Below, one piece after another: positions 1 through 64,000 of a DNA stretch of 64,000 bases. This stretch comes from Ignavibacteria bacterium. GTDB lineage: Bacteria; Bacteroidota; Ignavibacteria; Kapaibacteriales; UBA2268. The DNA lies in the NCBI GenBank assembly GCA_026417135.1, contig JAOADV010000009.1:1-64000 (forward strand), written 5' to 3'. A program made the translations under genes and the position numbers. The notes beneath the pieces were generated by a model, which saw nothing but the letters and a program-made list of their open reading frames with translations, searched no databases and had not been told where the DNA came from. How positions within the stretch are numbered: position 1 is the stretch's first letter; every line of letters begins with the position of its first letter.

Positions 1-240
1 ATTCACAAGTATCATTGGATTCAGCTACGAAGCCCATTTTTAGAGCCCAACGAGGATGTCTTGTATATCACAAATGCACGTTATTACAAATCCCCAACAG
101 ATGCTTTCGCTGGCCAATTTGAATCAATTTTACCAATCGATACTATACCTATTTTCAGGGATGCCGAGGTTGTAAATTATTTTTTCGTTTACAAGTTGAA
201 AAACTATATTCCAACAGTATATAGCAAAGTTTGTAAATAG
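1..240 (+). CDS. C-terminal fragment of a glycosyltransferase-like membrane protein (partial)
   Basis: The reading frame is open from the first base to TAG at 238-240 and gives 79 residues; the 5' part lies outside the window. The fragment contains LYITNARYYKSP near its start and ends in a Phe/Tyr-rich stretch with FFVYKLKNY. This resembles the soluble C-terminal tail of ArnT/GT39-like lipid-linked sugar transferases, which have many N-terminal membrane helices. That assignment is a weak inference from the tail alone. That the region is coding is more certain, because codon use is normal and the frame is uninterrupted. A run of ten T follows the stop within 20 nt, but no hairpin precedes it. 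Confidence 0.45.
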   Translation: MHKYHWIQLRSPFLEPNEDVLYITNARYYKSPTDAFAGQFESILPIDTIPIFRDAEVVNYFFVYKLKNYIPTVYSKVCK

Positions 241-616
241 TTTCATATCTTTTTTTTTTGATTGACTTAATTTGGAATCTCCGAATTTTCGTCAACTTTT
301 AGATTTTGTTTTTAACTACTAAGATTTTTAACTTATTATTATATTAATGTCCATAGTTGATATCCTTCTGAATTTTTTTAATAATGTTTTAAATTTTGAT
401 TCTGAATGCTTGTGTTATGCTAAATCTCGATTTAATACTGATTTCGTATACTACTATAAACCGCTTTCCTAACTAAACTTAAAAATTCTTTATCCTATTA
501 CTCTTAAATTTTTTTTTCAGTTTTTATTCGATTAAGTATTTTGATTTTGCATTGAATGCAAGCAATGTGTTAAATTTGGATTAAAATTATTCATAGGTTT
601 TCAAATCTCGGGTGAT
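241..616. other. Gene-free stretch between convergent genes
   Basis: This 376-base AT-rich stretch separates the end of the glycosyltransferase-like gene (+) from the end of the lipoprotein gene (-). It holds a 41-codon plus-strand frame at 347-472 without any ribosome binding site, and a 7-bp palindrome (TTGCATT-G-AATGCAA) at 547-561. Neither is convincing as a gene or as a terminator. I see no tRNA or strong hairpin. Confidence 0.6.
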
Positions 617-1219
617 TCATTCACATTGTAATTGATTTAAGAATTTGGAATTTGGAAATTCTTCGGACAACATTTGGAAAAATCTTTTGTGATTTTCCCT
701 ATCCTTTTGCAAACAAGAAATTAGAACTAACCGAACAAGGACTTTTTCTTTAATGTCGTCGGTAGATTTTACTTCGACAAGTAAGTGCAAGAAATGCTTC
801 CCTGCATCTTCCAACTTGTTCAAATGTAGCAAACACTCCGCAATTTTAAACTTAACATCGATGTATAGTTCATTATCTTCTTTGTCGATTTTCCCTAAGA
901 TTGAACGAAACAATAATAGAGCATTTTGGTAATCTTTGTTTGCGAAAAGTTCTTTCGCTCGACTATATTCTTGAATAACAAAATCTGAATAAGCTGGGTA
1001 ACTTATGTCGATTTCTATCGTATCGAGCATAACTGGCGGTTGAATCATTTTTGGGGGTTCTTTTTGGTCGATTACAATTGTGGTTGTTTGTTTTGATATA
1101 GTATCGACTTTTTGCTCGTCTTTTAATGGTTTTATATTGTATCGAGGTGAAACTTTGGCAACACAACTTAACAAGAGAAGAGACAATAGACCCCAGCAAA
1201 AGTAAAATTTATTTTTCAT
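617..1219 (-). CDS. Lipoprotein with TPR-like helical repeats
   Basis: 200 residues. The N-terminus is a lipoprotein signal: a short basic start, a Leu-rich core and a lipobox LLSC with the modified Cys at 19. After a Ser/Pro/Lys linker (about 20-75) come paired helices with TPR-like spacing, such as FANKDYQNALLLFRSIL and ADCLLHLNKLEDAGKHFLHL-type segments. This fits an outer-membrane or periplasmic-face scaffold resembling YfgM- or BamD-like TPR lipoproteins, but no specific function can be named. It is 20 nt downstream of priA on the same strand and probably shares its transcript. Confidence 0.7.
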   Translation of the reverse strand: MKNKFYFCWGLLSLLLLSCVAKVSPRYNIKPLKDEQKVDTISKQTTTIVIDQKEPPKMIQPPVMLDTIEIDISYPAYSDFVIQEYSRAKELFANKDYQNALLLFRSILGKIDKEDNELYIDVKFKIAECLLHLNKLEDAGKHFLHLLVEVKSTDDIKEKVLVRLVLISCLQKDRENHKRFFQMLSEEFPNSKFLNQLQCE

Positions 1220-1239
1220 AGCATTAAGAAAAAAGCAAA

Positions 1240-3771
1240 TTACATCAAAGAAAATTGAGAATCAACATCGATAATAAGTTTTACCTTCTGAGAAGAAAAC
1301 TTCGACGTGAACTCATTTTTCAGTTTTGTCAATATTGAATTAGTTTGCTTTAAATTTGGGTCGAATTCTCTCCTTACTTTGACTAACATAACTTTTCTGT
1401 GCAAGCCTTTCAAACGAGAGATGATTGGAGTAATTGGTCCAAGGAAATAATCTTTTCCAAATACATTGCCCAGATGAAGTTTAATTAGTTCGATAGCTGG
1501 GGGAAAATTATTTACATCCTTGCTCAAAAGTTCAAGAGAAATAAGCCTTACGAAAGGTGGATAAAGTAGTTGAATTCTTGTTTTAATTTCCTCTTCAAAA
1601 AAGTTGCGATAATTGTTTGTCGCAAAATACTTGATTGGTATCTGATTTGGATTGCTTGTTTGTATGATAACTTCGCCAGGGAAATCGGACTTTCTACCGG
1701 CTCGACCAGCGACTTGAGTAAACAGTTGAAAAGCCCTTTCGTTGGCTGCATAATCTGGTAAATTTATTTGTAAATCGGCATTTACAATTCCAACAAGTGT
1801 AACTCTTTGAAAATCCAGCCCTTTTGCTATGAGTTGCGTCCCAACTAATACATCAATTTCCCCATCGTAAAACTTTTTGAGAATTTCTTTTTGCTTTACA
1901 ATTCCCCGCACAGCGTCGAGGTCGAAACGTTCCACGATGGAATGAACACCTAATTCGTTCAAATAGGTTTTCAGTTCTTCTTCAATTCTTTGTGTTCCAT
2001 AGCCTAAAACAAGCAAAGTCGGCTTTCCACAGTTTGGGCAATATCCTGCAAAGTTGATTTCGTACCCACAATAATGACATTTTAACTTTCGGTCGATTTT
2101 ATGATAAGTTAAACTGACATCGCAATGAGTACATTTTGGAATATATCCACAAACTCTGCACTCGAGAATAAGACCAAAGCCACGACGATTTTGGAAAATA
2201 ATAACACCTTCCTTTTTACGAATTCTTTCCAAAATTTTTTCTATCAAAATTTTGGAAAATTGACCATACATTGTTTTTTTTTGCCTTTCTTCCAAGATGT
2301 TTACAACTTCAATTTTTGGCATTTGCGCACCATCGGCGCGTTTGTTTATATTCAATAGACCATATTTTTTTTCTTTGGCAAAGTAATAGCTTGATACCGA
2401 AGGAGTTGCACTTCCAAGAACGACCACAGCATTTTCGAGTTTGCCTCGGACCAAAGCCAAATCTCTTGCATTGTATCTTGGGCTAAGTTCACTTTGCTTG
2501 TAAGTTGGTTCGTGCTCTTCGTCGACTATGATTAAACCTAAATTTCGAAAAGGGGCAAAAATTGCGGACCTTGCACCAATAACAATCTTTTTTTCGGAAT
2601 TGAGAACCGACAACCAATACTTTGTCCGTTCGGTTGGTGGTAATTTTGAATGCAGTACTGCAATCCGGTTTGGGAAAGCATTGTGGAATCGCTCGATTAA
2701 TTGTGGAGTCAATGATATTTCGGGAACTAATATTATAGATGATTTTCCGAGCTCGATACATCTTTTCAAAAGGTGCATATAAACGAGTGTCTTCCCACTT
2801 CCAGTAACGCCGTGAATAAGAAAAGTTTTATATTCATTTTTCTCAATTGATGGAAGAATGGAATTCACACAATTTTCTTGTTCGAGCGAAAGGGAAAGTT
2901 CAAGTTCATTTCTCTTTCCAAATATTTGTTCATTGGGTCCTTCTAAGCCAATATTTTCGGAATAACTTAGTTCAAAAAAACCGCTTTTTTCGAGCAAGCC
3001 GAGAACTTTTGTGAGATTAGAAAATTTAAAGTAATTTTTTATTGTTGAAAGAGGAACATTCAAAACGTTTCGCTCGAAATTTTCGTAAAGGAAATGTAAA
3101 ACCGAAAGTGCATTTTTTCGTTTCTTTAAAATTTCCTTGTATTCCTCGAACTTTTGCGGGTCGAACATTTCGGGATTGATTATTAGCATCTTTTCTTGAA
3201 ATCTGGATTCCGAAAAACGGGTGCTTGCCGAGACGATATTGCAACGAACAAGGTAGTCGAGCTCATCTTTTAACTTTTTGATTTTAATCGAATTTTTTAA
3301 ACTTGTTAAAGAAATAGGACTCGACTTTTTTGCCAAAAAATCAATTATCTTTTTCTGGTTGTTTGTTAAAACAAAATCTTTATACTCGGGTAAATTTTTC
3401 AATCGAACAAAGACTTCTTCGCGAACAACTAATTTTGTAGGGAGAATAGTTTTAAACACATCACCTATAGGAGCAATGTAATAATTTGCCATCCAGAAAC
3501 ATAATTCTATCAATTTCTGTGTAACAATAGGTTTGCTATCAATTAATTTGATAACAGACTTCAACTTATCGACTGGAAAGCCTAAACTACCTTTGTGTTC
3601 CCCAACAATAACACCAGTTAGTTTTTTGCTGGCAAAAGGTATCAATACTCGGCAGCCGACAAAGTTACCCTCCGAAAAGTTTCGGAATTTGTATGTAAAT
3701 GTAGAATCGATAGAAGTTAATGGGACAACGTCAATTAACTTTTCGTATTTATCGTTTGTAATCTTTTCCAT
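1240..3771 (-). CDS. priA: Primosomal replication restart helicase PriA
   Basis: 843 residues, slightly longer than typical PriA (about 730-830). PriA is a DEXH 3'-5' helicase that rebinds stalled forks and reloads the replisome. In order: an N-terminal fork-binding region (1-110), a winged-helix-like linker, Walker A GVTGSGKT at 321-328, the Walker B/DEXH box VDEEHEP around 416-422, the motif GSATPS near 453, and the zinc-binding cysteines (CRVCG, CTHC, CHYCG, CPNCG) at about 538-582 that are diagnostic of PriA. Helicase motifs V/VI follow (GTQLIAKGLDF, QVAGRAGR). The ATG at 3771 fits the family start. The gene lies divergent to htrA, 36 nt away, so the two promoters must be compact. Confidence 0.96.
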   Translation of the reverse strand: MEKITNDKYEKLIDVVPLTSIDSTFTYKFRNFSEGNFVGCRVLIPFASKKLTGVIVGEHKGSLGFPVDKLKSVIKLIDSKPIVTQKLIELCFWMANYYIAPIGDVFKTILPTKLVVREEVFVRLKNLPEYKDFVLTNNQKKIIDFLAKKSSPISLTSLKNSIKIKKLKDELDYLVRCNIVSASTRFSESRFQEKMLIINPEMFDPQKFEEYKEILKKRKNALSVLHFLYENFERNVLNVPLSTIKNYFKFSNLTKVLGLLEKSGFFELSYSENIGLEGPNEQIFGKRNELELSLSLEQENCVNSILPSIEKNEYKTFLIHGVTGSGKTLVYMHLLKRCIELGKSSIILVPEISLTPQLIERFHNAFPNRIAVLHSKLPPTERTKYWLSVLNSEKKIVIGARSAIFAPFRNLGLIIVDEEHEPTYKQSELSPRYNARDLALVRGKLENAVVVLGSATPSVSSYYFAKEKKYGLLNINKRADGAQMPKIEVVNILEERQKKTMYGQFSKILIEKILERIRKKEGVIIFQNRRGFGLILECRVCGYIPKCTHCDVSLTYHKIDRKLKCHYCGYEINFAGYCPNCGKPTLLVLGYGTQRIEEELKTYLNELGVHSIVERFDLDAVRGIVKQKEILKKFYDGEIDVLVGTQLIAKGLDFQRVTLVGIVNADLQINLPDYAANERAFQLFTQVAGRAGRKSDFPGEVIIQTSNPNQIPIKYFATNNYRNFFEEEIKTRIQLLYPPFVRLISLELLSKDVNNFPPAIELIKLHLGNVFGKDYFLGPITPIISRLKGLHRKVMLVKVRREFDPNLKQTNSILTKLKNEFTSKFSSQKVKLIIDVDSQFSLM

Positions 3772-3807
3772 ACTTATTCGTTTAATTATTTTTATTTATC
3801 GTAATTT

Positions 3808-5013
3808 ATGAAAACGAAGATAATTTATATCGGTTGGATTTTATCAATTATTCTTGGAACAAATAATTGTTCTGCTCAGGATAAATCCAGCGGAATTGGT
3901 AAAAGCGACAGAAAAATTTACCAAGAATCGATAAGTGATTATTCTGACTCAATCCAACAAAAAATCGATGAATCGCGTCGTAATGCTATAACACGTGCAG
4001 TCGAAAAAGTAATGCCCGCTGTTGTTGGTATCAATGTTTTTCATTATGTGGAAGTTCCTTATTACGACCCATTTTTCGAAGATATACTTCGGCAGTTTTT
4101 TGGGATGCAACGCGAGGAATTGTATAGAAAGTACAAAATTCGTGGTCTTGGTTCTGGATTTATCGTTTCCCCCGATGGCTATATTCTAACAAATCATCAC
4201 GTTGCTGGGAATGCTTCGAAAATTGTTGTAACAACGACTGGCGGAAAGCAATACGATGCTAAATTAGTCTTATCCGATAAACTGACCGATATCGCCTTGC
4301 TTAAGATTGAAGGCGACAACTTTCCTTACCTTAAACTTGGGAACTCCGATAATGTAATCGTTGGCGAATGGGTCATTGCTCTGGGGAATCCTTTTGGTTT
4401 GTTTGACTTAAATATGAAACCAACAGTAACTGTGGGTGTAGTTTCGAATAAAAATGTAAATCTTACTCAAAATGGAAGAATGTACAAAGGTATGATTCAA
4501 ACTGATGCTGCAATAAGTTCGGGTAATTCTGGTGGTCCTTTGGTAAATTCCTTAGGCGAAGTCATTGGTATCAACACAATGATATATTCAACTGCTACAA
4601 GTTATGCTGGGGCTGGTAGCATTGGTATTGGTTGGGCTATTCCGATAAACAGAGTAAAGAAAATCGTCGATAGATTCTTTGCCATCGGAGAAGTCCAAAG
4701 AATATTGGACTATGGCTTCGAGGTGATTGAACCAAATTCAGACGAAGCACGAGCTTGGCGATTGAACTTCGATGAAGGTTTGATGATTGTACAAGTTAAA
4801 AGAAATTCTATTGCCTCGAACAATGGACTTGAACCGGGCGATATCATCCTCGAAGTAAATGGCGAAAAAGTCAATACTGAACGTGATTTATATTACATAT
4901 TATTCGACACTTTTCGCGGCGACGAGTTAGTTTTCAAAGTTAAGCGTGGGAACGAAATATTAAATTTACGCATAGTGGTTACAGAATCTCCTAAAAAATC
5001 TAAACCAAACTAA
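3808..5013 (+). CDS. HtrA/DegP-family periplasmic serine protease
   Basis: 401 residues. An N-terminal hydrophobic signal (about 5-22) leads into a trypsin-like domain with the catalytic triad visible: His131 in TNHHVAG, Asp161 in TDIALL, and Ser241 in SSGNSGGP. One PDZ domain follows (about 285-395, with the [16 protein letters not shown] core), so it resembles DegS or single-PDZ HtrA enzymes rather than two-PDZ DegP. The family degrades or refolds damaged envelope proteins. The stop codon overlaps the lptB start by one base (TAATG), pointing to translational coupling with a lipopolysaccharide export gene. Confidence 0.93.
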
Positions 5014-5762
5014 TGGCTGGCTCCTTCCTCGAAACAATTAACTTAGTCAAGAAATATAAAAGGCGTGCTGTCGTTCGAGGTGTCTCTTTAAATATTCGTC
5101 AAGGGGAAGTTGTTGGTTTGCTTGGTCCCAACGGAGCTGGAAAAACTACTACTTTTTATATGATTGTTGGGGTGATTCGCCCCAACGAGGGCAAGGTGGT
5201 GCTCGATGGGACAGATATTACCAATTATCCTATGTATAAAAGGGCAAGACTTGGAATTTCATACTTGCCCCAAGAGGCATCCGTTTTTAGAAAGCTTACA
5301 GTAGAACAGAACATCCTATCGATACTTCAATTGCAAAACTTGCGTAAAATCGAAATGAAACGTCGATTGGAAGAAGCCTTGGAAACTTTTGGTTTGACAA
5401 GTATCAGAAAGCAAAAAGGATATATGCTTTCTGGGGGCGAGCGCCGTCGCTGCGAAATTGCGCGAAGTCTCGCTTCGAACCCAAAGTTTATACTTTTGGA
5501 TGAACCGTTTGCTGGGATTGACCCACTTGCTGTCGAAGAAATTATGAAAATTATTCTTAAGTTGAAGAATAGAGGCATAGGGATTTTGATAACCGACCAT
5601 AATGTTCACGAGACTCTTACTATAACAGACCGCTCCTATATACTTATCGATGGGTCAATTTTTTCTTCGGGAACTGCAGAAGAAATTGCTCAAAATCCAG
5701 ATGTTCGAAAATTATATCTTGGCGAATCTTTCCAGCTCGAAAGATATCAAATCCTCGAGTAG
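5013..5762 (+). CDS. lptB: Lipopolysaccharide export ABC ATPase LptB
   Basis: 249 residues, the family's usual length. LptB is the cytoplasmic ATPase of the LptB2FG transporter, which extracts LPS from the inner membrane and drives it along the Lpt bridge. Walker [10 protein letters not shown] is at 38-46, the Q-loop [12 protein letters not shown] is characteristic of LptB, the signature is LSGGERRR, Walker B is [12 protein letters not shown], and the H-loop is ITDHNVHE. The start codon overlaps the htrA stop. LptF/G/C/A are not in the window. The 3' end stops five bases short of the convergent CNNM-type gene, leaving no room for a terminator. Confidence 0.95.
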
Positions 5763-5767
5763 TCTTT

Positions 5768-7069
5768 TCACTTTTTGGTAATTGTCAACCTTATTGTTAA
5801 TATTTTTCGTTCGGTGGAATTTAAAATCTCCCACTGCAAGCCATCAATATCCAACCTTTCCCCAGACTTTGGAATTCGCCCAAAATTAGATGAAATAAAT
5901 CCACCGATTGTCTCGTAATCGTCGCTTGTTGGTAAGTTAAGCCCAAAATGCTTGTTAAGGTATTCGATTGACGTTTCTGCATCGATTTCGAAAACTTCGT
6001 CTGTGATTCTTCTGATTGTGGTAATTTCCTCGTCGTATTCATCGTGGATTTCTCCGACTATCTCTTCCAAGATGTCTTCTATCGAGACCAAGCCAGAAGT
6101 TCCTCCGAAATCGTCGTAAACAATTGCTATATGTATTTTATTTTTTTGCATCTCCTTTAAAATATTTTGAATTTTTGTATCTTCGTGAACAAACAAGGGT
6201 TTGCGTAAGTACTTTTCCCAAGAAAATTCTTCCCCAGTGGGGCAATCTGTTTTTAAAGCCAAGATATCTTTTGCGTATAGAATACCTACTACCTCGTCGA
6301 TTGTTGTTTCGTAAACTGGCATTCTGGAAAAGCCTTCTTTTACAAAGATTTCAAGAACTTCTCGGAACGAAAGCCCTCTTTTTATTCCCACAATCTTGCC
6401 TCGTGGGACCATTATCTGCTTTGCTGTTCTACCAGAAAATTCAAATACTTTTTGTATCAGTTTTTCTTCGGTTTCTTCTATTGCTCCCAATTTAGAACTT
6501 TCCTTCAAAATTTCCCGAATCTCTTCGACACTATGGGTATCGACTTGTTCAACGACTCGGATTCCGAAGGGCAAAAGTGTCAAATTTGCCATTTTATTTA
6601 AAAACCAAATAAATGGCTTGAAAATAAGATAGAACAGCCGTAAAGGAAGCGAGGTTAAAAGTGCCGTTTGTTCTGCTCTCACTATTGCAAGAGCTTTCGG
6701 AGCCAATTCTCCAAGAATTATATGCAAAATTGTGATAATAACGAATGCCAAAGGCAAAGAGATACCTTCGATAAAGTCTTTGGTAACATCGAAACCTAAT
6801 ATGCCAAAAAGCCAAAGGAGAATCTTAGAAACAACAGGTTCGCCAATCCAACCTAAGCCCAAACTTGCAATTGTTATCCCAAGCTGGCAAGCGGAAAGAT
6901 ATTCATTTAAATTGTTTATGATATGGCTTGCGACTTTTGCAGTAAATGAACCTTTGCGTGCCCGAATATTAATTGTCGAATTTCTTACTTTGACGATTGC
7001 AAATTCGGCCGCAACGAAAAAAGCGTTTAGAAATACAAGAAAAAGGGTAAGAAAAATATTAAAAACCAT
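5768..7069 (-). CDS. CNNM/CorC-type membrane protein with CBS domains (hemolysin C-like family)
   Basis: 433 residues from the ATG at 7069. The DUF21 transmembrane domain (about 1-180) begins directly with MVFNIFLTLFLVFLNAFFVAAE, which is why this start is preferred over one 26 codons upstream that would lie inside recO. A pair of CBS domains follows (about 205-330, with SRMPVYE and GIVSIEDILEEIVG-like motifs), then a C-terminal CorC_HlyC domain. Family members are linked to Mg2+/Co2+ efflux; the hemolysin name is historical. The start overlaps the end of recO by 11 bases, so the two are probably translationally coupled. Confidence 0.9.
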   Translation of the reverse strand: MVFNIFLTLFLVFLNAFFVAAEFAIVKVRNSTINIRARKGSFTAKVASHIINNLNEYLSACQLGITIASLGLGWIGEPVVSKILLWLFGILGFDVTKDFIEGISLPLAFVIITILHIILGELAPKALAIVRAEQTALLTSLPLRLFYLIFKPFIWFLNKMANLTLLPFGIRVVEQVDTHSVEEIREILKESSKLGAIEETEEKLIQKVFEFSGRTAKQIMVPRGKIVGIKRGLSFREVLEIFVKEGFSRMPVYETTIDEVVGILYAKDILALKTDCPTGEEFSWEKYLRKPLFVHEDTKIQNILKEMQKNKIHIAIVYDDFGGTSGLVSIEDILEEIVGEIHDEYDEEITTIRRITDEVFEIDAETSIEYLNKHFGLNLPTSDDYETIGGFISSNFGRIPKSGERLDIDGLQWEILNSTERKILTIRLTITKK

Positions 7070-7799
7070 AGCCAAACAATTCGAATGTCCTAAAGATAAT
7101 TCTTTTCCCAAGATGGAACGATAGGTACGATTCAAAGAATTTGACAACTTCGACTTCGTCGAATGGAACTAAAGTTAGCTTTTGTAAATCGTTCAACTCC
7201 ATCTTGGAAATTTGATAGAGCAAATTTATAACATCGAAGGAAATTAAAAAATCGGAATCACTTGTTGGGTTTAAGTTAATTCTTCCAAGAGAATAGTCGA
7301 AATACAATCTTTTGTTTTTTTCAAAACGATTCAAATTGTCTAAATTATGTGTAAAGTCGATACCAAATTCCTTTAATAAATTCAAAAGATAATAAACAAG
7401 AATCAAAGAAGGTTGAATATGTTCGTTCTTTAAAGCTTCGATACAAGATTTGGTTAGTGAAAATACGAACTTGTTTGGACTGTTTTTAGGAAGAATGCTA
7501 ACAACAAGTTCAATAATTGCAAGACCGCAAGCAAGTTTATCGAAAGAAAAAATTAATCTATGAAAGGAAGATATTGTTTCGACTTTCGAAAGTAAATATA
7601 GCTCTTTTGTAGTTTTTTTATAATAAGAAAGAAACACAATATTGAGAGGTTCAAGAACCCCAACTATTTTTCTCGACTTTCTTATACCCTTAGCTAAAAG
7701 AGAAACTATTCCGTCGGATTCAGTAAAGACATCTACAATTTTGCTTGACTCACGATAGTTATACGTGCGAACAACTATTCCCGAACTCGAAACAATCAC
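7059..7799 (-). CDS. recO: DNA repair protein RecO
   Basis: 246 residues, starting with GTG at 7799. RecO loads RecA onto SSB-coated gaps in the RecFOR pathway. The N-terminal OB-fold shows the family pattern (SSGIVVRTYNYRESSKIVDVFTE, then GIVSLLAKGIRKSRK), and the helical C-terminal part follows. The zinc-binding cysteines present in some RecO proteins are not seen. A good promoter match lies upstream at 7840-7869. The gene overlaps the following CNNM-type gene by 11 bases. Confidence 0.88.
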   Translation of the reverse strand: MIVSSSGIVVRTYNYRESSKIVDVFTESDGIVSLLAKGIRKSRKIVGVLEPLNIVFLSYYKKTTKELYLLSKVETISSFHRLIFSFDKLACGLAIIELVVSILPKNSPNKFVFSLTKSCIEALKNEHIQPSLILVYYLLNLLKEFGIDFTHNLDNLNRFEKNKRLYFDYSLGRINLNPTSDSDFLISFDVINLLYQISKMELNDLQKLTLVPFDEVEVVKFFESYLSFHLGKRIIFRTFELFGYGF

Positions 7800-7839
7800 A
7801 TTTAGGTTACATTTTCCAAAAAAAACGAACTATGCAACA

Positions 7840-7869
7840 CAAATATACAATCAATTTTTTAATTTGCAA
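7840..7869 (-). promoter_or_regulatory. Bacteroidota-type promoter for recO
   Basis: On the minus strand, TTG (7869-7867) is followed 19 nt later by TATATTTG (7847-7840). This matches the known Bacteroidota sigma-70 promoter pattern (TTG at -33, TAnnTTTG at -7). The recO GTG start lies 40 nt downstream. Confidence 0.5.
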
Positions 7870-7890
7870 CTTTATAAACCAAGAATCTGA

Positions 7891-8994
7891 ATGAGAAAAA
7901 TTCTGGTTGTCGACGACTCTGAATACATTCTCGAAAGTATTTCGGTTCTTCTTTCTCTCGAAGGCTATGAGGTCTATACTGCAAACAACGGAGAAGAGGG
8001 GCTACAGAAAGCTTTCGAAATTCTGCCCGATTTGATTTTGTGTGATATCCAAATGCCAAGGATGGGTGGCTATTCCTTTCTCGAACAAATTAGAGCAAAT
8101 CCCAAGACTGAATCAATACCATTTATCTTTCTAACTGCGTTTGGCGAAAAACACAATATGCGTGAAGGAATGATACGTGGCGCAGACGATTATATCACTA
8201 AGCCCTTTTCTCACGACGAAATAATTCAAGCAATAAATATTCAGAAAAAGAAAACAGAAACTTTACAAAAACATCTCAAAGAAAAAGTAGAAACAGTTGG
8301 TAAAGCAGTCTCTTTTGCTTTGCCCCACGAATTTCGGACAGCATTAAATGAAGTTATTGGCTCGGCAAAATTTATTCTTTCATCTTACGATTTGCTACAA
8401 AAAGAGGATATTTTAGAAATTGCAAACGATATAGTTCGCTCCTCGAATCGACTATTAAGAATAACGGAAAATTTCCTCATTTACACAAAAATTGAGGCAT
8501 TGGCTAATATCCCCGAACGACGCGAACAGCTTCGGTCTCACTTTACCGACGAACCAAACGCGATAATTCAAGATATAGCACTATTAAAAGCGGAAAATTA
8601 CAAACGCAAGGAGGATTTAGTCTTAGATAACTTACATTATAACCTCTCGATTGAAATTTCGACTGATAGTTTTTACAAAATCATAGATGAAATTTTGGAT
8701 AATGCCTTTAAATTTTCACAACCGGGCAACAAAGTTCGTATTTCCTCGGTTTTAGATGGAAATATGATTAAATTTACAATCTCGGATGAAGGGCGTGGAA
8801 TTGATGTAAATAAATTAAAAAGCATCACAACTCTTACTCAATACGAAAGGGAAATCTACGAACAGCAAGGTATTGGTATGGGCCTTGTTATTGCAAAAAG
8901 ATTAGTTGAAATTCACGATGGAAAATTCGAAATCCAAAGCGAAGTTGGAAAAGGAACAACAATAGAATTCTGGCTACATTACAGATTGAATTAG
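7891..8994 (+). CDS. Response regulator-histidine kinase hybrid (REC-HisKA-HATPase)
   Basis: 367 residues with no signal peptide or membrane segment. The N-terminal receiver domain has acidic residues Asp8-Asp9, phospho-acceptor Asp52 (CDIQMP), Thr82 and Lys104. A short coiled linker leads to a dimerisation/H-box region with His146 in LPHEFRTALNEV, where the usual RTPLN proline is Ala. The ATPase has an N-box (EILDNAFKFS), G1 (DEGRGID) and GIGMGLVIAK. The receiver-first order suggests a cytoplasmic kinase whose activity is set by phosphorylation from another kinase. No cognate output regulator is adjacent. Butyrate kinase begins 18 nt downstream, but the functional link is unknown. Confidence 0.88.
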   Translation: MRKILVVDDSEYILESISVLLSLEGYEVYTANNGEEGLQKAFEILPDLILCDIQMPRMGGYSFLEQIRANPKTESIPFIFLTAFGEKHNMREGMIRGADDYITKPFSHDEIIQAINIQKKKTETLQKHLKEKVETVGKAVSFALPHEFRTALNEVIGSAKFILSSYDLLQKEDILEIANDIVRSSNRLLRITENFLIYTKIEALANIPERREQLRSHFTDEPNAIIQDIALLKAENYKRKEDLVLDNLHYNLSIEISTDSFYKIIDEILDNAFKFSQPGNKVRISSVLDGNMIKFTISDEGRGIDVNKLKSITTLTQYEREIYEQQGIGMGLVIAKRLVEIHDGKFEIQSEVGKGTTIEFWLHYRLN

Positions 8995-9012
8995 GATTTA
9001 TCGGAACACTCT

Positions 9013-10086
9013 ATGAAATATAGAATCTTATCAATTAATCCCGGGTCAACTTCAACTAAGTTAGCTTTGTATAAGAACTTGGAAGAAGAATTCACTTGGA
9101 CAGTTCGTCATAGCGCTCAAGAATTAGAACATTTTACAAGAATTTACGACCAATATAGTTTTCGAAAAGAAGTTGTAATTCACTTCCTCGAGGAATCGGA
9201 AATAAAGTTGAAATCAATCAATGCTGTTGTTGCTAATGGTGGTTTAGTACGACCAATCACTAGTGGAGTCTATAGAGTTAATCAGAAAATGCTCGAGGAC
9301 TTGAAAAACGAAGTCTATGGTTCTCACGCGTCTAATCTTGGAGCTATCTTAGCATACGAAATTGCAAAAGAAATAGGACCCGAGGTCCCCGCGTTCATTG
9401 TCGACCCCGTTGTCGTCGACGAAATGGAACCAATTGCAAGAATCTCTGGGCATCCAGAGCTACCACGAGTAAGTATTTTCCACGCTTTGAATCAAAAAGC
9501 GGTTGCTCGTAGGTTTTGTCGCGAATTCTCCAAAAGATACGAGGAAGTTTCGCTAATTATTGCTCATCTTGGTGGAGGTATCACCGTTGGTGTGCATCAC
9601 AAGGGAAGAGTTATCGATGTAAATAATGGTTTGGACGGCGAAGGCCCATTCACCCCAGAAAGGTCTGGAACTTTGCCCGCTGGCCAGCTGGCTCGTTTAT
9701 GTTTTTCTGGGAAGTATTCTTATCTTGAAATTAGAAGAATGATAACTGGACGTGGCGGATTAGTTGCTTATCTTGGGACAAACAACGCTGCCGAAGTCGA
9801 GGAAAAAGTTGAAAAAGGCGACGAGTATGCAAATTTGATTTACAAGGCAATGGCTTACCAGATTTCAAAGGAAATAGGCTCGGCAAGTACTGTTCTATTT
9901 GGTAAAGTCGATGCGATTATTTTGACTGGAGGTGGAGCGAAATCAAAACTTTTGGTTCAATGGATAACCGACCGAGTAAGTTTTATTGCTCCTATTTATG
10001 TCTACCCCGGTGAAGACGAAATGTTTGCATTGACCGAAAGTGCCTACCTAGCTCTTCGTGGCGAGATTCCAATCAAGGAATATTAG
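9013..10086 (+). CDS. buk: Butyrate kinase (acetokinase family)
   Basis: 357 residues, typical for Buk. The enzyme interconverts butyryl phosphate plus ADP with butyrate plus ATP, or acts on branched-chain acyl phosphates. Family motifs are the N-terminal NPGSTSTKLALY phosphate-binding loop, GGITVGVHHKGRVIDV, LDGEGPFTPERSGTLP, and a C-terminal GGGAKSKLL adenosine-binding segment. The usual partner, phosphotransbutyrylase (ptb), is not adjacent, so it is either elsewhere or replaced. Start ATG at 9013 agrees with the conserved N-terminus. It is co-directional with the upstream REC-kinase. Confidence 0.92.
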   Translation: MKYRILSINPGSTSTKLALYKNLEEEFTWTVRHSAQELEHFTRIYDQYSFRKEVVIHFLEESEIKLKSINAVVANGGLVRPITSGVYRVNQKMLEDLKNEVYGSHASNLGAILAYEIAKEIGPEVPAFIVDPVVVDEMEPIARISGHPELPRVSIFHALNQKAVARRFCREFSKRYEEVSLIIAHLGGGITVGVHHKGRVIDVNNGLDGEGPFTPERSGTLPAGQLARLCFSGKYSYLEIRRMITGRGGLVAYLGTNNAAEVEEKVEKGDEYANLIYKAMAYQISKEIGSASTVLFGKVDAIILTGGGAKSKLLVQWITDRVSFIAPIYVYPGEDEMFALTESAYLALRGEIPIKEY

Positions 10087-10148
10087 GTTCGTAAAATAAT
10101 TTTTTTTTTGAGTTCGTAATTAACTTTTTTAAATCGTTAGAGGATATT

Positions 10149-10526
10149 ATGAAAAATCTATCAATAATTTTTCTGCTAATAGCAGTTCTCTTAGCCTTTG
10201 GAAGCTGCTCTGTCGATACGGGCTCCCCCACTTCTAACAATAACGAACAATCTGTTGTTTTACCACCCGATGGTGGGAACAACGAATATATCGTTATCGT
10301 TGATAGCAAGGGGAAACGATTCGAAACTAATATAAGAAATAAAAGACTCGAAGACGGAACAACAATTATGCAACTTATTAACGACTGTATCAACAATGCA
10401 AGGAATCACGGCGACTTTGTAAGCTGTATGGCACATTTAACAAACAATTTAATGAAACGAGGTTTAATAACAAATAAGGAAAAAGGAATTTTGATGAATA
10501 TAGCAGCACGCGCCGATATCCCATAG
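10149..10526 (+). CDS. Small lipoprotein of unknown function
   Basis: 125 residues with a clear lipoprotein signal: hydrophobic core at 6-16 and lipobox FGSC with Cys20. An Asn/Ser/Pro-rich linker (22-45) follows, then a compact region with two further cysteines about 15 residues apart (NDCINNA and VSCMAH), which could form a disulfide. AGAGGA lies 7 nt before the ATG, a better ribosome binding site than most genes here. A strong intrinsic terminator lies about 100 nt downstream. I do not recognise a family. Confidence 0.7.
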   Translation: MKNLSIIFLLIAVLLAFGSCSVDTGSPTSNNNEQSVVLPPDGGNNEYIVIVDSKGKRFETNIRNKRLEDGTTIMQLINDCINNARNHGDFVSCMAHLTNNLMKRGLITNKEKGILMNIAARADIP

Positions 10527-10624
10527 TTTCCAATTTATGCAAAAAGAAATTGCCATTTCATAAGAGCAATTGTAATTTTTATTTGAACACAATCGATTTA
10601 AAATAGATTAGTGCTGACTTAGCG

Positions 10625-10649
10625 AACAAGGGGCTATAAGCCCCTTGTT
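10625..10649 (+). terminator. Intrinsic terminator after the small lipoprotein gene
   Basis: A perfect inverted repeat, AACAAGGGGC and GCCCCTTGTT with a TATAA loop, is followed on the plus strand by TTTAGTTTGTTG. It lies between the convergent lipoprotein gene and aspS. The T-rich side suits plus-strand termination; the minus-strand side has no T-tract. Confidence 0.85.
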
Positions 10650-10755
10650 TAGTTTGTTGTAAATGGATAATTGTTCAAAGTCAAGATTTATTTCGAAAAT
10701 TTCATTAGCTCGAAAAATTATAGTTGGCTCGTTTTATTAAATTAAAACACAAAGA

Positions 10756-12528
10756 TTATTCGTTTTTCTCTATTTTTATTCCTAATTCCTTTAATTGCTC
10801 ATCGGTTACTTCCGAAGGGCAGTTGTCCATCAAGGATAAGCCACTTGTAGTTTTAGGAAATGCTATTACGTCGCGAATGTTATTCGTTCCAGTCAACAGC
10901 ATCACTAAGCGGTCCAATCCTATTGCTATTCCACCGTGAGGTGGTGCACCGTAGCGTAGAGCCTCCAACAAAAACCCAAACTTTTCTTCGACTTCGGATT
11001 CAGAGAGATTCAACAATTGGAACATTCTTTTTTGTTGCTCGATGGTATAATTTCGGATACTGCCACCGCCCAACTCGTTACCATTGACAACAATATCGTA
11101 AGCTTTTGCCCTTACCTTTTCAGGCTCAGAATTTATGAGCTCTAAATCTTCGTCCATTGCAGCGGTAAAAGGATGGTGCCGAGCAACAAATCTTTTCTCT
11201 TCTTCACTATACTCCAGAAGCGGAAAATCTACTATCCAAACAAAAGAAAATTCATTTTCAACGTTTTGTAAAAATCCATTTCTTAAAGCAATTTCTTCGC
11301 GTATAACTCCGAGAACATTATAGCATATCTCTTTGTAATCGGACACAAGAATCAAAAGGTCCCCATCTTCGAGTTTTACGAATTCTTTGACTTTTTCTAA
11401 AATTCTTTCGGGAATAAACTTGGCAAGTGGCGAGACAATCTGGTCGTTTTGTCTTTTTATCCAAACAATACCTTTTCCTTTGAATTTCTTTGCTATTTCG
11501 GAAATCTCATCAATTTGTTTGCGTGAGTAATTAGCACAACCCTTTGCATTTATTCCAGCTATAACTCCACCAATAGCAATGGTATCTTCGAAAATTTTGA
11601 AATTCGAGCCTTTAAACAAATCTGTAAGTGTAACTATTTCCAAGTCGTAACGAAGGTCGGGTTTATCGCTACCAAATCTTCTTATTGCTTCGTCGTAGGA
11701 AAGTCGAGCAAACGGGGTTTTTATATCAATTCCTAAAACTTCTTTCCAAAGGCGAGCAAGAAGTCCTTCGGTTACTTCAATAACGTCGTCTTTGTCGACA
11801 AAGGACATTTCTAAATCGATTTGAGTAAATTCTGGCTGTCGGTCGCTGCGTAAATCTTCGTCACGGAAACATTTCACAATTTGGACGTAACGGTCGAAAC
11901 CCGAAATCATTAGGATTTGCTTGTAAAGCTGAGGTGATTGGGGTAGGGCATAAAACTTACCTTTGTGAATTCTTGATGGGACGAGAAAATCGCGAGCGCC
12001 TTCGGGTGTCGATTTTGTGAGATATGAAGTCTCGATTTCGACAAAGTCGAGTTCTTGAAAGTATTGGTGAATAATTTGATAAATCTTATTCCGTATTAAG
12101 AAACGCCTTTGTACACTTTGCCTACGTAAATCCAAGTAACGATATCGAAGGCGTGTTTCCTCGGAAATATCTACTCTATCTGAAATTTCGAATGGGGGTA
12201 ATTCCGAACGATTGATTATTCCAAAATCTTCGAGATGAACTTCAATTAACCCAGTTGGAATTTTGGGATTGGGGTTTTCTCGTTCTCGTACTTTTCCTTT
12301 CGCCCAAACGACATATTCTTGTTTTAACTCTTTAACTCTTTCAGCTAAATCGGGTTGCATTTCTGGATGTACTACCAATTGGGTTATTCCATAACGGTCC
12401 CTTAAATCGATGAAAATCAAACCACCCATATCTCGAACAGTGGCAACCCAGCCGTTCAAGACAACTTCGAGCCCGACATTTTCAATTCTTAGCTCGCCAC
12501 AAGTTACGCTTCGTTTAGGAAAATTCAT
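10756..12528 (-). CDS. aspS: Aspartate-tRNA ligase
   Basis: 590 residues from the ATG at 12528; a TTG five codons upstream is possible but less likely. It attaches aspartate to tRNA(Asp). An N-terminal OB-fold anticodon-binding domain (about 10-110) is followed by the class II core: motif 2 FRDEDLRSDRQPEFTQID, the bacterial GAD insertion domain (about 290-420), and motif 3 GGIAIGLDRLVMLL near the C-terminus. This is the bacterial-type enzyme. Whether it is discriminating or also charges tRNA(Asn) cannot be decided here, since no gatCAB is in view. The gene stands alone and is divergent to the TPR kinase. Confidence 0.96.
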   Translation of the reverse strand: MNFPKRSVTCGELRIENVGLEVVLNGWVATVRDMGGLIFIDLRDRYGITQLVVHPEMQPDLAERVKELKQEYVVWAKGKVRERENPNPKIPTGLIEVHLEDFGIINRSELPPFEISDRVDISEETRLRYRYLDLRRQSVQRRFLIRNKIYQIIHQYFQELDFVEIETSYLTKSTPEGARDFLVPSRIHKGKFYALPQSPQLYKQILMISGFDRYVQIVKCFRDEDLRSDRQPEFTQIDLEMSFVDKDDVIEVTEGLLARLWKEVLGIDIKTPFARLSYDEAIRRFGSDKPDLRYDLEIVTLTDLFKGSNFKIFEDTIAIGGVIAGINAKGCANYSRKQIDEISEIAKKFKGKGIVWIKRQNDQIVSPLAKFIPERILEKVKEFVKLEDGDLLILVSDYKEICYNVLGVIREEIALRNGFLQNVENEFSFVWIVDFPLLEYSEEEKRFVARHHPFTAAMDEDLELINSEPEKVRAKAYDIVVNGNELGGGSIRNYTIEQQKRMFQLLNLSESEVEEKFGFLLEALRYGAPPHGGIAIGLDRLVMLLTGTNNIRDVIAFPKTTSGLSLMDNCPSEVTDEQLKELGIKIEKNE

Positions 12529-12653
12529 AAATTTGTCTTTCAAAAAAAGTAAATTATTAAAAATTGCAAAAACCGAATATTTCTCTTTTCACTTTAAAAT
12601 TTCTTATTTTAAAATTTGTTATCGTTGTAAACAAAATTATTAAAGACAAAATT

Positions 12654-14897
12654 ATGATACAGATTTTAGTATTAACACTTTTTTTATTACCAAGTTTAAT
12701 ATGTTCTCAACAAGAACTTAAAACCAATGCTGAGCAGATGAAAAAAAGGATAAAGGATTCATTAGCGCGTAACATCTATGGGTCTAAGGAAAGAGAAGAG
12801 ACGGAATTTTTGATAAAGTACTTTATCGATAACTCACCAATCGAAGGATTACATTTTCTTAATGAATTATCACAAAATTCTATATTTGTCGAAAACGACA
12901 CTCTTAAGAGCAGCTTATATAGTTATTATGGCAGAATATATTCTAAACTAGGCAAACCAGACTACGCCTCGAAATTTTTTGGGAAAGCCAACCGATTAAG
13001 CGAAAAGATTGACGACCCATTGATTATAGGCTGGAATCTTATTGAATTAGGAAATCTTTACTTTGGGCTTAAATTATTTAACAAAGCATTACATTATTAC
13101 CAAAAATCGATTACACTACTCGATAGTCTTCGCAAAAATAAATCTTGGGTAGTAAATAAGTATGAAAATATTTTGACCTTAATGAATGTAGTCAGTCTTG
13201 AAAATACTGCACTATGTTTTTACAACTTGCAAAAGCCAGATAGTTCGTTGAAACTTTTCCTTACCACAAGCGAAATTAGAAAAAATGTTTTGAAGGATAC
13301 TTTTGGCATAATGTATAATATCTTTCGATTATCGGAGGTATACAACAAATTGAACGACTATCAAAATAGTCTACAATATTCACAAATTTGTACTCAAATC
13401 AAAGTTCCGGCTAAAATAGATTTTTATTTAGCTTCGGAGTTCAATAAATTCTTAGCGAATTGTCTTTTTGAAAGATTTAAATCCTATTACAAACTAAACA
13501 AAGTTGATTCGGCAAAATTTTATCTGAAAAAATGTTTCGAAATTTTTCACGATAAAGATGATAAACTTGACTTTGCAAACATCTTGGGAAAAGCTGCCGA
13601 GTTTTTTATTCAGGAAAAAGAATATTCTAAGGCTCTTAAGTATGCCAAAAATTCCTTAGAAATATTTCAAAGATACCCCGAACAAGTTCAAGATAAGCTT
13701 CAAATACTTGAGTTGCTGAGCAATATATACCAAAGACTTGGGGATAAGAAAAACGAAAACTTGTATCTCCGAAAAATAAATGAATTATACGATTCATTAA
13801 ATTTAAACTTATACATAGCGAGCATCGAGCTTGGTGAATTAGATGCCAAAGTCGAGGAAATTCTCTTCGAGTTGGAAACAGCAAAGTTTGAAAAAAAATT
13901 AAAAGAGACACAGCTTCGCTCTCAAACAATTTTAACAATATCGATTTCAGCCTTTCTCATCGTATTTGTTGTTCTTACCACTTTTCTTTGGAAAATCAAC
14001 CAGAAGAGAAAAATTTTGAATGCTAATTTGGAAGAGCAAAAAGAAGAATTAGTGCGATTGAACAAGGAGCTTTCTGACTTCAACGAAAAAATCAAGCAGA
14101 TTAATACACAGCTTTGGGAATCGCAAGAAGAATTAATTAAGAAAAACAATGAGCTTACCTCGGCAAAGAATTTATTGCTCTCGATGAACGAAGAATTGCT
14201 CAAAGCAAATGAAATCAACAACACTTTGCTTAGTATAATTCCACACGACCTTCGAAATGCTATTGGTAGTTTTCGGAACATTACAGAAGTCTTAGCAAAC
14301 GATTATCAGTATTTTTCTGAATCAGATAAAATCGATTTGTTAATAAAATTGAAAGATGGCGGTAAAAACTTATATACGATAATGGAAAGCTTGCTTCTTT
14401 GGACTTCGCTACAACGAGGGACTTGGAAAGTAAATAAAGATAAACAAAATTTGAAAGATATTGTCGATAATACTTTGATGCAACTGAATACAGAAATTAA
14501 ACAAAAGAATATAATAATCGAAAACAAAGTTGACCCAGAATTAGTTTTTGAGTTTGACCCATTAATTCTCCAAACCGTCTTAAGAAATTTAGTGAATAAT
14601 TCAATAAAGTATTCCTACGAAGGAGGGAAAATAGAAATCCACAGCGAACTGAGTCCAAATAATTTTGTCATAATTACTGTTAAAGATTATGGTAAAGGGA
14701 TGACGAAAGAGCAATTAAGTAAGATATTCGAATTTCAAAACGATAAATCCACATACGGAACACACGGAGAAAAAGGTATCGGATTGGGAGTTCTTAATTG
14801 TAATAAACTTATTGAGATACTTGGTGGAAAGTTCTGGTATGAAAGCGAGCCCGAAAAAGGGACTTCTGCTATTTTTACTATTCCATTGTCTGGTTAA
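12654..14897 (+). CDS. TPR-containing sensor histidine kinase
   Basis: 747 residues from the ATG at 12654. This start places a normal signal peptide (MIQILVLTLFLLPSLICSQQ) at the front; an upstream in-frame codon at 12564 would bury it. The periplasmic part (about 25-420) is built of TPR-like repeats (YFGLKLFNKALHYYQKSI, EYSKALKYAKNSLEIFQ). One transmembrane helix follows at about 425-445, then a long coiled coil and a kinase core with H-box IPHDLRNAIGS (His about 531), N-box LRNLVNNSIKYS, G1 KDYGKGM and G2 GIGLGVL. This architecture is common in Bacteroidota. No response regulator is adjacent. The 3' end overlaps dus by 20 bases. Confidence 0.9.
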   Translation: MIQILVLTLFLLPSLICSQQELKTNAEQMKKRIKDSLARNIYGSKEREETEFLIKYFIDNSPIEGLHFLNELSQNSIFVENDTLKSSLYSYYGRIYSKLGKPDYASKFFGKANRLSEKIDDPLIIGWNLIELGNLYFGLKLFNKALHYYQKSITLLDSLRKNKSWVVNKYENILTLMNVVSLENTALCFYNLQKPDSSLKLFLTTSEIRKNVLKDTFGIMYNIFRLSEVYNKLNDYQNSLQYSQICTQIKVPAKIDFYLASEFNKFLANCLFERFKSYYKLNKVDSAKFYLKKCFEIFHDKDDKLDFANILGKAAEFFIQEKEYSKALKYAKNSLEIFQRYPEQVQDKLQILELLSNIYQRLGDKKNENLYLRKINELYDSLNLNLYIASIELGELDAKVEEILFELETAKFEKKLKETQLRSQTILTISISAFLIVFVVLTTFLWKINQKRKILNANLEEQKEELVRLNKELSDFNEKIKQINTQLWESQEELIKKNNELTSAKNLLLSMNEELLKANEINNTLLSIIPHDLRNAIGSFRNITEVLANDYQYFSESDKIDLLIKLKDGGKNLYTIMESLLLWTSLQRGTWKVNKDKQNLKDIVDNTLMQLNTEIKQKNIIIENKVDPELVFEFDPLILQTVLRNLVNNSIKYSYEGGKIEIHSELSPNNFVIITVKDYGKGMTKEQLSKIFEFQNDKSTYGTHGEKGIGLGVLNCNKLIEILGGKFWYESEPEKGTSAIFTIPLSG

Positions 14898-15918
14898 TTT
14901 CACTACTCATTTGCCAACATTCGTATAAATCGAAATCTGAGTCTACCAACTCCTTTTGATAGTCCAGTAATAATGTTTGAATTTCGTCGAATGAAACAGA
15001 AATATTGAGTTTAGCTCGGATTTTACTCGAATTTGGCAAGTCTCGCAAGTAACTCGGATAAAACTTTCGGAACTCAATTATTCCTTTCGAAAGCCCTTTG
15101 TATTCAATGTTTAGCTTTAAATGCTTTAAACAAATTTGTATTCTTTTTTCGATAGAAGGAGGGGGTAGAACCTTGCCAGTGGTTAAATATTCTTTTGCCT
15201 CCCGAAAAACAAATGGATTTCCAATTGCTGCTCGCCCAATCATAACAGCGTCGCAACCAGTTTCTTCGAATGCGCGTTTTACATCGAATGCAGATTTGAC
15301 ATCACCATTCAAAATAATTGGGATACTAACCGATTCCTTGACCTTCGAAATCCAAGACCAATCGGCTTTTCCTTTGTGTCCCTCTTCGCGTGTCCGGCAG
15401 TGAATTGTCAATGCTGAAATGCCAGCATCTTCCAATCTTTTTGCAACATCGCAAATTACAATTGTCTGACGGCTCCATCCTAGTCTGGTTTTGACTGTAA
15501 CCGGCAGTTTAACTGCATCGACTACTTTTTTGGTTAAATCTTGCATACGTGGAGGGTCTTTTAGCATTGCAGCTCCAGCATTATTCTTCACGACATTCTT
15601 AACCCAGCAACCAAAGTTAATGTCTATAATGTCTGGACTATATGACTCGACAATTTTTGCGGATTCCACCATAGGTTCGTCGTTTGAACCGAAAATTTGC
15701 ACTCCGATAGGTCTTTCCTTTTCAGAAAATTCTATTTTCCTTTTCGATTTTTCAACTCCTCGAAAGAGTGCTTCCGAAGAAATAAATTCAGTGTAAACTA
15801 TGTCAGCACCAAATTCCTTACATATTTGTCTGAATGGGGGCTCTGTTACATCTTCCATTGGAGCAAGAACAACTGCATTTTCTATGCAAATATTCTGCCC
15901 AATTGTTAGAATTGCCAT
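14878..15918 (-). CDS. tRNA-dihydrouridine synthase (DusB-like)
   Basis: 346 residues. This is a flavin enzyme that reduces uridines in the tRNA D-loop. The N-terminal TIM barrel shows VLAPMEDVTEPPFR (FMN contact) and the active-site Cys104 in NFGCWVKNV, where the usual Pro after Cys is Trp. TVKTRLGW, ALTIHCRTREEGHKG, ILNGDV and DAVMIGRAAIGNP follow, all family hallmarks. The C-terminal helical domain is present (about 245-340). The last 20 bases overlap the convergent kinase gene, so neither transcript can have a terminator between them. Confidence 0.9.
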   Translation of the reverse strand: MAILTIGQNICIENAVVLAPMEDVTEPPFRQICKEFGADIVYTEFISSEALFRGVEKSKRKIEFSEKERPIGVQIFGSNDEPMVESAKIVESYSPDIIDINFGCWVKNVVKNNAGAAMLKDPPRMQDLTKKVVDAVKLPVTVKTRLGWSRQTIVICDVAKRLEDAGISALTIHCRTREEGHKGKADWSWISKVKESVSIPIILNGDVKSAFDVKRAFEETGCDAVMIGRAAIGNPFVFREAKEYLTTGKVLPPPSIEKRIQICLKHLKLNIEYKGLSKGIIEFRKFYPSYLRDLPNSSKIRAKLNISVSFDEIQTLLLDYQKELVDSDFDLYECWQMSSEINQTME

Positions 15919-15984
15919 AGATTCAATATTAAAGTTTTTTATTAAGTTAGAAACAACTTTTTCTTTTAATTATTGTTGTGTTTT

Positions 15985-17631
15985 ATGGTTAGAATATCTG
16001 AAATACCGAGTTGGCTCAAATTAGTTGAACACCATAGCAAAATCTCGAAACTGAATTTGAACGAGATTTTCGGCTCTAACCGAATCGAAAAACTCATCTT
16101 TGAAGAAGAGAACATATTAGTCGATTTTTCTAAGAATCATATTACCGAAGAGACACTCGAACTACTTGTTAGTTTGGCAAAAGAATTACAATTGGAAAAA
16201 AAAATCGAGATGATGTTCGCTGGCGAAAGAATTAACTTCACCGAGTCGCGTCCAGCTTTGCATATTGCATTACGAAACTTATCGAACTATCCAATTAAAG
16301 TTGATGGGGTAAATGTAATGCCAAAGGTAAATGCTGTTCTTCTAAAAATGAAACTCTTTACTGAATCCATTCAAGATGGGACTTGGTGTGGTTTCGATGG
16401 GGAAAGAATTACCGATATTGTCCACATTGGAATTGGTGGCTCGGATTTGGGACCGCGTCTTATCTGCGATGCTTTAGAAGAATATCGAAACAAAAATCTT
16501 AAAGTTCATTTTGTTTCGAATGTCGATGGTTTGGATATACACGCTACATTAAAATGTTTAAATCCTAAAACAACCCTCTTTATCATTGCTTCGAAAAGTT
16601 TTACAACTCCCGAAACTTTAATCAATGCGAATACTGCAAAGGAATGGTTTTTAAAGCACACGGGTGCAAACGAAAACGCAATTGCTAAGCATTTTGTTGC
16701 TATTTCGACCAACGAGGAGGCTTGCTTTAAGTTTGGTATACCAAAGGAAAATATGTTTACATTTTGGGACTGGGTTGGAGGTAGATTTTCATTGTGGAGC
16801 TCTATTGGGTTGGTAATCTCGCTTTATTTAGGTTTCGATAACTTTACAAAGCTACTTGCTGGAGCACACAAAATTGATACACACTTTCGTTCAACTACAT
16901 TCGAGAAGAATCTTCCAATACTTTTGGCATTACTCACTATTTGGTACAACAATTTCTGGAATTACCTAACCTACGCTATAATTCCATACGATTTACGCTT
17001 GCGACTCTTACCCGATTACTTGCAACAATTGATTATGGAAAGTAATGGTAAGAGGATAAATAGCGAAGGTAAGGTAATTGATTATTGTTCGAGCCCGATA
17101 GTTTGGGGCAGAATAGGAACAGACTCCCAGCATTCGTTCTTTCAGCTTCTTCATCAAGGTACCCAGATTGTACCTTTGATTTTTGTTGGTGTAGCAAAAC
17201 CGAGCCACAATTTATCGCATCACCACGATGTTCTAATTGCTAATATGATTGCACAATCCGAAGCACTTATGTGTGGAAAATCGAGTAATGAAGTTTACGA
17301 CGAACTTAGCCAAAGGAACTTGACCAGAGAAGAAATCGAAAAGATACTGCCCCATAAAATATTTCCCGGAAATCGACCTTCGACTACAATTTTTCTGCGA
17401 GAACTTAACCCAGAAACTCTTGGTTCGCTTTTGGCAATTTTCGAGCACAAAGTCTTTGTCGAAGGAACAATTTGGGATATTAATCCGTTCGACCAATGGG
17501 GCGTCGAGCTTGGAAAAGAACTTGCTAAAAAGGTACTTAATCAAATTGAAGCTGGAAAAGTCGACGAAAATCAAAATCTTTCGACACAAAAGCTTTTATT
17601 GTATTACTTAAAAAACAAGGAAAATTTATGA
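15985..17631 (+). CDS. pgi: Glucose-6-phosphate isomerase
   Basis: 548 residues from the ATG at 15985 (TTG codons 9-12 bases upstream are less likely). The enzyme interconverts glucose-6-phosphate and fructose-6-phosphate. SIS-type sugar-phosphate domains carry IGIGGSDLGPRL, SKSFTTPET (phosphate loop), the signature DWVGGRFSLWSSIG and the C-terminal signature FDQWGVELGKELAKKV. Its length equals the long E. coli-type enzyme. The stop overlaps the plsY start by four bases (ATGA), and transaldolase follows, so upper carbon metabolism and phospholipid synthesis share an operon. Confidence 0.96.
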   Translation: MVRISEIPSWLKLVEHHSKISKLNLNEIFGSNRIEKLIFEEENILVDFSKNHITEETLELLVSLAKELQLEKKIEMMFAGERINFTESRPALHIALRNLSNYPIKVDGVNVMPKVNAVLLKMKLFTESIQDGTWCGFDGERITDIVHIGIGGSDLGPRLICDALEEYRNKNLKVHFVSNVDGLDIHATLKCLNPKTTLFIIASKSFTTPETLINANTAKEWFLKHTGANENAIAKHFVAISTNEEACFKFGIPKENMFTFWDWVGGRFSLWSSIGLVISLYLGFDNFTKLLAGAHKIDTHFRSTTFEKNLPILLALLTIWYNNFWNYLTYAIIPYDLRLRLLPDYLQQLIMESNGKRINSEGKVIDYCSSPIVWGRIGTDSQHSFFQLLHQGTQIVPLIFVGVAKPSHNLSHHHDVLIANMIAQSEALMCGKSSNEVYDELSQRNLTREEIEKILPHKIFPGNRPSTTIFLRELNPETLGSLLAIFEHKVFVEGTIWDINPFDQWGVELGKELAKKVLNQIEAGKVDENQNLSTQKLLLYYLKNKENL

Positions 17632-18245
17632 GCGAATACATTTTCGTTAGTTTATTTTCCTATCTTTTAGGTTCTATACCTTTCGCCTACATTTTGGTAA
17701 AGATATTCGCAAAAAAGGACATTCGATTCGAGGGAACAGGGAACGTTGGGGCGATGAATTCCTACGATATTACTGGAAAAAAATGGATTGGGTTTGCAGT
17801 TTTTCTTATGGATTTTTCGAAAGGTGTCGGCTCGCTACTTTTCGCAAAGCAAATGCTTCCAGATAATGAATATTCCTTGCTTGCTTCTGCTGTATTTGTT
17901 GTTCTCGGGCACAATTATAGTATATTTCTAAAATTTAAAGGTGGGAAAGGCTTGGCAACCGCTTCGGCAATCCTTTTTATGTTCGAACCTATATTGCTTC
18001 TTTTTTGGTTCATTTCTTGGTTAATTACATATAACTTAACTAACAAAAAGATGGACATTTCGAATTCCATTGCAACCGTTTTAGTTCCTTTCATTTTCTT
18101 TTTTTTACCCGAAAATTTTATTCTGTCTGTTGAAATTATCGAAAAACCCCAGAAAATTCTCTTTTTCATTACCTTGGGGATTTTAGCTTCGATAATAATT
18201 TCGAAGCATTTACCATACTTGAAAAAACAATTGCTTTTTAGATGA
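17628..18245 (+). CDS. plsY: Glycerol-3-phosphate acyltransferase PlsY
   Basis: 205 residues, about five membrane helices. PlsY transfers an acyl group from acyl phosphate to glycerol-3-phosphate, the first step of phospholipid synthesis. Family motifs: LLGSIPFAYIL at the N-terminus, EGTGNVGAMNSY (motif 1), GHNYSIFLKFKGGKGLATA (motif 2), and a C-terminal EN/KH region. The start codon ATGA overlaps the pgi stop, so translation is probably coupled. Confidence 0.93.
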   Translation: MSEYIFVSLFSYLLGSIPFAYILVKIFAKKDIRFEGTGNVGAMNSYDITGKKWIGFAVFLMDFSKGVGSLLFAKQMLPDNEYSLLASAVFVVLGHNYSIFLKFKGGKGLATASAILFMFEPILLLFWFISWLITYNLTNKKMDISNSIATVLVPFIFFFLPENFILSVEIIEKPQKILFFITLGILASIIISKHLPYLKKQLLFR

Positions 18246-18279
18246 AAAAGTAGTAATTTGGTTTTTTTGTTAAAAACAT

Positions 18280-18954
18280 ATGGAACTTTTCTTAGATACA
18301 GCAAACTTGCAACAAATCAAAGAAGTCGCAGAAATGGGTATAATCTCTGGAGTTACGACAAACCCTACACTTATTGCTAAGGAAGACCCGAGCGTTAGTT
18401 TTAAGCAAAGAATTTTGGAGATTTATCAAATCGTTGGTGGGCACGTATCTGTCGAAGTTGTATCGACAGAGAAGGATGGAATGATTCGAGAAGCAGAAGA
18501 AATAATTTCTTGGTTTCCCGAGGCTACTATTAAAATTCCGATGACGCCCCAAGGTCTTTCGGCTGTGAAAGAATTGTCGAAAAGAGAAATACCCACAAAT
18601 GTTACCTTAATCTTTTCTGCGACACAAGCCATAGCTGCACATCAAGCTGGAGCAACATATGTCTCGTTATTTTTAGGAAGACTCGACGATATTGCCTACG
18701 ATGGAATCGCTGTCTTGAACGACATTTGCGAGATTTGGGATGTTCAAGGTTACGACTCTCTCATAATCGCTGCTTCGATAAGAAATCCCATTCATATCGT
18801 CGAAGCTGCCCGTGCTGGGGCAGACATTGCTACAATCCCCTATAATGTTTTGATGCAATCTTTGAAAAATCCACTTACCGACAGAGGAATTGAACTATTC
18901 TTGCAAGATTACGACAAATTCATCACCGAAAGACAGAAATCAATGTTGATTTAA
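18280..18954 (+). CDS. tal: Transaldolase (short, TalC/FSA-like type)
   Basis: 224 residues, the short transaldolase/fructose-6-phosphate aldolase class rather than the 315-residue TalB class. It transfers a dihydroxyacetone unit in the non-oxidative pentose phosphate pathway. MELFLDTANLQQIKEV, GVTTNPTLIAKE, the Schiff-base lysine in TIKIPMT, and the C-terminal phosphate-binding AGADIATIPYNVL are all present. Transaldolase and FSA activities cannot be told apart by eye. It lies 34 nt after plsY on the same strand and ends 19 nt from the convergent cysS. Confidence 0.92.
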   Translation: MELFLDTANLQQIKEVAEMGIISGVTTNPTLIAKEDPSVSFKQRILEIYQIVGGHVSVEVVSTEKDGMIREAEEIISWFPEATIKIPMTPQGLSAVKELSKREIPTNVTLIFSATQAIAAHQAGATYVSLFLGRLDDIAYDGIAVLNDICEIWDVQGYDSLIIAASIRNPIHIVEAARAGADIATIPYNVLMQSLKNPLTDRGIELFLQDYDKFITERQKSMLI

Positions 18955-18973
18955 GGTACGATACAATAAAAAC

Positions 18974-20443
18974 TTACTCTTCGATTGGTAGGATTTGATA
19001 TCCTTCTTTTGTATCGACAACTTGAAATCCCTTTTGTTTTATTTCTTCTCTTAGTCTATCGGCTTCGGAAAAGTTTTTATTTTTTCGAGCTTCGAAACGC
19101 AATTCGGCAAGTTTTTTAACATCTTCGGGAATAAAGAGTTTTTCTTCGGGTTTTGGTTCAATTGTCCAAACGTTGAAAATTTTATTCAAATCCCCGAATA
19201 ATTTCAACAATTCTTTCGAGGAGTTTTGACTAAACTCCTTCGGAGGGTTCTCGTTAATAAATTCGAAAAGTGTTGCAAGAGCCTTAGGAGTTTGCAAGTC
19301 GTAACCTAAGTCCGAAAAAATTTTGTCCCGCAATTCTTTAATTTTGGCACTTTTATCTTCGACGCCGTAACTTTCGAATAAACTGTAAATATAGTTTTGT
19401 ATCCGAAAACGAGCCTTGCGGGCCGAAGCTAATGCTTGGAAAGTAAAGTTTAATTGGGTAGAATAATGAGCAGAAAAAACTAAATATCTAAAGTCCAATG
19501 GGTCGACCCCGCGGTCGATTAAATCCCGAAGAGTATAATAGTTGCCCAACGACTTGCTCATTTTTTGTCCGTCAACAAGTAAAAACTCGTTGTGGCACCA
19601 AAATACAGTTGGTTCAACCCCATATCCAGCTTTACTTTGTGCAATCTCATCTTCGTGGTGCGGGAATTTTAAATCTACCCCACCAGTATGAATATCGAAA
19701 GGCAAGCCCAAAATTTCCCGCTCCATTACAGAACACTCCAAATGCCAACCCGGGCGGCCACTGCAATTTATACCGTTCAGAACGAATTCCCAGTATGGTT
19801 CACCTTCCTTTCGAGCTTTCCAAAGAGCAAAATCGCTGAATTCTTCCTTATCGTAGCTGTCGGCGTCAATGCGAGAACCTTCTTTGAACTTTTCGAAGTC
19901 GATATGGTATAGTTTACCATACAAGTCGTGCTGTCGCCATTTGCTCACATCGAAATAAACAGAGCCGTTGACAATATAACCAAAACCCTTCTCGACAATT
20001 TTGCGAACTAACTCTTGCATTTGTGGAATATAATCGGTAGCCTTTGGCATTCTGTAGAAGTCTCGTAAATTTATTCCTACCTTCCGAATGTCTTCGATGA
20101 ATTTTTTTCGGTAATATTCAGTGAATTTAATAAGTCGTTTCAACGGGTCCGGGACTTGTCTTCCCATCTCGGGTAACCAAGCTGTGCTTCCGGGCGAACT
20201 ATCTCGAATAGTTTTATCGTCAATATTTGTAATGTTCATTACCCATTGCACCTTGTATTTTCCAACTACTTTTAAAACCCTTTGAAGAAGGTCTGCAAAT
20301 AAAAAGGACCTAAGATTCCCAATATGGGCGAAGTTGTAAACTGTTGGACCACAAGTGTATATTCGAACAAGGTTGTCTTCCAAAGGTGTAAATTTTTCAA
20401 TTTTTCGAGTCAAGGAATTAAACAAGTAAATTGGATAAGCCAT
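18974..20443 (-). CDS. cysS: Cysteine-tRNA ligase
   Basis: 489 residues. A class I synthetase that charges tRNA(Cys). It has the zinc/cysteine site YTCGPTVYNFAHIGN with the HIGH-like HIGN, the GWHLECSVM zinc ligand motif, HTGGVDLKFPHHEDE, and the KMSKS loop QKMSKSLGN. The C-terminal DALR domain and anticodon region end with EEIKQKGFQVVDTKEG. A TAATTTTG promoter box sits 26 nt upstream on the minus strand (20470-20477), between this gene and the preceding hypothetical gene. Confidence 0.96.
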   Translation of the reverse strand: MAYPIYLFNSLTRKIEKFTPLEDNLVRIYTCGPTVYNFAHIGNLRSFLFADLLQRVLKVVGKYKVQWVMNITNIDDKTIRDSSPGSTAWLPEMGRQVPDPLKRLIKFTEYYRKKFIEDIRKVGINLRDFYRMPKATDYIPQMQELVRKIVEKGFGYIVNGSVYFDVSKWRQHDLYGKLYHIDFEKFKEGSRIDADSYDKEEFSDFALWKARKEGEPYWEFVLNGINCSGRPGWHLECSVMEREILGLPFDIHTGGVDLKFPHHEDEIAQSKAGYGVEPTVFWCHNEFLLVDGQKMSKSLGNYYTLRDLIDRGVDPLDFRYLVFSAHYSTQLNFTFQALASARKARFRIQNYIYSLFESYGVEDKSAKIKELRDKIFSDLGYDLQTPKALATLFEFINENPPKEFSQNSSKELLKLFGDLNKIFNVWTIEPKPEEKLFIPEDVKKLAELRFEARKNKNFSEADRLREEIKQKGFQVVDTKEGYQILPIEE

Positions 20444-20469
20444 ACGCCAGCTTTAATTAAAGGAAAAAA

Positions 20470-20477
20470 CAAAATTA
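20470..20477 (-). promoter_or_regulatory. -7 box for cysS
   Basis: TAATTTTG on the minus strand, matching the TAnnTTTG element of Bacteroidota promoters, 26 nt before the cysS ATG. No TTG was found at the ideal -33 distance. Confidence 0.4.
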
Positions 20478-20487
20478 GTAATGTCGA

Positions 20488-21714
20488 TTAAATAACGATT
20501 GATATTTTAGACCTTTCTCCAAAAATTTCATCCATTTGCTTGAAAATGAATGTAGAATTTTCAAGTGTTTTAACAATTATTTTATTTCCCTCTTTTCTGT
20601 ATAATGTTTTATACTCATTGAACATAGGAGAAAAGTCTTTATTTTTCTCCTCTTTGTCCCAAAAACTTTCGAATTCCTTTTTTAAAGTATCCAGTACAGG
20701 GGAAATAAGTTCTTCGTCTTCGACATTTATTTCGTTGCTAAATTTATTACCTATCTTTTTTCGCTTCACTCTAACATAGGCAAATTTTATATCGGCACCA
20801 GTGAAAAAAGGGAAAAGAAAATAGAGAAAAGAATTTGGTAGATTAGAACTTAAAGTATTAACCACCAAGAAAGAGACGAAGAGTAGCTTCAATTCCTTAA
20901 TTACGTTTTGAATTTCATTTGGAAAGGAATTCAACAAGGAAGGAGCAGAAAGTTCGTTGACGAAACTCCAAAAATTATTTTCCTTTTTAAAAAAATTCGG
21001 TCCGAAGATTTGGAAAAGCGTTAAAGAGTCGTTTGTTCGATTGGCATTTCGAAAGTTTAGAAGCCTTTCTTGGAATTGCTTAGGGAACAAATCGAAATAA
21101 GTCAGTAAAGCTGAAAAATAAGATTGAAAAAGGAATCCAATTTTGGAAAAACTCTTGAAAATTTGAAAAAAAGTAAAATCTGGCTCTATTCTTAAGCCGA
21201 GAGAGAAATCGATAAACTTGATTATCGACTCTAAGCTTTCTGTCTGTGATTTTTCCAAAATTTTGTTCGCAAAACCAACATAGCCCAAGACTTCATCCCG
21301 AAAAACAACATTTCCGGTTTGTTTTTTCCTTTCTGTAACGAGTTGAAAAATTTTCGTGTTGGGCAAATCAAGCATTCTTAAGAGTTCATCTGTTGAAATT
21401 TCTTTATTGTTAATCTTGGTAAATACACTGTATATGCGTAATACAAGCGTTGGTTCGATAGCTTGAACTTTGAAGAAAAGTTCATCGCCACTACGGAATT
21501 TCCCACTAATTTCAGCAGTAAAAGTTCCGTCGGGAAGATTGATTATAGCTTGCGAAGTAGAAAGGACATTTATAATTTGACCACGAACAACTTCCCCAAC
21601 GCGTAATGAAATTTGCTTAACTTTATGTTTGGGTTGCCGATAAAAATCTAAGTTTTTATTCGGACTTTCTCCTAATGGAGAAATTTCATCGGGAAATTTG
21701 AATTCGACACCCAA
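20488..21714 (-). CDS. Hypothetical protein with a FliK-like N-terminal segment
   Basis: 408 residues, starting with TTG at 21714 behind a GAGGTG ribosome binding site. No signal peptide. Residues about 39-105 (GEVVRGQIINVL, AIINLPDGTFTAEISG, GDELFFKVQAIEPTLVLRI) resemble the small beta-barrel at the N-terminus of some FliK-like hook-length proteins. The remainder is Phe/Leu/Lys-rich and probably helical, with no recognised domain. The C-terminal FliK core is not evident and no flagellar gene lies in the window. The function is unknown and the FliK resemblance is only a hint. Confidence 0.6.
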   Translation of the reverse strand: MGVEFKFPDEISPLGESPNKNLDFYRQPKHKVKQISLRVGEVVRGQIINVLSTSQAIINLPDGTFTAEISGKFRSGDELFFKVQAIEPTLVLRIYSVFTKINNKEISTDELLRMLDLPNTKIFQLVTERKKQTGNVVFRDEVLGYVGFANKILEKSQTESLESIIKFIDFSLGLRIEPDFTFFQIFKSFSKIGFLFQSYFSALLTYFDLFPKQFQERLLNFRNANRTNDSLTLFQIFGPNFFKKENNFWSFVNELSAPSLLNSFPNEIQNVIKELKLLFVSFLVVNTLSSNLPNSFLYFLFPFFTGADIKFAYVRVKRKKIGNKFSNEINVEDEELISPVLDTLKKEFESFWDKEEKNKDFSPMFNEYKTLYRKEGNKIIVKTLENSTFIFKQMDEIFGERSKISIVI

Positions 21715-21778
21715 AAGTCCACCTCGAAATAATTATATTCCAAGTTAAGAAATTGTCGTGAGTTTAAAAAATAATTTT

Positions 21779-21786
21779 TAAATTTG
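21779..21786 (+). promoter_or_regulatory. -7 box for the FKBP lipoprotein gene
   Basis: TAAATTTG fits TAnnTTTG; a TTG lies 23 nt further upstream at 21753-21755, a slightly long spacing. The box covers a possible TTG start at 21784, which favours the ATG at 21805. Confidence 0.4.
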
Positions 21787-21804
21787 CTTTTTTTGAGCGA
21801 AAAT

Positions 21805-22548
21805 ATGAAAAACTTTTTCAAGATATTCTTTTTGTTGGTCTTTATTGCATCTTGCGATTCAGATAGTGTTAAAAAGGACTTACCCAAACCCCAAAAACCC
21901 GAAGATATGAATAGTTATTCTATTGGTTATGATATTGGGAAAAAAATTGCCCAAGATTCTTTAGTAATCAACCTCGATTATCTTTTCCTCGGGCTATACA
22001 ACGGAATTAAAGGTGATTCACTGTTTGTTACTCAAAAAGAAGTCGATTCAACTATTAACGAGCTTCGAGCTATGATGATTAGGAAACAATCGCAAAAGAT
22101 GCAAGAGATGGAAGAGACCTTTGAAGCGCAGAAAATAAAAAATTTATCCGAAGGACAAGCCTTTCTTGATAGTAACAAAAACAAACCCGGAGTTATTACA
22201 ACACCTTCCGGTTTGCAATACACAATTATCAAAGAAGGAACTGGACGATTCCCCAAACCAACTGATGTTGTTAAAGTTCATTTCAAAGGCAAATATATAG
22301 ACGGAAACGAGTTCGATAACACTTATAAACATGAGCCTCTTAAACTAAACCTTGCCCAAGTTGTTCCCGGTTGGCGCGAAGCTTTAACCAAGATGAAAGA
22401 AGGTTCTATCTGGCGAATTGTTGTTCCCCCTCATCTTGGTTGGGGCGAAAGAGGTTTCCCGCCTAAGATACCACCAAATGCAACTTTAATCTTTGAATTT
22501 GAACTTATTTCAATCGAAGAAAATGCTCAAATGCCAAACTTCCAATAA
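21805..22548 (+). CDS. FKBP-type peptidyl-prolyl isomerase, lipoprotein
   Basis: 247 residues. The lipoprotein signal has lipobox IASC with Cys17. An N-terminal dimerisation region (about 30-135) with the FKBP_N pattern SYSIGYDIGKKIAQDS is followed by the FKBP domain (about 140-240): GLQYTIIKEGTG, VKVHFKGKYIDGNEFDNTY, VVPGWREALTKMKEGSIWRIVVPPHLGWGERG. This is the FkpA/MIP type, an envelope chaperone that isomerises X-Pro bonds. The ATG at 21805 is preferred because the promoter box overlaps the alternative start and the signal begins there. The 3' end overlaps the next gene. Confidence 0.93.
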   Translation: MKNFFKIFFLLVFIASCDSDSVKKDLPKPQKPEDMNSYSIGYDIGKKIAQDSLVINLDYLFLGLYNGIKGDSLFVTQKEVDSTINELRAMMIRKQSQKMQEMEETFEAQKIKNLSEGQAFLDSNKNKPGVITTPSGLQYTIIKEGTGRFPKPTDVVKVHFKGKYIDGNEFDNTYKHEPLKLNLAQVVPGWREALTKMKEGSIWRIVVPPHLGWGERGFPPKIPPNATLIFEFELISIEENAQMPNFQ

Positions 22549-23329
22549 TGCAGACCGTTTATTTAAATCTGGTTCAGCAACTCTATTGCATAGAACCGTT
22601 TTTCTCTTGCTTTTTCCTTTTTTCTTAGTCGAAGGTGTTTGCTCTTTGCAACCCGAAAGGAAAGTATTTTTCAATATTGCAAACTTTCGCTCTGTTTGCG
22701 TAGTTTCTAATTTCAAAAATATTGAATACTTTTCTTGGGACAACAACTTTAATAAGCATTTAGCGAAGAATAAATCTTTCCAAAAATATTCATTGAAATT
22801 TGGCAAAACCAGTCTTGTTTTTTTTATCGGTACCTTTTATTTCGTTTTGATTGACGAAACAAATGAAAGCGAAATCTTTCAACTTACGTTGCCAACAATT
22901 GAAGTTTCTGGAATGGTTTATGTTCCACTAACTTCTTTCTTGAATTGTATTGAAAAAAGCCAAAAATATGATGTTTCGATAATCAATAACAACGTAACTC
23001 TCCGCAAGCGTAAATCGAATATCGCTTTGAAAACCGAAGCGAAACATCAACACTTGAAGAGAGAGACAACAGAAACTATTATAGAAACTCAGAAAATTGA
23101 CGAAACAACCGAAACTCATTTATCTAATCCTTCCACGATGCCGAAAGTCAATTTAACTATCTACGAACTCTTATCTTTGGAAAAAGACAAGGAGTTTACA
23201 ACCAAAAAAAGGGGGGTTAAGCAAAGGAAGCCCATTGAAAGCCCAAAAAAAGCCGTAACCGACACGACTGGAAAAGTTCCCCCCAAATACTATGTTCTAC
23301 CACCAGAATTAAAGAACAATCCCAAATAA
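22523..23329 (+). CDS. Exported protein with a copper-amine-oxidase-like stalk domain
   Basis: 268 residues from the ATG at 22523, overlapping the FKBP gene by 26 bases. A TTG at 22586 would instead begin directly with a clean signal peptide (LHRTVFLLLFPFFLVEGVCS) after the FKBP stop, and may be the true start. The central part (LPTIEVSGMVYVPLTSFLNCIE then VSIINNNVTLRKRK) resembles the stalk domain found in front of N-acetylmuramoyl-L-alanine amidases, but no catalytic domain follows. The C-terminal third is Lys/Thr/Glu-rich and low in complexity. A cell-wall-binding or accessory role is an inference. Confidence 0.65.
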   Translation: MLKCQTSNNADRLFKSGSATLLHRTVFLLLFPFFLVEGVCSLQPERKVFFNIANFRSVCVVSNFKNIEYFSWDNNFNKHLAKNKSFQKYSLKFGKTSLVFFIGTFYFVLIDETNESEIFQLTLPTIEVSGMVYVPLTSFLNCIEKSQKYDVSIINNNVTLRKRKSNIALKTEAKHQHLKRETTETIIETQKIDETTETHLSNPSTMPKVNLTIYELLSLEKDKEFTTKKRGVKQRKPIESPKKAVTDTTGKVPPKYYVLPPELKNNPK

Positions 23330-23379
23330 AATTAATTCATAGATACAAGTGGGACAATATCATATTCAAAAAAAATTCA

Positions 23380-23387
23380 TAATTTTG
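23380..23387 (+). promoter_or_regulatory. -7 box for secG
   Basis: TAATTTTG, 20 nt before the secG ATG. The same octamer recurs before several other genes in the window. No good -33 TTG was found. Confidence 0.4.
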
Positions 23388-23407
23388 CTTTTTAAAAAAG
23401 GCAAGTT

Positions 23408-23746
23408 ATGTTTACTTTAATAAGTATATTGTTAATTATTGCGTCGATAATTCTAATCGGCGTGATTCTCTTACAACCGGGCAAAGGCGACCTTGCCCCT
23501 ACTTTTGGCGGTCTTACAACACAATTTGGGTCAATGTTTGGCACTCAAAGGACGATGGACTTTTTGCAAAAGTTGACCCGTGGATTGATTATTTTTATTT
23601 TGCTTTTTGCATTAATCGCAAATAAATTTTTGCTAAAATCTGGTGGCGAAGACCAAGTCAAACCAGTTACACAAGGAGCTACAATTCCCAAATCTGCCCC
23701 TGCCCCTACGCAACCTCCGCCACCCGTTGAAATTCCAAAAGAATAA
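23408..23746 (+). CDS. secG: Protein translocase subunit SecG
   Basis: 112 residues. SecG is the small accessory subunit of the SecYEG channel. It has two membrane helices (about 3-24 and 58-76) separated by the characteristic cytoplasmic loop VILLQPGKGDLAPTFGG...FGTQR. The C-terminal 35 residues are Pro/Ala/Gln-rich, longer than in E. coli but common in this phylum. The TonB-dependent receptor starts 16 nt downstream. Confidence 0.92.
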   Translation: MFTLISILLIIASIILIGVILLQPGKGDLAPTFGGLTTQFGSMFGTQRTMDFLQKLTRGLIIFILLFALIANKFLLKSGGEDQVKPVTQGATIPKSAPAPTQPPPPVEIPKE

Positions 23747-23762
23747 GAATTTAATTCTAGAA

Positions 23763-25898
23763 ATGATGAATAGAAGTTATAAGCTTTTAGTGGTCTTTTC
23801 TTTCGTATTATTTTTCAATACTTTTAGATTACTCGGAAAAGAGGATACACTTCGCTTTCATTACGGCGAGCTTGTAATAACCGCACTTCGATACCCAGAA
23901 AGAATAATCGAGGTTCCGTTATCAGTTTCTTATATTACTTCGAAAGATTTTCCGATTTATCGAGGACTCTCGATTGATGAGCCTTTGACTCAAATACCCG
24001 GGGTTTTAGCTCAATCTCGTAGTGGCTCGCAAGATGTTAGAATTACAATTCGAGGCTTTGGTTCTCGGGGTGCAGGAGACCGCTCGAATAGTGGAACTGT
24101 TCGTGGGCTGAAATTCCTTCTCGACGGAATTCCTCAAACTGAGCCCGACGGAAGAACTTCTTTAGACTTTTTCGACATTTCCGCAGTTGAAAAAATTGAA
24201 ATAATTCGCTCGAATGCCTCGGCCCTTTGGGGCAATGCTGCTGGTGGGGTCCTTAGCTTCAATACTTTTCCGACAGAATACACTCCTTTGCTTTCCTATT
24301 CTACCGCTTACGGAAGATGGGGACTAAAAAAAAATGTACTTAAATTAAGGTCCAATCTTGGCAGTTCTGGCATTGTTTATTTAAATACGATTGTCAATTC
24401 TTTCGATGGTTGGCGAGATAACTCTCAATCCGAAAAAATCCATTTCAATTTTGGGGTCGGTAATCTTATCGATAATAAAACGAACATAAAACTTAATATA
24501 AACTTAGTTAAAAACCTTTTCCATATTCCTGGGGCAATCACAAAGAAAGCCTATGATACTTTACCAACAGTGGCGAACCCAACTTATTTTGTTAACAAAG
24601 AAAGAAGAAATAATCGAATTGCTCAAATCGGGGTTAGTCTCGACCATTCTTTCGATAAAAGCAATTCGCTTTTTTTCCAAGGCTTTCTAACTTCGAAATT
24701 TTTACAACGCTCCGAAAGAGGCACATTTCGGGATTTCACACGATACTTTCTGGGTTCTACTTTATTTTACCAGAATCTAATTGAAGCAAGCAACTTTACG
24801 AATATATTTTTGGCTGGGCTCGACCAAACTCTGCAAGATGGAGCCATCCTTTTTTATGCCCTCGATTCTAACGCAAATCGTTCGAACCAACTTCGAACGA
24901 ATAAGAAAGAAGGTGCTCAAACTTTTGGGGCATTTCTTCAAAATGAGTTCCAACTTAGAATGCTAAGCATTTTACTTGGGGTTCGATTCGACCAAGTCGA
25001 ATACGATGCACACGACTTTTTAAAATTTACTTGGTCGGATGAGAAAACTTTTTCAAGGTTAACGCCAAAGCTTGGAGTAAGTTTCCAACCTACAAACAAT
25101 TTCTCGATATTCGCAAATCTTGGTGGTGGAATTGAAGTTCCAGCTGGTAATGAAGTTGACCCAGCTCCGGGCGACGACACCCTTTTTCAAATTAACCCTT
25201 TGCTTTCCCCAATTATTTCGACAACTTACGAGTTTGGAGCAAAATCATTTGTCCAAATGAATTCTATAATAAGAACGATTGAACTTGAAGCTTCGACTTA
25301 TTTCATAGATACCAAGAACGAGCTTATACCTTATCGCGAAGGTCGATTCTATCTTTCGGCTGGAAGAACGACACGCTTGGGGTTCGAAACATATTTTAAG
25401 CTTATTTTCCCGCTCGATATTAACTTTGCTGGAACTTTTACATATTTATTTAGTAAATTTAATGATTACAAAGTCGACTCCTCATTTTACGACAAAAACA
25501 AAAAGAACATTTTTGCCGATTTCCGTAATAACCAAATACCGGGTGTCCCGAATTATTTTTATAATTTTAGTTTGACTATACCATTCTATTTAAATTTTCA
25601 AATCTCTTTGAACGGAGTTAGTAAATACTTTGCCGACGACGCAAACAAAATCGAAGTGCCTTCGTACAATATTTTAAATGCTAAGGTTTGGTTCGACAAT
25701 ATTTTTATTAAACTCGGCAATACTGGAAACTCAAAAATTCAAATTTCTTTGGGCTTAGGGATAGATAATCTTTTAGATACAAAATACATTGCTTCTGCAT
25801 TTATTAATCCTTTGTACGAAAAACAAACTAACTTGCCTTACTTCATCGAGCCCGGATTACCAAGAAACTTGACATTTAATCTTTCGGTAAGGTACTAA
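23763..25898 (+). CDS. TonB-dependent outer-membrane receptor
   Basis: 711 residues from the tandem ATGs at 23763/23766, which begin the signal peptide (SYKLLVVFSFVLFFNTF); an earlier in-frame start would overlap secG by 100 bases. The plug domain (about 50-165) includes LTQIPGVLAQSRSGSQDVRITIRGFG, FLLDGIPQTEPDGRT and IEIIRSNASALWGNAAGGVL. The rest alternates aromatic and polar residues as a 22-strand barrel does, ending with an aromatic-poor final strand LTFNLSVRY. No SusD partner is adjacent, so a small ligand such as a siderophore or vitamin is more likely than a glycan. The substrate is unknown. Confidence 0.93.
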   Translation: MMNRSYKLLVVFSFVLFFNTFRLLGKEDTLRFHYGELVITALRYPERIIEVPLSVSYITSKDFPIYRGLSIDEPLTQIPGVLAQSRSGSQDVRITIRGFGSRGAGDRSNSGTVRGLKFLLDGIPQTEPDGRTSLDFFDISAVEKIEIIRSNASALWGNAAGGVLSFNTFPTEYTPLLSYSTAYGRWGLKKNVLKLRSNLGSSGIVYLNTIVNSFDGWRDNSQSEKIHFNFGVGNLIDNKTNIKLNINLVKNLFHIPGAITKKAYDTLPTVANPTYFVNKERRNNRIAQIGVSLDHSFDKSNSLFFQGFLTSKFLQRSERGTFRDFTRYFLGSTLFYQNLIEASNFTNIFLAGLDQTLQDGAILFYALDSNANRSNQLRTNKKEGAQTFGAFLQNEFQLRMLSILLGVRFDQVEYDAHDFLKFTWSDEKTFSRLTPKLGVSFQPTNNFSIFANLGGGIEVPAGNEVDPAPGDDTLFQINPLLSPIISTTYEFGAKSFVQMNSIIRTIELEASTYFIDTKNELIPYREGRFYLSAGRTTRLGFETYFKLIFPLDINFAGTFTYLFSKFNDYKVDSSFYDKNKKNIFADFRNNQIPGVPNYFYNFSLTIPFYLNFQISLNGVSKYFADDANKIEVPSYNILNAKVWFDNIFIKLGNTGNSKIQISLGLGIDNLLDTKYIASAFINPLYEKQTNLPYFIEPGLPRNLTFNLSVRY

Positions 25899-26000
25899 GA
25901 AATTTTTCGAAAACAATTTTTACATCGACCCTAAAATTTTTGCAAGCCCACGGTTTATTAAGACTTATGGATTTATTACTTTTTTTTAATTTTTTTTTAA

Positions 26001-26031
26001 TTGTCTTTATAACTAAATCCCTTTATTTTTG
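26001..26031 (+). promoter_or_regulatory. Promoter for the RlpA-like gene
   Basis: TTG at 26001-26003 and TATTTTTG at 26024-26031 with a 20-nt spacer match the Bacteroidota -33/-7 consensus. The predicted transcript begins about 25 nt before the ATG at 26063. Confidence 0.5.
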
Positions 26032-26062
26032 AATAGTTTGTTGAACAATTTAAACAGTTTTA

Positions 26063-26833
26063 ATGCATCTTTTAAAAAGAAGTGAAAAGGTTTTATTCCT
26101 TTTCCTTGTATTTAATGTTATATTGTTTTTGATTTTGCTGCTTTGGCTAAATGCCAAAGATAATTTGCTTGCCGAAAGTAGAATTCCTTCGATAAATAGA
26201 GAAATTGCAGAAATTGAACTATTAAACGATATTGATATATCTTCGCGTTACTTTCTTCAAATAGAAGGGGAAACTTCTTGGTATGGCAAACCTTTTCACG
26301 GAAGAAGAACAGCAAGTGGCGAGCGGTTCGATATGTATAAACACACTGTTGCACATAGAACACTACCTTTTGGAACTATTATCCGAGTTAGGAATCTACG
26401 AAATGGACAGACTATACTTGTCAGAGTTAACGACCGCGGACCTTTTGTTCGTTCAAGGATTTTAGACCTTTCCTATGGTGCAGCAAAAAAGCTTTCGGCT
26501 TTAGGAAATCCTAAGGTCTCGCTCGAAGCATTAGTCCCAAGCGATTTTGATAGTTTGTCTTCAAATGAAACTTACTACTTTGGTTATTCTTACAACCTTC
26601 GTCTGATTTGCATTCCCGAGGACAAAATGAATATTATCGAAGAATTCGATGATTTCGAGGAAGCAATAGTAAAATATGAATATTACTCGGAAAATTATCC
26701 CAATCTTTCCATATATCTTTTCGTACCAGCAAATCAGCGTTATAAAAACATTTTACATCGCCCAAAACTTCAGTTTTTAGTTGGATATGTTGATTTTGAT
26801 AAAGAAATTTTGGTTGAAAATCGAAATCAATAA
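26063..26833 (+). CDS. rlpA: RlpA-like septal/cell-wall protein (double-psi beta-barrel)
   Basis: 256 residues. One N-terminal membrane anchor (about 9-29) and a periplasmic double-psi beta-barrel (about 70-155): ETSWYGKPFHGRRTASGERFD, VAHRTLPFGTIIRVRNL, VRVNDRGPFVRSRILDLS. These match RlpA, which cleaves or binds denuded peptidoglycan at division sites. The conserved acidic residue of the RVNDRGPF motif is present. The C-terminal 90 residues (YSYNLRLICIPEDK onward) may be a divergent SPOR domain, which would target denuded glycan, but the match is weak. Confidence 0.85.
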   Translation: MHLLKRSEKVLFLFLVFNVILFLILLLWLNAKDNLLAESRIPSINREIAEIELLNDIDISSRYFLQIEGETSWYGKPFHGRRTASGERFDMYKHTVAHRTLPFGTIIRVRNLRNGQTILVRVNDRGPFVRSRILDLSYGAAKKLSALGNPKVSLEALVPSDFDSLSSNETYYFGYSYNLRLICIPEDKMNIIEEFDDFEEAIVKYEYYSENYPNLSIYLFVPANQRYKNILHRPKLQFLVGYVDFDKEILVENRNQ

Positions 26834-26867
26834 TTTGCTCCGCAATCAATAAATTTCTTCTTTTTCT

Positions 26868-26875
26868 TAACTTTG
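26868..26875 (+). promoter_or_regulatory. -7 box for the TPR protein gene
   Basis: TAACTTTG, a TAnnTTTG match, about 30 nt before the start of the TPR protein gene. The nearest TTG upstream is too far away to be a standard -33 element. Confidence 0.35.
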
Positions 26876-26906
26876 TAATTTGAATTAAGTTAAATTAAGG
26901 TTGAAT

Positions 26907-28400
26907 GTGAAATCCAAGTTTTTTTTGTTGATAATTTTCTCTGTTTTGGCAATTCTCTCGCAAAGTTTCCAATGCGAATCACCCGAAATGACAACTGCTA
27001 AATTGGCAATTCGGCATAAAGACTACGACAAGGCAGAGACTAATCTCGAAAAGGAAATTCTTAATAACCCTAATAACGCGGAGGCATATATCTACCTTGC
27101 CGAAGTCAAAATGTTAAAACACGATTATCCCGGTGCTGCGAAGACAATTAATAACGCCGACCCAGTTATCAAAGATATCCGACTTCGTGTTCAATCGGAA
27201 CAATTCAAAGGGACATTGTGGCGTATGGCATATAACTCTGGTATCGATTTATTCAATAGATATTTCGCCAAAAGAGACGAAAAACTACTTGATTCAGCAA
27301 TAAAAGTATTTCTTGCGGGTTCAAATGTCCGACCACGCGTAACCGACTTTTATCCATTAATTGGACAAGCCTACGAGGTAAAAGGAGATACCCAAAATGC
27401 TATGAAATATTATAACCTTTACATCGAAAAAATTCAAGGCGAACTAAATTTTGCAAAAGAGACGGGAATTTATCTTAAAATGTCTCGCGATGATTTCATC
27501 AACAAGTTTTCGAAACCTCTTTCATCGCGGGGAATTAGGTTTTCTTCCGCAAGCGATTCCCTTTTGATAGACAAATTTATGTGGAAAGGTAAAGAAGTTT
27601 ATGTTTATTCGAGCGATAAAACCAAAATTTTTACAATTTTTGGCTGGAAAGTCGACCCACCCAAACATTGGCCTAGCGACGAAAAAGAACAACCGACGGA
27701 AATAAATCCCAGTCCAGTGCTTGCACTTGCCCAAGGTAGTTTCGAGCAAAGAAATTACGATAAGACAGCCGAATATCTTAAAATTGCATTACTACTCGAA
27801 CCAGATAATTCTAATGTAAATGCTTTTCTTGTTAATATTTATCAACTCCAAAACAAACAAGACGAGGCGATAAATTATGCTAAATCACTAATCGAAAAGG
27901 ACCCCCAAAACAAACTTTATCGTGCAATCTATGGCGATGTACTTCTACAATTGGGCAAATTCGACGAGTCCATCGCAGAATATCAAAAAGCTTTGGAAAT
28001 TGATTCTGGATATGATGTAGTGCTTAGAAATATTGCTGCTGCTTATAAGAATAAAGTCGCTTTAATTCAAAAGCGTCAAATCGAAACCAATCAAATCAAT
28101 GAAAAAGAATATCGTCCCGATTTGGAAAAGTCGGCTCTTTATTTCGAAAAGGCAAAGAATACCCCTCGTTTTGCTTTAGATTTTGAAATTTTGAAAGAAT
28201 TAGCCGAAATTTACTTTGCTTTAAATAAGCCCGAAGAACTAAAAAAGACTGTCGTCGAACTCGAAGGTTTAGCTCAAGTCGTTAAAGAAGAAGATATGGA
28301 AACTTATCTTCTTGCTTTGCTAAAAGTTTATAGTTCTTACATCAAGGACCCAAACAAGACTAAGGATATTCAAGAAAGATTAGAAAAAATAAAAAAATAG
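26907..28400 (+). CDS. Exported TPR-repeat protein
   Basis: 497 residues if it starts at the GTG at 26907, which has AAGG six bases upstream; a TTG two codons earlier is also possible. A signal sequence (FFLLIIFSVLAILSQSFQC) ends at a Cys with a poor lipobox, so lipidation is uncertain. TPR motifs are clear near the start (KDYDKAETNLEKEILNNPNNAEAYIYLAEV), at about 115-170 and at about 275-400 (LGKFDESIAEYQKALEIDSG). A middle region (about 170-255) is not TPR-like and may be a small beta domain. The likely role is as an envelope scaffold. The DUF3467 gene lies 24 nt downstream. Confidence 0.8.
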   Translation: MKSKFFLLIIFSVLAILSQSFQCESPEMTTAKLAIRHKDYDKAETNLEKEILNNPNNAEAYIYLAEVKMLKHDYPGAAKTINNADPVIKDIRLRVQSEQFKGTLWRMAYNSGIDLFNRYFAKRDEKLLDSAIKVFLAGSNVRPRVTDFYPLIGQAYEVKGDTQNAMKYYNLYIEKIQGELNFAKETGIYLKMSRDDFINKFSKPLSSRGIRFSSASDSLLIDKFMWKGKEVYVYSSDKTKIFTIFGWKVDPPKHWPSDEKEQPTEINPSPVLALAQGSFEQRNYDKTAEYLKIALLLEPDNSNVNAFLVNIYQLQNKQDEAINYAKSLIEKDPQNKLYRAIYGDVLLQLGKFDESIAEYQKALEIDSGYDVVLRNIAAAYKNKVALIQKRQIETNQINEKEYRPDLEKSALYFEKAKNTPRFALDFEILKELAEIYFALNKPEELKKTVVELEGLAQVVKEEDMETYLLALLKVYSSYIKDPNKTKDIQERLEKIKK

Positions 28401-28424
28401 ATAAATTTTTTTAGGCGAGGTATT

Positions 28425-28748
28425 ATGAATGAGAAAAAAGAACCTCAAACAATTCAACAGCAAATCAATATTGAACTCGGCGAAAAGGAGGCAGAAGGAA
28501 TTTATTCCAATCTGGTAATTCTTTCCCATAGTCCCGCGGAATTTGTGTTCGATTTTACAAGGATATTGCCAGGTTTGGCAAAAGGACGAGTTCACGCAAG
28601 AATAATAATGACACCCCAACACGCTAAGTTGTTTATGCGTGCCTTGATTGAAAATATACAAAACTACGAGAATCAGTATGGCGAAATAAATATCGACCGA
28701 AGTGACAGAATTTTCTCTGGGATGGGGAATCTTCCCAAAATCAACTAA
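28425..28748 (+). CDS. DUF3467 family protein
   Basis: 107 residues, no signal peptide. The sequence NIELGEKEAEGIYSNLVILSHSPAEFVFDF followed by RILPGLAKGRVHARIIMTPQHAKLFMRALIENI matches the DUF3467 family, a small protein conserved across many bacteria with no established function. A GAGG ribosome binding site precedes the ATG. It is likely co-transcribed with the TPR gene upstream. Confidence 0.85.
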   Translation: MNEKKEPQTIQQQINIELGEKEAEGIYSNLVILSHSPAEFVFDFTRILPGLAKGRVHARIIMTPQHAKLFMRALIENIQNYENQYGEINIDRSDRIFSGMGNLPKIN

Positions 28749-28971
28749 TTAAGCGATTTAAGCGATAATCTCTGGGCATAGCCGTAGTTTTTTGTGGTTC
28801 ATTTTCCATAATTTTTTTGAAAGTAACTTCCTACGACAATTGTAGTTGTGTCGAATGTAAAGTAACGAACAAATTTGACTTTGTTTTCGAATGTTTCCAT
28901 TACAAATAGAATTTTCTTTTCATCTGTGTTAATTTACTTTATTATTTTTAAAAATTTCAATCGAGGGAAAG

Positions 28972-30684
28972 TTGGAAAGTGGCAGACTTGTTCTAATTTT
29001 ACATACTCATTTGCCTTGGGTGATTCACCATGGAAAATCTCCTCACGGTGTCGATTGGCTCAACGAAGCTGTTGCTGAATGTTATATACCATTGCTAAAT
29101 GTATTTAATGAATTGTTAGAACAGAACATTGTCCCTAAAATTAACATAGACATCTCCCCAGTTTTGTGTGAACAACTTGAACATCCGGATTTTCCAAAGA
29201 TATTTGAAAATTATTGCAAGGAAAAAATCGAACTTGCACGTATCGACGAGTTAAATTTTACTAAATGGTCCTACCATCCACATCATATTTACTTGACTAA
29301 GTATTGGCAAAACTGGTATGCACAACGACTTGAAGACTTTCGCAACAAATACTCCTGCTCGATAGTAAAAGCATTTAAAAAGCTTCAAGACGAAGGAGCA
29401 ATCGAAATTTTAACTTGTGCTGCTACACACGGATACTTACCGTTACTTGGCGAAGATAGGAGTGTCGAATTACAAATTCGTCTTGCAGTGGAAAATTACA
29501 AGAAGTTTTTCCAACGAGAACCACGCGGGATTTGGCTTCCAGAATGTGCCTATCGCCCAGCTTATGTTTGGAAATCATTCATCCCAGTCAACCCCTATCA
29601 CCAAGAAAAACTCCGCCCCGGGATTGAACAAATTCTTGCAAAATACAATCTAAAATACTTCGTTACAGACCAAAATCTTCTCGAACGCTCCATCGTTCTT
29701 GGAAAATTTACAGACAAATCCAACGAGAAATTTCAAGAGTTTCAACCAAACGAAACTTGGGGCTACGATTTTAGCCCTCTTCAATTGGTTCATATTTCCT
29801 CGAGTAAGAAAGTCGAATATGGAACAAGTGTTGTATTTACAAGGCATCAAGCAATTTCGATGCAAGTTTGGAGCGGAGAAATTGGATATCCCGCCGAGCC
29901 CGATTATTTGGATTTTCATAAAAGACATCTCGATTCCTTCCTTCGATATTGGAGAGTAACCGATAAAAAGGCAGATATGCTTTACAAAACACTTTACTAC
30001 CCAGAGTCCACCCCCAAAAAAATCGACTTGCAAAGTAATCATTTTATCCACCATATTGAAAATACTTTGAATTGGTATTTCAATTCAACTAAAAGGAGTG
30101 GGACACTTTGTACACCATTCGACACTGAACTTTTTGGGCATTGGTGGTTCGAGGGGCCAGAATTTATCCGTGCTGTAATTCGTGGTATTAATTTCTCGCC
30201 GTGGGTAAAGATGGCAACTTGTAGCGAAGAAATATTCCGAGTTCAGCCTAAATTTGTAGTGCAACTACCCGAAGGTTCTTGGGGGGTGAACAATAACCAC
30301 GATGTTTGGAGCAACCCCGATACGTTTTGGACTTGGGAGGCAATTTATAATAATGAAAACCGACTTAGAGCATTTTATGAAACACATTTACAACATCCAA
30401 TCGATGGAACTCTTGAAAGAATTTTAAAACAAGCCCTTCGTGAACTCCTTCTACTTCAAGCTTCGGACTGGCAATTTCTTATTTATACCAAATCTGCAAA
30501 GGACTACGCTGAACAGAGATTTTCGTACCACAATTCGGACTTTAATCGACTGATGAACTTGGCAGACCAATTTTTACAAACCAAAACTATCAGCTCCGAA
30601 GATTTGCTCTATCTCGAAGAAACAGAAAACCGTAATTCCTTATTTCCCGAACTTGACCTAAAATGGTGGAATTTTTCGTTATAA
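28972..30684 (+). CDS. GH57 1,4-alpha-glucan branching enzyme with DUF1957 domain
   Basis: 570 residues, starting with TTG at 28972 behind GAGGGA. The N-terminus LVLILHTHLPWVIHHG is the GH57 opening motif. The likely nucleophile is Glu191 in WLPECAYRP and the acid/base is Asp384 in FDTELFGHWWFEGPEF, both as in characterised GH57 branching enzymes. A helical DUF1957-type C-terminal domain (about 450-560) includes LLLLQASDWQFLIYT. The enzyme makes alpha-1,6 branches in glycogen-like polymers. The next gene, a flippase, starts one base after its stop, though a metabolic link is not obvious. No glycogen synthase is in the window. Confidence 0.92.
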   Translation: MESGRLVLILHTHLPWVIHHGKSPHGVDWLNEAVAECYIPLLNVFNELLEQNIVPKINIDISPVLCEQLEHPDFPKIFENYCKEKIELARIDELNFTKWSYHPHHIYLTKYWQNWYAQRLEDFRNKYSCSIVKAFKKLQDEGAIEILTCAATHGYLPLLGEDRSVELQIRLAVENYKKFFQREPRGIWLPECAYRPAYVWKSFIPVNPYHQEKLRPGIEQILAKYNLKYFVTDQNLLERSIVLGKFTDKSNEKFQEFQPNETWGYDFSPLQLVHISSSKKVEYGTSVVFTRHQAISMQVWSGEIGYPAEPDYLDFHKRHLDSFLRYWRVTDKKADMLYKTLYYPESTPKKIDLQSNHFIHHIENTLNWYFNSTKRSGTLCTPFDTELFGHWWFEGPEFIRAVIRGINFSPWVKMATCSEEIFRVQPKFVVQLPEGSWGVNNNHDVWSNPDTFWTWEAIYNNENRLRAFYETHLQHPIDGTLERILKQALRELLLLQASDWQFLIYTKSAKDYAEQRFSYHNSDFNRLMNLADQFLQTKTISSEDLLYLEETENRNSLFPELDLKWWNFSL

Positions 30685-30685
30685 A

Positions 30686-32092
30686 ATGCAAAAAATTTTA
30701 AAGAATACTCTTTTAGTCGCTACCGCAGAGATAACAAGCAAAGGGATAACCGCTATATCTACAATTCTATTAGTTCGAATTCTCGCCCCCGAAGGATTTG
30801 GAATCTATGCTTTTACGCTTACATTAATCGCATATTTTATAGGGTTTATCCATTCCGGCGTTTACTCCATTGGCGTTCGCGAGATTTCGAAATATCGAGA
30901 ACTTACTATTAAATATTTCAATAACGCCCTTGTCGTAAAATTTTTCAACTTTTTCCTTTCTTTTATTACATTGCTAATAATAATCTTCCTTATACAAAAA
31001 CCTTTGGATTCGAAAATAACTTTTTTACTTGTTGGGATTTACTTATTTCTTATGGTTTTTCATATCGATTGGATTTTTCGTGGCACCGACAAAATGGAAG
31101 TTCCCGCGTTAGGTGGAATCATACAAGGATTAACTTTTTTGTTAATGATAATATTCTTCGTCAAAACTCCGAACGATGTACGAGTAGCTGTAATTGTATA
31201 TATCCTTTCTTGGGCACTTTCGATAATTCTTCAAAATGCAATATTTTTCAAAACTTTTAAACCTAAAATCTTTCAATTCGAGAAAAACAGTTCTTTCGAA
31301 TTATTCAGAAATTCTTTACCAATTGCTCTTTCCAGTTTAATTATAGCAATCTACGGAAATCTTAATGTTTTTATTTTGAATTTGTTCAAAGGCGACTACG
31401 AGACGGGAATTTATTCTGCAATGACAAGAATTATTGTCCTCCTTTTTTTGCCGAATAATATTTTGCAAATCTCTTTTTTCCCAGAAATTTCTCGTGGTGT
31501 ACTCGATGGCTCGTTTAAAATAAGGCAAAGGCAATACATTCTTTCTGCCTTCCTTGTTGTATACATACTTATCTTCGCTATTTTTGGTTACTCGAAAGAA
31601 TTTATCTTACTGCTTTTTGGAGAAAAATACCTCGAAGGGGAAATAATACTAAAAATAGCTCTGGCTTCGACGATTTTTGCCTATCTTTCTTCTACATTGA
31701 TACTTGCCAGTATCGCTTTAGAAAAACAAAAGGTTTTTCTTTGGACTACGATTATTGGAGTGATTACATCGCTGATTGCTAATTTAATCTTTGTGCCGAT
31801 TTATAGCGGGATTGGAGCTGCAATCTCGCTCTTTCTTACTGAATTGACTGTTTTCCTTGGGGCAGCATTTTTTTCCAGAGGTCATAGCTTGCTTAGTCAA
31901 TACAAAGTGGTGATTGCCCCTTTTATTTTAGGTGTTGCTTCATTATTAGTTTCGAAGGCTGTTTCGGTATATTTAGGTTTTTATTTTGGTTTGCTTACTT
32001 TTGTTTTTATATTTGTTTCAAGCATATTTCTACTTAAAATACTTTCTTTCAATCAATTAATTGAGTTAATAAAATCCCAAAAAAATAGTTAA
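30686..32092 (+). CDS. Polysaccharide flippase (MOP/Wzx-like)
   Basis: 468 residues with about 12-14 predicted membrane helices. The N-terminus (LLVATAEITSKGITAISTILLVRILAPEGFGIYAF) is typical of Wzx/RfbX-type O-antigen or capsule repeat-unit flippases of the MOP superfamily. The pattern GTDKMEVPALGGIIQGL and a C-terminal YSGIGAAISLFLTEL support this. It would move lipid-linked oligosaccharides across the inner membrane. No adjacent glycosyltransferase cluster is present. The palindrome array at 32160-32281 follows its stop. Confidence 0.88.
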   Translation: MQKILKNTLLVATAEITSKGITAISTILLVRILAPEGFGIYAFTLTLIAYFIGFIHSGVYSIGVREISKYRELTIKYFNNALVVKFFNFFLSFITLLIIIFLIQKPLDSKITFLLVGIYLFLMVFHIDWIFRGTDKMEVPALGGIIQGLTFLLMIIFFVKTPNDVRVAVIVYILSWALSIILQNAIFFKTFKPKIFQFEKNSSFELFRNSLPIALSSLIIAIYGNLNVFILNLFKGDYETGIYSAMTRIIVLLFLPNNILQISFFPEISRGVLDGSFKIRQRQYILSAFLVVYILIFAIFGYSKEFILLLFGEKYLEGEIILKIALASTIFAYLSSTLILASIALEKQKVFLWTTIIGVITSLIANLIFVPIYSGIGAAISLFLTELTVFLGAAFFSRGHSLLSQYKVVIAPFILGVASLLVSKAVSVYLGFYFGLLTFVFIFVSSIFLLKILSFNQLIELIKSQKNS

Positions 32093-32159
32093 ACTTAGTT
32101 TGCCAATTAACAAATTGGTTGACCATCATAAATCTTTTGAGAAAATTTTCTCCACCACT

Positions 32160-32281
32160 TGGTAGCACAGGCTTCCAGCCTGTGCCCTTGAAGTAACAAA
32201 AGCTTCCAGCTTTCGTAAAGTATTTTCTGCTGGAAAGGATTCCAGCACTATTTCACGCCAGGCAAGATTCTTGCCCTACCA
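32160..32281. repeat. Array of four perfect palindromes bounded by TGGTAG/CTACCA
   Basis: Between convergent genes lies a 122-base unit whose ends are inverted copies, TGGTAG and CTACCA. Inside are four hairpins: GCACAGGCT-TCC-AGCCTGTGC (32165-32185), AAAGCT-TCC-AGCTTT (32199-32213), TGCTGGAA-AGGA-TTCCAGCA (32228-32247) and GGCAAG-ATT-CTTGCC (32261-32275). It is far more GC-rich and ordered than the surrounding DNA. Related words recur at 41528-41597. It could be a REP-like dispersed element or a multi-hairpin transcript end. Confidence 0.75.
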
Positions 32282-32298
32282 TCTAATGGTTAGCTGTT

Positions 32299-33336
32299 TC
32301 ATTTATTTTTTATAACGAAAGAGTTTAGCGCCAAAAGTATTTTGCTTCGACGCTCCGACAGTATAAGCTCGATTAAAATTAAAAGCAAGGCTGGAATTAG
32401 GGTATATTGATATTGTGATTCAAAGTGTGAAAATATCTTTGTTTCGAACTCTTGTTTCTCCATTTTGGCTATTTTATCGACGATTTCGTTTAAATCGGGG
32501 TCGATTCCAGAGTTTAGAATGAATTCACCATTTCCGATACTCGCAATTCTTTCGAGCATCATTGGGTCGACCTTGCTTGTAACGACCGAACCATATTTGT
32601 CCTTTAAAAACATTTTCGTCCCATTAACTACGATTGGGATAGGTCCTCCGGTTAGAGTCCCCATACCAATGGTGTGAATTACGAAATTGTGTCGGACAGC
32701 ATTTTTTGCTGAGCTTATTGCATCGTCTTCGTGATTTTCGCCGTCGCTAATTATAATCAAAGCTTTTTTTCGCTTTTCGTCGAAAGAGAAATGTTCTATA
32801 GCCAAGTCGATAGCCGAACCTATTGCAGTTCCTTGGGTGGGAACTATATCCGTATCGATATTTGTGGTAAAGAGCTTTGCAGCGGAGTAATCTGTTGTCA
32901 AAGGAAGTTGGATGAATGCTTCACCAGCGAACACAATTATTCCAATTCTATCGTTGACAAGGTTGTCTATTAGTTTCATTATCATTTTTTTTGCGCGTTC
33001 TAACCTATTTGGCTTGATATCTTCGGCTTTCATACTGTTGGAAACATCTAAAGCAATAACAATATCGACGCCTTTTCGTTTCCCTTCGATTAACTTTGTT
33101 CCAACAATAGGATTTGCAAGAGTTAGAATTATAAAAGTTAATGCAAGAGCAACAAGCCCAAACTTTACATAAGGCTTGATTGGGGAATAATCTTCCATTA
33201 AGGAATAAATAAGGTGCTGGTTACCGAATTTTTGAATTGCCTTTTCACGGAAAATCCGTAGGATTATGAAAACGACAAAAAGGATTGCAATTAAAATAAA
33301 TCCCCAAAAGTAATGGACATTTTGGAACGTGAACAT
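32299..33336 (-). CDS. BatA/BatB-like VWA-domain membrane protein
   Basis: 345 residues. Two N-terminal membrane helices (about 9-28 and 57-75) and one near the C-terminus flank a von Willebrand factor A domain. The metal site (MIDAS) is intact: D97-V-S99-N-S101, a Thr in PTQGTAIGSAI, and the Asp of IISDGENH. This is the Bacteroidota Bat (aerotolerance) type. Family members are usually grouped with a MoxR ATPase, which is not here. It lies 18 nt after the DUF1573 gene on the same strand. Confidence 0.88.
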   Translation of the reverse strand: MFTFQNVHYFWGFILIAILFVVFIILRIFREKAIQKFGNQHLIYSLMEDYSPIKPYVKFGLVALALTFIILTLANPIVGTKLIEGKRKGVDIVIALDVSNSMKAEDIKPNRLERAKKMIMKLIDNLVNDRIGIIVFAGEAFIQLPLTTDYSAAKLFTTNIDTDIVPTQGTAIGSAIDLAIEHFSFDEKRKKALIIISDGENHEDDAISSAKNAVRHNFVIHTIGMGTLTGGPIPIVVNGTKMFLKDKYGSVVTSKVDPMMLERIASIGNGEFILNSGIDPDLNEIVDKIAKMEKQEFETKIFSHFESQYQYTLIPALLLILIELILSERRSKILLALNSFVIKNK

Positions 33337-33354
33337 AAGGCAAAGATGGCAAAA

Positions 33355-34056
33355 TTATTTTTTAAATCCGCTAACGACCCCAAAAATTGGGATATTGATT
33401 CGTGGTACAGTTGGGTAAGTTGTTTTGAAAGTAACTCGTCCACTAAAATTTCCAACATTATCGGGAGCGACTTTTATTTCTATTACGAAATCTTCGTTTG
33501 GTTTCAGCTCTTGGTTATGCTTAATGTTAGCCCAAACAACCTTTTCTGGGTCGAAAAAAGGCTCTCTTATTAGAATTTTTTCGTCTGTGGTATTTCTTAT
33601 TACAATCTTATAAGTTCCAGTGTCTCCAACCATAATGTTCGAAATCATTACCTTTGAATCGGGGAATATACGAATAGGTGGAACATATTCGGCTTTAAGA
33701 AATAGATATGCTTCCTTTTTGTTTGGGTCGTTGCTGGTTATTGTTATAGATTTTGTAACTGGACCAGAAGCGTTCGGTAGGTATAAGCTTACATCCATAG
33801 TTGCGTATCCTTTGGGTTCTATTGCATTTTTATCGAGAGGAGCAGCTGTGCAACCACATCCGGGGCGAACAGAATAAATTATCAATGTATCGTCACCGTC
33901 GTTGTAAAGCCGAATTTTTGCTTTCAAAGGTTCTTCGGTATTTCTAACTTTACCCCAATCGTAGGTGTCGCCACAATCGAATCGCAGTTTTGGAGCAGAA
34001 TTCAAAACGAGCGAATATGCAACGACTAACAAGGCATAAATAAAAAATCTATTCAT
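33355..34056 (-). CDS. DUF1573 exported protein with Ig-like domains
   Basis: 233 residues. A signal peptide (about 1-19) precedes two beta-rich ASPM-SPD2-Hydin-like domains. The family's Cys motif PGCGCTAAP is at about 65-73, within the pattern AKIRLYNDGDDTLIIYSVRPGCGC that is diagnostic of DUF1573. The second domain starts near 125. It is probably a periplasmic or surface structural protein. It shares a strand and short spacing with the downstream VWA gene, and a TAATTTTG box lies 22 nt before its ATG. Confidence 0.88.
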   Translation of the reverse strand: MNRFFIYALLVVAYSLVLNSAPKLRFDCGDTYDWGKVRNTEEPLKAKIRLYNDGDDTLIIYSVRPGCGCTAAPLDKNAIEPKGYATMDVSLYLPNASGPVTKSITITSNDPNKKEAYLFLKAEYVPPIRIFPDSKVMISNIMVGDTGTYKIVIRNTTDEKILIREPFFDPEKVVWANIKHNQELKPNEDFVIEIKVAPDNVGNFSGRVTFKTTYPTVPRINIPIFGVVSGFKK

Positions 34057-34078
34057 ATCGGTCTAACATAAATTTTGT

Positions 34079-34086
34079 CAAAATTA
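34079..34086 (-). promoter_or_regulatory. -7 box for the DUF1573 gene
   Basis: TAATTTTG on the minus strand, 22 nt before the DUF1573 ATG. The same octamer is seen before cysS, secG, infB and the methyltransferase gene. Confidence 0.4.
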
Positions 34087-34107
34087 ATAGATGAAAAGGT
34101 AAGGATA

Positions 34108-35121
34108 TTATTGTAATACTTCGAGTTGAAATGTGGTCGAAATGAATGTAGGTATTGTAAGAGACTTATTTTGGGTTTGTGGTGTTGGAGGAAATGAGTA
34201 TAACAAACTCACGTTCTGTATAATTTTACTTTTTAGGATTAAGCCAGTACCGTAACTAACGTAAAAAATACCTTCTTGGCTTCCTTTGAGATTTGTGATA
34301 TTTACATCTCTTTCCTTTTGTTCAATCTTTTTAAAGTTAACTTTCGATTTTAAAGTGAGTTGCAAAGTGTCTCCCGAAATGGACTTTATTTGGAATTGAT
34401 TCTGTATTTCGGCTGGAAGAGGTTCTTGTATTGTTTTGATATTTGTCCATGGTTCAGAGATAGATACTGGTTTTTTTGGGTAGATTTCGAAAAACTTCTC
34501 GAAATTCTTTTTCAGTTCCGAAGAGTTAAAGAAACTGGAAATTATGTGCGAAAGCGAAGCTTTGTCAGCACCTTTAAATTCATCTTTTGCTAAGATTTCA
34601 TTTACGATGTTATTAATTAGAGAATCAACCCCAAATATTTCAACATCACTTCCATTTTTCCCAACTCGTAAATAAAACAACTTTCCTATTAGGGAATTAT
34701 AAAATGTTTCGATTGGTGTGTTTTCTTTACGCTTCTTCTTTGTGTTTAGTTCAAAGGAAATCAAAGGCGAATGTATCTTTTGTTCTATACTTTTGAAAGA
34801 AACTTCAAATAAAATCAAGCCAGTTTGCGAAATTGATTTTGGTTTTAACGAATAAACAACACTTTGTTGTTGTTTAGTTTCAACTTTTTGGGTATCGCTT
34901 GTTTGTGTTACCGTCTGTTGCATTGTAGTTTTAAACACGTATTCTTTCTCTAAAACAGGATTTAAAAAGAAGAAAATACTATCCTTCGGTTTTTGTCCTT
35001 TGGTCAGACTATCGACGGTAACTTGGTTTTTTTGTTCGACTTCTCTTTCAGAGTTTGGTTTTTGTTCGGCACATCCCAAAAGAATAATCACAGAGAAAAA
35101 GCACAAAATAATTTTTAACAT
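34108..35121 (-). CDS. Lipoprotein, DUF6263-like
   Basis: 337 residues. A lipoprotein signal ends at lipobox LLGC with Cys17, followed by a Gln/Lys/Ser-rich linker. The mature part has the pattern of DUF6263-like envelope proteins: an N-terminal KTTMQQTVTQTSD strand, VYSLKPKSISQTG, and a second half with FEIYPKKPVSISEPWTN and SGDTLQLTLKS. This assignment is from general resemblance and is moderate. The function is unknown. Its promoter faces pheT, 180 nt away. Confidence 0.65.
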   Translation of the reverse strand: MLKIILCFFSVIILLGCAEQKPNSEREVEQKNQVTVDSLTKGQKPKDSIFFFLNPVLEKEYVFKTTMQQTVTQTSDTQKVETKQQQSVVYSLKPKSISQTGLILFEVSFKSIEQKIHSPLISFELNTKKKRKENTPIETFYNSLIGKLFYLRVGKNGSDVEIFGVDSLINNIVNEILAKDEFKGADKASLSHIISSFFNSSELKKNFEKFFEIYPKKPVSISEPWTNIKTIQEPLPAEIQNQFQIKSISGDTLQLTLKSKVNFKKIEQKERDVNITNLKGSQEGIFYVSYGTGLILKSKIIQNVSLLYSFPPTPQTQNKSLTIPTFISTTFQLEVLQ

Positions 35122-35300
35122 AAAACTAATCCCTTTGAAAACACTAAATTACCATACTTTTTTAATTTAATTTGGAGAAAGTTAATAATCAATTTAAGAT
35201 TTGGTTATAAGCTGATAGGTTTTTTCCTTGCCAAAGTTAGTTAATAATACTCTTAGGAAATTTAAGTAAATTGCAAGATTTAAAAAAGTTATTTCTAAAA

Positions 35301-37718
35301 ATGCGCGTTTCTTTCAAAATCTTAAAAGAATTTGTGAACATACCCGAAACCCCAGAATATGTTGCAAAAATTTTAACTAACTTAGGGTTAGAAGTCGAAG
35401 AAATCTTTGATTTTCAAACACTCTATAAAAACTTTGTGATATCTCAAATTGTTCATTGTGAAAAAATTTCCAATACAAACTTTTTTTGTTTGTTAAGCGA
35501 TGGTCTTGTTGAACGAAAAGTTGTTTGTGGTGCTCCGAACATATCTGTTGGGCAAAAAGTTGTTCTTGCCTTGCCCGGGGCTGTTATTCCAAAGACCAAA
35601 ACCCAAATCGAGCCAACGATTATACGAGGATTTCTCTCCGAAGGAATGATTTGCAGCGAGGATGAACTTGAAATTGGAAACGTATCGGATTCAGTAATTG
35701 TTCTCCCCGATGATGCACCTATTGGCGTCGATTTTGCAAAATACATCGGTTTCGACGATTTCATCTACGAAATTGGAATTACACCGAATCGCTCGGATTG
35801 TCTTAGTCACATAGGTGTTGCTCGGGAATTATCTGCCTATTTTGGAATTCCGATGAACATTCCAAAAATCGATGTTGTAGAGTACGATGAATTAGACATA
35901 AACAAACTTGTGTCGGTTGAAATTTTAGACAAAGAGAAGTGCCCACGGTATACCGCAAGAATAATCAAGGATATCTGTGTTCGGGAATCACCGATTTGGC
36001 TTAAATCGAAGTTAATTCGGCTTGGGCTTCGTCCGATAAATGCAATAGTTGATGCAACTAATTATGTTATGATGGAGTTGGGACAGCCCCTACACGCTTT
36101 CGATTACGAAACGATTAGTGGCAAAGCTATCGTAGTTAGAACAGCCGAAGAAAATGAAAAATTCACAACACTCGATGGAAAAGAAAGAATATTGGATTCG
36201 TCGATGTTAATGATATGCGATACCGAAAAACCTATTGCTATTGGTGGTGTTATGGGGGGCGAGAACACTGAAATATCTTCGACAACGAATACAGTTCTGT
36301 TAGAATCTGCTTTTTTCGACCCAACCTCGATTCGGAAAACTTCAAAAAAATTAGGTCTAACAACTGAATCTTCGTATCGATTTGAAAGAGGCGTAGATTA
36401 TGAAAATGTCGTTCTTGCACTCCACCGTGCAGCTTCGCTTATTGCTTCGCTTGGAAATGGAAAACTTGTTGGCGGGTACATTGATATATATCCTAATAAA
36501 ATCCCCAAAAAGTATGTAAGTATTAGGTTCGAAAGAGCAAATCGTGTGATAGGAATAAACTTACCCAGAGAACAAATGGAAGAAACTTTGGCAAGGTTGG
36601 GCTTCTCAATTGAGAATAGGAAGCAAGATAGCACAACTTTCGAAGTTCCACCACACAGGTTTGATGTCGAACAAGAAATTGATTTGATTGAAGAAATTGC
36701 TCGGTTCTACGGATACGATAACATCCCAGAAAATCGAACTTTTTCGATAGAATATTCTTCTATAAGTACTAATTTGGTTCTGGAAGTTCCTCCTCTACGA
36801 GAAGAGTTTAGAAGATACTTTGTTTCTCGTGGGTTTACTGAATTTCTTACACCGAATCTATATAATCCGCATAAGATGTCTCCTTTCTACTCGGAAAAAG
36901 CTATAGAGATAGCGAATCCATTAGGGGAAGAACTTTCGATTGTCCGACCTTCGATTTTGCCATTAATGTTAGAATCCATTGCATACAATATCCGAATTGG
37001 GCAAAGAGATTTGAAAGTCTTTGAAATTGGTAAAGAATTCGTTGTCAATAAAAACGCAACAAAGTTTATCGAAGGCATAGAAGAGCGGGAAGTTCTTTGT
37101 CTTGCTCGAACTGGTTTGGCAAAACCTTTGCAATGGGGCGAACCAATACGTGAAGTTGATTTCTATGATATTCACGGCGATTTTCGACATTTTCTAAGCA
37201 CTTTTAAATTGAAGGAATTCGAGTTTTCAGTCTCCGAAGTTAACAGCTCGGTTTTTGGCTCGGAAAGTTTATCTATTCGATACAAGGATGAAAAAGTTGG
37301 CGAAATCGGTATTGTAGCAAGTTCAATAAATAAGATTTTCGATATCGAGCAAAGTATTTACATCGGTTATCTTTTCTTGGATAAGATTTATTCGTTCGAA
37401 AGAGAATCGCCCAAGTTCGAAAAGATTTCTCCTTATCCAGTTGTCCGAAGAGATTTAGCATTTGTTTTGGACGAGTCGGTTACAGCAGAAGATATTACCC
37501 GTATAATTTGGACTTATGGTGGGAATTGTTTACGCAACGTTGTTTTGTTCGATGTCTATCGAGGGAAAAAAATCGGGGAAGGAAAAAAGAATTTGGCATT
37601 TGCTTTATTTTTTAACTCCGACCAAAAAACCTTAGTTGACGAGGAAGTTGATAGCTGGATAAACACTATTGTGGAACAAGTTCGTGAAAAAACTGGGGGA
37701 GAGCTGAGAATTTTCTAA
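35301..37718 (+). CDS. pheT: Phenylalanine-tRNA ligase beta subunit
   Basis: 805 residues from the ATG at 35301, which gives the family N-terminus MRVSFKILKEFVNIPE; a TTG ten codons upstream is unlikely. It pairs with PheS to charge tRNA(Phe). Domains in order: a tRNA-binding EMAP-like domain (about 38-150), B3/B4 editing domain (about 210-390), B5 (about 400-475), a catalytic-core-like domain, and the C-terminal FDX-ACB anticodon domain (about 710-805, FEKISPYPVVRRDLAF). pheS is not next to it, unlike the usual pheST operon. A coiled-coil gene follows 48 nt downstream. Confidence 0.96.
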   Translation: MRVSFKILKEFVNIPETPEYVAKILTNLGLEVEEIFDFQTLYKNFVISQIVHCEKISNTNFFCLLSDGLVERKVVCGAPNISVGQKVVLALPGAVIPKTKTQIEPTIIRGFLSEGMICSEDELEIGNVSDSVIVLPDDAPIGVDFAKYIGFDDFIYEIGITPNRSDCLSHIGVARELSAYFGIPMNIPKIDVVEYDELDINKLVSVEILDKEKCPRYTARIIKDICVRESPIWLKSKLIRLGLRPINAIVDATNYVMMELGQPLHAFDYETISGKAIVVRTAEENEKFTTLDGKERILDSSMLMICDTEKPIAIGGVMGGENTEISSTTNTVLLESAFFDPTSIRKTSKKLGLTTESSYRFERGVDYENVVLALHRAASLIASLGNGKLVGGYIDIYPNKIPKKYVSIRFERANRVIGINLPREQMEETLARLGFSIENRKQDSTTFEVPPHRFDVEQEIDLIEEIARFYGYDNIPENRTFSIEYSSISTNLVLEVPPLREEFRRYFVSRGFTEFLTPNLYNPHKMSPFYSEKAIEIANPLGEELSIVRPSILPLMLESIAYNIRIGQRDLKVFEIGKEFVVNKNATKFIEGIEEREVLCLARTGLAKPLQWGEPIREVDFYDIHGDFRHFLSTFKLKEFEFSVSEVNSSVFGSESLSIRYKDEKVGEIGIVASSINKIFDIEQSIYIGYLFLDKIYSFERESPKFEKISPYPVVRRDLAFVLDESVTAEDITRIIWTYGGNCLRNVVLFDVYRGKKIGEGKKNLAFALFFNSDQKTLVDEEVDSWINTIVEQVREKTGGELRIF

Positions 37719-37766
37719 TTGCTTGTTTCTATTGAACTTAATAATTTAGTTTTTTAAATATGTTAA

Positions 37767-39317
37767 ATGGAAAAAGAAAAATTTGGTAGCCAAATATTTG
37801 CTACAAACCCTAATCTTCAGCAACTTATCGAAGAAATTTGGGTTTCTATCCGAGAACTTACAGAAAAGTATCGTCGGAAAACAATTATTCTCGAAGAATT
37901 AAAAGTAAAAAACGAGAATTTAAATTCCGAGATTGAGAAATTTCGTCAGAAAGTCGTTGAATTAGAAGAACAAATAGAAAGTCTAGGATTAGAAATTCCA
38001 AAGATCGATGTTTCTGGATTTAAAGAAACTATTGAAAAACTTTCGGAAGAGAACAACGAGTTGAAAAAAGTTCAAGTGGAATACGAAAAGTTGAAAAGAT
38101 TTTTCGATGAAAGTTTATTCGGAGCAACCGAAAACACAGAGAAGACCGAGCTGCTCGAAAAAGAAGTCGAAAGATTACAAAAAGTAATTTCACTAAAAGA
38201 TTCGCAAATCAATCAGCTTCAAACTAATTTAGCGAAACTCCAAGAAGAAAATTTGGAGTTGAACAAAGAAATTGAACGATTGAAAACTTGCGAAAAAGAA
38301 CTTTCAAATCTGGCAGAAAAGTCGAAAACCTTCGAAGATGAAATTAAAAATTTAAACGATTTGTCCCAACAGCGCGAAACCGAGATTAGCAAGCTTCAAA
38401 AAATATTAGAAGAAGCGGTTTTAACTAAAATTCAACGAGAAAAAGAAATTGAAAATCTAAAATTAGAATTGAACGAATTGAACGAAGGGCTTATCGTTCA
38501 AAAAAAGGCTTTCGAAGACAAGGAAAAAGAAAAGAATAGCAAAATTCAAGAATTGGAAGAGGAGATAACGATACATAAGACAAGAATTGCTGGAATAGAA
38601 AGGGAATTTGCTCAAAAAGAGAAAGAAATATTTAATTTAAACCAAAGTCTTGCAAATCTTAATAATCTTTTACAAGATACACAGATTGCGTTCGAGAATT
38701 TGAAGAAAGAGAAATTAGAAATTTCCGAAAAGAATCATAAACTCCAACAAGAAATTGAATTGAAAAACAAAAAAATAGAAGACTTGGTAAAAGAAATCGA
38801 AGTTTATCGTGTTTCTATCGACGAGTTTAACTCGCAAATCGAATTGCTTAACTCCGAGATTGTAGATTTAGAAAAAAACAACAATGAACTTAAAGAAAAG
38901 CTGAATGAGAGCCTATCGAAAATTAATCAACAAGACGAGACCATAAAGCAATTGTTTCAATATAAGAATGAATATTTTTTATTGCAAGGGGAAACAAACT
39001 CTATTCGTCAATTAAACAAAGAATTAAAGGAGCTAAATAAACAAATCAACGATGAAAACATTGAACTTCAAAGAAAAATATTTTCATTAACCACTGAAAG
39101 AAATGAATTACAAGATAATATTCGCGAAATATTACGGGAAAAAGAGAAAATCGACCTTCTTTATAAGGAAAGGGCAAAAGAAATTGAAAGCTTATACAAG
39201 GAGTTAGAAAATTTAAGGATAAAAATAACGAAAAAAGAAACAACGAAACAAAATTTGATAGAAGAAGTCGAAGAGATAATAAATTCTATCGATTACTTAT
39301 TGGAAAGAATTGAATAA
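37767..39317 (+). CDS. Long coiled-coil protein of unknown function
   Basis: 516 residues. After a short N-terminal part (about 1-40, with NLQQLIEEIWVSIRELTEKY) nearly the whole protein is a heptad-rich coiled coil dominated by Glu, Lys, Leu, Asn and Ile. No signal peptide, membrane helix or nucleotide-binding motif is seen. It sits between pheT and alr, three bases before the alr start, so it is probably in that operon. A small coiled-coil gene after pheT is often a ZapB-like division factor, but this one is far longer. A cytoskeletal or division role is speculation. Confidence 0.75.
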   Translation: MEKEKFGSQIFATNPNLQQLIEEIWVSIRELTEKYRRKTIILEELKVKNENLNSEIEKFRQKVVELEEQIESLGLEIPKIDVSGFKETIEKLSEENNELKKVQVEYEKLKRFFDESLFGATENTEKTELLEKEVERLQKVISLKDSQINQLQTNLAKLQEENLELNKEIERLKTCEKELSNLAEKSKTFEDEIKNLNDLSQQRETEISKLQKILEEAVLTKIQREKEIENLKLELNELNEGLIVQKKAFEDKEKEKNSKIQELEEEITIHKTRIAGIEREFAQKEKEIFNLNQSLANLNNLLQDTQIAFENLKKEKLEISEKNHKLQQEIELKNKKIEDLVKEIEVYRVSIDEFNSQIELLNSEIVDLEKNNNELKEKLNESLSKINQQDETIKQLFQYKNEYFLLQGETNSIRQLNKELKELNKQINDENIELQRKIFSLTTERNELQDNIREILREKEKIDLLYKERAKEIESLYKELENLRIKITKKETTKQNLIEEVEEIINSIDYLLERIE

Positions 39318-39320
39318 GCA

Positions 39321-40430
39321 ATGAGAGCAACATTTGCAAAAGTTTATATCGAACGGCTGTGGCACAATTTCTGTCGTTTGAAATCGAAAGTTGGAAATCG
39401 CAAAATCATAGCAGTAGTTAAAGCAAACGCTTATGGGCACGGCTTGGTCGAAATTTCTCGACATTTGCAAAATTTTGGAATAGATTATCTTGCTGTTGCT
39501 TACGTCAGCGAAGGAATTGAACTACGCCGAGCTGGAATTACTGCGCCTATTCTTGTTTTAGTTCCCGAAGACGATGTTTCCGTCGAAGCCTCTGTCGATT
39601 ACAACTTGGATTATGCTATTGATAATTTATCTGTCGCCCAAAAAATTAGCAGTTATGCAAAGCTTCGCGGAAAAAGAGCGAAAGTTCATATCTATGTCGA
39701 TACGGGTATGGGCCGCGATGGTATTTCCCCCGATTATGCTTTCGAATTCGTAAAACAATGCTTCGCTCTCCAAAACCTCGAACCAATTGGAATAATGTCC
39801 CATTTTGCCTCCTCAGATAGCGATAGAAACTATACTTTATTCCAATTGAACCGCTTCAAAAGAGTTATCGAAGAACTCGAATACAATGGTTACAAATTTG
39901 AACTTCACCACATTGCCAACACTGGCGGTGTTTTTTCTTATCCCGAAGCATTATTAGATGCTGTTAGACCCGGAATAGTACTTTATGGTTACCTTCCCAG
40001 CAATTCTAACAATAGCAATGACTTCGAGCCAGTAATGGAAATCTATTCGAAAGTCATTTCGACCAGAAAAGTAAGAAAAGGAGAAAGCGTCGGCTACGGA
40101 AGAAAATTCATTGCCAAAGTAGATACGAATGTAGTTACGATACCAATTGGCTATGGCGACGGTTTTTGGCGACATCTTTCTGAAAATCTTTATTGCTTGA
40201 TAAATGGAAAGAAGTATAAAGTTGTTGGCGGAATTTGTATGGATGAACTTATGGTCGACGTTGGTAACGATAATATTAATATCGGCGACGAAGTCGTTCT
40301 CTTGGGGACTCAAGGGATACACACGATTTCTGCAGACGAATTAGCTAAAATTGGAAGAACAATAATATATGAAATATTAACTTCACTTTCGACAAGAGTT
40401 CCAAGAATATATATAAATAACAAACATTGA
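39321..40430 (+). CDS. alr: Alanine racemase
   Basis: 369 residues. A PLP enzyme making D-alanine for peptidoglycan. The PLP lysine is Lys34 in VVKANAYGHG. The second catalytic residue, Tyr, is in the GESVGYGRKF motif in the C-terminal beta domain. PGIVLYGYLPS and IPIGYGDGFWR are also family hallmarks. It lacks a fused MurF-like domain, which some Bacteroidota enzymes carry. The stop TGA shares its last base with the ATG of rsmI, so translation is probably coupled. Confidence 0.95.
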   Translation: MRATFAKVYIERLWHNFCRLKSKVGNRKIIAVVKANAYGHGLVEISRHLQNFGIDYLAVAYVSEGIELRRAGITAPILVLVPEDDVSVEASVDYNLDYAIDNLSVAQKISSYAKLRGKRAKVHIYVDTGMGRDGISPDYAFEFVKQCFALQNLEPIGIMSHFASSDSDRNYTLFQLNRFKRVIEELEYNGYKFELHHIANTGGVFSYPEALLDAVRPGIVLYGYLPSNSNNSNDFEPVMEIYSKVISTRKVRKGESVGYGRKFIAKVDTNVVTIPIGYGDGFWRHLSENLYCLINGKKYKVVGGICMDELMVDVGNDNINIGDEVVLLGTQGIHTISADELAKIGRTIIYEILTSLSTRVPRIYINNKH

Positions 40431-41311
40431 TGAACAGTTCGAAAAACACAGAGAAAAAAGCCGGGACTTTGTTCATTGTATCGACACCAATAGGAAACGA
40501 CGAAGATATAACCTTGCGTGCTTTAAAGGTTCTTAGGTCTGTCGATATTGTTGTTTGCGAAGAGCCAAAAGTTGGAGCTCGCACTTTGCATAAATATAAT
40601 CTTTCGCAAAAAATGGAACTTTTAAATGAGCAAAACGAACTTAGTAAGACTGATGAATTAATAGAACTCCTTGAGCGGGGAAAGGACCTTGCTTTGATTT
40701 GCGACGGCGGAACACCAGTCTTTGCCGACCCAGGGCTCCATCTTGTTCAAAGCTGTATAAAACGCGATATTCCAATAAGGGTTATTCCAGGAGTGTCTGC
40801 TCTTATGACTGCAATCGTACGCTGTGGTTTCCCGATAAACCAATTTCTTTTTGCTGGTTTTTTGAGCAGAAAGAAGGAAGAAAGATTTTTGCAACTTCGC
40901 CGTTTGAGTACCGAGGAGCGAACCGTTGTTCTTTTCGAGACGCCATATCGTCTTGTCCCTCTCTTGGAAACCGCAGTCAAAATTATGCCTGAACGCAAAG
41001 CTTATATTGGTTGTAATCTTACAATGCCTTACGAAACTCATCATTACGGAACTTTCAAGGAATTATACGAAAAGTTTGTTAATTCGAAGTTTAAAGGCGA
41101 ATTTGTCGTCTGTTTCGATTCTTCAACATCGCCAATAACTCCTTCAGCTTCTTCCATACCAAAGGTCGATTTCGAGTTTGCTTCTCTTACTTCGTCGTCG
41201 AAAACTTCGAGGAAACAGAAGCAGTTTAAAAGAAGAACAAAATCCGACTTAAATTTGAAGCTTCTTACTTCCACTAAAAGAAGAAAGCCAAAAAAGAAGA
41301 ACAAAAGATAA
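40430..41311 (+). CDS. rsmI: 16S rRNA 2'-O-methyltransferase RsmI-like (divergent)
   Basis: 293 residues from the ATG at 40430. It belongs to the tetrapyrrole-methylase superfamily and would methylate C1402 of 16S rRNA. The family order is kept: LFIVSTPIGNDEDITLRAL, VVCEEPKVGARTL, LICDGGTPVFADPG, VIPGVSALMTAIVRCG, FLFAGFLSRKKEER, VLFETPYRLVPLL. Several positions differ from the canonical GNLxDITxRA and SDAGTPxISDPG. After about 240 the usual RsmI C-terminal domain is replaced by a Ser-rich then strongly basic tail, perhaps for rRNA contact. It overlaps alr by one base. Confidence 0.8.
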   Translation: MNSSKNTEKKAGTLFIVSTPIGNDEDITLRALKVLRSVDIVVCEEPKVGARTLHKYNLSQKMELLNEQNELSKTDELIELLERGKDLALICDGGTPVFADPGLHLVQSCIKRDIPIRVIPGVSALMTAIVRCGFPINQFLFAGFLSRKKEERFLQLRRLSTEERTVVLFETPYRLVPLLETAVKIMPERKAYIGCNLTMPYETHHYGTFKELYEKFVNSKFKGEFVVCFDSSTSPITPSASSIPKVDFEFASLTSSSKTSRKQKQFKRRTKSDLNLKLLTSTKRRKPKKKNKR

Positions 41312-41645
41312 TAACAAACTTTCTTTACATTTAGCCTTTTAAATATACCTACTTCACTTTTTTGAATTTCTTTTCAAGTTTCTTGCGACCACTTTAAGTA
41401 GAAATTACGAAAATTATACCAAGTTCGACTTTTTCAAACACCGTTAGAACAATTTTATCCATTCAAAGTTCCCTATTCAACAAATAGTGGCATTATGTGC
41501 GAGCTTACTCAAAGTATTATAGATAGGTAAAGATGCAGGCCCTACCGTTTGGAGAAGCAGGGATGCTTCTCCTACTTCTGGCTTCCCAGCCTGTGTATGT
41601 ATAATTACTGATGGAGATGTGTTTTTGTTTCTGGTATTGTATATT
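41312..41645. other. Intergenic stretch between convergent genes
   Basis: 334 bases separate rsmI (+) from the AI-2E permease gene (-). The first 210 bases are plain AT-rich DNA with no gene or clear hairpin. The last third contains the second palindrome array, described separately. Confidence 0.7.
41528..41597. repeat. Second palindrome array related to that at 32160
   Basis: Contains the perfect hairpin GGAGAAGCA-GGGA-TGCTTCTCC (41553-41574), the 8-mer GCCCTACC (41541-41548) shared with the first array, and GGCTTCCCAGCCTGTG (41582-41597), which is one base different from GGCTTCCAGCCTGTG in the first array. Like the first, it lies between two convergent genes. Confidence 0.65.
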
Positions 41646-42863
41646 CTATTGTGTTTTTGTTTCGAGTCGTTCGACCCAATCGTTTAGGAATAGCATTAAT
41701 GTAGCTGTTGTTGGGACGGCAATTAGCAGACCTAAAAGTCCAAAGAGACCCCCAAATATGAATAAGGAAAGGAAAAGCAAAAGTGGATGCAAACCAACGC
41801 GTTTCCCTAAAATGTTGGGTTCGATGAAATATGCATTAATAAAATGAATTAAACTAATTGTAGAAGCGACAACGACGATTTGATAAAGTGTATTTGCTGG
41901 TGCAACCAAAAGAATTGTAAGAATGGAAATTAATAAACTCGAAATCAAACCAAGATAAGGTATTGGGTTTAGAAAACCGCAAAGTATCCCCAAAATGATA
42001 GAAAATTCTATTTTAAAGAGCCAAAATGAAAGTGAGCAGAAAGAACCAACCATAAATGCAGCAAAAACTTGCCAAGAAACATAAATGCGAAATATATCGT
42101 TGATTCTGAATAAATCTTCGAGTAGCTTTGGATTTTTCTTTTCGAGTATGCTTTGGAAGAAAACAATTATTTTATCGAAATCTTTTAAAAAATAGAATGA
42201 AAAAATTGGGATAAGAATTGCGTTTATAGCTTGTTTGGCTAAGGACGAAAGACCAGTCAAAAGTGTTCTCAAAGAAGAAATAATTTGAGATAAAAGGAAC
42301 TTGAGCTCTGGCAAAACTTCCGTTTCGATTATTTTATTTAGGTATTCACTCCGAATTCCTAATGCTTCGAGAGTTTGAGTAATTCTTTGTACTTCGAGAT
42401 ATTTTGTAACTTCTGTAAATACAGTAGCAATTTTTTGAGAAATATCGTTAAGTTGCTGGAAAACCAAGGGGGAAATGAGCACAAAAATTAGCGTAACAAT
42501 ACCTACAAGGAGTAGAATTATTGCAAGCGACGACAACCATCTTGGAATTCGATTTTTTTGGAGCTGCCGAACAAGGGGGTCCAGCAAGTAAGCAAATAAA
42601 AATGATATTACAAAAGGGGCAATCGAAGAGCCTATTACAGAAAAAATCCAGAAAACAAAGAAAATAACAAAAAGCAAAAGCAATCTTCGTGCGAAATAAG
42701 ATTCTTTCCTTAAAGGAAAGACAATCGCAATGCCTATAAGAAAGATAATAAGTGGATTAAATAACTGTTTGGTTAAATAAAGAAATCCAATGAACCCAGC
42801 AATGCCAACGATTAAAGAAGTATTCAAAGCTATTATCTTTAACTTGGGGTCGGTTTCTTTCAT
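41646..42863 (-). CDS. AI-2E family transporter (PerM-like permease)
   Basis: 405 residues with about eight membrane helices. The pattern of this family is clear: paired N-terminal helices, LLFAYLLDPLVRQLQ-type segment (about 88-103), long amphipathic middle (about 140-200), and a C-terminal FLNPIPYLGLISSLLISIL and LGKRVGLHPLLLFLSLFIFGGLFGLLGLLIAVP. Members export diverse small molecules or Na+; the AI-2 name is not proof of substrate. The start overlaps the stop of the Rrf2 regulator by four bases. Confidence 0.9.
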   Translation of the reverse strand: MKETDPKLKIIALNTSLIVGIAGFIGFLYLTKQLFNPLIIFLIGIAIVFPLRKESYFARRLLLLFVIFFVFWIFSVIGSSIAPFVISFLFAYLLDPLVRQLQKNRIPRWLSSLAIILLLVGIVTLIFVLISPLVFQQLNDISQKIATVFTEVTKYLEVQRITQTLEALGIRSEYLNKIIETEVLPELKFLLSQIISSLRTLLTGLSSLAKQAINAILIPIFSFYFLKDFDKIIVFFQSILEKKNPKLLEDLFRINDIFRIYVSWQVFAAFMVGSFCSLSFWLFKIEFSIILGILCGFLNPIPYLGLISSLLISILTILLVAPANTLYQIVVVASTISLIHFINAYFIEPNILGKRVGLHPLLLFLSLFIFGGLFGLLGLLIAVPTTATLMLFLNDWVERLETKTQ

Positions 42864-43294
42864 TTTATTGTCTTTAACTTGCGTATCATATCTTGGCGGA
42901 AGTCGGCAACAGACTTTTCCGTAAACATTTTTTCAATTTCAGTTCGAATTTGAGCCCAATTGCTGTGAATAGGACAAGGGTTTTCGTCCGAGCAATTTTC
43001 GAACCCAAGTATGCATTCTTCGAATGCTTTATTCCCGTCGATACCACGAATTATATCGATAAGCTTTATTTCCTTTGGGCTCTTTTTCAAGGTAAAACCA
43101 CCCGCTTTCCCCTTTTTGGAAATAACGATTTCGTTGTGGGTAAGCTTCTGTAGTATTTTTGCCACAAATTCTTTCGGGACTTTTAGTTCCTTTGAAATTT
43201 CTGTTGCATTATGTAATAATCCTTTGGGTTGAACAGAAAGATAAAGAATAGCCTTGATACCTAATTCTGCTTGTTTCGAAAAGAAAATCCTCAT
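42860..43294 (-). CDS. Rrf2-family transcriptional regulator with Fe-S cysteines
   Basis: 144 residues. A winged helix-turn-helix (about 1-75: SKQAELGIKAILYLS, ATEISKELKVPKEFVAKILQKL, KKGKAGGFTLKKSP) is followed by three cysteines at 94, 101 and 107 (C-x6-C-x5-C). This resembles the [2Fe-2S]/[4Fe-4S] ligand set of IscR, NsrR and RirA, so it likely senses iron, NO or cluster status. Its target is unknown; the neighbouring permease, which overlaps it by four bases, is a candidate. It is unusual as part of a translation-gene cluster. Confidence 0.9.
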   Translation of the reverse strand: MRIFFSKQAELGIKAILYLSVQPKGLLHNATEISKELKVPKEFVAKILQKLTHNEIVISKKGKAGGFTLKKSPKEIKLIDIIRGIDGNKAFEECILGFENCSDENPCPIHSNWAQIRTEIEKMFTEKSVADFRQDMIRKLKTIK

Positions 43295-43311
43295 ATATTT
43301 TTCTCCCGAGT

Positions 43312-43899
43312 TTATATCCTTTTTAAATTTATGAAATCGATTTTGGGTATATTGTGCTCTTCTTCGACACTACAAAGATAAATCGAAGCAGTAGGAAATT
43401 CGGAGCGAATATTTTCTAATCCTTCGAAAGTGGCAAACAAAGTAACAACCGAAATTTCTTCGACATATTCGAATTGTAACCTTGCAATTGCATTTCTTAT
43501 AGTTTCGCCACTAAGTATCGAATAATCAACAAGAAATGTTTTTAAGCCTTCGACATTGTCGGGTATCAAACAAACTGTTTCTTCTAATTCTTTTCCTCCA
43601 TTTTTATTTGCTTGATACCCAATGTATCCAATTTTTGAATTTGGAAACAAACAAATAAATTTATTTGCAATAGTTAAGCCAGAAGGGAATACAGAAAAAA
43701 CAAGTACCTCGTTCAAACGCATTCCAGCTTGGGGCAAATCATTTGGAAAAGGTTCACACAAATTCATATCTTTTGTAACAAGAATAGAAACAATGTTGGA
43801 AATTTGCTCCAATAACCAGTGATGATTGTAAGAGTTATTCGAGTGTTTAAGATTGAGAAGATAATAATCGAGTAGAGGATGTTTTAGCGAAACAATCAT
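43312..43899 (-). CDS. Uracil phosphoribosyltransferase-like protein, truncated at the uracil site
   Basis: 195 residues. The layout follows UPRT: an opening HPLLDYYLLNLKHS, then EVLVFSVFPSGLTIANKF (for PILRAGLGM), SKIGYIGYQANKNGG (for GHIGLYRDE), the PRPP loop LVDYSILSGETI at 123-134 (for DPMLATGGSA), and FATFEGLENIRSEFPTASIYLCSVEE. The protein ends soon after, without the GDAGDR segment that binds uracil. PRPP binding may be altered too, since the loop has Asp-Tyr in place of Asp-Pro. It may be a regulatory or non-uracil relative. It lies in the nusA-rrf2 cluster. Confidence 0.7.
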   Translation of the reverse strand: MIVSLKHPLLDYYLLNLKHSNNSYNHHWLLEQISNIVSILVTKDMNLCEPFPNDLPQAGMRLNEVLVFSVFPSGLTIANKFICLFPNSKIGYIGYQANKNGGKELEETVCLIPDNVEGLKTFLVDYSILSGETIRNAIARLQFEYVEEISVVTLFATFEGLENIRSEFPTASIYLCSVEEEHNIPKIDFINLKRI

Positions 43900-43924
43900 A
43901 AAATTACCAAAATTATCTCAATCA

Positions 43925-43932
43925 CAAAATTA
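43925..43932 (-). promoter_or_regulatory. -7 box for the UPRT-like gene
   Basis: TAATTTTG on the minus strand, 25 nt before the ATG. A second copy at 43908-43915 is too close to the start to serve. Suggests the UPRT-like/rrf2/permease genes can be transcribed apart from rbfA-yraN. Confidence 0.4.
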
Positions 43933-43954
43933 TAAAAAATTGAAATCGAAAGGA

Positions 43955-44320
43955 CTAAAAAGCATTTTCTAAATGCTCAACTTTTGGTGGTTGGTAACGA
44001 AAGTCGATAAAAATAGCATCAAATCGAGACTCGATGTTTTCTAACTTGTTTACATACAGAAAGCCTTCGGCCACTTTCCTTATTTTTGCTTGTTTGTTTG
44101 GAGTAATCCAAAATCGTGGGTCGCCAAAGGAATCGCTCGTTTGTATTTTTACTTCAACGAAAACAAGGAGATTGTCTTTACTCGCTATAATATCGATTTC
44201 TCCAACTTTTCCAAAATGAAAGTTCCGTTTGACAATCTTGTAACCTTTTCCGATTAGATAATCGATAGCAATTTGTTCGCCTTTACGACCAATATTTACC
44301 GATTTATTTTTTTGTTCCAA
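43955..44320 (-). CDS. YraN/UPF0102 family nuclease-like protein
   Basis: 121 residues, starting with TTG at 44320, just ahead of the conserved GRKGEQIAIDYLIGKGY. The predicted PD-(D/E)xK fold has GEIDIIASKDNLLVFVEVK, with Asp and the ExK pair visible, then FGDPRFWITPNKQAKI. It overlaps the end of rbfA by 17 bases. The family resembles Holliday-junction resolvases, but its biochemical role is not settled. Confidence 0.88.
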   Translation of the reverse strand: MEQKNKSVNIGRKGEQIAIDYLIGKGYKIVKRNFHFGKVGEIDIIASKDNLLVFVEVKIQTSDSFGDPRFWITPNKQAKIRKVAEGFLYVNKLENIESRFDAIFIDFRYQPPKVEHLENAF

Positions 44321-44660
44321 ATCGTTCTTTGTCTTGTGAAAGTAGTTTCTCGATATTTTCTATCTTATCGAAGGAATCGTCGTGGTAGAACCGAATTTCT
44401 GGGACAAAGCGAAGCCGAACTTTGGTTGCGAGTATTTGGCGGAATTGGGAAACCTCCTCGTCTAACAAATTAATAAATGTTTGAGGAGAAACTTTTCCTC
44501 CGTAAATGCTTATATAAATTTTTGCAATTTGTAGGTCTGGCGACATTCTAACAGCGGTAACAGTTGCCAAGCCAGCATTATAACGCCTTGCGAATTCCGA
44601 TATGGGTTGTGAAATTACCTTTTGTATTTCGCTGGCAACTTTTTCAGTGCGAAAAGCCAT
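44304..44660 (-). CDS. rbfA: 30S ribosome-binding factor RbfA
   Basis: 118 residues. RbfA binds the 30S subunit and helps mature the 16S rRNA 5' end. It is a KH-like fold: the N-terminal FRTEKVASEIQKVISQPI, the central TVTAVRMSPDLQIAKIYISIYG, and the final LRFVPEIRFYHDDSFDKIENIEKLL. The ATG directly abuts the infB stop codon, so the two are translated in tight succession as in most bacteria. Confidence 0.92.
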   Translation of the reverse strand: MAFRTEKVASEIQKVISQPISEFARRYNAGLATVTAVRMSPDLQIAKIYISIYGGKVSPQTFINLLDEEVSQFRQILATKVRLRFVPEIRFYHDDSFDKIENIEKLLSQDKERFGTKK

Positions 44661-47549
44661 TTATTTGTTATCCAATGTCCGTTTAATTTCAACTATCTTA
44701 TATGCTTCGATTATATCTCCTTCCTTGAAATCGTTGAACTTATCGACCATAATTCCACATTCATAGCCTTGGTCGACTTCGCGGACATCATCCTTGTTGC
44801 GTTTTAACGAAGCGATTGTTCCTTTAAAGATTTCGAGCCCATCCCGTAAAATTCTAACTTTATCGTTTCGAGTAACCTTTCCATTCAAAACATAGCAACC
44901 AGCGATTGTTCCAACTTTACTAATTTTAAATACCCTACGGACTTCTATCGTTCCAGACGAGACTTCTTGAATGTCGGGGGAAAGGAGTCCTTCGAGAGCA
45001 AGTTTGACTTCATTCAATAGTTCGTAAATAATTTCGTAGCGACGAATTTCTACATTTAATTTTTCGGCAAGTTTTCTTGCTCCACCAGTCGAAGAAACTT
45101 GGAATGCAAGAACAACGGCGTTCGAAGCCGCAGCCAAAGTAACATCGGATTCGTTGACGTTTCCAACGCCCTTGTGAAGTATGTTTATTTTAACTTCTTC
45201 GTTCGAAAGTTTGCTCAATGAATCAGTTAATGCCTCGAGCGAACCAGTAACATCGGTTTTCAAAATTAAGTTTAATTCTTTAACATTTCCTTGTAGTATT
45301 TCTTTTGAAAGGTCGTCGAGTGTTACAACTTTTGATTTTCGCAAGGCTTGTTCTCTTTTAATTTGTTGTCTTTTTCCAGCGATTTGTTTTGCAATTTGTT
45401 CGTTTTCGACAACATACAATATATCCCCAGCTTCGGGCAAGTCGTCGAACCCAACAATTCGAACCGGAGCAGATGGTCCAGCCAAATCGATTTTTCTTTC
45501 CCTCTCGTCGTACATTGCTCGAACCCGACCGAACGTTAGCCCAACAACGAAGACATCACCTATTTTCAGAGTTCCCTTTTGAACAATTGCAGTTGCAACT
45601 GGACCTTTGCCTCTATCCAAATGTGATTCAACAATGGTTGCCTTTGCGGCTCGGTCTGGATTTGCCTTCAAATCGAGTAATTCAGCTTCGAGCAAAATCT
45701 TTTCCAAAAGTAAATCAACATTAGTACCATACTTTGCCGAAATTTCGACACTTTGATAAGTTCCTTGCCATTCTTCGACTAAAATACCGATTTCGGAAAG
45801 TTGCTGGCGAATTCTATCGGGATTTGCATCAGGTTTGTCGATTTTGTTTATTGCTACAATAATTGGGACATTTGCTGCTCGGGCGTGGTTGATTGCTTCT
45901 ATGGTCTGTGGCATAACCGCGTCGTCGGCAGCTACAACAAGAACTACAATGTCTGTAACCATTGCCCCGCGGGCTCTCATAGCAGTAAATGCCTCGTGTC
46001 CAGGGGTATCGATGAATGTAATAAAGCCTTTCCCCGGAACCTCGACACGGTATGCTCCAATATGTTGTGTTATACCACCAGCTTCGCCAGCAACAATATT
46101 CGACTTTCTAATGTAATCGAGCAAAGATGTTTTTCCGTGGTCGACGTGTCCCATAATTGTTACAATTGGTGGTCGAGGTTGTAATTTATCTGCGGGGTCC
46201 TCGAAGTCCAATTCTTTAATTTGAAGTTCTTTTTCTTCGGCAAACTCAACCTCGAAACCGAAATCATAAGCTATGATAGAGATTGTGTCGCGGTCCAGCC
46301 TTTGGTTGAGAGAAACAATTAGACCCAATTCGAAGCATTTTTGAACCACTTCGGTGGGGTCGACTCCGAGCAACTTGGCTAATTCAGCAGTTGTAATAAA
46401 TTCGGTAACACTTAAAATTTTCTTTTGCTTATCGAGCTCTTCTTGTAGTTGTAGTTCCTTTTCGAGTTTTTCTTCTTTCCTCTTATGTCGTAGTTTTGCT
46501 CGCCGCCGAATATCCGATTCCTCTGTGCCGTAAAGTGTTTCTCGAATATTACGCTCGATTTCTGGCTCGCTTTCTTTTATAAACTCACGAAATGTTTTTC
46601 TTTTGGGTAACTTTTTGTCGACAAATGGCTTGTATTTTTCGAGTTTGGTTTTGCCACCTCGTTTTCTTAACCATTTTTCCTTTACAAGAGGAATTACGTC
46701 TTCCTCCTCCTCTTGCGGTACTTGTATATCGCTTTCTTTTTCTAATACAGCTTGCTTTTCTTCGTCAACTTCTACTTCTTGGACCAAAGAGGTAGGCGAT
46801 TCAACTTGGTCAAGGACTTCTATTTTTTCTTTTTCTAATAATTCGGGAATAGTTGGTGTTTCGATTATCGGCAGTGATTCTTGAGCTTGTGGAGTTTTTT
46901 CTTCGACCTTTACTGGTTCTTCGAATTCAATTTTGGCGGGTTTGGCTTTTGGAGGTTTGCTTGGGACTTTTTCGACTTTTTTCTTTTCTTCCTTAGCCTT
47001 TGGTTTTGGAATTTCTTCTTCTTTTGGCTTTTCCTTTACGCGTTCTTTTCGTCCAGTAAATTTAGTTAAATCAATAACTTCGCCAACCGAAGGCTCGACA
47101 AAGAAAGTATCCGTTGTTTTAGGTTCTTCAATTACAATTTCCTCGCCTTTGAATTCTCTATCGAGAATGGTTCCCGAATCGATTGGTACTTCGATTATTA
47201 CTTCTTTTTTAGGTGGTTCTTTTATAACTTCTTCGGCAAAAAAGTCTTCGATTTTTTCTTCGATAACAGATTCAGTAGTAATGGTTTCTTCGACAATGGT
47301 TGGTTTAGTTTCGGGAACCGACGCAGACGCGGAACTATCTTTGCCGAATTTCTTTCGAAAATTTTCTGCAATTTTTCGTTCCTTGATGAAACCTTTAAGA
47401 AGGGTTTCAATCATTTGTTCAGTTATGATGGAGGTGGGTTTGTTCGATAACTCAAACCCAGATTTATTTAAAAAATCGACGATACTGTCCTTCCCAACGT
47501 TCAGTTCCGTTGCAACTTGATGTAATCGTATCTTTTTTTGTTCGACCAT
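44661..47549 (-). CDS. infB: Translation initiation factor IF-2
   Basis: 962 residues, long because of a Glu/Lys/Pro-rich low-complexity segment (about 70-330). IF-2 brings fMet-tRNA to the 30S subunit and drives subunit joining. An N-terminal IF2_N helix ([25 protein letters not shown]) is followed by a second IF2_N (about 390-445), then the G domain from about 470: [39 protein letters not shown] and SAKYG. Domains II-IV continue to the C-terminus ([16 protein letters not shown] and [17 protein letters not shown]). A promoter box lies at 47590-47597 between nusA and infB. Confidence 0.97.
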
Positions 47550-47589
47550 AAAATAAATTTTCTACTATCTCAAAGCTCCAAAAACACTA

Positions 47590-47597
47590 CAAAATTA
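47590..47597 (-). promoter_or_regulatory. -7 box for infB
   Basis: TAATTTTG on the minus strand, 40 nt before the infB ATG and inside the 119-base nusA-infB gap. It suggests a promoter in addition to the one ahead of nusA. Confidence 0.35.
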
Positions 47598-47668
47598 CAA
47601 CATATTTGCCAAATAAATTTCCAACCACAGCAGTTTCGAAAATTATACAATGAAGGTAGCTCGAAAAA

Positions 47669-49003
47669 TTAACTAATGGGCGATTGCATCTCGTTCCAGA
47701 TTTTTGTAATGTTTTCAACTGTTTCTTCGGATTCCTCCTCGTCGAACTCTTTCAGCATTATTGAGCGCAATTCAAGTAGAGTTTCGCAAGTCATTCCGTG
47801 AATCGAAAGCAAAGTTTTTGGGTCAGCATTTAAAAATTCCCTTGCCGTTTGGATGCCAAGTTCTATAAGCTGGTTGTAAATGTTTAAACCAAGCTCTTCT
47901 TTGAACTCTGTCAACTCGATATCTTCTCCACTTTCTTTGACAAGAGTAATTTGGTAGCCAGTAAGTTTCATTGCAAGTCGGACGTTTTGCCCATTTTTTC
48001 CAATTGCATAAGGGACTTGGTCGTCGGCAACGATGACTGTTGCAGTACGAAGAATTGGGTCGATTTGCACATCTTTTACAATAGCTGGAGAAAGCGAACG
48101 AGCTACGAAGATTTTTGGGTCTTCCGAATATTCTATTAAATCGATGTTTTCATTATTTAATTCTCGAACAATAGAGTGGATTCGAACTCCTTTCATACCG
48201 ACACAAGCACCGACGGGGTCGACTCTTGGGTCGAGAGAATAAATAGCTACTTTGCTTCGTTCTCCAGGGTCGCGAGCGATTGCTTTAATTTGTATAATTC
48301 CTTCGTAAACTTCAGGAACTTCGATTTCGAATAGCCGTGCTAAAAATTCGTTAGATGCACGCGAAAGGATTATATCGGGTTGGCCTCCGCTTACTTTTCT
48401 TACTTCTTTGATAATAGCCTTTATTGTTTGATTCTTTTTGAATCTGTAAGGTTCATTAGGTATTTGCTCTTCGCGTGGTAAGCGCATTTCGACTTTGTTA
48501 TGCATAATCAAGATGTCGTTTCGACGAACTTGGTAAACTTCCCCAACTATAATTTCTCCTTCTCTCGGTTTATATTCGCGAAAGATTCTTTCCTTTTCGA
48601 CTTCCCGGAGCCTTTGGTTTAAAGTTTGAGCTGCAACGGCAACGATTCTTCTCCCGAACGAATCGTAAATATTGTTGAATGTAATTTCTTCGACATATTC
48701 GTCGCCAAGTTCTAAATCGGGGTCATTAAGTTTAGCTTCCTTCAAAGATATTTGCGTTACAGGGTTTTCGACCTCTTCGACAATTTCTTTTATAAGATAT
48801 ATTTCAATATCACCTTTGTCGAAATTCAGAACAATTTCGAAGTTAGCATCTGGACCATACTTTTTTTTCACCATCAAAGCAAATGTATCTTCGAGAATTT
48901 TTTGCAGAAGTTCTCGCTCGATATTCTTTTCCTTCGCCATCTCTTGGAAGGCTTCGACAACCAATTTCTTATCGACAACGTGTTGTTCCTTTTTTTTAGG
49001 CAT
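47669..49003 (-). CDS. nusA: Transcription termination/antitermination factor NusA
   Basis: 444 residues, shorter than E. coli NusA (495). An N-terminal RNA-polymerase-binding domain (about 1-125), S1 domain (about 135-200: GEIIVGEVYQVRRNDILIMHNKVEMRLPREE), then KH domains: IILSRASNEFLARLF, DPVGACVGMKGVRIHSIVRELNNENIDLIEYS and the second KH with VPYAIGKNGQNVRLAMKLTG. One short helix-hairpin-helix-like segment ends the protein. It heads the infB-rbfA cluster, but rimP, which normally precedes nusA, is absent. A terminator-like hairpin lies 28 nt upstream of the ATG. Confidence 0.95.
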   Translation of the reverse strand: MPKKKEQHVVDKKLVVEAFQEMAKEKNIERELLQKILEDTFALMVKKKYGPDANFEIVLNFDKGDIEIYLIKEIVEEVENPVTQISLKEAKLNDPDLELGDEYVEEITFNNIYDSFGRRIVAVAAQTLNQRLREVEKERIFREYKPREGEIIVGEVYQVRRNDILIMHNKVEMRLPREEQIPNEPYRFKKNQTIKAIIKEVRKVSGGQPDIILSRASNEFLARLFEIEVPEVYEGIIQIKAIARDPGERSKVAIYSLDPRVDPVGACVGMKGVRIHSIVRELNNENIDLIEYSEDPKIFVARSLSPAIVKDVQIDPILRTATVIVADDQVPYAIGKNGQNVRLAMKLTGYQITLVKESGEDIELTEFKEELGLNIYNQLIELGIQTAREFLNADPKTLLSIHGMTCETLLELRSIMLKEFDEEESEETVENITKIWNEMQSPIS

Positions 49004-49031
49004 TCAAACCACCCTTTATTAAAAATCAACA

Positions 49032-49055
49032 AAAAATGGGCTTCTGCCCATTTTT
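49032..49055 (-). terminator. Terminator-like hairpin ahead of nusA (possible attenuator)
   Basis: On the minus strand, AAAAATGGGC and GCCCATTTTT form a perfect 10-bp stem with an AGAA loop, continuing into TGTTGATTTTT. The nearest genes on both sides face away from it, so it is not a normal gene end. A possible -7 box (TATTTTTG, 49057-49064) right next to it could instead mean the hairpin is only partly transcribed. Confidence 0.55.
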
Positions 49056-49239
49056 ACAAAAATAAGAAAAAAACTAAAATTAAAAAAACATTTGATGAAT
49101 TAAATTAGCCATAAATGATAAGTGTATTAAGGATTAAATTTGAGACTATAAAAAGTTGAAGTAATGTTAATAATCCCGAGCCCTATTTGGAACTGCAAAC
49201 TTAAAAAGGCAAAAATTATCAAATCTAAAATCAATTAAT

Positions 49240-49247
49240 TAATTTTG
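49240..49247 (+). promoter_or_regulatory. -7 box for the methyltransferase gene
   Basis: TAATTTTG, 30 nt before the ATG at 49278, followed by GCTTTTG as at secG (GCTTTTT). No good -33 TTG was found. Confidence 0.4.
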
Positions 49248-49277
49248 CTTTTGTTACTAAAATAAGAGTAAAGTTTA

Positions 49278-50612
49278 ATGAAATCAAAAAAAATTTCCAA
49301 GAATAAACAAACCCAAGAAACAATGTTTGGAACCAACGACTTTCCTTCGTACGAGACAATTATAGAAGAATATGCAAAAGAGTTTGTTAACTATATTCAA
49401 CCAAAGGGTGATACTATCTTTGGTTTTTGGATGCAGACATTAGCCGACTTAGAATTTTTGGATTTAGAGTTACAAGGATTAACACAAGAATATAAAATTG
49501 ACCCAATAAACAGGTCTGTTTTTTTAATCGGCGACGACGAATTTATTAGGTTAAGAGTTGCACATCTTGAAAAAGTGAATGGAAAAGCAACTCTATATAC
49601 TGAACTGGTAGATAAATTTGGAGATACAAACGCATACGCTTTCCATAATCTCTATCCATACAAAGGTAAGTTTTACCCACGAGTTGTAAGAACTTTAATA
49701 AATGCTTTCGAGTTAGATAATTCCTCTCTTCTTTTTGATCCCTTCAACGGTTCAGGAACATCGACTCACGAGGCTTCGCTTATGGGAATTAAAAGTGTAG
49801 GTGTTGATGTAACTCCTATGGGAATTATCCTTTCTGAGCTTAAAAATAATTTACTTTTTATAGATAGAAAAGAGCTTTCATTTACAAACAGCGAATTACT
49901 CGAAATTTTGTACTTGTTAGAAAACAAAAAATGGGACCATAGTAACCCTACAATTTACAAATTAATGTTAGCAATATATTTTGACACTGTTGATGCTTTA
50001 ACCAGAACCTCTCGATATAATGGGAAAGGAAAGTTAGCCCTTTTTATTGAAAAGTTTTTATACATAAAAGACTGTTTTGAAAAAACAATGGAGATTAAGG
50101 AAAAATATGAACTTAAATTTGAACGAGCAAATATTATTGAGGGGGATGTTCTTGAATTGAAAAATATAGAGAAATTCAAAGAAAAATTTGACGCTTGTAT
50201 AACAAGTCCTCCTTATTATTTTTCTATTGATTATGTTGGTAAGGACAAGGTTGCCTATGATTACCTTGGAATAGACGTTAAGAAAATCGAATCGAAATAC
50301 TTAGGAATGAAAAATTGTAAGTATGAAAATAATAACTTTCTTGGATTACCTATAAAGGTTGGAACATATTATGAAGACTTGAAAGAATCAATTAAAAATA
50401 TTTATTGGGCATTAAAATGGGGTGGAAAGTTAGCAATCATAATTGGAGATAGCACAGTCAATGGAAAAAAAATTCCAACAACAATGACAACGAAAAGGTT
50501 TTGTGAGGAAGTTGGCTTTAAGTTCGAAAAATTAATATTTAATCCTTTACTTGGAGCTCGCAACAGAGCCATAAGGGGTGAAAGCGTGATAATTTGTTCT
50601 AAAAGCAAATAA
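49278..50612 (+). CDS. Type II DNA methyltransferase (N4-cytosine/N6-adenine class)
   Basis: 444 residues. A motif X-like segment (NLYPYKGKFYPRVVRTLINAF, about 124-144) comes first, then the AdoMet-binding motif I LLFDPFNGSGTSTHEA at about 151-166, and the catalytic motif IV SPPY at 310-313 (CITSPPYYFSIDYVG). SPPY favours N4-cytosine methylation. About 145 residues between I and IV probably include the target-recognition domain; this order is not the usual beta-class IV-then-I order. It pairs with the next gene, 11 nt downstream, as a type II restriction-modification system. Few TCGA tetranucleotides compared with neighbours suggest recent transfer. Confidence 0.88.
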   Translation: MKSKKISKNKQTQETMFGTNDFPSYETIIEEYAKEFVNYIQPKGDTIFGFWMQTLADLEFLDLELQGLTQEYKIDPINRSVFLIGDDEFIRLRVAHLEKVNGKATLYTELVDKFGDTNAYAFHNLYPYKGKFYPRVVRTLINAFELDNSSLLFDPFNGSGTSTHEASLMGIKSVGVDVTPMGIILSELKNNLLFIDRKELSFTNSELLEILYLLENKKWDHSNPTIYKLMLAIYFDTVDALTRTSRYNGKGKLALFIEKFLYIKDCFEKTMEIKEKYELKFERANIIEGDVLELKNIEKFKEKFDACITSPPYYFSIDYVGKDKVAYDYLGIDVKKIESKYLGMKNCKYENNNFLGLPIKVGTYYEDLKESIKNIYWALKWGGKLAIIIGDSTVNGKKIPTTMTTKRFCEEVGFKFEKLIFNPLLGARNRAIRGESVIICSKSK

Positions 50613-50623
50613 TTTAATTTAAT

Positions 50624-51886
50624 ATGCAGCTTAGAAATCTACTTGTTTGCAAAGAAGCGAAAAACGAAATTGAGCTATTGCTTAAAAAAATTTACCTAAA
50701 AAGAATCAAAGAAATGTTTCTAAGAACTTTAAGTTTAGAATCGATTTTCAATATTTTTGATGAAGTTTTTCACGGTCTTTCTAAGGTCTCTGGTTTGAAC
50801 GAAAGACTTTATAGTTTTTATGAATCTTTAATGACAATAACATCCTATTATCAACATAGTCAAGCTGGGAGAGGTAGTTTGGCTACGAAACTATTAAAGG
50901 AATTAGGAACTTCGGGGAAGATGGATTTCGAACTTTCTTTAACAAAGCTTCCTCAATGGTTGGGTCAATCTGTCGAACTGGTGGAATCAGAATTATCCAA
51001 AGTAAAATTCGATATAGTTAACAAATTCAACGACAACCTTGTTCTTTGCGAACTTAAAATGAAAGTCTATTCTGGATGCACTGCTGGTCGTGTTGAATTA
51101 ATGGAAAAGTTCAACAAATTTACTAAGTTAATTATCGATGAACACTCTCTGAGAAAATGTATAGAAAATGCCTCAATCAAAAACATTTATATGATATGTG
51201 GAATTTTATTTGATATTCATGGGGGTCCGGCAACTACCCAAAAAGACATTGATTGGGGTATTTGTTATAACGGCCTTTTACGAGGGAAGAATGACATAAT
51301 TAGAACTTTGAGTGAAAAAAATATCGATTTTAAAATTAAAGAAGGCGAAATACCCGAGAAAGCATTCGTAATCGAGTATAGACTCAACTCCATAAACGTA
51401 AGTATTACTGCTGGCTATGGAAACGAAGTCATCGTAGGGCTTTTTGGTGGTGCCCAAAAATATAATATTGAGCATTTCAAAGAACTTTTAGAACAAATGT
51501 ACTATGATGATTTATGGTTATCACAAATTATTGCCATAAGCGAGAGAACCATTCTAAATCAAAACTACAAAAAACACAAGATATTTGAGAATTTTTTAAC
51601 CACGATTTTAGATAATCAACAAATAATCTCAGCTATAAGTGAAATTCAATCACATCTTAATCTTGAATCTTTGAAGAATATAGCAAAAAGTATAATTGAA
51701 AATTTGAAACAAAATAAAAAGAACATATTACTTTTTACCCCTACTCCTGCAGAAATTATTTTAAACTCTTTTGCTGAAAACTATAATTTACAAGATTATA
51801 TTGCTGATATTGTTCAGTTTTTGGCTTGCGAAGATATTCGGGAATTTTTGGTTAAACGTTACAGATTAATTCGGGGTAACTATTAA
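50624..51886 (+). CDS. Probable type II restriction endonuclease
   Basis: 420 residues, placed 11 nt after the methyltransferase. A PD-(D/E)xK-like centre can be drawn: Asp130 in VKFDIV and Glu143-x-Lys145 in LCELKMKVYSG, followed by CTAGRVELMEKF. The YSGCTAGR neighbourhood loosely recalls enzymes cutting CCGG-type sites (AgeI/BsaWI-like), but I cannot assign a family or a recognition sequence. The N-terminal half (helical, HSQAGRGSLATKLLKEL) could be part of the recognition region. Operon position is the main evidence for the function. Confidence 0.7.
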   Translation: MQLRNLLVCKEAKNEIELLLKKIYLKRIKEMFLRTLSLESIFNIFDEVFHGLSKVSGLNERLYSFYESLMTITSYYQHSQAGRGSLATKLLKELGTSGKMDFELSLTKLPQWLGQSVELVESELSKVKFDIVNKFNDNLVLCELKMKVYSGCTAGRVELMEKFNKFTKLIIDEHSLRKCIENASIKNIYMICGILFDIHGGPATTQKDIDWGICYNGLLRGKNDIIRTLSEKNIDFKIKEGEIPEKAFVIEYRLNSINVSITAGYGNEVIVGLFGGAQKYNIEHFKELLEQMYYDDLWLSQIIAISERTILNQNYKKHKIFENFLTTILDNQQIISAISEIQSHLNLESLKNIAKSIIENLKQNKKNILLFTPTPAEIILNSFAENYNLQDYIADIVQFLACEDIREFLVKRYRLIRGNY

Positions 51887-51976
51887 TTTTTTATAGAGCG
51901 CATAACTTGTTAGTGCAAAATAATGTAACTTTTTAGATAAACAATTTTTAATATTTTAACATTGGACTTATATTCT

Positions 51977-51984
51977 TATTTTTG
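51977..51984 (+). promoter_or_regulatory. -7 box for the molybdenum hydroxylase genes
   Basis: TATTTTTG, a TAnnTTTG match, 25 nt before the ATG of the iron-sulfur subunit gene. No -33 TTG at the right distance was seen. Confidence 0.35.
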
Positions 51985-52009
51985 ATTTTTAGGGTTTTTT
52001 TGTTGGGTT

Positions 52010-52456
52010 ATGAAAATTTTGGTTAACAAAAAAGAATATAATTTGAATATCGACCCAGATATGCCTTTGCTTTGGGTTTTGCGTGATATACTTTATTTGA
52101 CTGGAACAAAATACGGATGTGGAATTGGAGTGTGTAAGACTTGCACTGTTTTAATCGACGGAGTTCCAGAACAATCGTGTGTAGTTCCAGTGAGTTACGT
52201 GGAAAACAAGGAAATTACAACTATCGAGGGATTGTCCGCCGATGGCAACCACCCTTTGCAGAAGGCTTGGTTCGAAAAAAGTGTAAGCCAATGTGGTTAT
52301 TGTCAACCCGGATTTATACTGCAAGCAGCATACCTTATTTCGAAGAATCCCAAACCAAGTTTGGACGACATAAATCGTGCTCTTTCCGAACACATTTGTC
52401 GCTGTGGAACATACAGCAAAATACGTGAAGCAATTTTGTTTGCTACAAAGGAGTAA
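52010..52456 (+). CDS. Molybdenum hydroxylase small subunit, two [2Fe-2S] clusters (IorA-like)
   Basis: 148 residues. The N-terminal plant-ferredoxin cluster is bound by Cys37, 42, 45 and 57 (YGCGIGVCKTC then EQSC). The second, helical cluster domain has Cys95-x2-Cys98 (QCGYCQPG) and Cys130-x-Cys132 (HICRCGTY). This matches isoquinoline 1-oxidoreductase alpha subunits and related two-subunit Mo hydroxylases, where it carries electrons from the molybdenum centre. It has no signal peptide of its own, so it would have to cross the membrane bound to the Tat-targeted large subunit 4 nt downstream. The physiological acceptor is unknown. Confidence 0.93.
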   Translation: MKILVNKKEYNLNIDPDMPLLWVLRDILYLTGTKYGCGIGVCKTCTVLIDGVPEQSCVVPVSYVENKEITTIEGLSADGNHPLQKAWFEKSVSQCGYCQPGFILQAAYLISKNPKPSLDDINRALSEHICRCGTYSKIREAILFATKE

Positions 52457-52460
52457 GTTT

Positions 52461-54812
52461 ATGGATGAAAAAGTATTCTTATCGAGGAGAAGATTTATTT
52501 TCGGAACTGCTTTGACACTGACGGGAGTTGTATCTGGATTTATTTTTTCGGATAAAGCATTAGCGGAACTAATAATTTTGGACGAAAAAGAGAAAGTATT
52601 GGGACTTACTCCAAGCATTTGGGTTGAAATAACAAAGGAAAATAAGGTAGTTGTTACAGTTGCGCGTTCCGAAATTGGGCAAGGAGTTCGGACTACATTT
52701 GCTATGATAGTTGCCGAAGAACTCGACGCAGACTGGAATCTTGTTGTTGCAGTCAATGCGGAAGCCGATTCAAAATATGGCAATCAAGCAACTGGCGGTA
52801 GCACAAGCGTACGAAACTTTTGGACGACCTTACGAAGTGCTGGTGCTCAAGCAAGGCAACTTCTCATTAATGCAGCATCTCAAATTTGGGGTATCCCCGC
52901 TGAAAATTGTTACACCTCCAACAGTTTTGTTTACGAGAGAAATGGAACGCGCAAACTTGCATACGCCGAATTAATTGATAAGGCTGTGCAGTTACCAGTT
53001 CCTCCAGCGAATTCAGTTAAACTGAAAAGTGTTTCTGATTTTAAAATATTAGGAAAGCCACAAAAAAATATCGACGAACCATTTTTTGTAACTGGGAAAG
53101 TTACTTTTGGGTCGGACTACCGTGTCGAAGGTATGAAGTATGCAGTTATTCTACGCTGCCCTTATATTGGAGGTTCGTTGAGTAGTTACGACGACACAGA
53201 GGCAAAAAAAATTAAAGGAGTAGTTGGAGTCTATCGTCTATCCGAAGGTATTGCTGTTGTTGCCGATAATTCTTGGCTGGCTTTGAAAGGGCGCGATGCC
53301 TTGAAGGTCAATTGGAATCGTGGACCGAACGCAAATTTAACTACTGACCAAATTTTTGACAAATTCCGTAGTTTGGTCGAAACATTTCCAAATTTATCCA
53401 ACGAAACAGTTAAAGAAATCGAGACTATTTACGAAGTCCCATTCCTTGCCCACTCGACGATGGAACCGATGAGTGCTTTTGCCAATTATAAAGAGGGAAA
53501 ATGTGAAATTTGGGCTGGCACTCAGAATCCACAAAACGCAAGAACAACTGTTGCTTCGGCTCTTGGAATTTCAGAAAATAATGTTAAAGTAAATGTCCTT
53601 CATTCGGGAGGTGGTTTTGGAAGACGGCTCAACAGCGATTTCGTTGTTATCGCAGCAAAGATTGCCAAAGCTTCGGGGTTCCCAGTTTTGTTCTTTTATA
53701 CAAAAGCCGACGATATCAAAAATGATTATTTCCGCCCAGCAAGTCTTCACTCAATTAAGGCTGGTATTAACGCAAACGGCAAACCAACTGGTTTCTTCCA
53801 TAGAGTAATTTCACAAGGTGATGTCTCCTACGTCAATCCACATTATTCATTGCCCGATGTAAGAAACTATACAGCATCCCACAGTTTTGGAGTAAGAACT
53901 GGACCTTGGCGTTCGGTAGATTATACCCAAAACATTTTTGTTATTGAATCGGTAATCGACGAATTGGCACATCTTGCTGGAAAAGACCCTTTTCAATATC
54001 GAATGGATTTAACTAATGACGCTAAATTAAAGAATGTTTTAAGGAAGGTTGCAGAAAATTCAAAATGGGGGACTGAATTACCAAAAGGTTGGGGCAGAGG
54101 TATATCTTCGTTCGTGGGTTACGGGGCATATATAGCCCACGTTGTCGAAGTTTCGGTTTCGAAAGAGGGTTTCTTAAAGATTCAAAAAATATATGCCGTT
54201 GTCGACCCCGGTTTTCCGGTTAATCCAGAAAACATTAAAAATCAAATTATGGGGGCAGGTATCGATGGGCTTTCAACTGCTTTGAACTCTGAAATAACAA
54301 TTCAAAATGGGCAAATTCAACAATCGGGTTTCCACAATTTCCGTTGGCTACGAATAGATGAAGTTCCAGAGTTTGACATAGAGATACTTACAACCTCGGA
54401 CAGACCTTCGGGAATGGGCGAGGTCGGTTTCCCTTCTGTTACGCCCGCCTTGTGTAATGCTATTTTCGATGCAACTGGAATACGAATTCGTAGATTACCA
54501 ATTGGAAAGACCCCCTTGCTTAAAGTCGATGAAAAAGAGAACAAATCCAAAGATTTGGAATTTAATGCTTATCCAAACCCATTCGAAACTAAAGTTACGA
54601 TAAACATAAAGACAAATGATAATAAATCAAGCAATCTCAGCGTGAGAATATTTGATATACTTGGTAAATTGGTGTTCGAATCGAAGCTGAGTTCTGACGG
54701 AACAAGCTACCATACCCAACTCGATTTCGAAAACTTGCCATCTTCCGTTTATTACGTTGTTTGTGAGTTCAACAACCAATTGCATTCTTTTCCAATTTTG
54801 AAAAAGAATTAG
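52461..54812 (+). CDS. Molybdenum hydroxylase large subunit (IorB-like) with Tat signal and T9SS sorting domain
   Basis: 783 residues from the ATG at 52461, behind AAGGAG. The N-terminus has a twin-arginine signal SRRRFIFGTALTLTGVVSGF (Arg9-Arg10). Molybdopterin-binding domains follow: ARSEIGQGVRTTF, LHSGGGFGRRLNSDF, GVRTGPWRSVDYTQN, and the catalytic Glu654 in SGMGEVGFP. The final 85 residues (about 699-783) start with FNAYPNPFETKV and include VRIFDILGKLVFE, a type IX secretion sorting domain not normally present in this enzyme family. The substrate (N-heterocycle, aldehyde or other) cannot be told. No XdhC-like chaperone or cytochrome gene is adjacent. Confidence 0.92.
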   Translation: MDEKVFLSRRRFIFGTALTLTGVVSGFIFSDKALAELIILDEKEKVLGLTPSIWVEITKENKVVVTVARSEIGQGVRTTFAMIVAEELDADWNLVVAVNAEADSKYGNQATGGSTSVRNFWTTLRSAGAQARQLLINAASQIWGIPAENCYTSNSFVYERNGTRKLAYAELIDKAVQLPVPPANSVKLKSVSDFKILGKPQKNIDEPFFVTGKVTFGSDYRVEGMKYAVILRCPYIGGSLSSYDDTEAKKIKGVVGVYRLSEGIAVVADNSWLALKGRDALKVNWNRGPNANLTTDQIFDKFRSLVETFPNLSNETVKEIETIYEVPFLAHSTMEPMSAFANYKEGKCEIWAGTQNPQNARTTVASALGISENNVKVNVLHSGGGFGRRLNSDFVVIAAKIAKASGFPVLFFYTKADDIKNDYFRPASLHSIKAGINANGKPTGFFHRVISQGDVSYVNPHYSLPDVRNYTASHSFGVRTGPWRSVDYTQNIFVIESVIDELAHLAGKDPFQYRMDLTNDAKLKNVLRKVAENSKWGTELPKGWGRGISSFVGYGAYIAHVVEVSVSKEGFLKIQKIYAVVDPGFPVNPENIKNQIMGAGIDGLSTALNSEITIQNGQIQQSGFHNFRWLRIDEVPEFDIEILTTSDRPSGMGEVGFPSVTPALCNAIFDATGIRIRRLPIGKTPLLKVDEKENKSKDLEFNAYPNPFETKVTINIKTNDNKSSNLSVRIFDILGKLVFESKLSSDGTSYHTQLDFENLPSSVYYVVCEFNNQLHSFPILKKN

Positions 54813-55375
54813 CTCAATTTAATCTTAATCGGACCAGACGAAGAGCAAATTTTTCCCAAATTTGGCAAATTTAATATTCAAAATTTCCTACTGAGAAACC
54901 ACTTCTTTAGATATTCTAATATGCGAATTTTTGTCTAAACATTTCGAAAGCCTAAGGTTTTCATTCGAAATCTGTTAGTATTGTTATTTAGCTATTTTTG
55001 CTTTGTCAGTAATTGAATTAATTCAAGTAGGACAAATTGTTGTATGTATTTCCACAACTTGGTGAAAAATTTTGCCGAAGTAGAGTAAAGAATTTTCATT
55101 TTTTGCCTCCTATTATTCATTTAAAAGACCTAAAAAGGAGATTAAAGGAATAAAGATTTAGTTGATTTTTTCGCCCTAAGATTTGAAGAATTACACTATT
55201 TGTTATTTGAGTAGATTGAAGATTTTGAAATTGATATTTGTTTGATTGCTGTATTTTCTAATTTTTTTAAGTCAGCAATTTCAAAAGAAATAGATTAAGA
55301 AGTTAATTTTTTTGGGTGCTTAATGCTAAGAATTAGTTGTGTAAGGAAATAAGCGAAAAAGTAAAGAATAGAAAG
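54813..55375. other. Gene-poor stretch between the Mo hydroxylase and the transposase-like gene
   Basis: This 563-base AT-rich stretch holds one candidate gene, a 35-residue minus-strand frame at 54992-55099 described separately. I found no terminator hairpin, no tRNA, and no inverted repeats that pair with DNA beyond the transposase-like gene. Confidence 0.6.
54992..55099 (-). CDS. Possible 35-residue small protein
   Basis: On the minus strand, a full AGGAGG Shine-Dalgarno (55111-55106) lies six bases before an ATG at 55099. The frame gives 35 residues ending in TAG, beginning MKILYSTSAKFF and containing KLWKYIQQFVLLELIQLL, a likely amphipathic helix with basic ends. Consensus Shine-Dalgarno sites are rare in this window, which makes a chance match less likely. 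The function is unknown; no conserved family is recognised. It follows the transposase-like gene on the same strand after 276 nt. Confidence 0.45.
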   Translation of the reverse strand: MKILYSTSAKFFTKLWKYIQQFVLLELIQLLTKQK

Positions 55376-56521
55376 TTAGAAAAGGCTACATTTGTCGAGT
55401 TTCATTTCGCAACGGTTATAGAAAATAGGGACTTGAAGAGCGCGCGTGGCAATTTCAACGATAAATGCTTTTAATTTTGGACTTTCTATGGTTAGTAACT
55501 GTAATTCGGGGAGTTGACCACAGCTGAAAAGTCTGAATGATGTATTTACAGGCAACTGCATATAGATTGAGAGACGTGAAAACCCAATATCGAGTGGTTG
55601 AAGCATCCAAAGAGCAATCCATCCGTTTACAATTGGGAAGGGGTCGCCTTTTAGCATATGGAACTTTTCGAATCGCTCTTGGAATGCTTTGTAGAAACCT
55701 TCGAGCCTAATCTTTGGCTTTTGTTCTTGTCTGTTTCGGAGCCGTGAACAAAAATAATCTGGCGAACTTCTTAAAATCTCGTGGAAGTATTTGTCGTTTG
55801 TAAGTTTCAAATATTTCGAGAGGTTATGATTGTAATAGGTTTCGTAAGCAATAACAGCGTCGTTTATTAATTTGATATTTATTGGTGCACGCGAAAGGCA
55901 ACATTGAACTTCTTTGTCGCGATAAATTCTATGGTAAGAAAGTCTAACAGTAGAATTTGGATATACATCGTTGATTGCTTGCTCTATTTGAATCGAACCA
56001 TTAGTCATAAAAATCGGTACATCGACGCCTCTTTTTTTAAGCCTTTGCAACAAAGTGTGCCAAAGTTCGTAATCATTATAGTCGGACATTTCGAAACCTA
56101 AAACAACATTTGAAAGGGCATCGATAACCAAAGCAAGATACATTGTGTGGCGGGGATTTTTGGAAATTCCAGCCGAAAAGGTTTTTTCGGCCAAATAAAC
56201 AAGTTTTACATTATGTTTTGGAACGCAAAGGTCCAAATACTCTTCCCAATTTGGACAGCCATCCAAAAATTCACGAACTTTTTTATTAATCCGCAGAGGG
56301 GAACTTTGATACACATTAACAAGACTTCGAAATGTATTTCCAAGAAGGTAATCTTCTGTTAAATTAGCTATGTCGGTTTTAATTGTTTCTGCTTTTTCTT
56401 TGACCCAAGTTCTTCCGCAAATTCTACAACGAAACCTTCGGTTACCAGTTGTTGTCTTTCCGTGCCGAATTACTTTGTTGCTTCCACAATATATGCAAGT
56501 TGTTATTTCATTCAATTCCAT
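55376..56521 (-). CDS. Transposase-like protein with zinc ribbon, probably inactive
   Basis: 381 residues. An InsA-like zinc ribbon with Cys9, Cys12, Cys32 and Cys35 (TCIYCGSNK and FRCRICGRTW) leads into an IS1/MULE-like region (YLALVIDALSNVVLGFEMSDYNDYELWHTLL). The place where such transposases carry the first catalytic Asp reads VYLAEKTF, and the second (usually an Asp-Gly) reads FMTNGS at Asn174. So at least one, perhaps both, catalytic acids are missing. The frame is intact with no stop. No terminal inverted repeats were found, so a complete insertion sequence is not supported. It may be a domesticated DNA-binding protein. Confidence 0.7.
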   Translation of the reverse strand: MELNEITTCIYCGSNKVIRHGKTTTGNRRFRCRICGRTWVKEKAETIKTDIANLTEDYLLGNTFRSLVNVYQSSPLRINKKVREFLDGCPNWEEYLDLCVPKHNVKLVYLAEKTFSAGISKNPRHTMYLALVIDALSNVVLGFEMSDYNDYELWHTLLQRLKKRGVDVPIFMTNGSIQIEQAINDVYPNSTVRLSYHRIYRDKEVQCCLSRAPINIKLINDAVIAYETYYNHNLSKYLKLTNDKYFHEILRSSPDYFCSRLRNRQEQKPKIRLEGFYKAFQERFEKFHMLKGDPFPIVNGWIALWMLQPLDIGFSRLSIYMQLPVNTSFRLFSCGQLPELQLLTIESPKLKAFIVEIATRALQVPIFYNRCEMKLDKCSLF

Positions 56522-56798
56522 AAATCTTTAAAAATTAAATAAACTAAATTAACAAACAACATTTAAATTACAAAGTTATTTTTTTTTCGAGTTTCGTTTT
56601 TTTATCTCAGAATAATACATTTTACTAAGAAATCGAACTTTTTAATTTTTTTAAATTTCGAAATCCAGTTACAATCGATTGCTTATAAATGTGATTGATG
56701 TGTTAAGTTTATTTTTCAAAAAACGAAAAATTTCTTCTTACTTTAGTGTAAATTTTTGTAATTTTATTTTGAGATTTTTTTTTCTTTGGAGGAAATAT

Positions 56799-59700
56799 AT
56801 GAAACAAGTAGCTAAGCTTTTTTGCTTCTATTCTATGTTGACTTTTTTGTTAGTGTTGCCATTATTTTCCCAAATAGTAGATAGTCGGGGGAAAGATTTC
56901 TGGCTCACTTTTTTACCAAACTATCACAATTATAAATATTCAGTAAACGAACAGCTTCGTCGAAGTGATTCTATATATATTTTTATTTCGTCAGATAAAC
57001 CCACAACAGGCAAAATTGAATTTTATGACATCAATGGTAATTTTAACTTTGTAAATTTTTCGATTACCGACCCAAACCAAATCTATGTTTTTAAAAGAGC
57101 ATTTAACGATTTCGAGCTCCTTGGTTTCAACGATATGGGAAACGAGTGGCAAAGGAATATGTGCGAAATTCCGGTAAAGTTATCTTTCCATATTACCTCC
57201 GAAGAATTAATTAACGTTTACGCACATAGCCAAGGCAACAAGTCCAGCGATGCATTTCTTGTTTTACCCACAACATCCCTTGGAAAAGAATATCTTGTTC
57301 TATCCTACAAGAGCGACGGTTACTTCCTTTCTTTATCTGGTAGAACACCTTCACAATTTGCCATCGTCGCAACTGAAAATAATACAGAAGTTGTTATTTA
57401 TCCATCTGGTCCAACTTATGTGAATAGGAGTGAGCCACAAGTAGTCCCGCTGAATAAAGGGGAAGTCTATTTGGTTCAAGCTTTAATCAGTGAAAATAAT
57501 CCACTAAATGATTTGACTGGGACATATATCACTGCAAATAAACCTATTGCTGTCTTTGCTGGGCATCAAAGAGCGACAGTTCCAGTTGAGGCATTTCGTG
57601 GGACATCTTCACCTTCGCGGGACTTTCTTTGCGAACAGATTCCTCCAATCCAAGCTTGGGGCAGAAATGCTTTTATTGTTCCGCTCTCGCAACCATTTTT
57701 TATTACAAATCGTGGTCAAGATATATTCCGAATACTTGCAGCGAACGACTCGACTGTTGTTTACATAAATGGTTCTTTCCTTGCAACGCTCAATCGAGGA
57801 CAATATTACGAAGGTTACTTAACCCAAGCTGCAACTATTACAGCGACTGGAGCAATTCTTGTTGGGGTATATAAAAAGACCTCGAACGATGCTGGCGCAA
57901 GCAATATCAGCGACCCATTTATGATGATTATTCCACCAGCTGAACAATTCATTGATAGTTGCAAATTGATAAATATACAAGCCTACGAGTTGGAAGAAAA
58001 TTTGCAATACCAAAAAGTTTATCAAGAACATTTTATTACCATTGTGGTTCCAGTCGATGCAGTAGGCGAAACTAAAATTGATGATGTTGTCGTTCCTTCG
58101 AGCTACTTCCGAGAAATTTCTGGTTCAAAGTATTACTATGCTCACGTTAAAGTTAACGAAGGGAAGCACTCAGTTCAATCGAATAAGCCAATTGGAATAT
58201 TTGCGTATGGATATGGACCTGCAAATTCTTATGGATATATCGGAGGAATGTTTTTTGCTGGAAAAGACTGGAAAGCCCCCGAGTTGGAGCTTTCCTCCGA
58301 TTGTTTTACCGATACGTATCATATCAATGACGAAGGTGATTTTTCCTCTGGTATCGATACCGTCTTCTTCGACCCGTATTATTTAAGAAATGTTGAATAT
58401 GTCCCCGACAAAAACTTCAAAAAATACAACCGTCGGGCTACAATTCAATTTAAACTTAGCAATCCTTACCAAGATGGTTCCTATAAGTTCTCTGTTCGAG
58501 ATTCCGCTGGAAACGTTGTTACTCGCGAAAAAGAAATTTATGGTTTCACCATTCGGCATTTTGTTGGTCCTGTTAACAACTATCAATGGACTTTTTTCAG
58601 AGGCAAAATACAACTTCCATTTAAGTCTGGATTGAGAATCGAAAATTTTGGGAAAAGTGATGTTGAAATAACAAAATTTAGAGTAGTAAGTAAATCAACT
58701 GTAAATCTTTTAACTCCATTACCCAAGATTGTTAAATCGAAATCGACTGATGTATTTGAAATTGAGATTACATATATTCCCGAAGGCACCGACACTATAT
58801 ATTTCGACTTTGGGAACGAATGTATCTGGGCAAAGTGTGTAGCTTACGTTATAACCCCTTCCGATTGCGATATCACTGAATTCGAGTATAAAGATTTTGA
58901 AAATCCTTTGAAGTTGAATTTCGTAGGAAATGCAAACAAAGTAGAAAAATATATCCAGCTTACCCCACCAGCTGTTAATCGTGCTGGGGCTGTATGGTAT
59001 AGGGATTTGGTTCCGGTGGTTTCTGGTTTTAAGACAGAATTTAGTTTTAGGGTCCGCGAAGGTTCTAATAATAACTGTGAAGATGGTTCAACTCCAGGTG
59101 CCGATGGTTTAGCCTTCGTTGTTCAAAACTTTATGCCAGTCGCTGTTGGGAACTATGGTGGAGGAATTGGGTATAGCGGGTTACCAAATTCGGTAGCAAT
59201 CGAGTTCGACTTGTTCTCGAACGATTCCAATCAAATTGAAAACTTTTTCGACCCAAATGGCAACCATATTGCTGTTCAATCAAATGGAAGAAGTGAAAAT
59301 TCTCCGAAACATCAACCCCAATTTACTCTCGGTATGAATACTAAGATTATTGTGCTAAAAACCGATGGAACACCTTATTTCGCCAAAATTATTTATGATG
59401 AACCCAAAAAAGTTTTAGAAATTTTCCTCGATACTACAAAAAATTTCAAGTCTCCCGCCTTAACCTTGACCAATTTCGACTTATCGAAACTTATAGGATT
59501 GGAACGTGGCTACCGCGCTTACGTTGGATTTACTTCTGCAACTGGCTGCGCCTATCAGAGCCACGAATTGTTATCTTGGCATTTTTGCCCAACTCCGCCA
59601 GACCCGACCCGAAATGTTGATGATTCACCTATTAATTTCGAAGAACTTGTCTATCCCAATCCAATCGAAGACTTTGCCTATATTAACTTGTCGAACGACT

Positions 59701-59873
59701 TGTTCCCGGTAAATCTCAGGATTGTAAATCTTCTTGGCGAGACACTTTTCGTTGGAGAACACTTTTCGTCCGATATCCCACTCGATTTTCGAAACATTCC
59801 TATTGGAGCATACATAGTCGAGATTCAAAGCAAGAAAACCAAGTATTTCAAGATTGTAACGAAGATTAGATAG
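56799..59873 (+). CDS. Secreted IgGFc-binding/L-type lectin protein with T9SS sorting domain
   Basis: 1024 residues from the ATG at 56799, which follows GGAGGA and starts the signal peptide (VAKLFCFYSMLTFLLVLPLFS). The N-terminal half (about 25-480) has the IgGFc-binding N-terminal pattern: RGKDFWLTFLPNYH, VYAHSQGNKSSDAFLVLP, PIAVFAGHQRATVP, VYINGSF and PIGIFAYGYG. A middle beta-rich part follows (about 500-680), then an L-type lectin-like domain (about 690-930) with GADGLAFVVQN and GGGIGYSGLPNSVAIEFDLF. The end (about 940-1024, VYPNPIEDFAYI and LRIVNLLGETLFVG) is a T9SS sorting domain. It is probably a surface adhesin or matrix protein. A sensor kinase gene follows 27 nt later. Confidence 0.88.
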   Translation: MKQVAKLFCFYSMLTFLLVLPLFSQIVDSRGKDFWLTFLPNYHNYKYSVNEQLRRSDSIYIFISSDKPTTGKIEFYDINGNFNFVNFSITDPNQIYVFKRAFNDFELLGFNDMGNEWQRNMCEIPVKLSFHITSEELINVYAHSQGNKSSDAFLVLPTTSLGKEYLVLSYKSDGYFLSLSGRTPSQFAIVATENNTEVVIYPSGPTYVNRSEPQVVPLNKGEVYLVQALISENNPLNDLTGTYITANKPIAVFAGHQRATVPVEAFRGTSSPSRDFLCEQIPPIQAWGRNAFIVPLSQPFFITNRGQDIFRILAANDSTVVYINGSFLATLNRGQYYEGYLTQAATITATGAILVGVYKKTSNDAGASNISDPFMMIIPPAEQFIDSCKLINIQAYELEENLQYQKVYQEHFITIVVPVDAVGETKIDDVVVPSSYFREISGSKYYYAHVKVNEGKHSVQSNKPIGIFAYGYGPANSYGYIGGMFFAGKDWKAPELELSSDCFTDTYHINDEGDFSSGIDTVFFDPYYLRNVEYVPDKNFKKYNRRATIQFKLSNPYQDGSYKFSVRDSAGNVVTREKEIYGFTIRHFVGPVNNYQWTFFRGKIQLPFKSGLRIENFGKSDVEITKFRVVSKSTVNLLTPLPKIVKSKSTDVFEIEITYIPEGTDTIYFDFGNECIWAKCVAYVITPSDCDITEFEYKDFENPLKLNFVGNANKVEKYIQLTPPAVNRAGAVWYRDLVPVVSGFKTEFSFRVREGSNNNCEDGSTPGADGLAFVVQNFMPVAVGNYGGGIGYSGLPNSVAIEFDLFSNDSNQIENFFDPNGNHIAVQSNGRSENSPKHQPQFTLGMNTKIIVLKTDGTPYFAKIIYDEPKKVLEIFLDTTKNFKSPALTLTNFDLSKLIGLERGYRAYVGFTSATGCAYQSHELLSWHFCPTPPDPTRNVDDSPINFEELVYPNPIEDFAYINLSNDLFPVNLRIVNLLGETLFVGEHFSSDIPLDFRNIPIGAYIVEIQSKKTKYFKIVTKIR

Positions 59874-59900
59874 TCTTATTAATTTAGGACATTCTACTTT

Positions 59901-62900
59901 ATGTTTCTTAAAATTGAGAGAAATTTTTCACTTTGGGTTTTCGTTGCTCTGATTTCTTTTGTCTGGGTAATCAATCAAGTTCAATCTAAAATCATAGATT
60001 TTATTGATATTTTCGACCCTTTTCTTTTATTTTATTCGACTATTTCATTAGCTATTTTTCTTAAGAAAAAGAAGGGTTTATCTACTCGAAACTTGAAGTC
60101 ATTACTAAACAGTGCTGTGTTTAATTCGAAAATTCCAATTGCAATTGTTTCTTCTAATGGTATAATACTTTATTCAAATTGTGCATTCCAAAATTTGACA
60201 AAGAAATCAAAACCCGAAGGAGAGCCTATCTTTAGTTTGCTCGAATTAAAATTTGTCGAAAATGGCAAGCGACTTGATGTCTCGATTTTCGATAACTTTG
60301 GGGTCGAAAATTACAAAAGTTTTGAAAAAATTGCTTTTTTAAATCAAGAAAATGATGAAATTATTTTTGATTTACTTGTAGAAAAACCTTCGGAATCACA
60401 AACAAAGGGTGGCTCTTTTGTTCTCTATTTTTTCGATGTTTCAGAAAATTATCGCAAATCGAAAGAGCTGATATTTAAGCAAGAACAATATAAACATTTA
60501 CTTAATCTTTTTTCCGAAGGATACGCTTTAATTGAAAAAAGTGGGACAATTTTAGATTGCAACAAAATTTTTTGTGAGATTTTTGAAGAAAACCCCGGCG
60601 AACCAATAGGTAAAAACATTCAAATTTATTTGCAAAAATGTGAATCTCCTAATGTTGAAGCAAATCTTGAAAAAAATACAAATAAGATAAGATGGGAAGA
60701 TATACTTGATTCGATTGAAAATGGAAATTATACTACAACTTTTGAATGTTGGCTGAAAATAAATTCAAGAAATACAAAATTCTATTTTCTTTCATTTCAG
60801 AAAATAAAAAATGATGATAGTAATAATTTCGCATTAACGATAAAAGATATAACAGAAACTCGGGAGAAAGCAAAACAAATTGAACTAATTGAGGAATTAT
60901 ATGAAAGGATTAAGGACAAAGATAACAGAATTGAAAATTTACAGAAACAGATTGCTAACAGCCAAGCTCAAAATCAAAATCTATTAAATCTTATATCAAT
61001 CAAAGAAAATTTTCACTTATCGTTTTTAGCAGAAATTCCAGTCGGAGTTTATCGGACTGATGAGGAAGGGAACTTTTTATATGCAAACGAAGCTTTGGCG
61101 AAAATTTTGGGATGCGAAACTGTCGACGACCTGATGAGACTTAATGCTTACTCTTTCTACCACAACCGAGAAGAAAGGGAAAAGGTTCTCGAGCTCCATT
61201 CTAAATCTGAATCCAAATATATTACAACTATAGTAAAATTTAAGAAAAAAGGAGGCGAAACAATATATGCCCACGATTATGGCAAAATTACTCGTGATTT
61301 AGAAACTGGCAAAACCGTTTTCGAAGGAATTATTATCGACATAACTAAAGAGGTGCTTGCACAAATTGAGCTTGAGCAAAGCGAAAGACGTTTTCGCCGC
61401 TTCTTTTCAAGAATGACAGAGTTGTTTATTCGCATAGATAAAAATGGACTTATAAAGTTGGTTTCTCCATCTGTCAAAACAATTTTAAACTACGAAACTA
61501 CTGAGTTAGTCAATAGATACCTTTCAAAGTTGTTAGTAGAACCCGACTTCTTCGATAAAATTCAATCGACCCTCGAAGCAAAGGGTATTTTATACGATAT
61601 CCTAATAAAATTAAAAGCTAAGGATGGCGATGTCAAGATTCTTAAAGGAGACTTGGTTTGCGCCAAATCGAAGATTGGGAAAATCATTGGTTGCGACTTG
61701 CTTCTAAGGGATGTAACAAGCGAAATTGAGCACAAGAATTTTATGACAGTAATATTTGAAATTACGCATCATTTTAACGAATACAAAAATATTGAAGTTA
61801 TTCTCCAAGAAATAATTCGCACTTTAAGTTTTATATCTATTGATTCGAACTTTATCTTCGGGATCTACGATGAAGAATCGAATTCTTTGAAGATTTTGAA
61901 GCATGCTGACCGTTTTGGAAAAAAATTCGAAGAAATCGGTATCGATAGTAAAAACCCGTTGACACATTCATTCCTAGCCCGAAAAACAATTATTGCCGAC
62001 GAAAACGAATTACAAGAACTTTGGGCTGGATTTGAAGTTCCAGTACCAAAGAAGTTAATTGCTCTACCTCTATCATACCTTTCAAAGTCAATTGGTGTAA
62101 TGGGAATATATACATACTCCTATCCAGAAAACCTTGAAAAAATAAACATCTTTTACCTTTCCTTGATTTCCGAACAGATATCTATCGGCTTGCAGAAAAA
62201 GCTGGCTGAAGATAAATTAACTTTACAACTTAAACTTTTCGAAACATTAATCGAGACCATACCTTATCCGATTTATTATAGAAGTCTTTTAACTGGTAAA
62301 TATAAAGTCTGCAACCAAGCTTTCGTTTCGTTTGTCGGAAAATCGAAAGAAGAAATAATCGGCTCCGAGCCTCGATTCATTTTGCCTAATGATTTTTATA
62401 AAGCTTTTTATTCTGATTTGTCCCCGTCACAAAACGCAATTAAGCCAGTAGCAGTCGAAATATCTCATACAAATCCCAAAGGAAAGGAACTTGTTTACTT
62501 TTGTATTCGTTCTTATTTTGCTATAGCCGACACACACGAAGGCGAAGAAGTTGGAACATTTATCGATGTTACAGAACGAGCCCACTTTGCAAGGAAACTT
62601 CAAGATGCATTGAATTTCAATAATTTGCTTCTCGGTCTTGTTCCAAATGCAATATACTTTGTCGACACCGATAGAAGAGTAACGTTCTGGAACACACAAG
62701 CGAAAAGAATCACCGGTTTCGATGAAACTGAAGTTTTGGGTAAATTCCCACTGTTTTGTGAATCGAATTGCAAGGAATTTTGTCCATTGTTGGTTAAAGA
62801 ATCCAAACAAATTTTAGAAAATGAACTTGAAATAGTTACAAAATCGGGCGAAAAGAAGATAATTTCGAAAAGTGCGACCCCGATGATTGATGCAAAAGGT

Positions 62901-64000
62901 AATCTTATTGGGGTGATCGAAACTTTTCAAGATGTAACAGAAGAGAAGAAGTTTGAAAATCGGTTAAAATACTTGGCAGACTCGAACGCTCGCTTATCGT
63001 CGTTGGCACAATTTGCTTCTTCGATAAAAGACACCACCACACTCATCGACGCATTGCTTCCCGTTGCAATTCACATTACAAATTCAGCTGGGGCTGTTTT
63101 CTACCAGATTGAGGAATTAAACGGAACTTCGGCAATAACAAAGCTAACGAGCTATATCGAGCAAATTCCCGAAATACTTTCCGTCAATATACCATTGGAG
63201 CAAATCTCACATTGCTACGTCTGCCGTACTTTAATATTTAGAGAACCGATGGTTGTTGAAAATGCAAATTTAAATTTTCTTTTGCCTGAGGAGGTTTTTT
63301 TAGTTAATCAAAGATTGTTGGTAACACCTATTGCTGTCGGAGATAAATTCATTGGCGTAATTTTAGTCTTTGGTAAAGAAAATGAATATACCACCGAAGA
63401 AATTAACTCAATGGAAAGACTTTCTATGATTTTTGCAACAAATTTTGAGAGGATAGTCTATCAGGATGAAATTTATAAAGCCTTAGTCAAGGAACAACAA
63501 CTAAACGAATTACGAACAAATTTTATATCTATGATTTCCCACGAATACAGAACCCCACTTCAAGCAATTATTTTATCTGTTGAAATTTTGAAAAAACATT
63601 ATGCGAAACTTTCACCCGATGAAAAACAAAAGCAATTCGAAAGAATTGAAAAAGCAATTCAAGATATGGCTACTATGATAGACAATGTCATTCTTTACAA
63701 TAGAATAACAAGCACCGAAAGTGTTTTTTTAGAGAAAGTCAATCCCAAGCTGTTTTTTGAAAGTTTAGTTCGAGATTTCGAGTTGTACTATTTCGATAAA
63801 GCTCAAATTATCTGTGAAATAGATGTAAAACGAAAGCAAGCAAAAATCGATACTAAACTTACTCAACTTATTTTCTCGAATATTATTGGAAATGGAATTA
63901 AATATTCTCAGCCAAACTCCATTTTAAACATCCAAATTGAAGAGGAAGAGAATAATTTCTTGATAAGAATTAAGGACAATGGAATTGGAATACCCAAGAA
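59901..64000 (+). CDS. Large multi-PAS/GAF sensor histidine kinase (3' end cut by window)
   Basis: The frame runs from ATG at 59901 to the window end without a stop: 1366 residues so far. Two membrane helices at about 8-25 and 33-52 have hardly any loop between them, so sensing is probably cytoplasmic. PAS-like domains are at about 75-190, 195-320, 375-490, 495-610, 775-895 and 905-1020. GAF-like domains are at about 617-770 and 1030-1190. The kinase core has the H-box SMISHEYRTPLQAI (about 1210), an N-box SNIIGNGIKYSQ and the G1 motif KDNGIGIPKK at the cut end. One PAS carries C953-x3-C957-x3-C961. It follows the adhesin gene by 27 nt and may be co-transcribed. Confidence 0.9.
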   Translation, partial: MFLKIERNFSLWVFVALISFVWVINQVQSKIIDFIDIFDPFLLFYSTISLAIFLKKKKGLSTRNLKSLLNSAVFNSKIPIAIVSSNGIILYSNCAFQNLTKKSKPEGEPIFSLLELKFVENGKRLDVSIFDNFGVENYKSFEKIAFLNQENDEIIFDLLVEKPSESQTKGGSFVLYFFDVSENYRKSKELIFKQEQYKHLLNLFSEGYALIEKSGTILDCNKIFCEIFEENPGEPIGKNIQIYLQKCESPNVEANLEKNTNKIRWEDILDSIENGNYTTTFECWLKINSRNTKFYFLSFQKIKNDDSNNFALTIKDITETREKAKQIELIEELYERIKDKDNRIENLQKQIANSQAQNQNLLNLISIKENFHLSFLAEIPVGVYRTDEEGNFLYANEALAKILGCETVDDLMRLNAYSFYHNREEREKVLELHSKSESKYITTIVKFKKKGGETIYAHDYGKITRDLETGKTVFEGIIIDITKEVLAQIELEQSERRFRRFFSRMTELFIRIDKNGLIKLVSPSVKTILNYETTELVNRYLSKLLVEPDFFDKIQSTLEAKGILYDILIKLKAKDGDVKILKGDLVCAKSKIGKIIGCDLLLRDVTSEIEHKNFMTVIFEITHHFNEYKNIEVILQEIIRTLSFISIDSNFIFGIYDEESNSLKILKHADRFGKKFEEIGIDSKNPLTHSFLARKTIIADENELQELWAGFEVPVPKKLIALPLSYLSKSIGVMGIYTYSYPENLEKINIFYLSLISEQISIGLQKKLAEDKLTLQLKLFETLIETIPYPIYYRSLLTGKYKVCNQAFVSFVGKSKEEIIGSEPRFILPNDFYKAFYSDLSPSQNAIKPVAVEISHTNPKGKELVYFCIRSYFAIADTHEGEEVGTFIDVTERAHFARKLQDALNFNNLLLGLVPNAIYFVDTDRRVTFWNTQAKRITGFDETEVLGKFPLFCESNCKEFCPLLVKESKQILENELEIVTKSGEKKIISKSATPMIDAKGNLIGVIETFQDVTEEKKFENRLKYLADSNARLSSLAQFASSIKDTTTLIDALLPVAIHITNSAGAVFYQIEELNGTSAITKLTSYIEQIPEILSVNIPLEQISHCYVCRTLIFREPMVVENANLNFLLPEEVFLVNQRLLVTPIAVGDKFIGVILVFGKENEYTTEEINSMERLSMIFATNFERIVYQDEIYKALVKEQQLNELRTNFISMISHEYRTPLQAIILSVEILKKHYAKLSPDEKQKQFERIEKAIQDMATMIDNVILYNRITSTESVFLEKVNPKLFFESLVRDFELYYFDKAQIICEIDVKRKQAKIDTKLTQLIFSNIIGNGIKYSQPNSILNIQIEEEENNFLIRIKDNGIGIPK

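Follow-up and report, generated by a model that had tools for sequence, protein, structure and literature searches.

This locus raises the question of how a molybdenum hydroxylase could come to carry a twin-arginine (Tat) signal and a T9SS sorting domain on the same polypeptide, and where such an enzyme would act. The window, i.e., the whole stretch of 64,000 nucleotides that was analysed, belongs to a genome of 2.24 Mb in 63 contigs that is 98% complete (G000). The first-pass annotation had taken it that T9SS clients normally reach the periplasm by Sec, and the literature says the same. Passages of the 2023 review PMC10202324 give all T9SS effectors a Sec-dependent signal and have them exported unfolded; those of PMC5445135 present T9SS cargo as Sec-exported, naming Tat among the periplasm routes of two-step systems generally; and those of PMC9251779 send cargo through Sec, with the T9SS moving folded proteins across the outer membrane. 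In these passages of the three reviews, the cargos are described as folding only in the periplasm. Sections of other papers indicate that some secretion systems, among which the T2SS is named, operate with Sec or Tat (PMC9127263), and that T9SS cargo binds inside the SprA pore by its sorting domain (PMC10994853). A pairing of Tat with the T9SS is not described in the available text of the three reviews, the words twin-arginine, molybd- and Rieske are absent from the main text of PMC11205867 as available, and an open-licence literature search returned, among titles and abstract openings, no Tat-exported T9SS cargo and no T9SS-tailed molybdenum or Rieske enzyme.

TABLE 1 Coordinates in the window of the two subunit genes and of the features of the large subunit
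Feature	Coordinates	Strand	Evidence
[2Fe-2S] small subunit, 148 aa, Fer2 and Fer2_2, eight cluster cysteines, without export signal	52010..52456	+	Pfam, inspection
Large subunit of the Mo hydroxylase, 783 aa, bearing the Tat signal and the T9SS type A sorting domain	52461..54812	+	ORF 52461-54809 plus stop
Twin-arginine signal, residues 1-35; SRRRFIF at 52482-52502	52461..52565	+	R9, R10 and F12 invariant in 23/23
MoCoBD_2, best stretch, residues 51-209	52611..53087	+	Pfam
MoCoBD_1 stretch, residues 320-515, with GGGFG and Arg484	53418..54005	+	Pfam, alignment
Glu654 codon, invariant GxGE motif, presumed active-site Glu	54420..54422	+	Alignment
T9SS type A C-terminal sorting domain, residues 704-783	54570..54809	+	Pfam, TIGR04183, model strands 699-781

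The large subunit belongs to a two-subunit molybdenum hydroxylase of the isoquinoline-oxidoreductase/Gluconobacter aldehyde-dehydrogenase type. Both xanthine-oxidase superfamily domains were found by Pfam, MoCoBD_2 (PF20256) with 109 bits and MoCoBD_1 (PF02738) with 101 bits, the latter being the single MoCoBD_1 match of the genome. E654, GGxFG, R484 and Q595 are invariant in all 23 aligned large subunits, so that the full molybdopterin architecture read at first, Glu654 included, was borne out. By family, Glu654 would be catalytic and the other three would be molybdenum cofactor (Moco) contacts. None of the enzyme-specific NCBIfam models among those listed for the large subunit reached its cut-off, and the curated equivalogs PaoC, XdhA, CO dehydrogenase and 4-hydroxybenzoyl-CoA reductase were missed widely (e.g., 151.9 against 994.55 and 135.8 against 1180).

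The C-terminal sorting domain, for which an HMM check had been proposed, scored 37.7 bits with TIGR04183 (NCBIfam; cut-off 23) and 48.1 bits with Por_Secre_tail (PF18962; Pfam, residues 704 to 773, cut-off 27). Among the 75 TIGR04183 matches of its genome it ranks fourth. The type B model TIGR04131 reached only 15 bits, below its cut-off of 35; type B is therefore ruled out, and the domain is assigned to type A. The predicted model of the large subunit (mean pLDDT 82.5, pTM 0.84) has seven beta strands at residues 699 to 781, following a low-confidence linker at residues 691 to 694. Solved T9SS sorting domains have seven strands, according to a passage of PMC11285876.

At the opposite end, the first-pass reading of SRRRFIF followed by a hydrophobic segment was confirmed: S8-R9-R10-R11-F12-I13-F14 leads into hydrophobic residues and then an ALA site, the last position of which is residue 35. 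The S/T-R-R-x-F motif and the moderately hydrophobic h-region are features of Tat substrates, and R9, R10 and F12 did not vary in the alignment. The Kyte-Doolittle maximum of the h-region is 1.92, versus a median of 2.52 for 66 T9SS-tailed proteins of the same genome. Each of the latter values is the highest obtained over several start codons, and this makes the difference larger. By inspection, most tailed proteins of the genome have Sec-like signals, as against the RR signal of the large subunit, and most of the tailless homologues read also start with RR. The Tat signal HMMs were less responsive: TIGR01409 matched 6 of the 23 molybdenum enzymes at E<=1 and PF10518 2 of the 23 at E<=0.001, with no match to either on the large subunit itself. 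Overall, the presence of two genuine and conserved export signals on one molybdenum hydroxylase is well supported.

The iron-sulfur (FeS) subunit ends four bases before the start codon of the large subunit and, as claimed from the outset, has no signal of its own. The same kind of FeS subunit, with its cysteines kept by inspection, occurs at 22 of the 25 enzyme loci of the order; at the other three (G283, G467 and G476) it was not found within the stored flanks. In 17 of these 22 loci no more than 50 bases separate its end from the large subunit, and in G192 an extra gene stands between the two. Since the adjoining FeS subunit lacks a signal, it likely hitchhikes with the large subunit.

No cytochrome was seen in the ORFs that flank the operon in the window. 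Upstream, at 49278-51886, come a DNA methyltransferase and, after it, a protein of 420 aa to which no Pfam family was assigned at E<=0.001; the two may be a restriction-modification pair. Downstream, a transposase-like ORF (55376-56521; InsA zinc ribbon and Mutator-type core), around which an examination of inverted repeats found no clear terminal repeats, separates the operon from the next T9SS gene (56679-59873), whose tailed product has IgGFc-binding and legume-lectin domains. The tRNAs of the window were examined and gave nothing telling.

To what extent the two signals travel together was seen from the distribution of the enzyme. A homologue is present at E<=1e-60 in 25 of 123 genomes of the order, a weaker one of G341 (1.1e-48) falling below this threshold, and the best match per genome has a sorting-domain tail in 17 of the 25, spread over three families: f1 (G000, G450, G357, G448, G422, G423, G444, G457, G428, G420, G435, G160 and G438), f2 (G192, G475 and G476) and f4 (G212). 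The tail of G438 is known solely from the match range in the order search. Since the fusion is found in 17 genomes, it is real, and an assembly join is ruled out. Neither outcome that would have counted against the first-pass claim, a failing HMM or a fusion missing from relatives, was thus obtained. The remaining eight enzymes are tailless, namely G385 and G196 of f1, where no tail remnant was found downstream of the enzyme, and six of f5. The enzymes of G438 and G476 are split across two contigs and were left out of the alignment and tree, hence the 23 rows. The 15 tailed proteins in a single frame all have RR as well; 15 of the rows match TIGR04183 (E<=1) and 14 match PF18962 (E<=0.001), these tallies being given without row names; the tail is thus not a product of chance. 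A search for other tailed homologues, also proposed at first, found none beyond these: among 103 further loci, comprising 80 from named genomes (up to 42% identity) and 23 of the phylum (L034 being the f5 genome G283 again), no C-terminal extension of at least 40 residues was seen, the longest having 33. In the phylum search, 87 of 395 genomes have a homologue at E<=1e-30, and the 30 loci read from it include 5 tailed ones.

A tree of 41 core rows unites the 15 single-frame tailed proteins with G385 and G196 in one clade of 100/100 support. This topology gives one gain of the sorting domain, in an ancestor within one order, presumably of the Bacteroidota, and one loss. The same tree also joins a homologue found in an Ignavibacteriaceae genome to the row of a genome from the window's class. 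Because two relatives have lost the tail, surface export would not be indispensable. The enzyme core is under purifying selection, with omega of 0.04 (G422/G423, dS 1.9, near saturation) and 0.09 (G444/G457, dS 0.8) in the two of six pairs where it could be computed; in the four pairs from the genus of G000, dS was saturated. Tail omega is 0.08 to 0.22 in the four of six pairs with computable dS, and tail pN exceeds core pN in five of the six, G000/G450 showing the reverse. That last pair differs along the gene: in 100-base windows, identity is 79 to 91% over the 3' end including the tail (about 3145-3845 in L006; L125, about 54105-54805 in the window) and 58 to 81% over the remainder of the operon. 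Given this higher identity and a tail dS of 0.61, far below the saturated core dS, recombination at the 3' end of the gene is possible.

Components of both routes are encoded in the genome. TatC was found with 187.5 bits (cut-off 132.7), with no TatA-like ORF beside tatC, and PorU with 803 bits; by PorU and the 75 TIGR04183 matches, a T9SS is present. Besides the full PorU on C9, a frame of 1784 aa on another contig (G000:C8:32759-36478; L004, L005) gives two partial PorU matches of 102 and 83 bits, below cut-off, and is perhaps a PorU-like paralogue. The tailed genes of the genome were fetched in 70 of 75 cases, the five left out being the large subunit, the 56679-59873 protein, PorU and two below cut-off, and 66 of the 70 have a frame with an upstream stop. 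No CxxCH motif was found in the 70 tailed frames. An RR-x-hydrophobic pattern within the first 90 codons occurs in seven of them. L209 (MIRRMIKSILLLLV) is ambiguous and looks like Sec; by inspection, one of the seven, L166, has a Tat-like setting.

This protein (also L223; G000:C22:162125-162889; N-terminus MIDRRDILKLLF) combines a Rieske domain (32.3 bits) with a Por_Secre_tail (35.8 bits). It represents a second, unrelated family in the same genome with the same Tat-plus-T9SS architecture, which is new here. Relatives were detected in 38 of the 123 genomes of the order at E<=1e-8, and the best 30 of these loci, from families f1, f2, f5, f7, f56 and f58, were examined. RR and the four cluster ligands (C-x-H, C-x-x-H) are invariant in all 30, TIGR04183 matches all 30 at E<=1, and at E<=0.01 the Pfam tail is found in 29 and Rieske PF00355 in 28; TIGR01409 matches 7 at E<=1 and PF10518 one at E<=0.01. 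With the predicted model (pLDDT 81.4, pTM 0.52), VIA-align gave the Rieske protein 8hn2_A as best match (Z 13.9, 3.1 A over 108 residues), followed by arsenite oxidase small subunits with Z of 12.2 to 12.7, in rows that mostly cover residues 36 to 157 and so barely compare the tail. The neighbours in the genome of the window (operon in L221) are two CCP_MauG-domain proteins, a second RR-Rieske protein in which no tail was found, and a small protein that has a CGLSYCH motif but matches no Pfam family.

The best 30 Rieske loci fall in 11 of the 17 genomes with a tailed molybdenum enzyme and in 19 of the 106 others (Fisher p 1.6e-4, confounded by kinship), the match in G212 (1.8e-10) being weaker and outside the 30; co-occurrence does not support the Rieske protein as an obligate partner of the enzyme. 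The title of PMC3623810 links the Rieske protein PetA with the impaired growth of Shewanella tat mutants.

The supply of Moco is less straightforward. Profile searches of the genome of the window gave no match to Mob_synth_C, moaA, moaC, moeA or XdhC (XdhC_C). Thirty genomes were tested for Moco genes: all 25 of the order that bear the enzyme, two of the class (G236 and G004), and three that have no enzyme at the threshold used (G449, G109 and G314). Over cut-off were moaA in 16, MoeA_N in 18 and MoaC in 17, the sub-cut-off moaA matches of most genomes being taken as other radical-SAM proteins. In 10 of the 25 enzyme-bearing genomes, from five genera, moaA, moaC and moeA are all absent (G000, G448, G450, G357, G422, G423, G457, G385, G196 and the 85% complete G444). 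The same is true of G109 and G314, while G449 has all three; the moaA of G192 is in two pieces, below cut-off (259 bits), and G476 (82% complete) has MoeA only. In G420 and, by ORF reading, in G192, both of which have Moco genes, the enzyme has XdhC and a MobA-like gene as neighbours.

In the congeneric G449, the genes moaA-moaC-MOSC-moeA-mobA form a run beside those for a T9SS-type protein, tilS, hpt and ribE (L253, G449:C4; mobA, tilS, hpt and ribE were named by our own reading). In the genome of the window, these last four genes keep their order on a single contig (L263, G000:C33; 67, 46, 55 and 55% identity), with other genes in the place expected for the run, i.e., an empty site. This empty site and the fact that G448 is a single contig make it unlikely that the Moco genes were missed merely through an assembly gap or a plasmid. 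G449 itself has its Moco genes twice, on C4 and C24, with equal or nearly equal HMM scores, and its listed contamination is 5%. In the core tree the Moco-less rows do not form one clade, G428, which bears Moco genes, falling among them; several losses or a regain are therefore implied. A simple link by which the tail would serve to pick up Moco outside the cell was ruled out, since Moco genes occur in 9 of the 17 tailed genomes (in G476 only moeA) and the tail is missing from 2 of the 10 Moco-less genomes, the other 8 having it.

Taken together, these results make it probable that a folded molybdenum enzyme is exported with its FeS partner by Tat and then by the T9SS, and acts at the cell surface. 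Both subunits would fold and receive their cofactors while still in the cytoplasm, and the signal-less FeS subunit would hitchhike through Tat with the large subunit. The sorting domain would then hand the folded complex to the T9SS translocon, for which such a complex might be too large, and PorU would cut the domain off, leaving the enzyme anchored on the cell surface or released from it, where it would oxidise an extracellular substrate, aldehyde-like by family. We infer every transport step, the co-export of the FeS subunit, the place, the substrate and the electron acceptor from sequence. The first-pass interpretation is thus supported in part, namely as regards the pairing of Tat and T9SS, for which the two conserved signals, TatC, PorU and the second redox family speak; its "cofactor-loaded" enzyme sits less easily with a genome that lacks moaA, moaC and moeA.

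That absence is one of the observations that would fit another route, in which Sec reads the RR signal and moves the large subunit unfolded, alone and as an apoprotein, the T9SS then exports it as it does other cargo, and the FeS subunit stays behind. The Sec signals ascribed to all T9SS effectors in passages of PMC10202324 and the small number of family members matched by Tat HMMs point the same way. Such a route is nevertheless rather unlikely: it leaves the invariance of R9, R10 and F12, the low hydrophobicity of the h-region, the RR start of most tailless homologues read and the same signal pair on the Rieske protein to be accounted for, as well as the conservation of Moco-site residues and FeS-subunit cysteines. 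Tat export of a folded protein followed by T9SS export would be the simplest account, and the molybdenum and Rieske families together favour a route from Tat to the T9SS for redox proteins that bear cofactors. That the sorting domain could be a decaying or non-functional appendage of an enzyme that is periplasmic, like its tailless relatives, is suggested by the loss of the tail in G385 and G196 and by its higher pN in all pairs but G000/G450. With a tail that is kept in 17 genomes of three families, under low omega in the pairs with computable dS, and that scores near the top of its own genome, we consider this distinctly improbable.

For the Moco-less genomes, the accounts that remain are scavenging, an unfamiliar synthesis route, an extrachromosomal cluster or a function free of Moco. 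Under the last of these, the protein would have given up Moco for a non-redox surface role, as the 10 of 25 enzyme-bearing genomes without moaA, moaC and moeA, and the failure to find XdhC in the genome of the window, might suggest. Because the active site is conserved, this is disfavoured, and we hold it to be unlikely: 66 core positions, including GGxFG, R484, Q595, G653 and E654, are invariant across the 10 Moco-less and 13 Moco-bearing rows, and although 16 of the 82 positions invariant in the Moco-bearing rows vary in the Moco-less ones, none of these is at the named residues. The fuller proposal, that a tandem Tat-to-T9SS route for prefolded redox proteins is combined with Moco from other organisms charging the enzyme in the ten Moco-less genomes, is tentative and, on the present sequences, doubtful. 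If it were true, both Rieske proteins and molybdenum hydroxylases, the latter together with a hitchhiking FeS subunit, would cross both membranes folded, and the charging of a surface or periplasmic molybdenum enzyme with foreign Moco in ten genomes of five genera would amount to bacterial cofactor scavenging.

A Tat-fed T9SS would place enzymes with cofactors inserted in the cytoplasm on the bacterial surface, which would open extracellular redox chemistry by means other than outer-membrane cytochromes. It would also test whether folded cargo, hetero-oligomers included, can pass the T9SS translocon. The Moco-less genomes, for their part, offer a lineage for the study of the orphan molybdoprotein state treated in sections of PMC6147048.

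Among known systems, the membrane-bound aldehyde dehydrogenase of Gluconobacter oxydans is the closest. It has a cytochrome c subunit, for which there is no counterpart among the ORFs beside this operon. Its large subunit (8gy3 chain C) is the best PDB match in sequence (E 2.8e-79) and, by Foldseek, in fold (TM 0.72 over the query, 28% identity), the matches listed being molybdenum enzymes. The aligned N-terminus includes a twin-arginine start, but the alignment has no T9SS domain. The periplasmic aldehyde oxidoreductase PaoABC of E. coli (5g5g/5g5h), which has an FAD subunit, is of the same superfamily, although the NCBIfam PaoC model gives this large subunit 136 bits against a cut-off of 1180. 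According to a passage of PMC4273604, it is exported through Tat by hitchhiking of signal-less subunits; there, however, the signal is on PaoA and the enzyme stays in the periplasm.

Orphan molybdoproteins are defined, in the available part of PMC6147048, as Moco enzymes of organisms whose genome lacks the full Moco pathway, with pseudogenes, missing sequence, unknown synthesis genes and Mo-independent forms as tentative causes. The ten genomes found here likewise hold a xanthine-oxidase-family enzyme without moaA, moaC and moeA, but in this case the state recurs in five genera, a single-contig genome included, and the genome of the window has an empty site where a congeneric genome has its Moco cluster. 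With T9SS type A cargo such as RgpB, finally, the enzyme has in common a C-terminal TIGR04183/PF18962 domain, with seven beta strands predicted here; whereas that cargo is exported by Sec according to passages of the reviews, the enzyme described here bears an RR signal.
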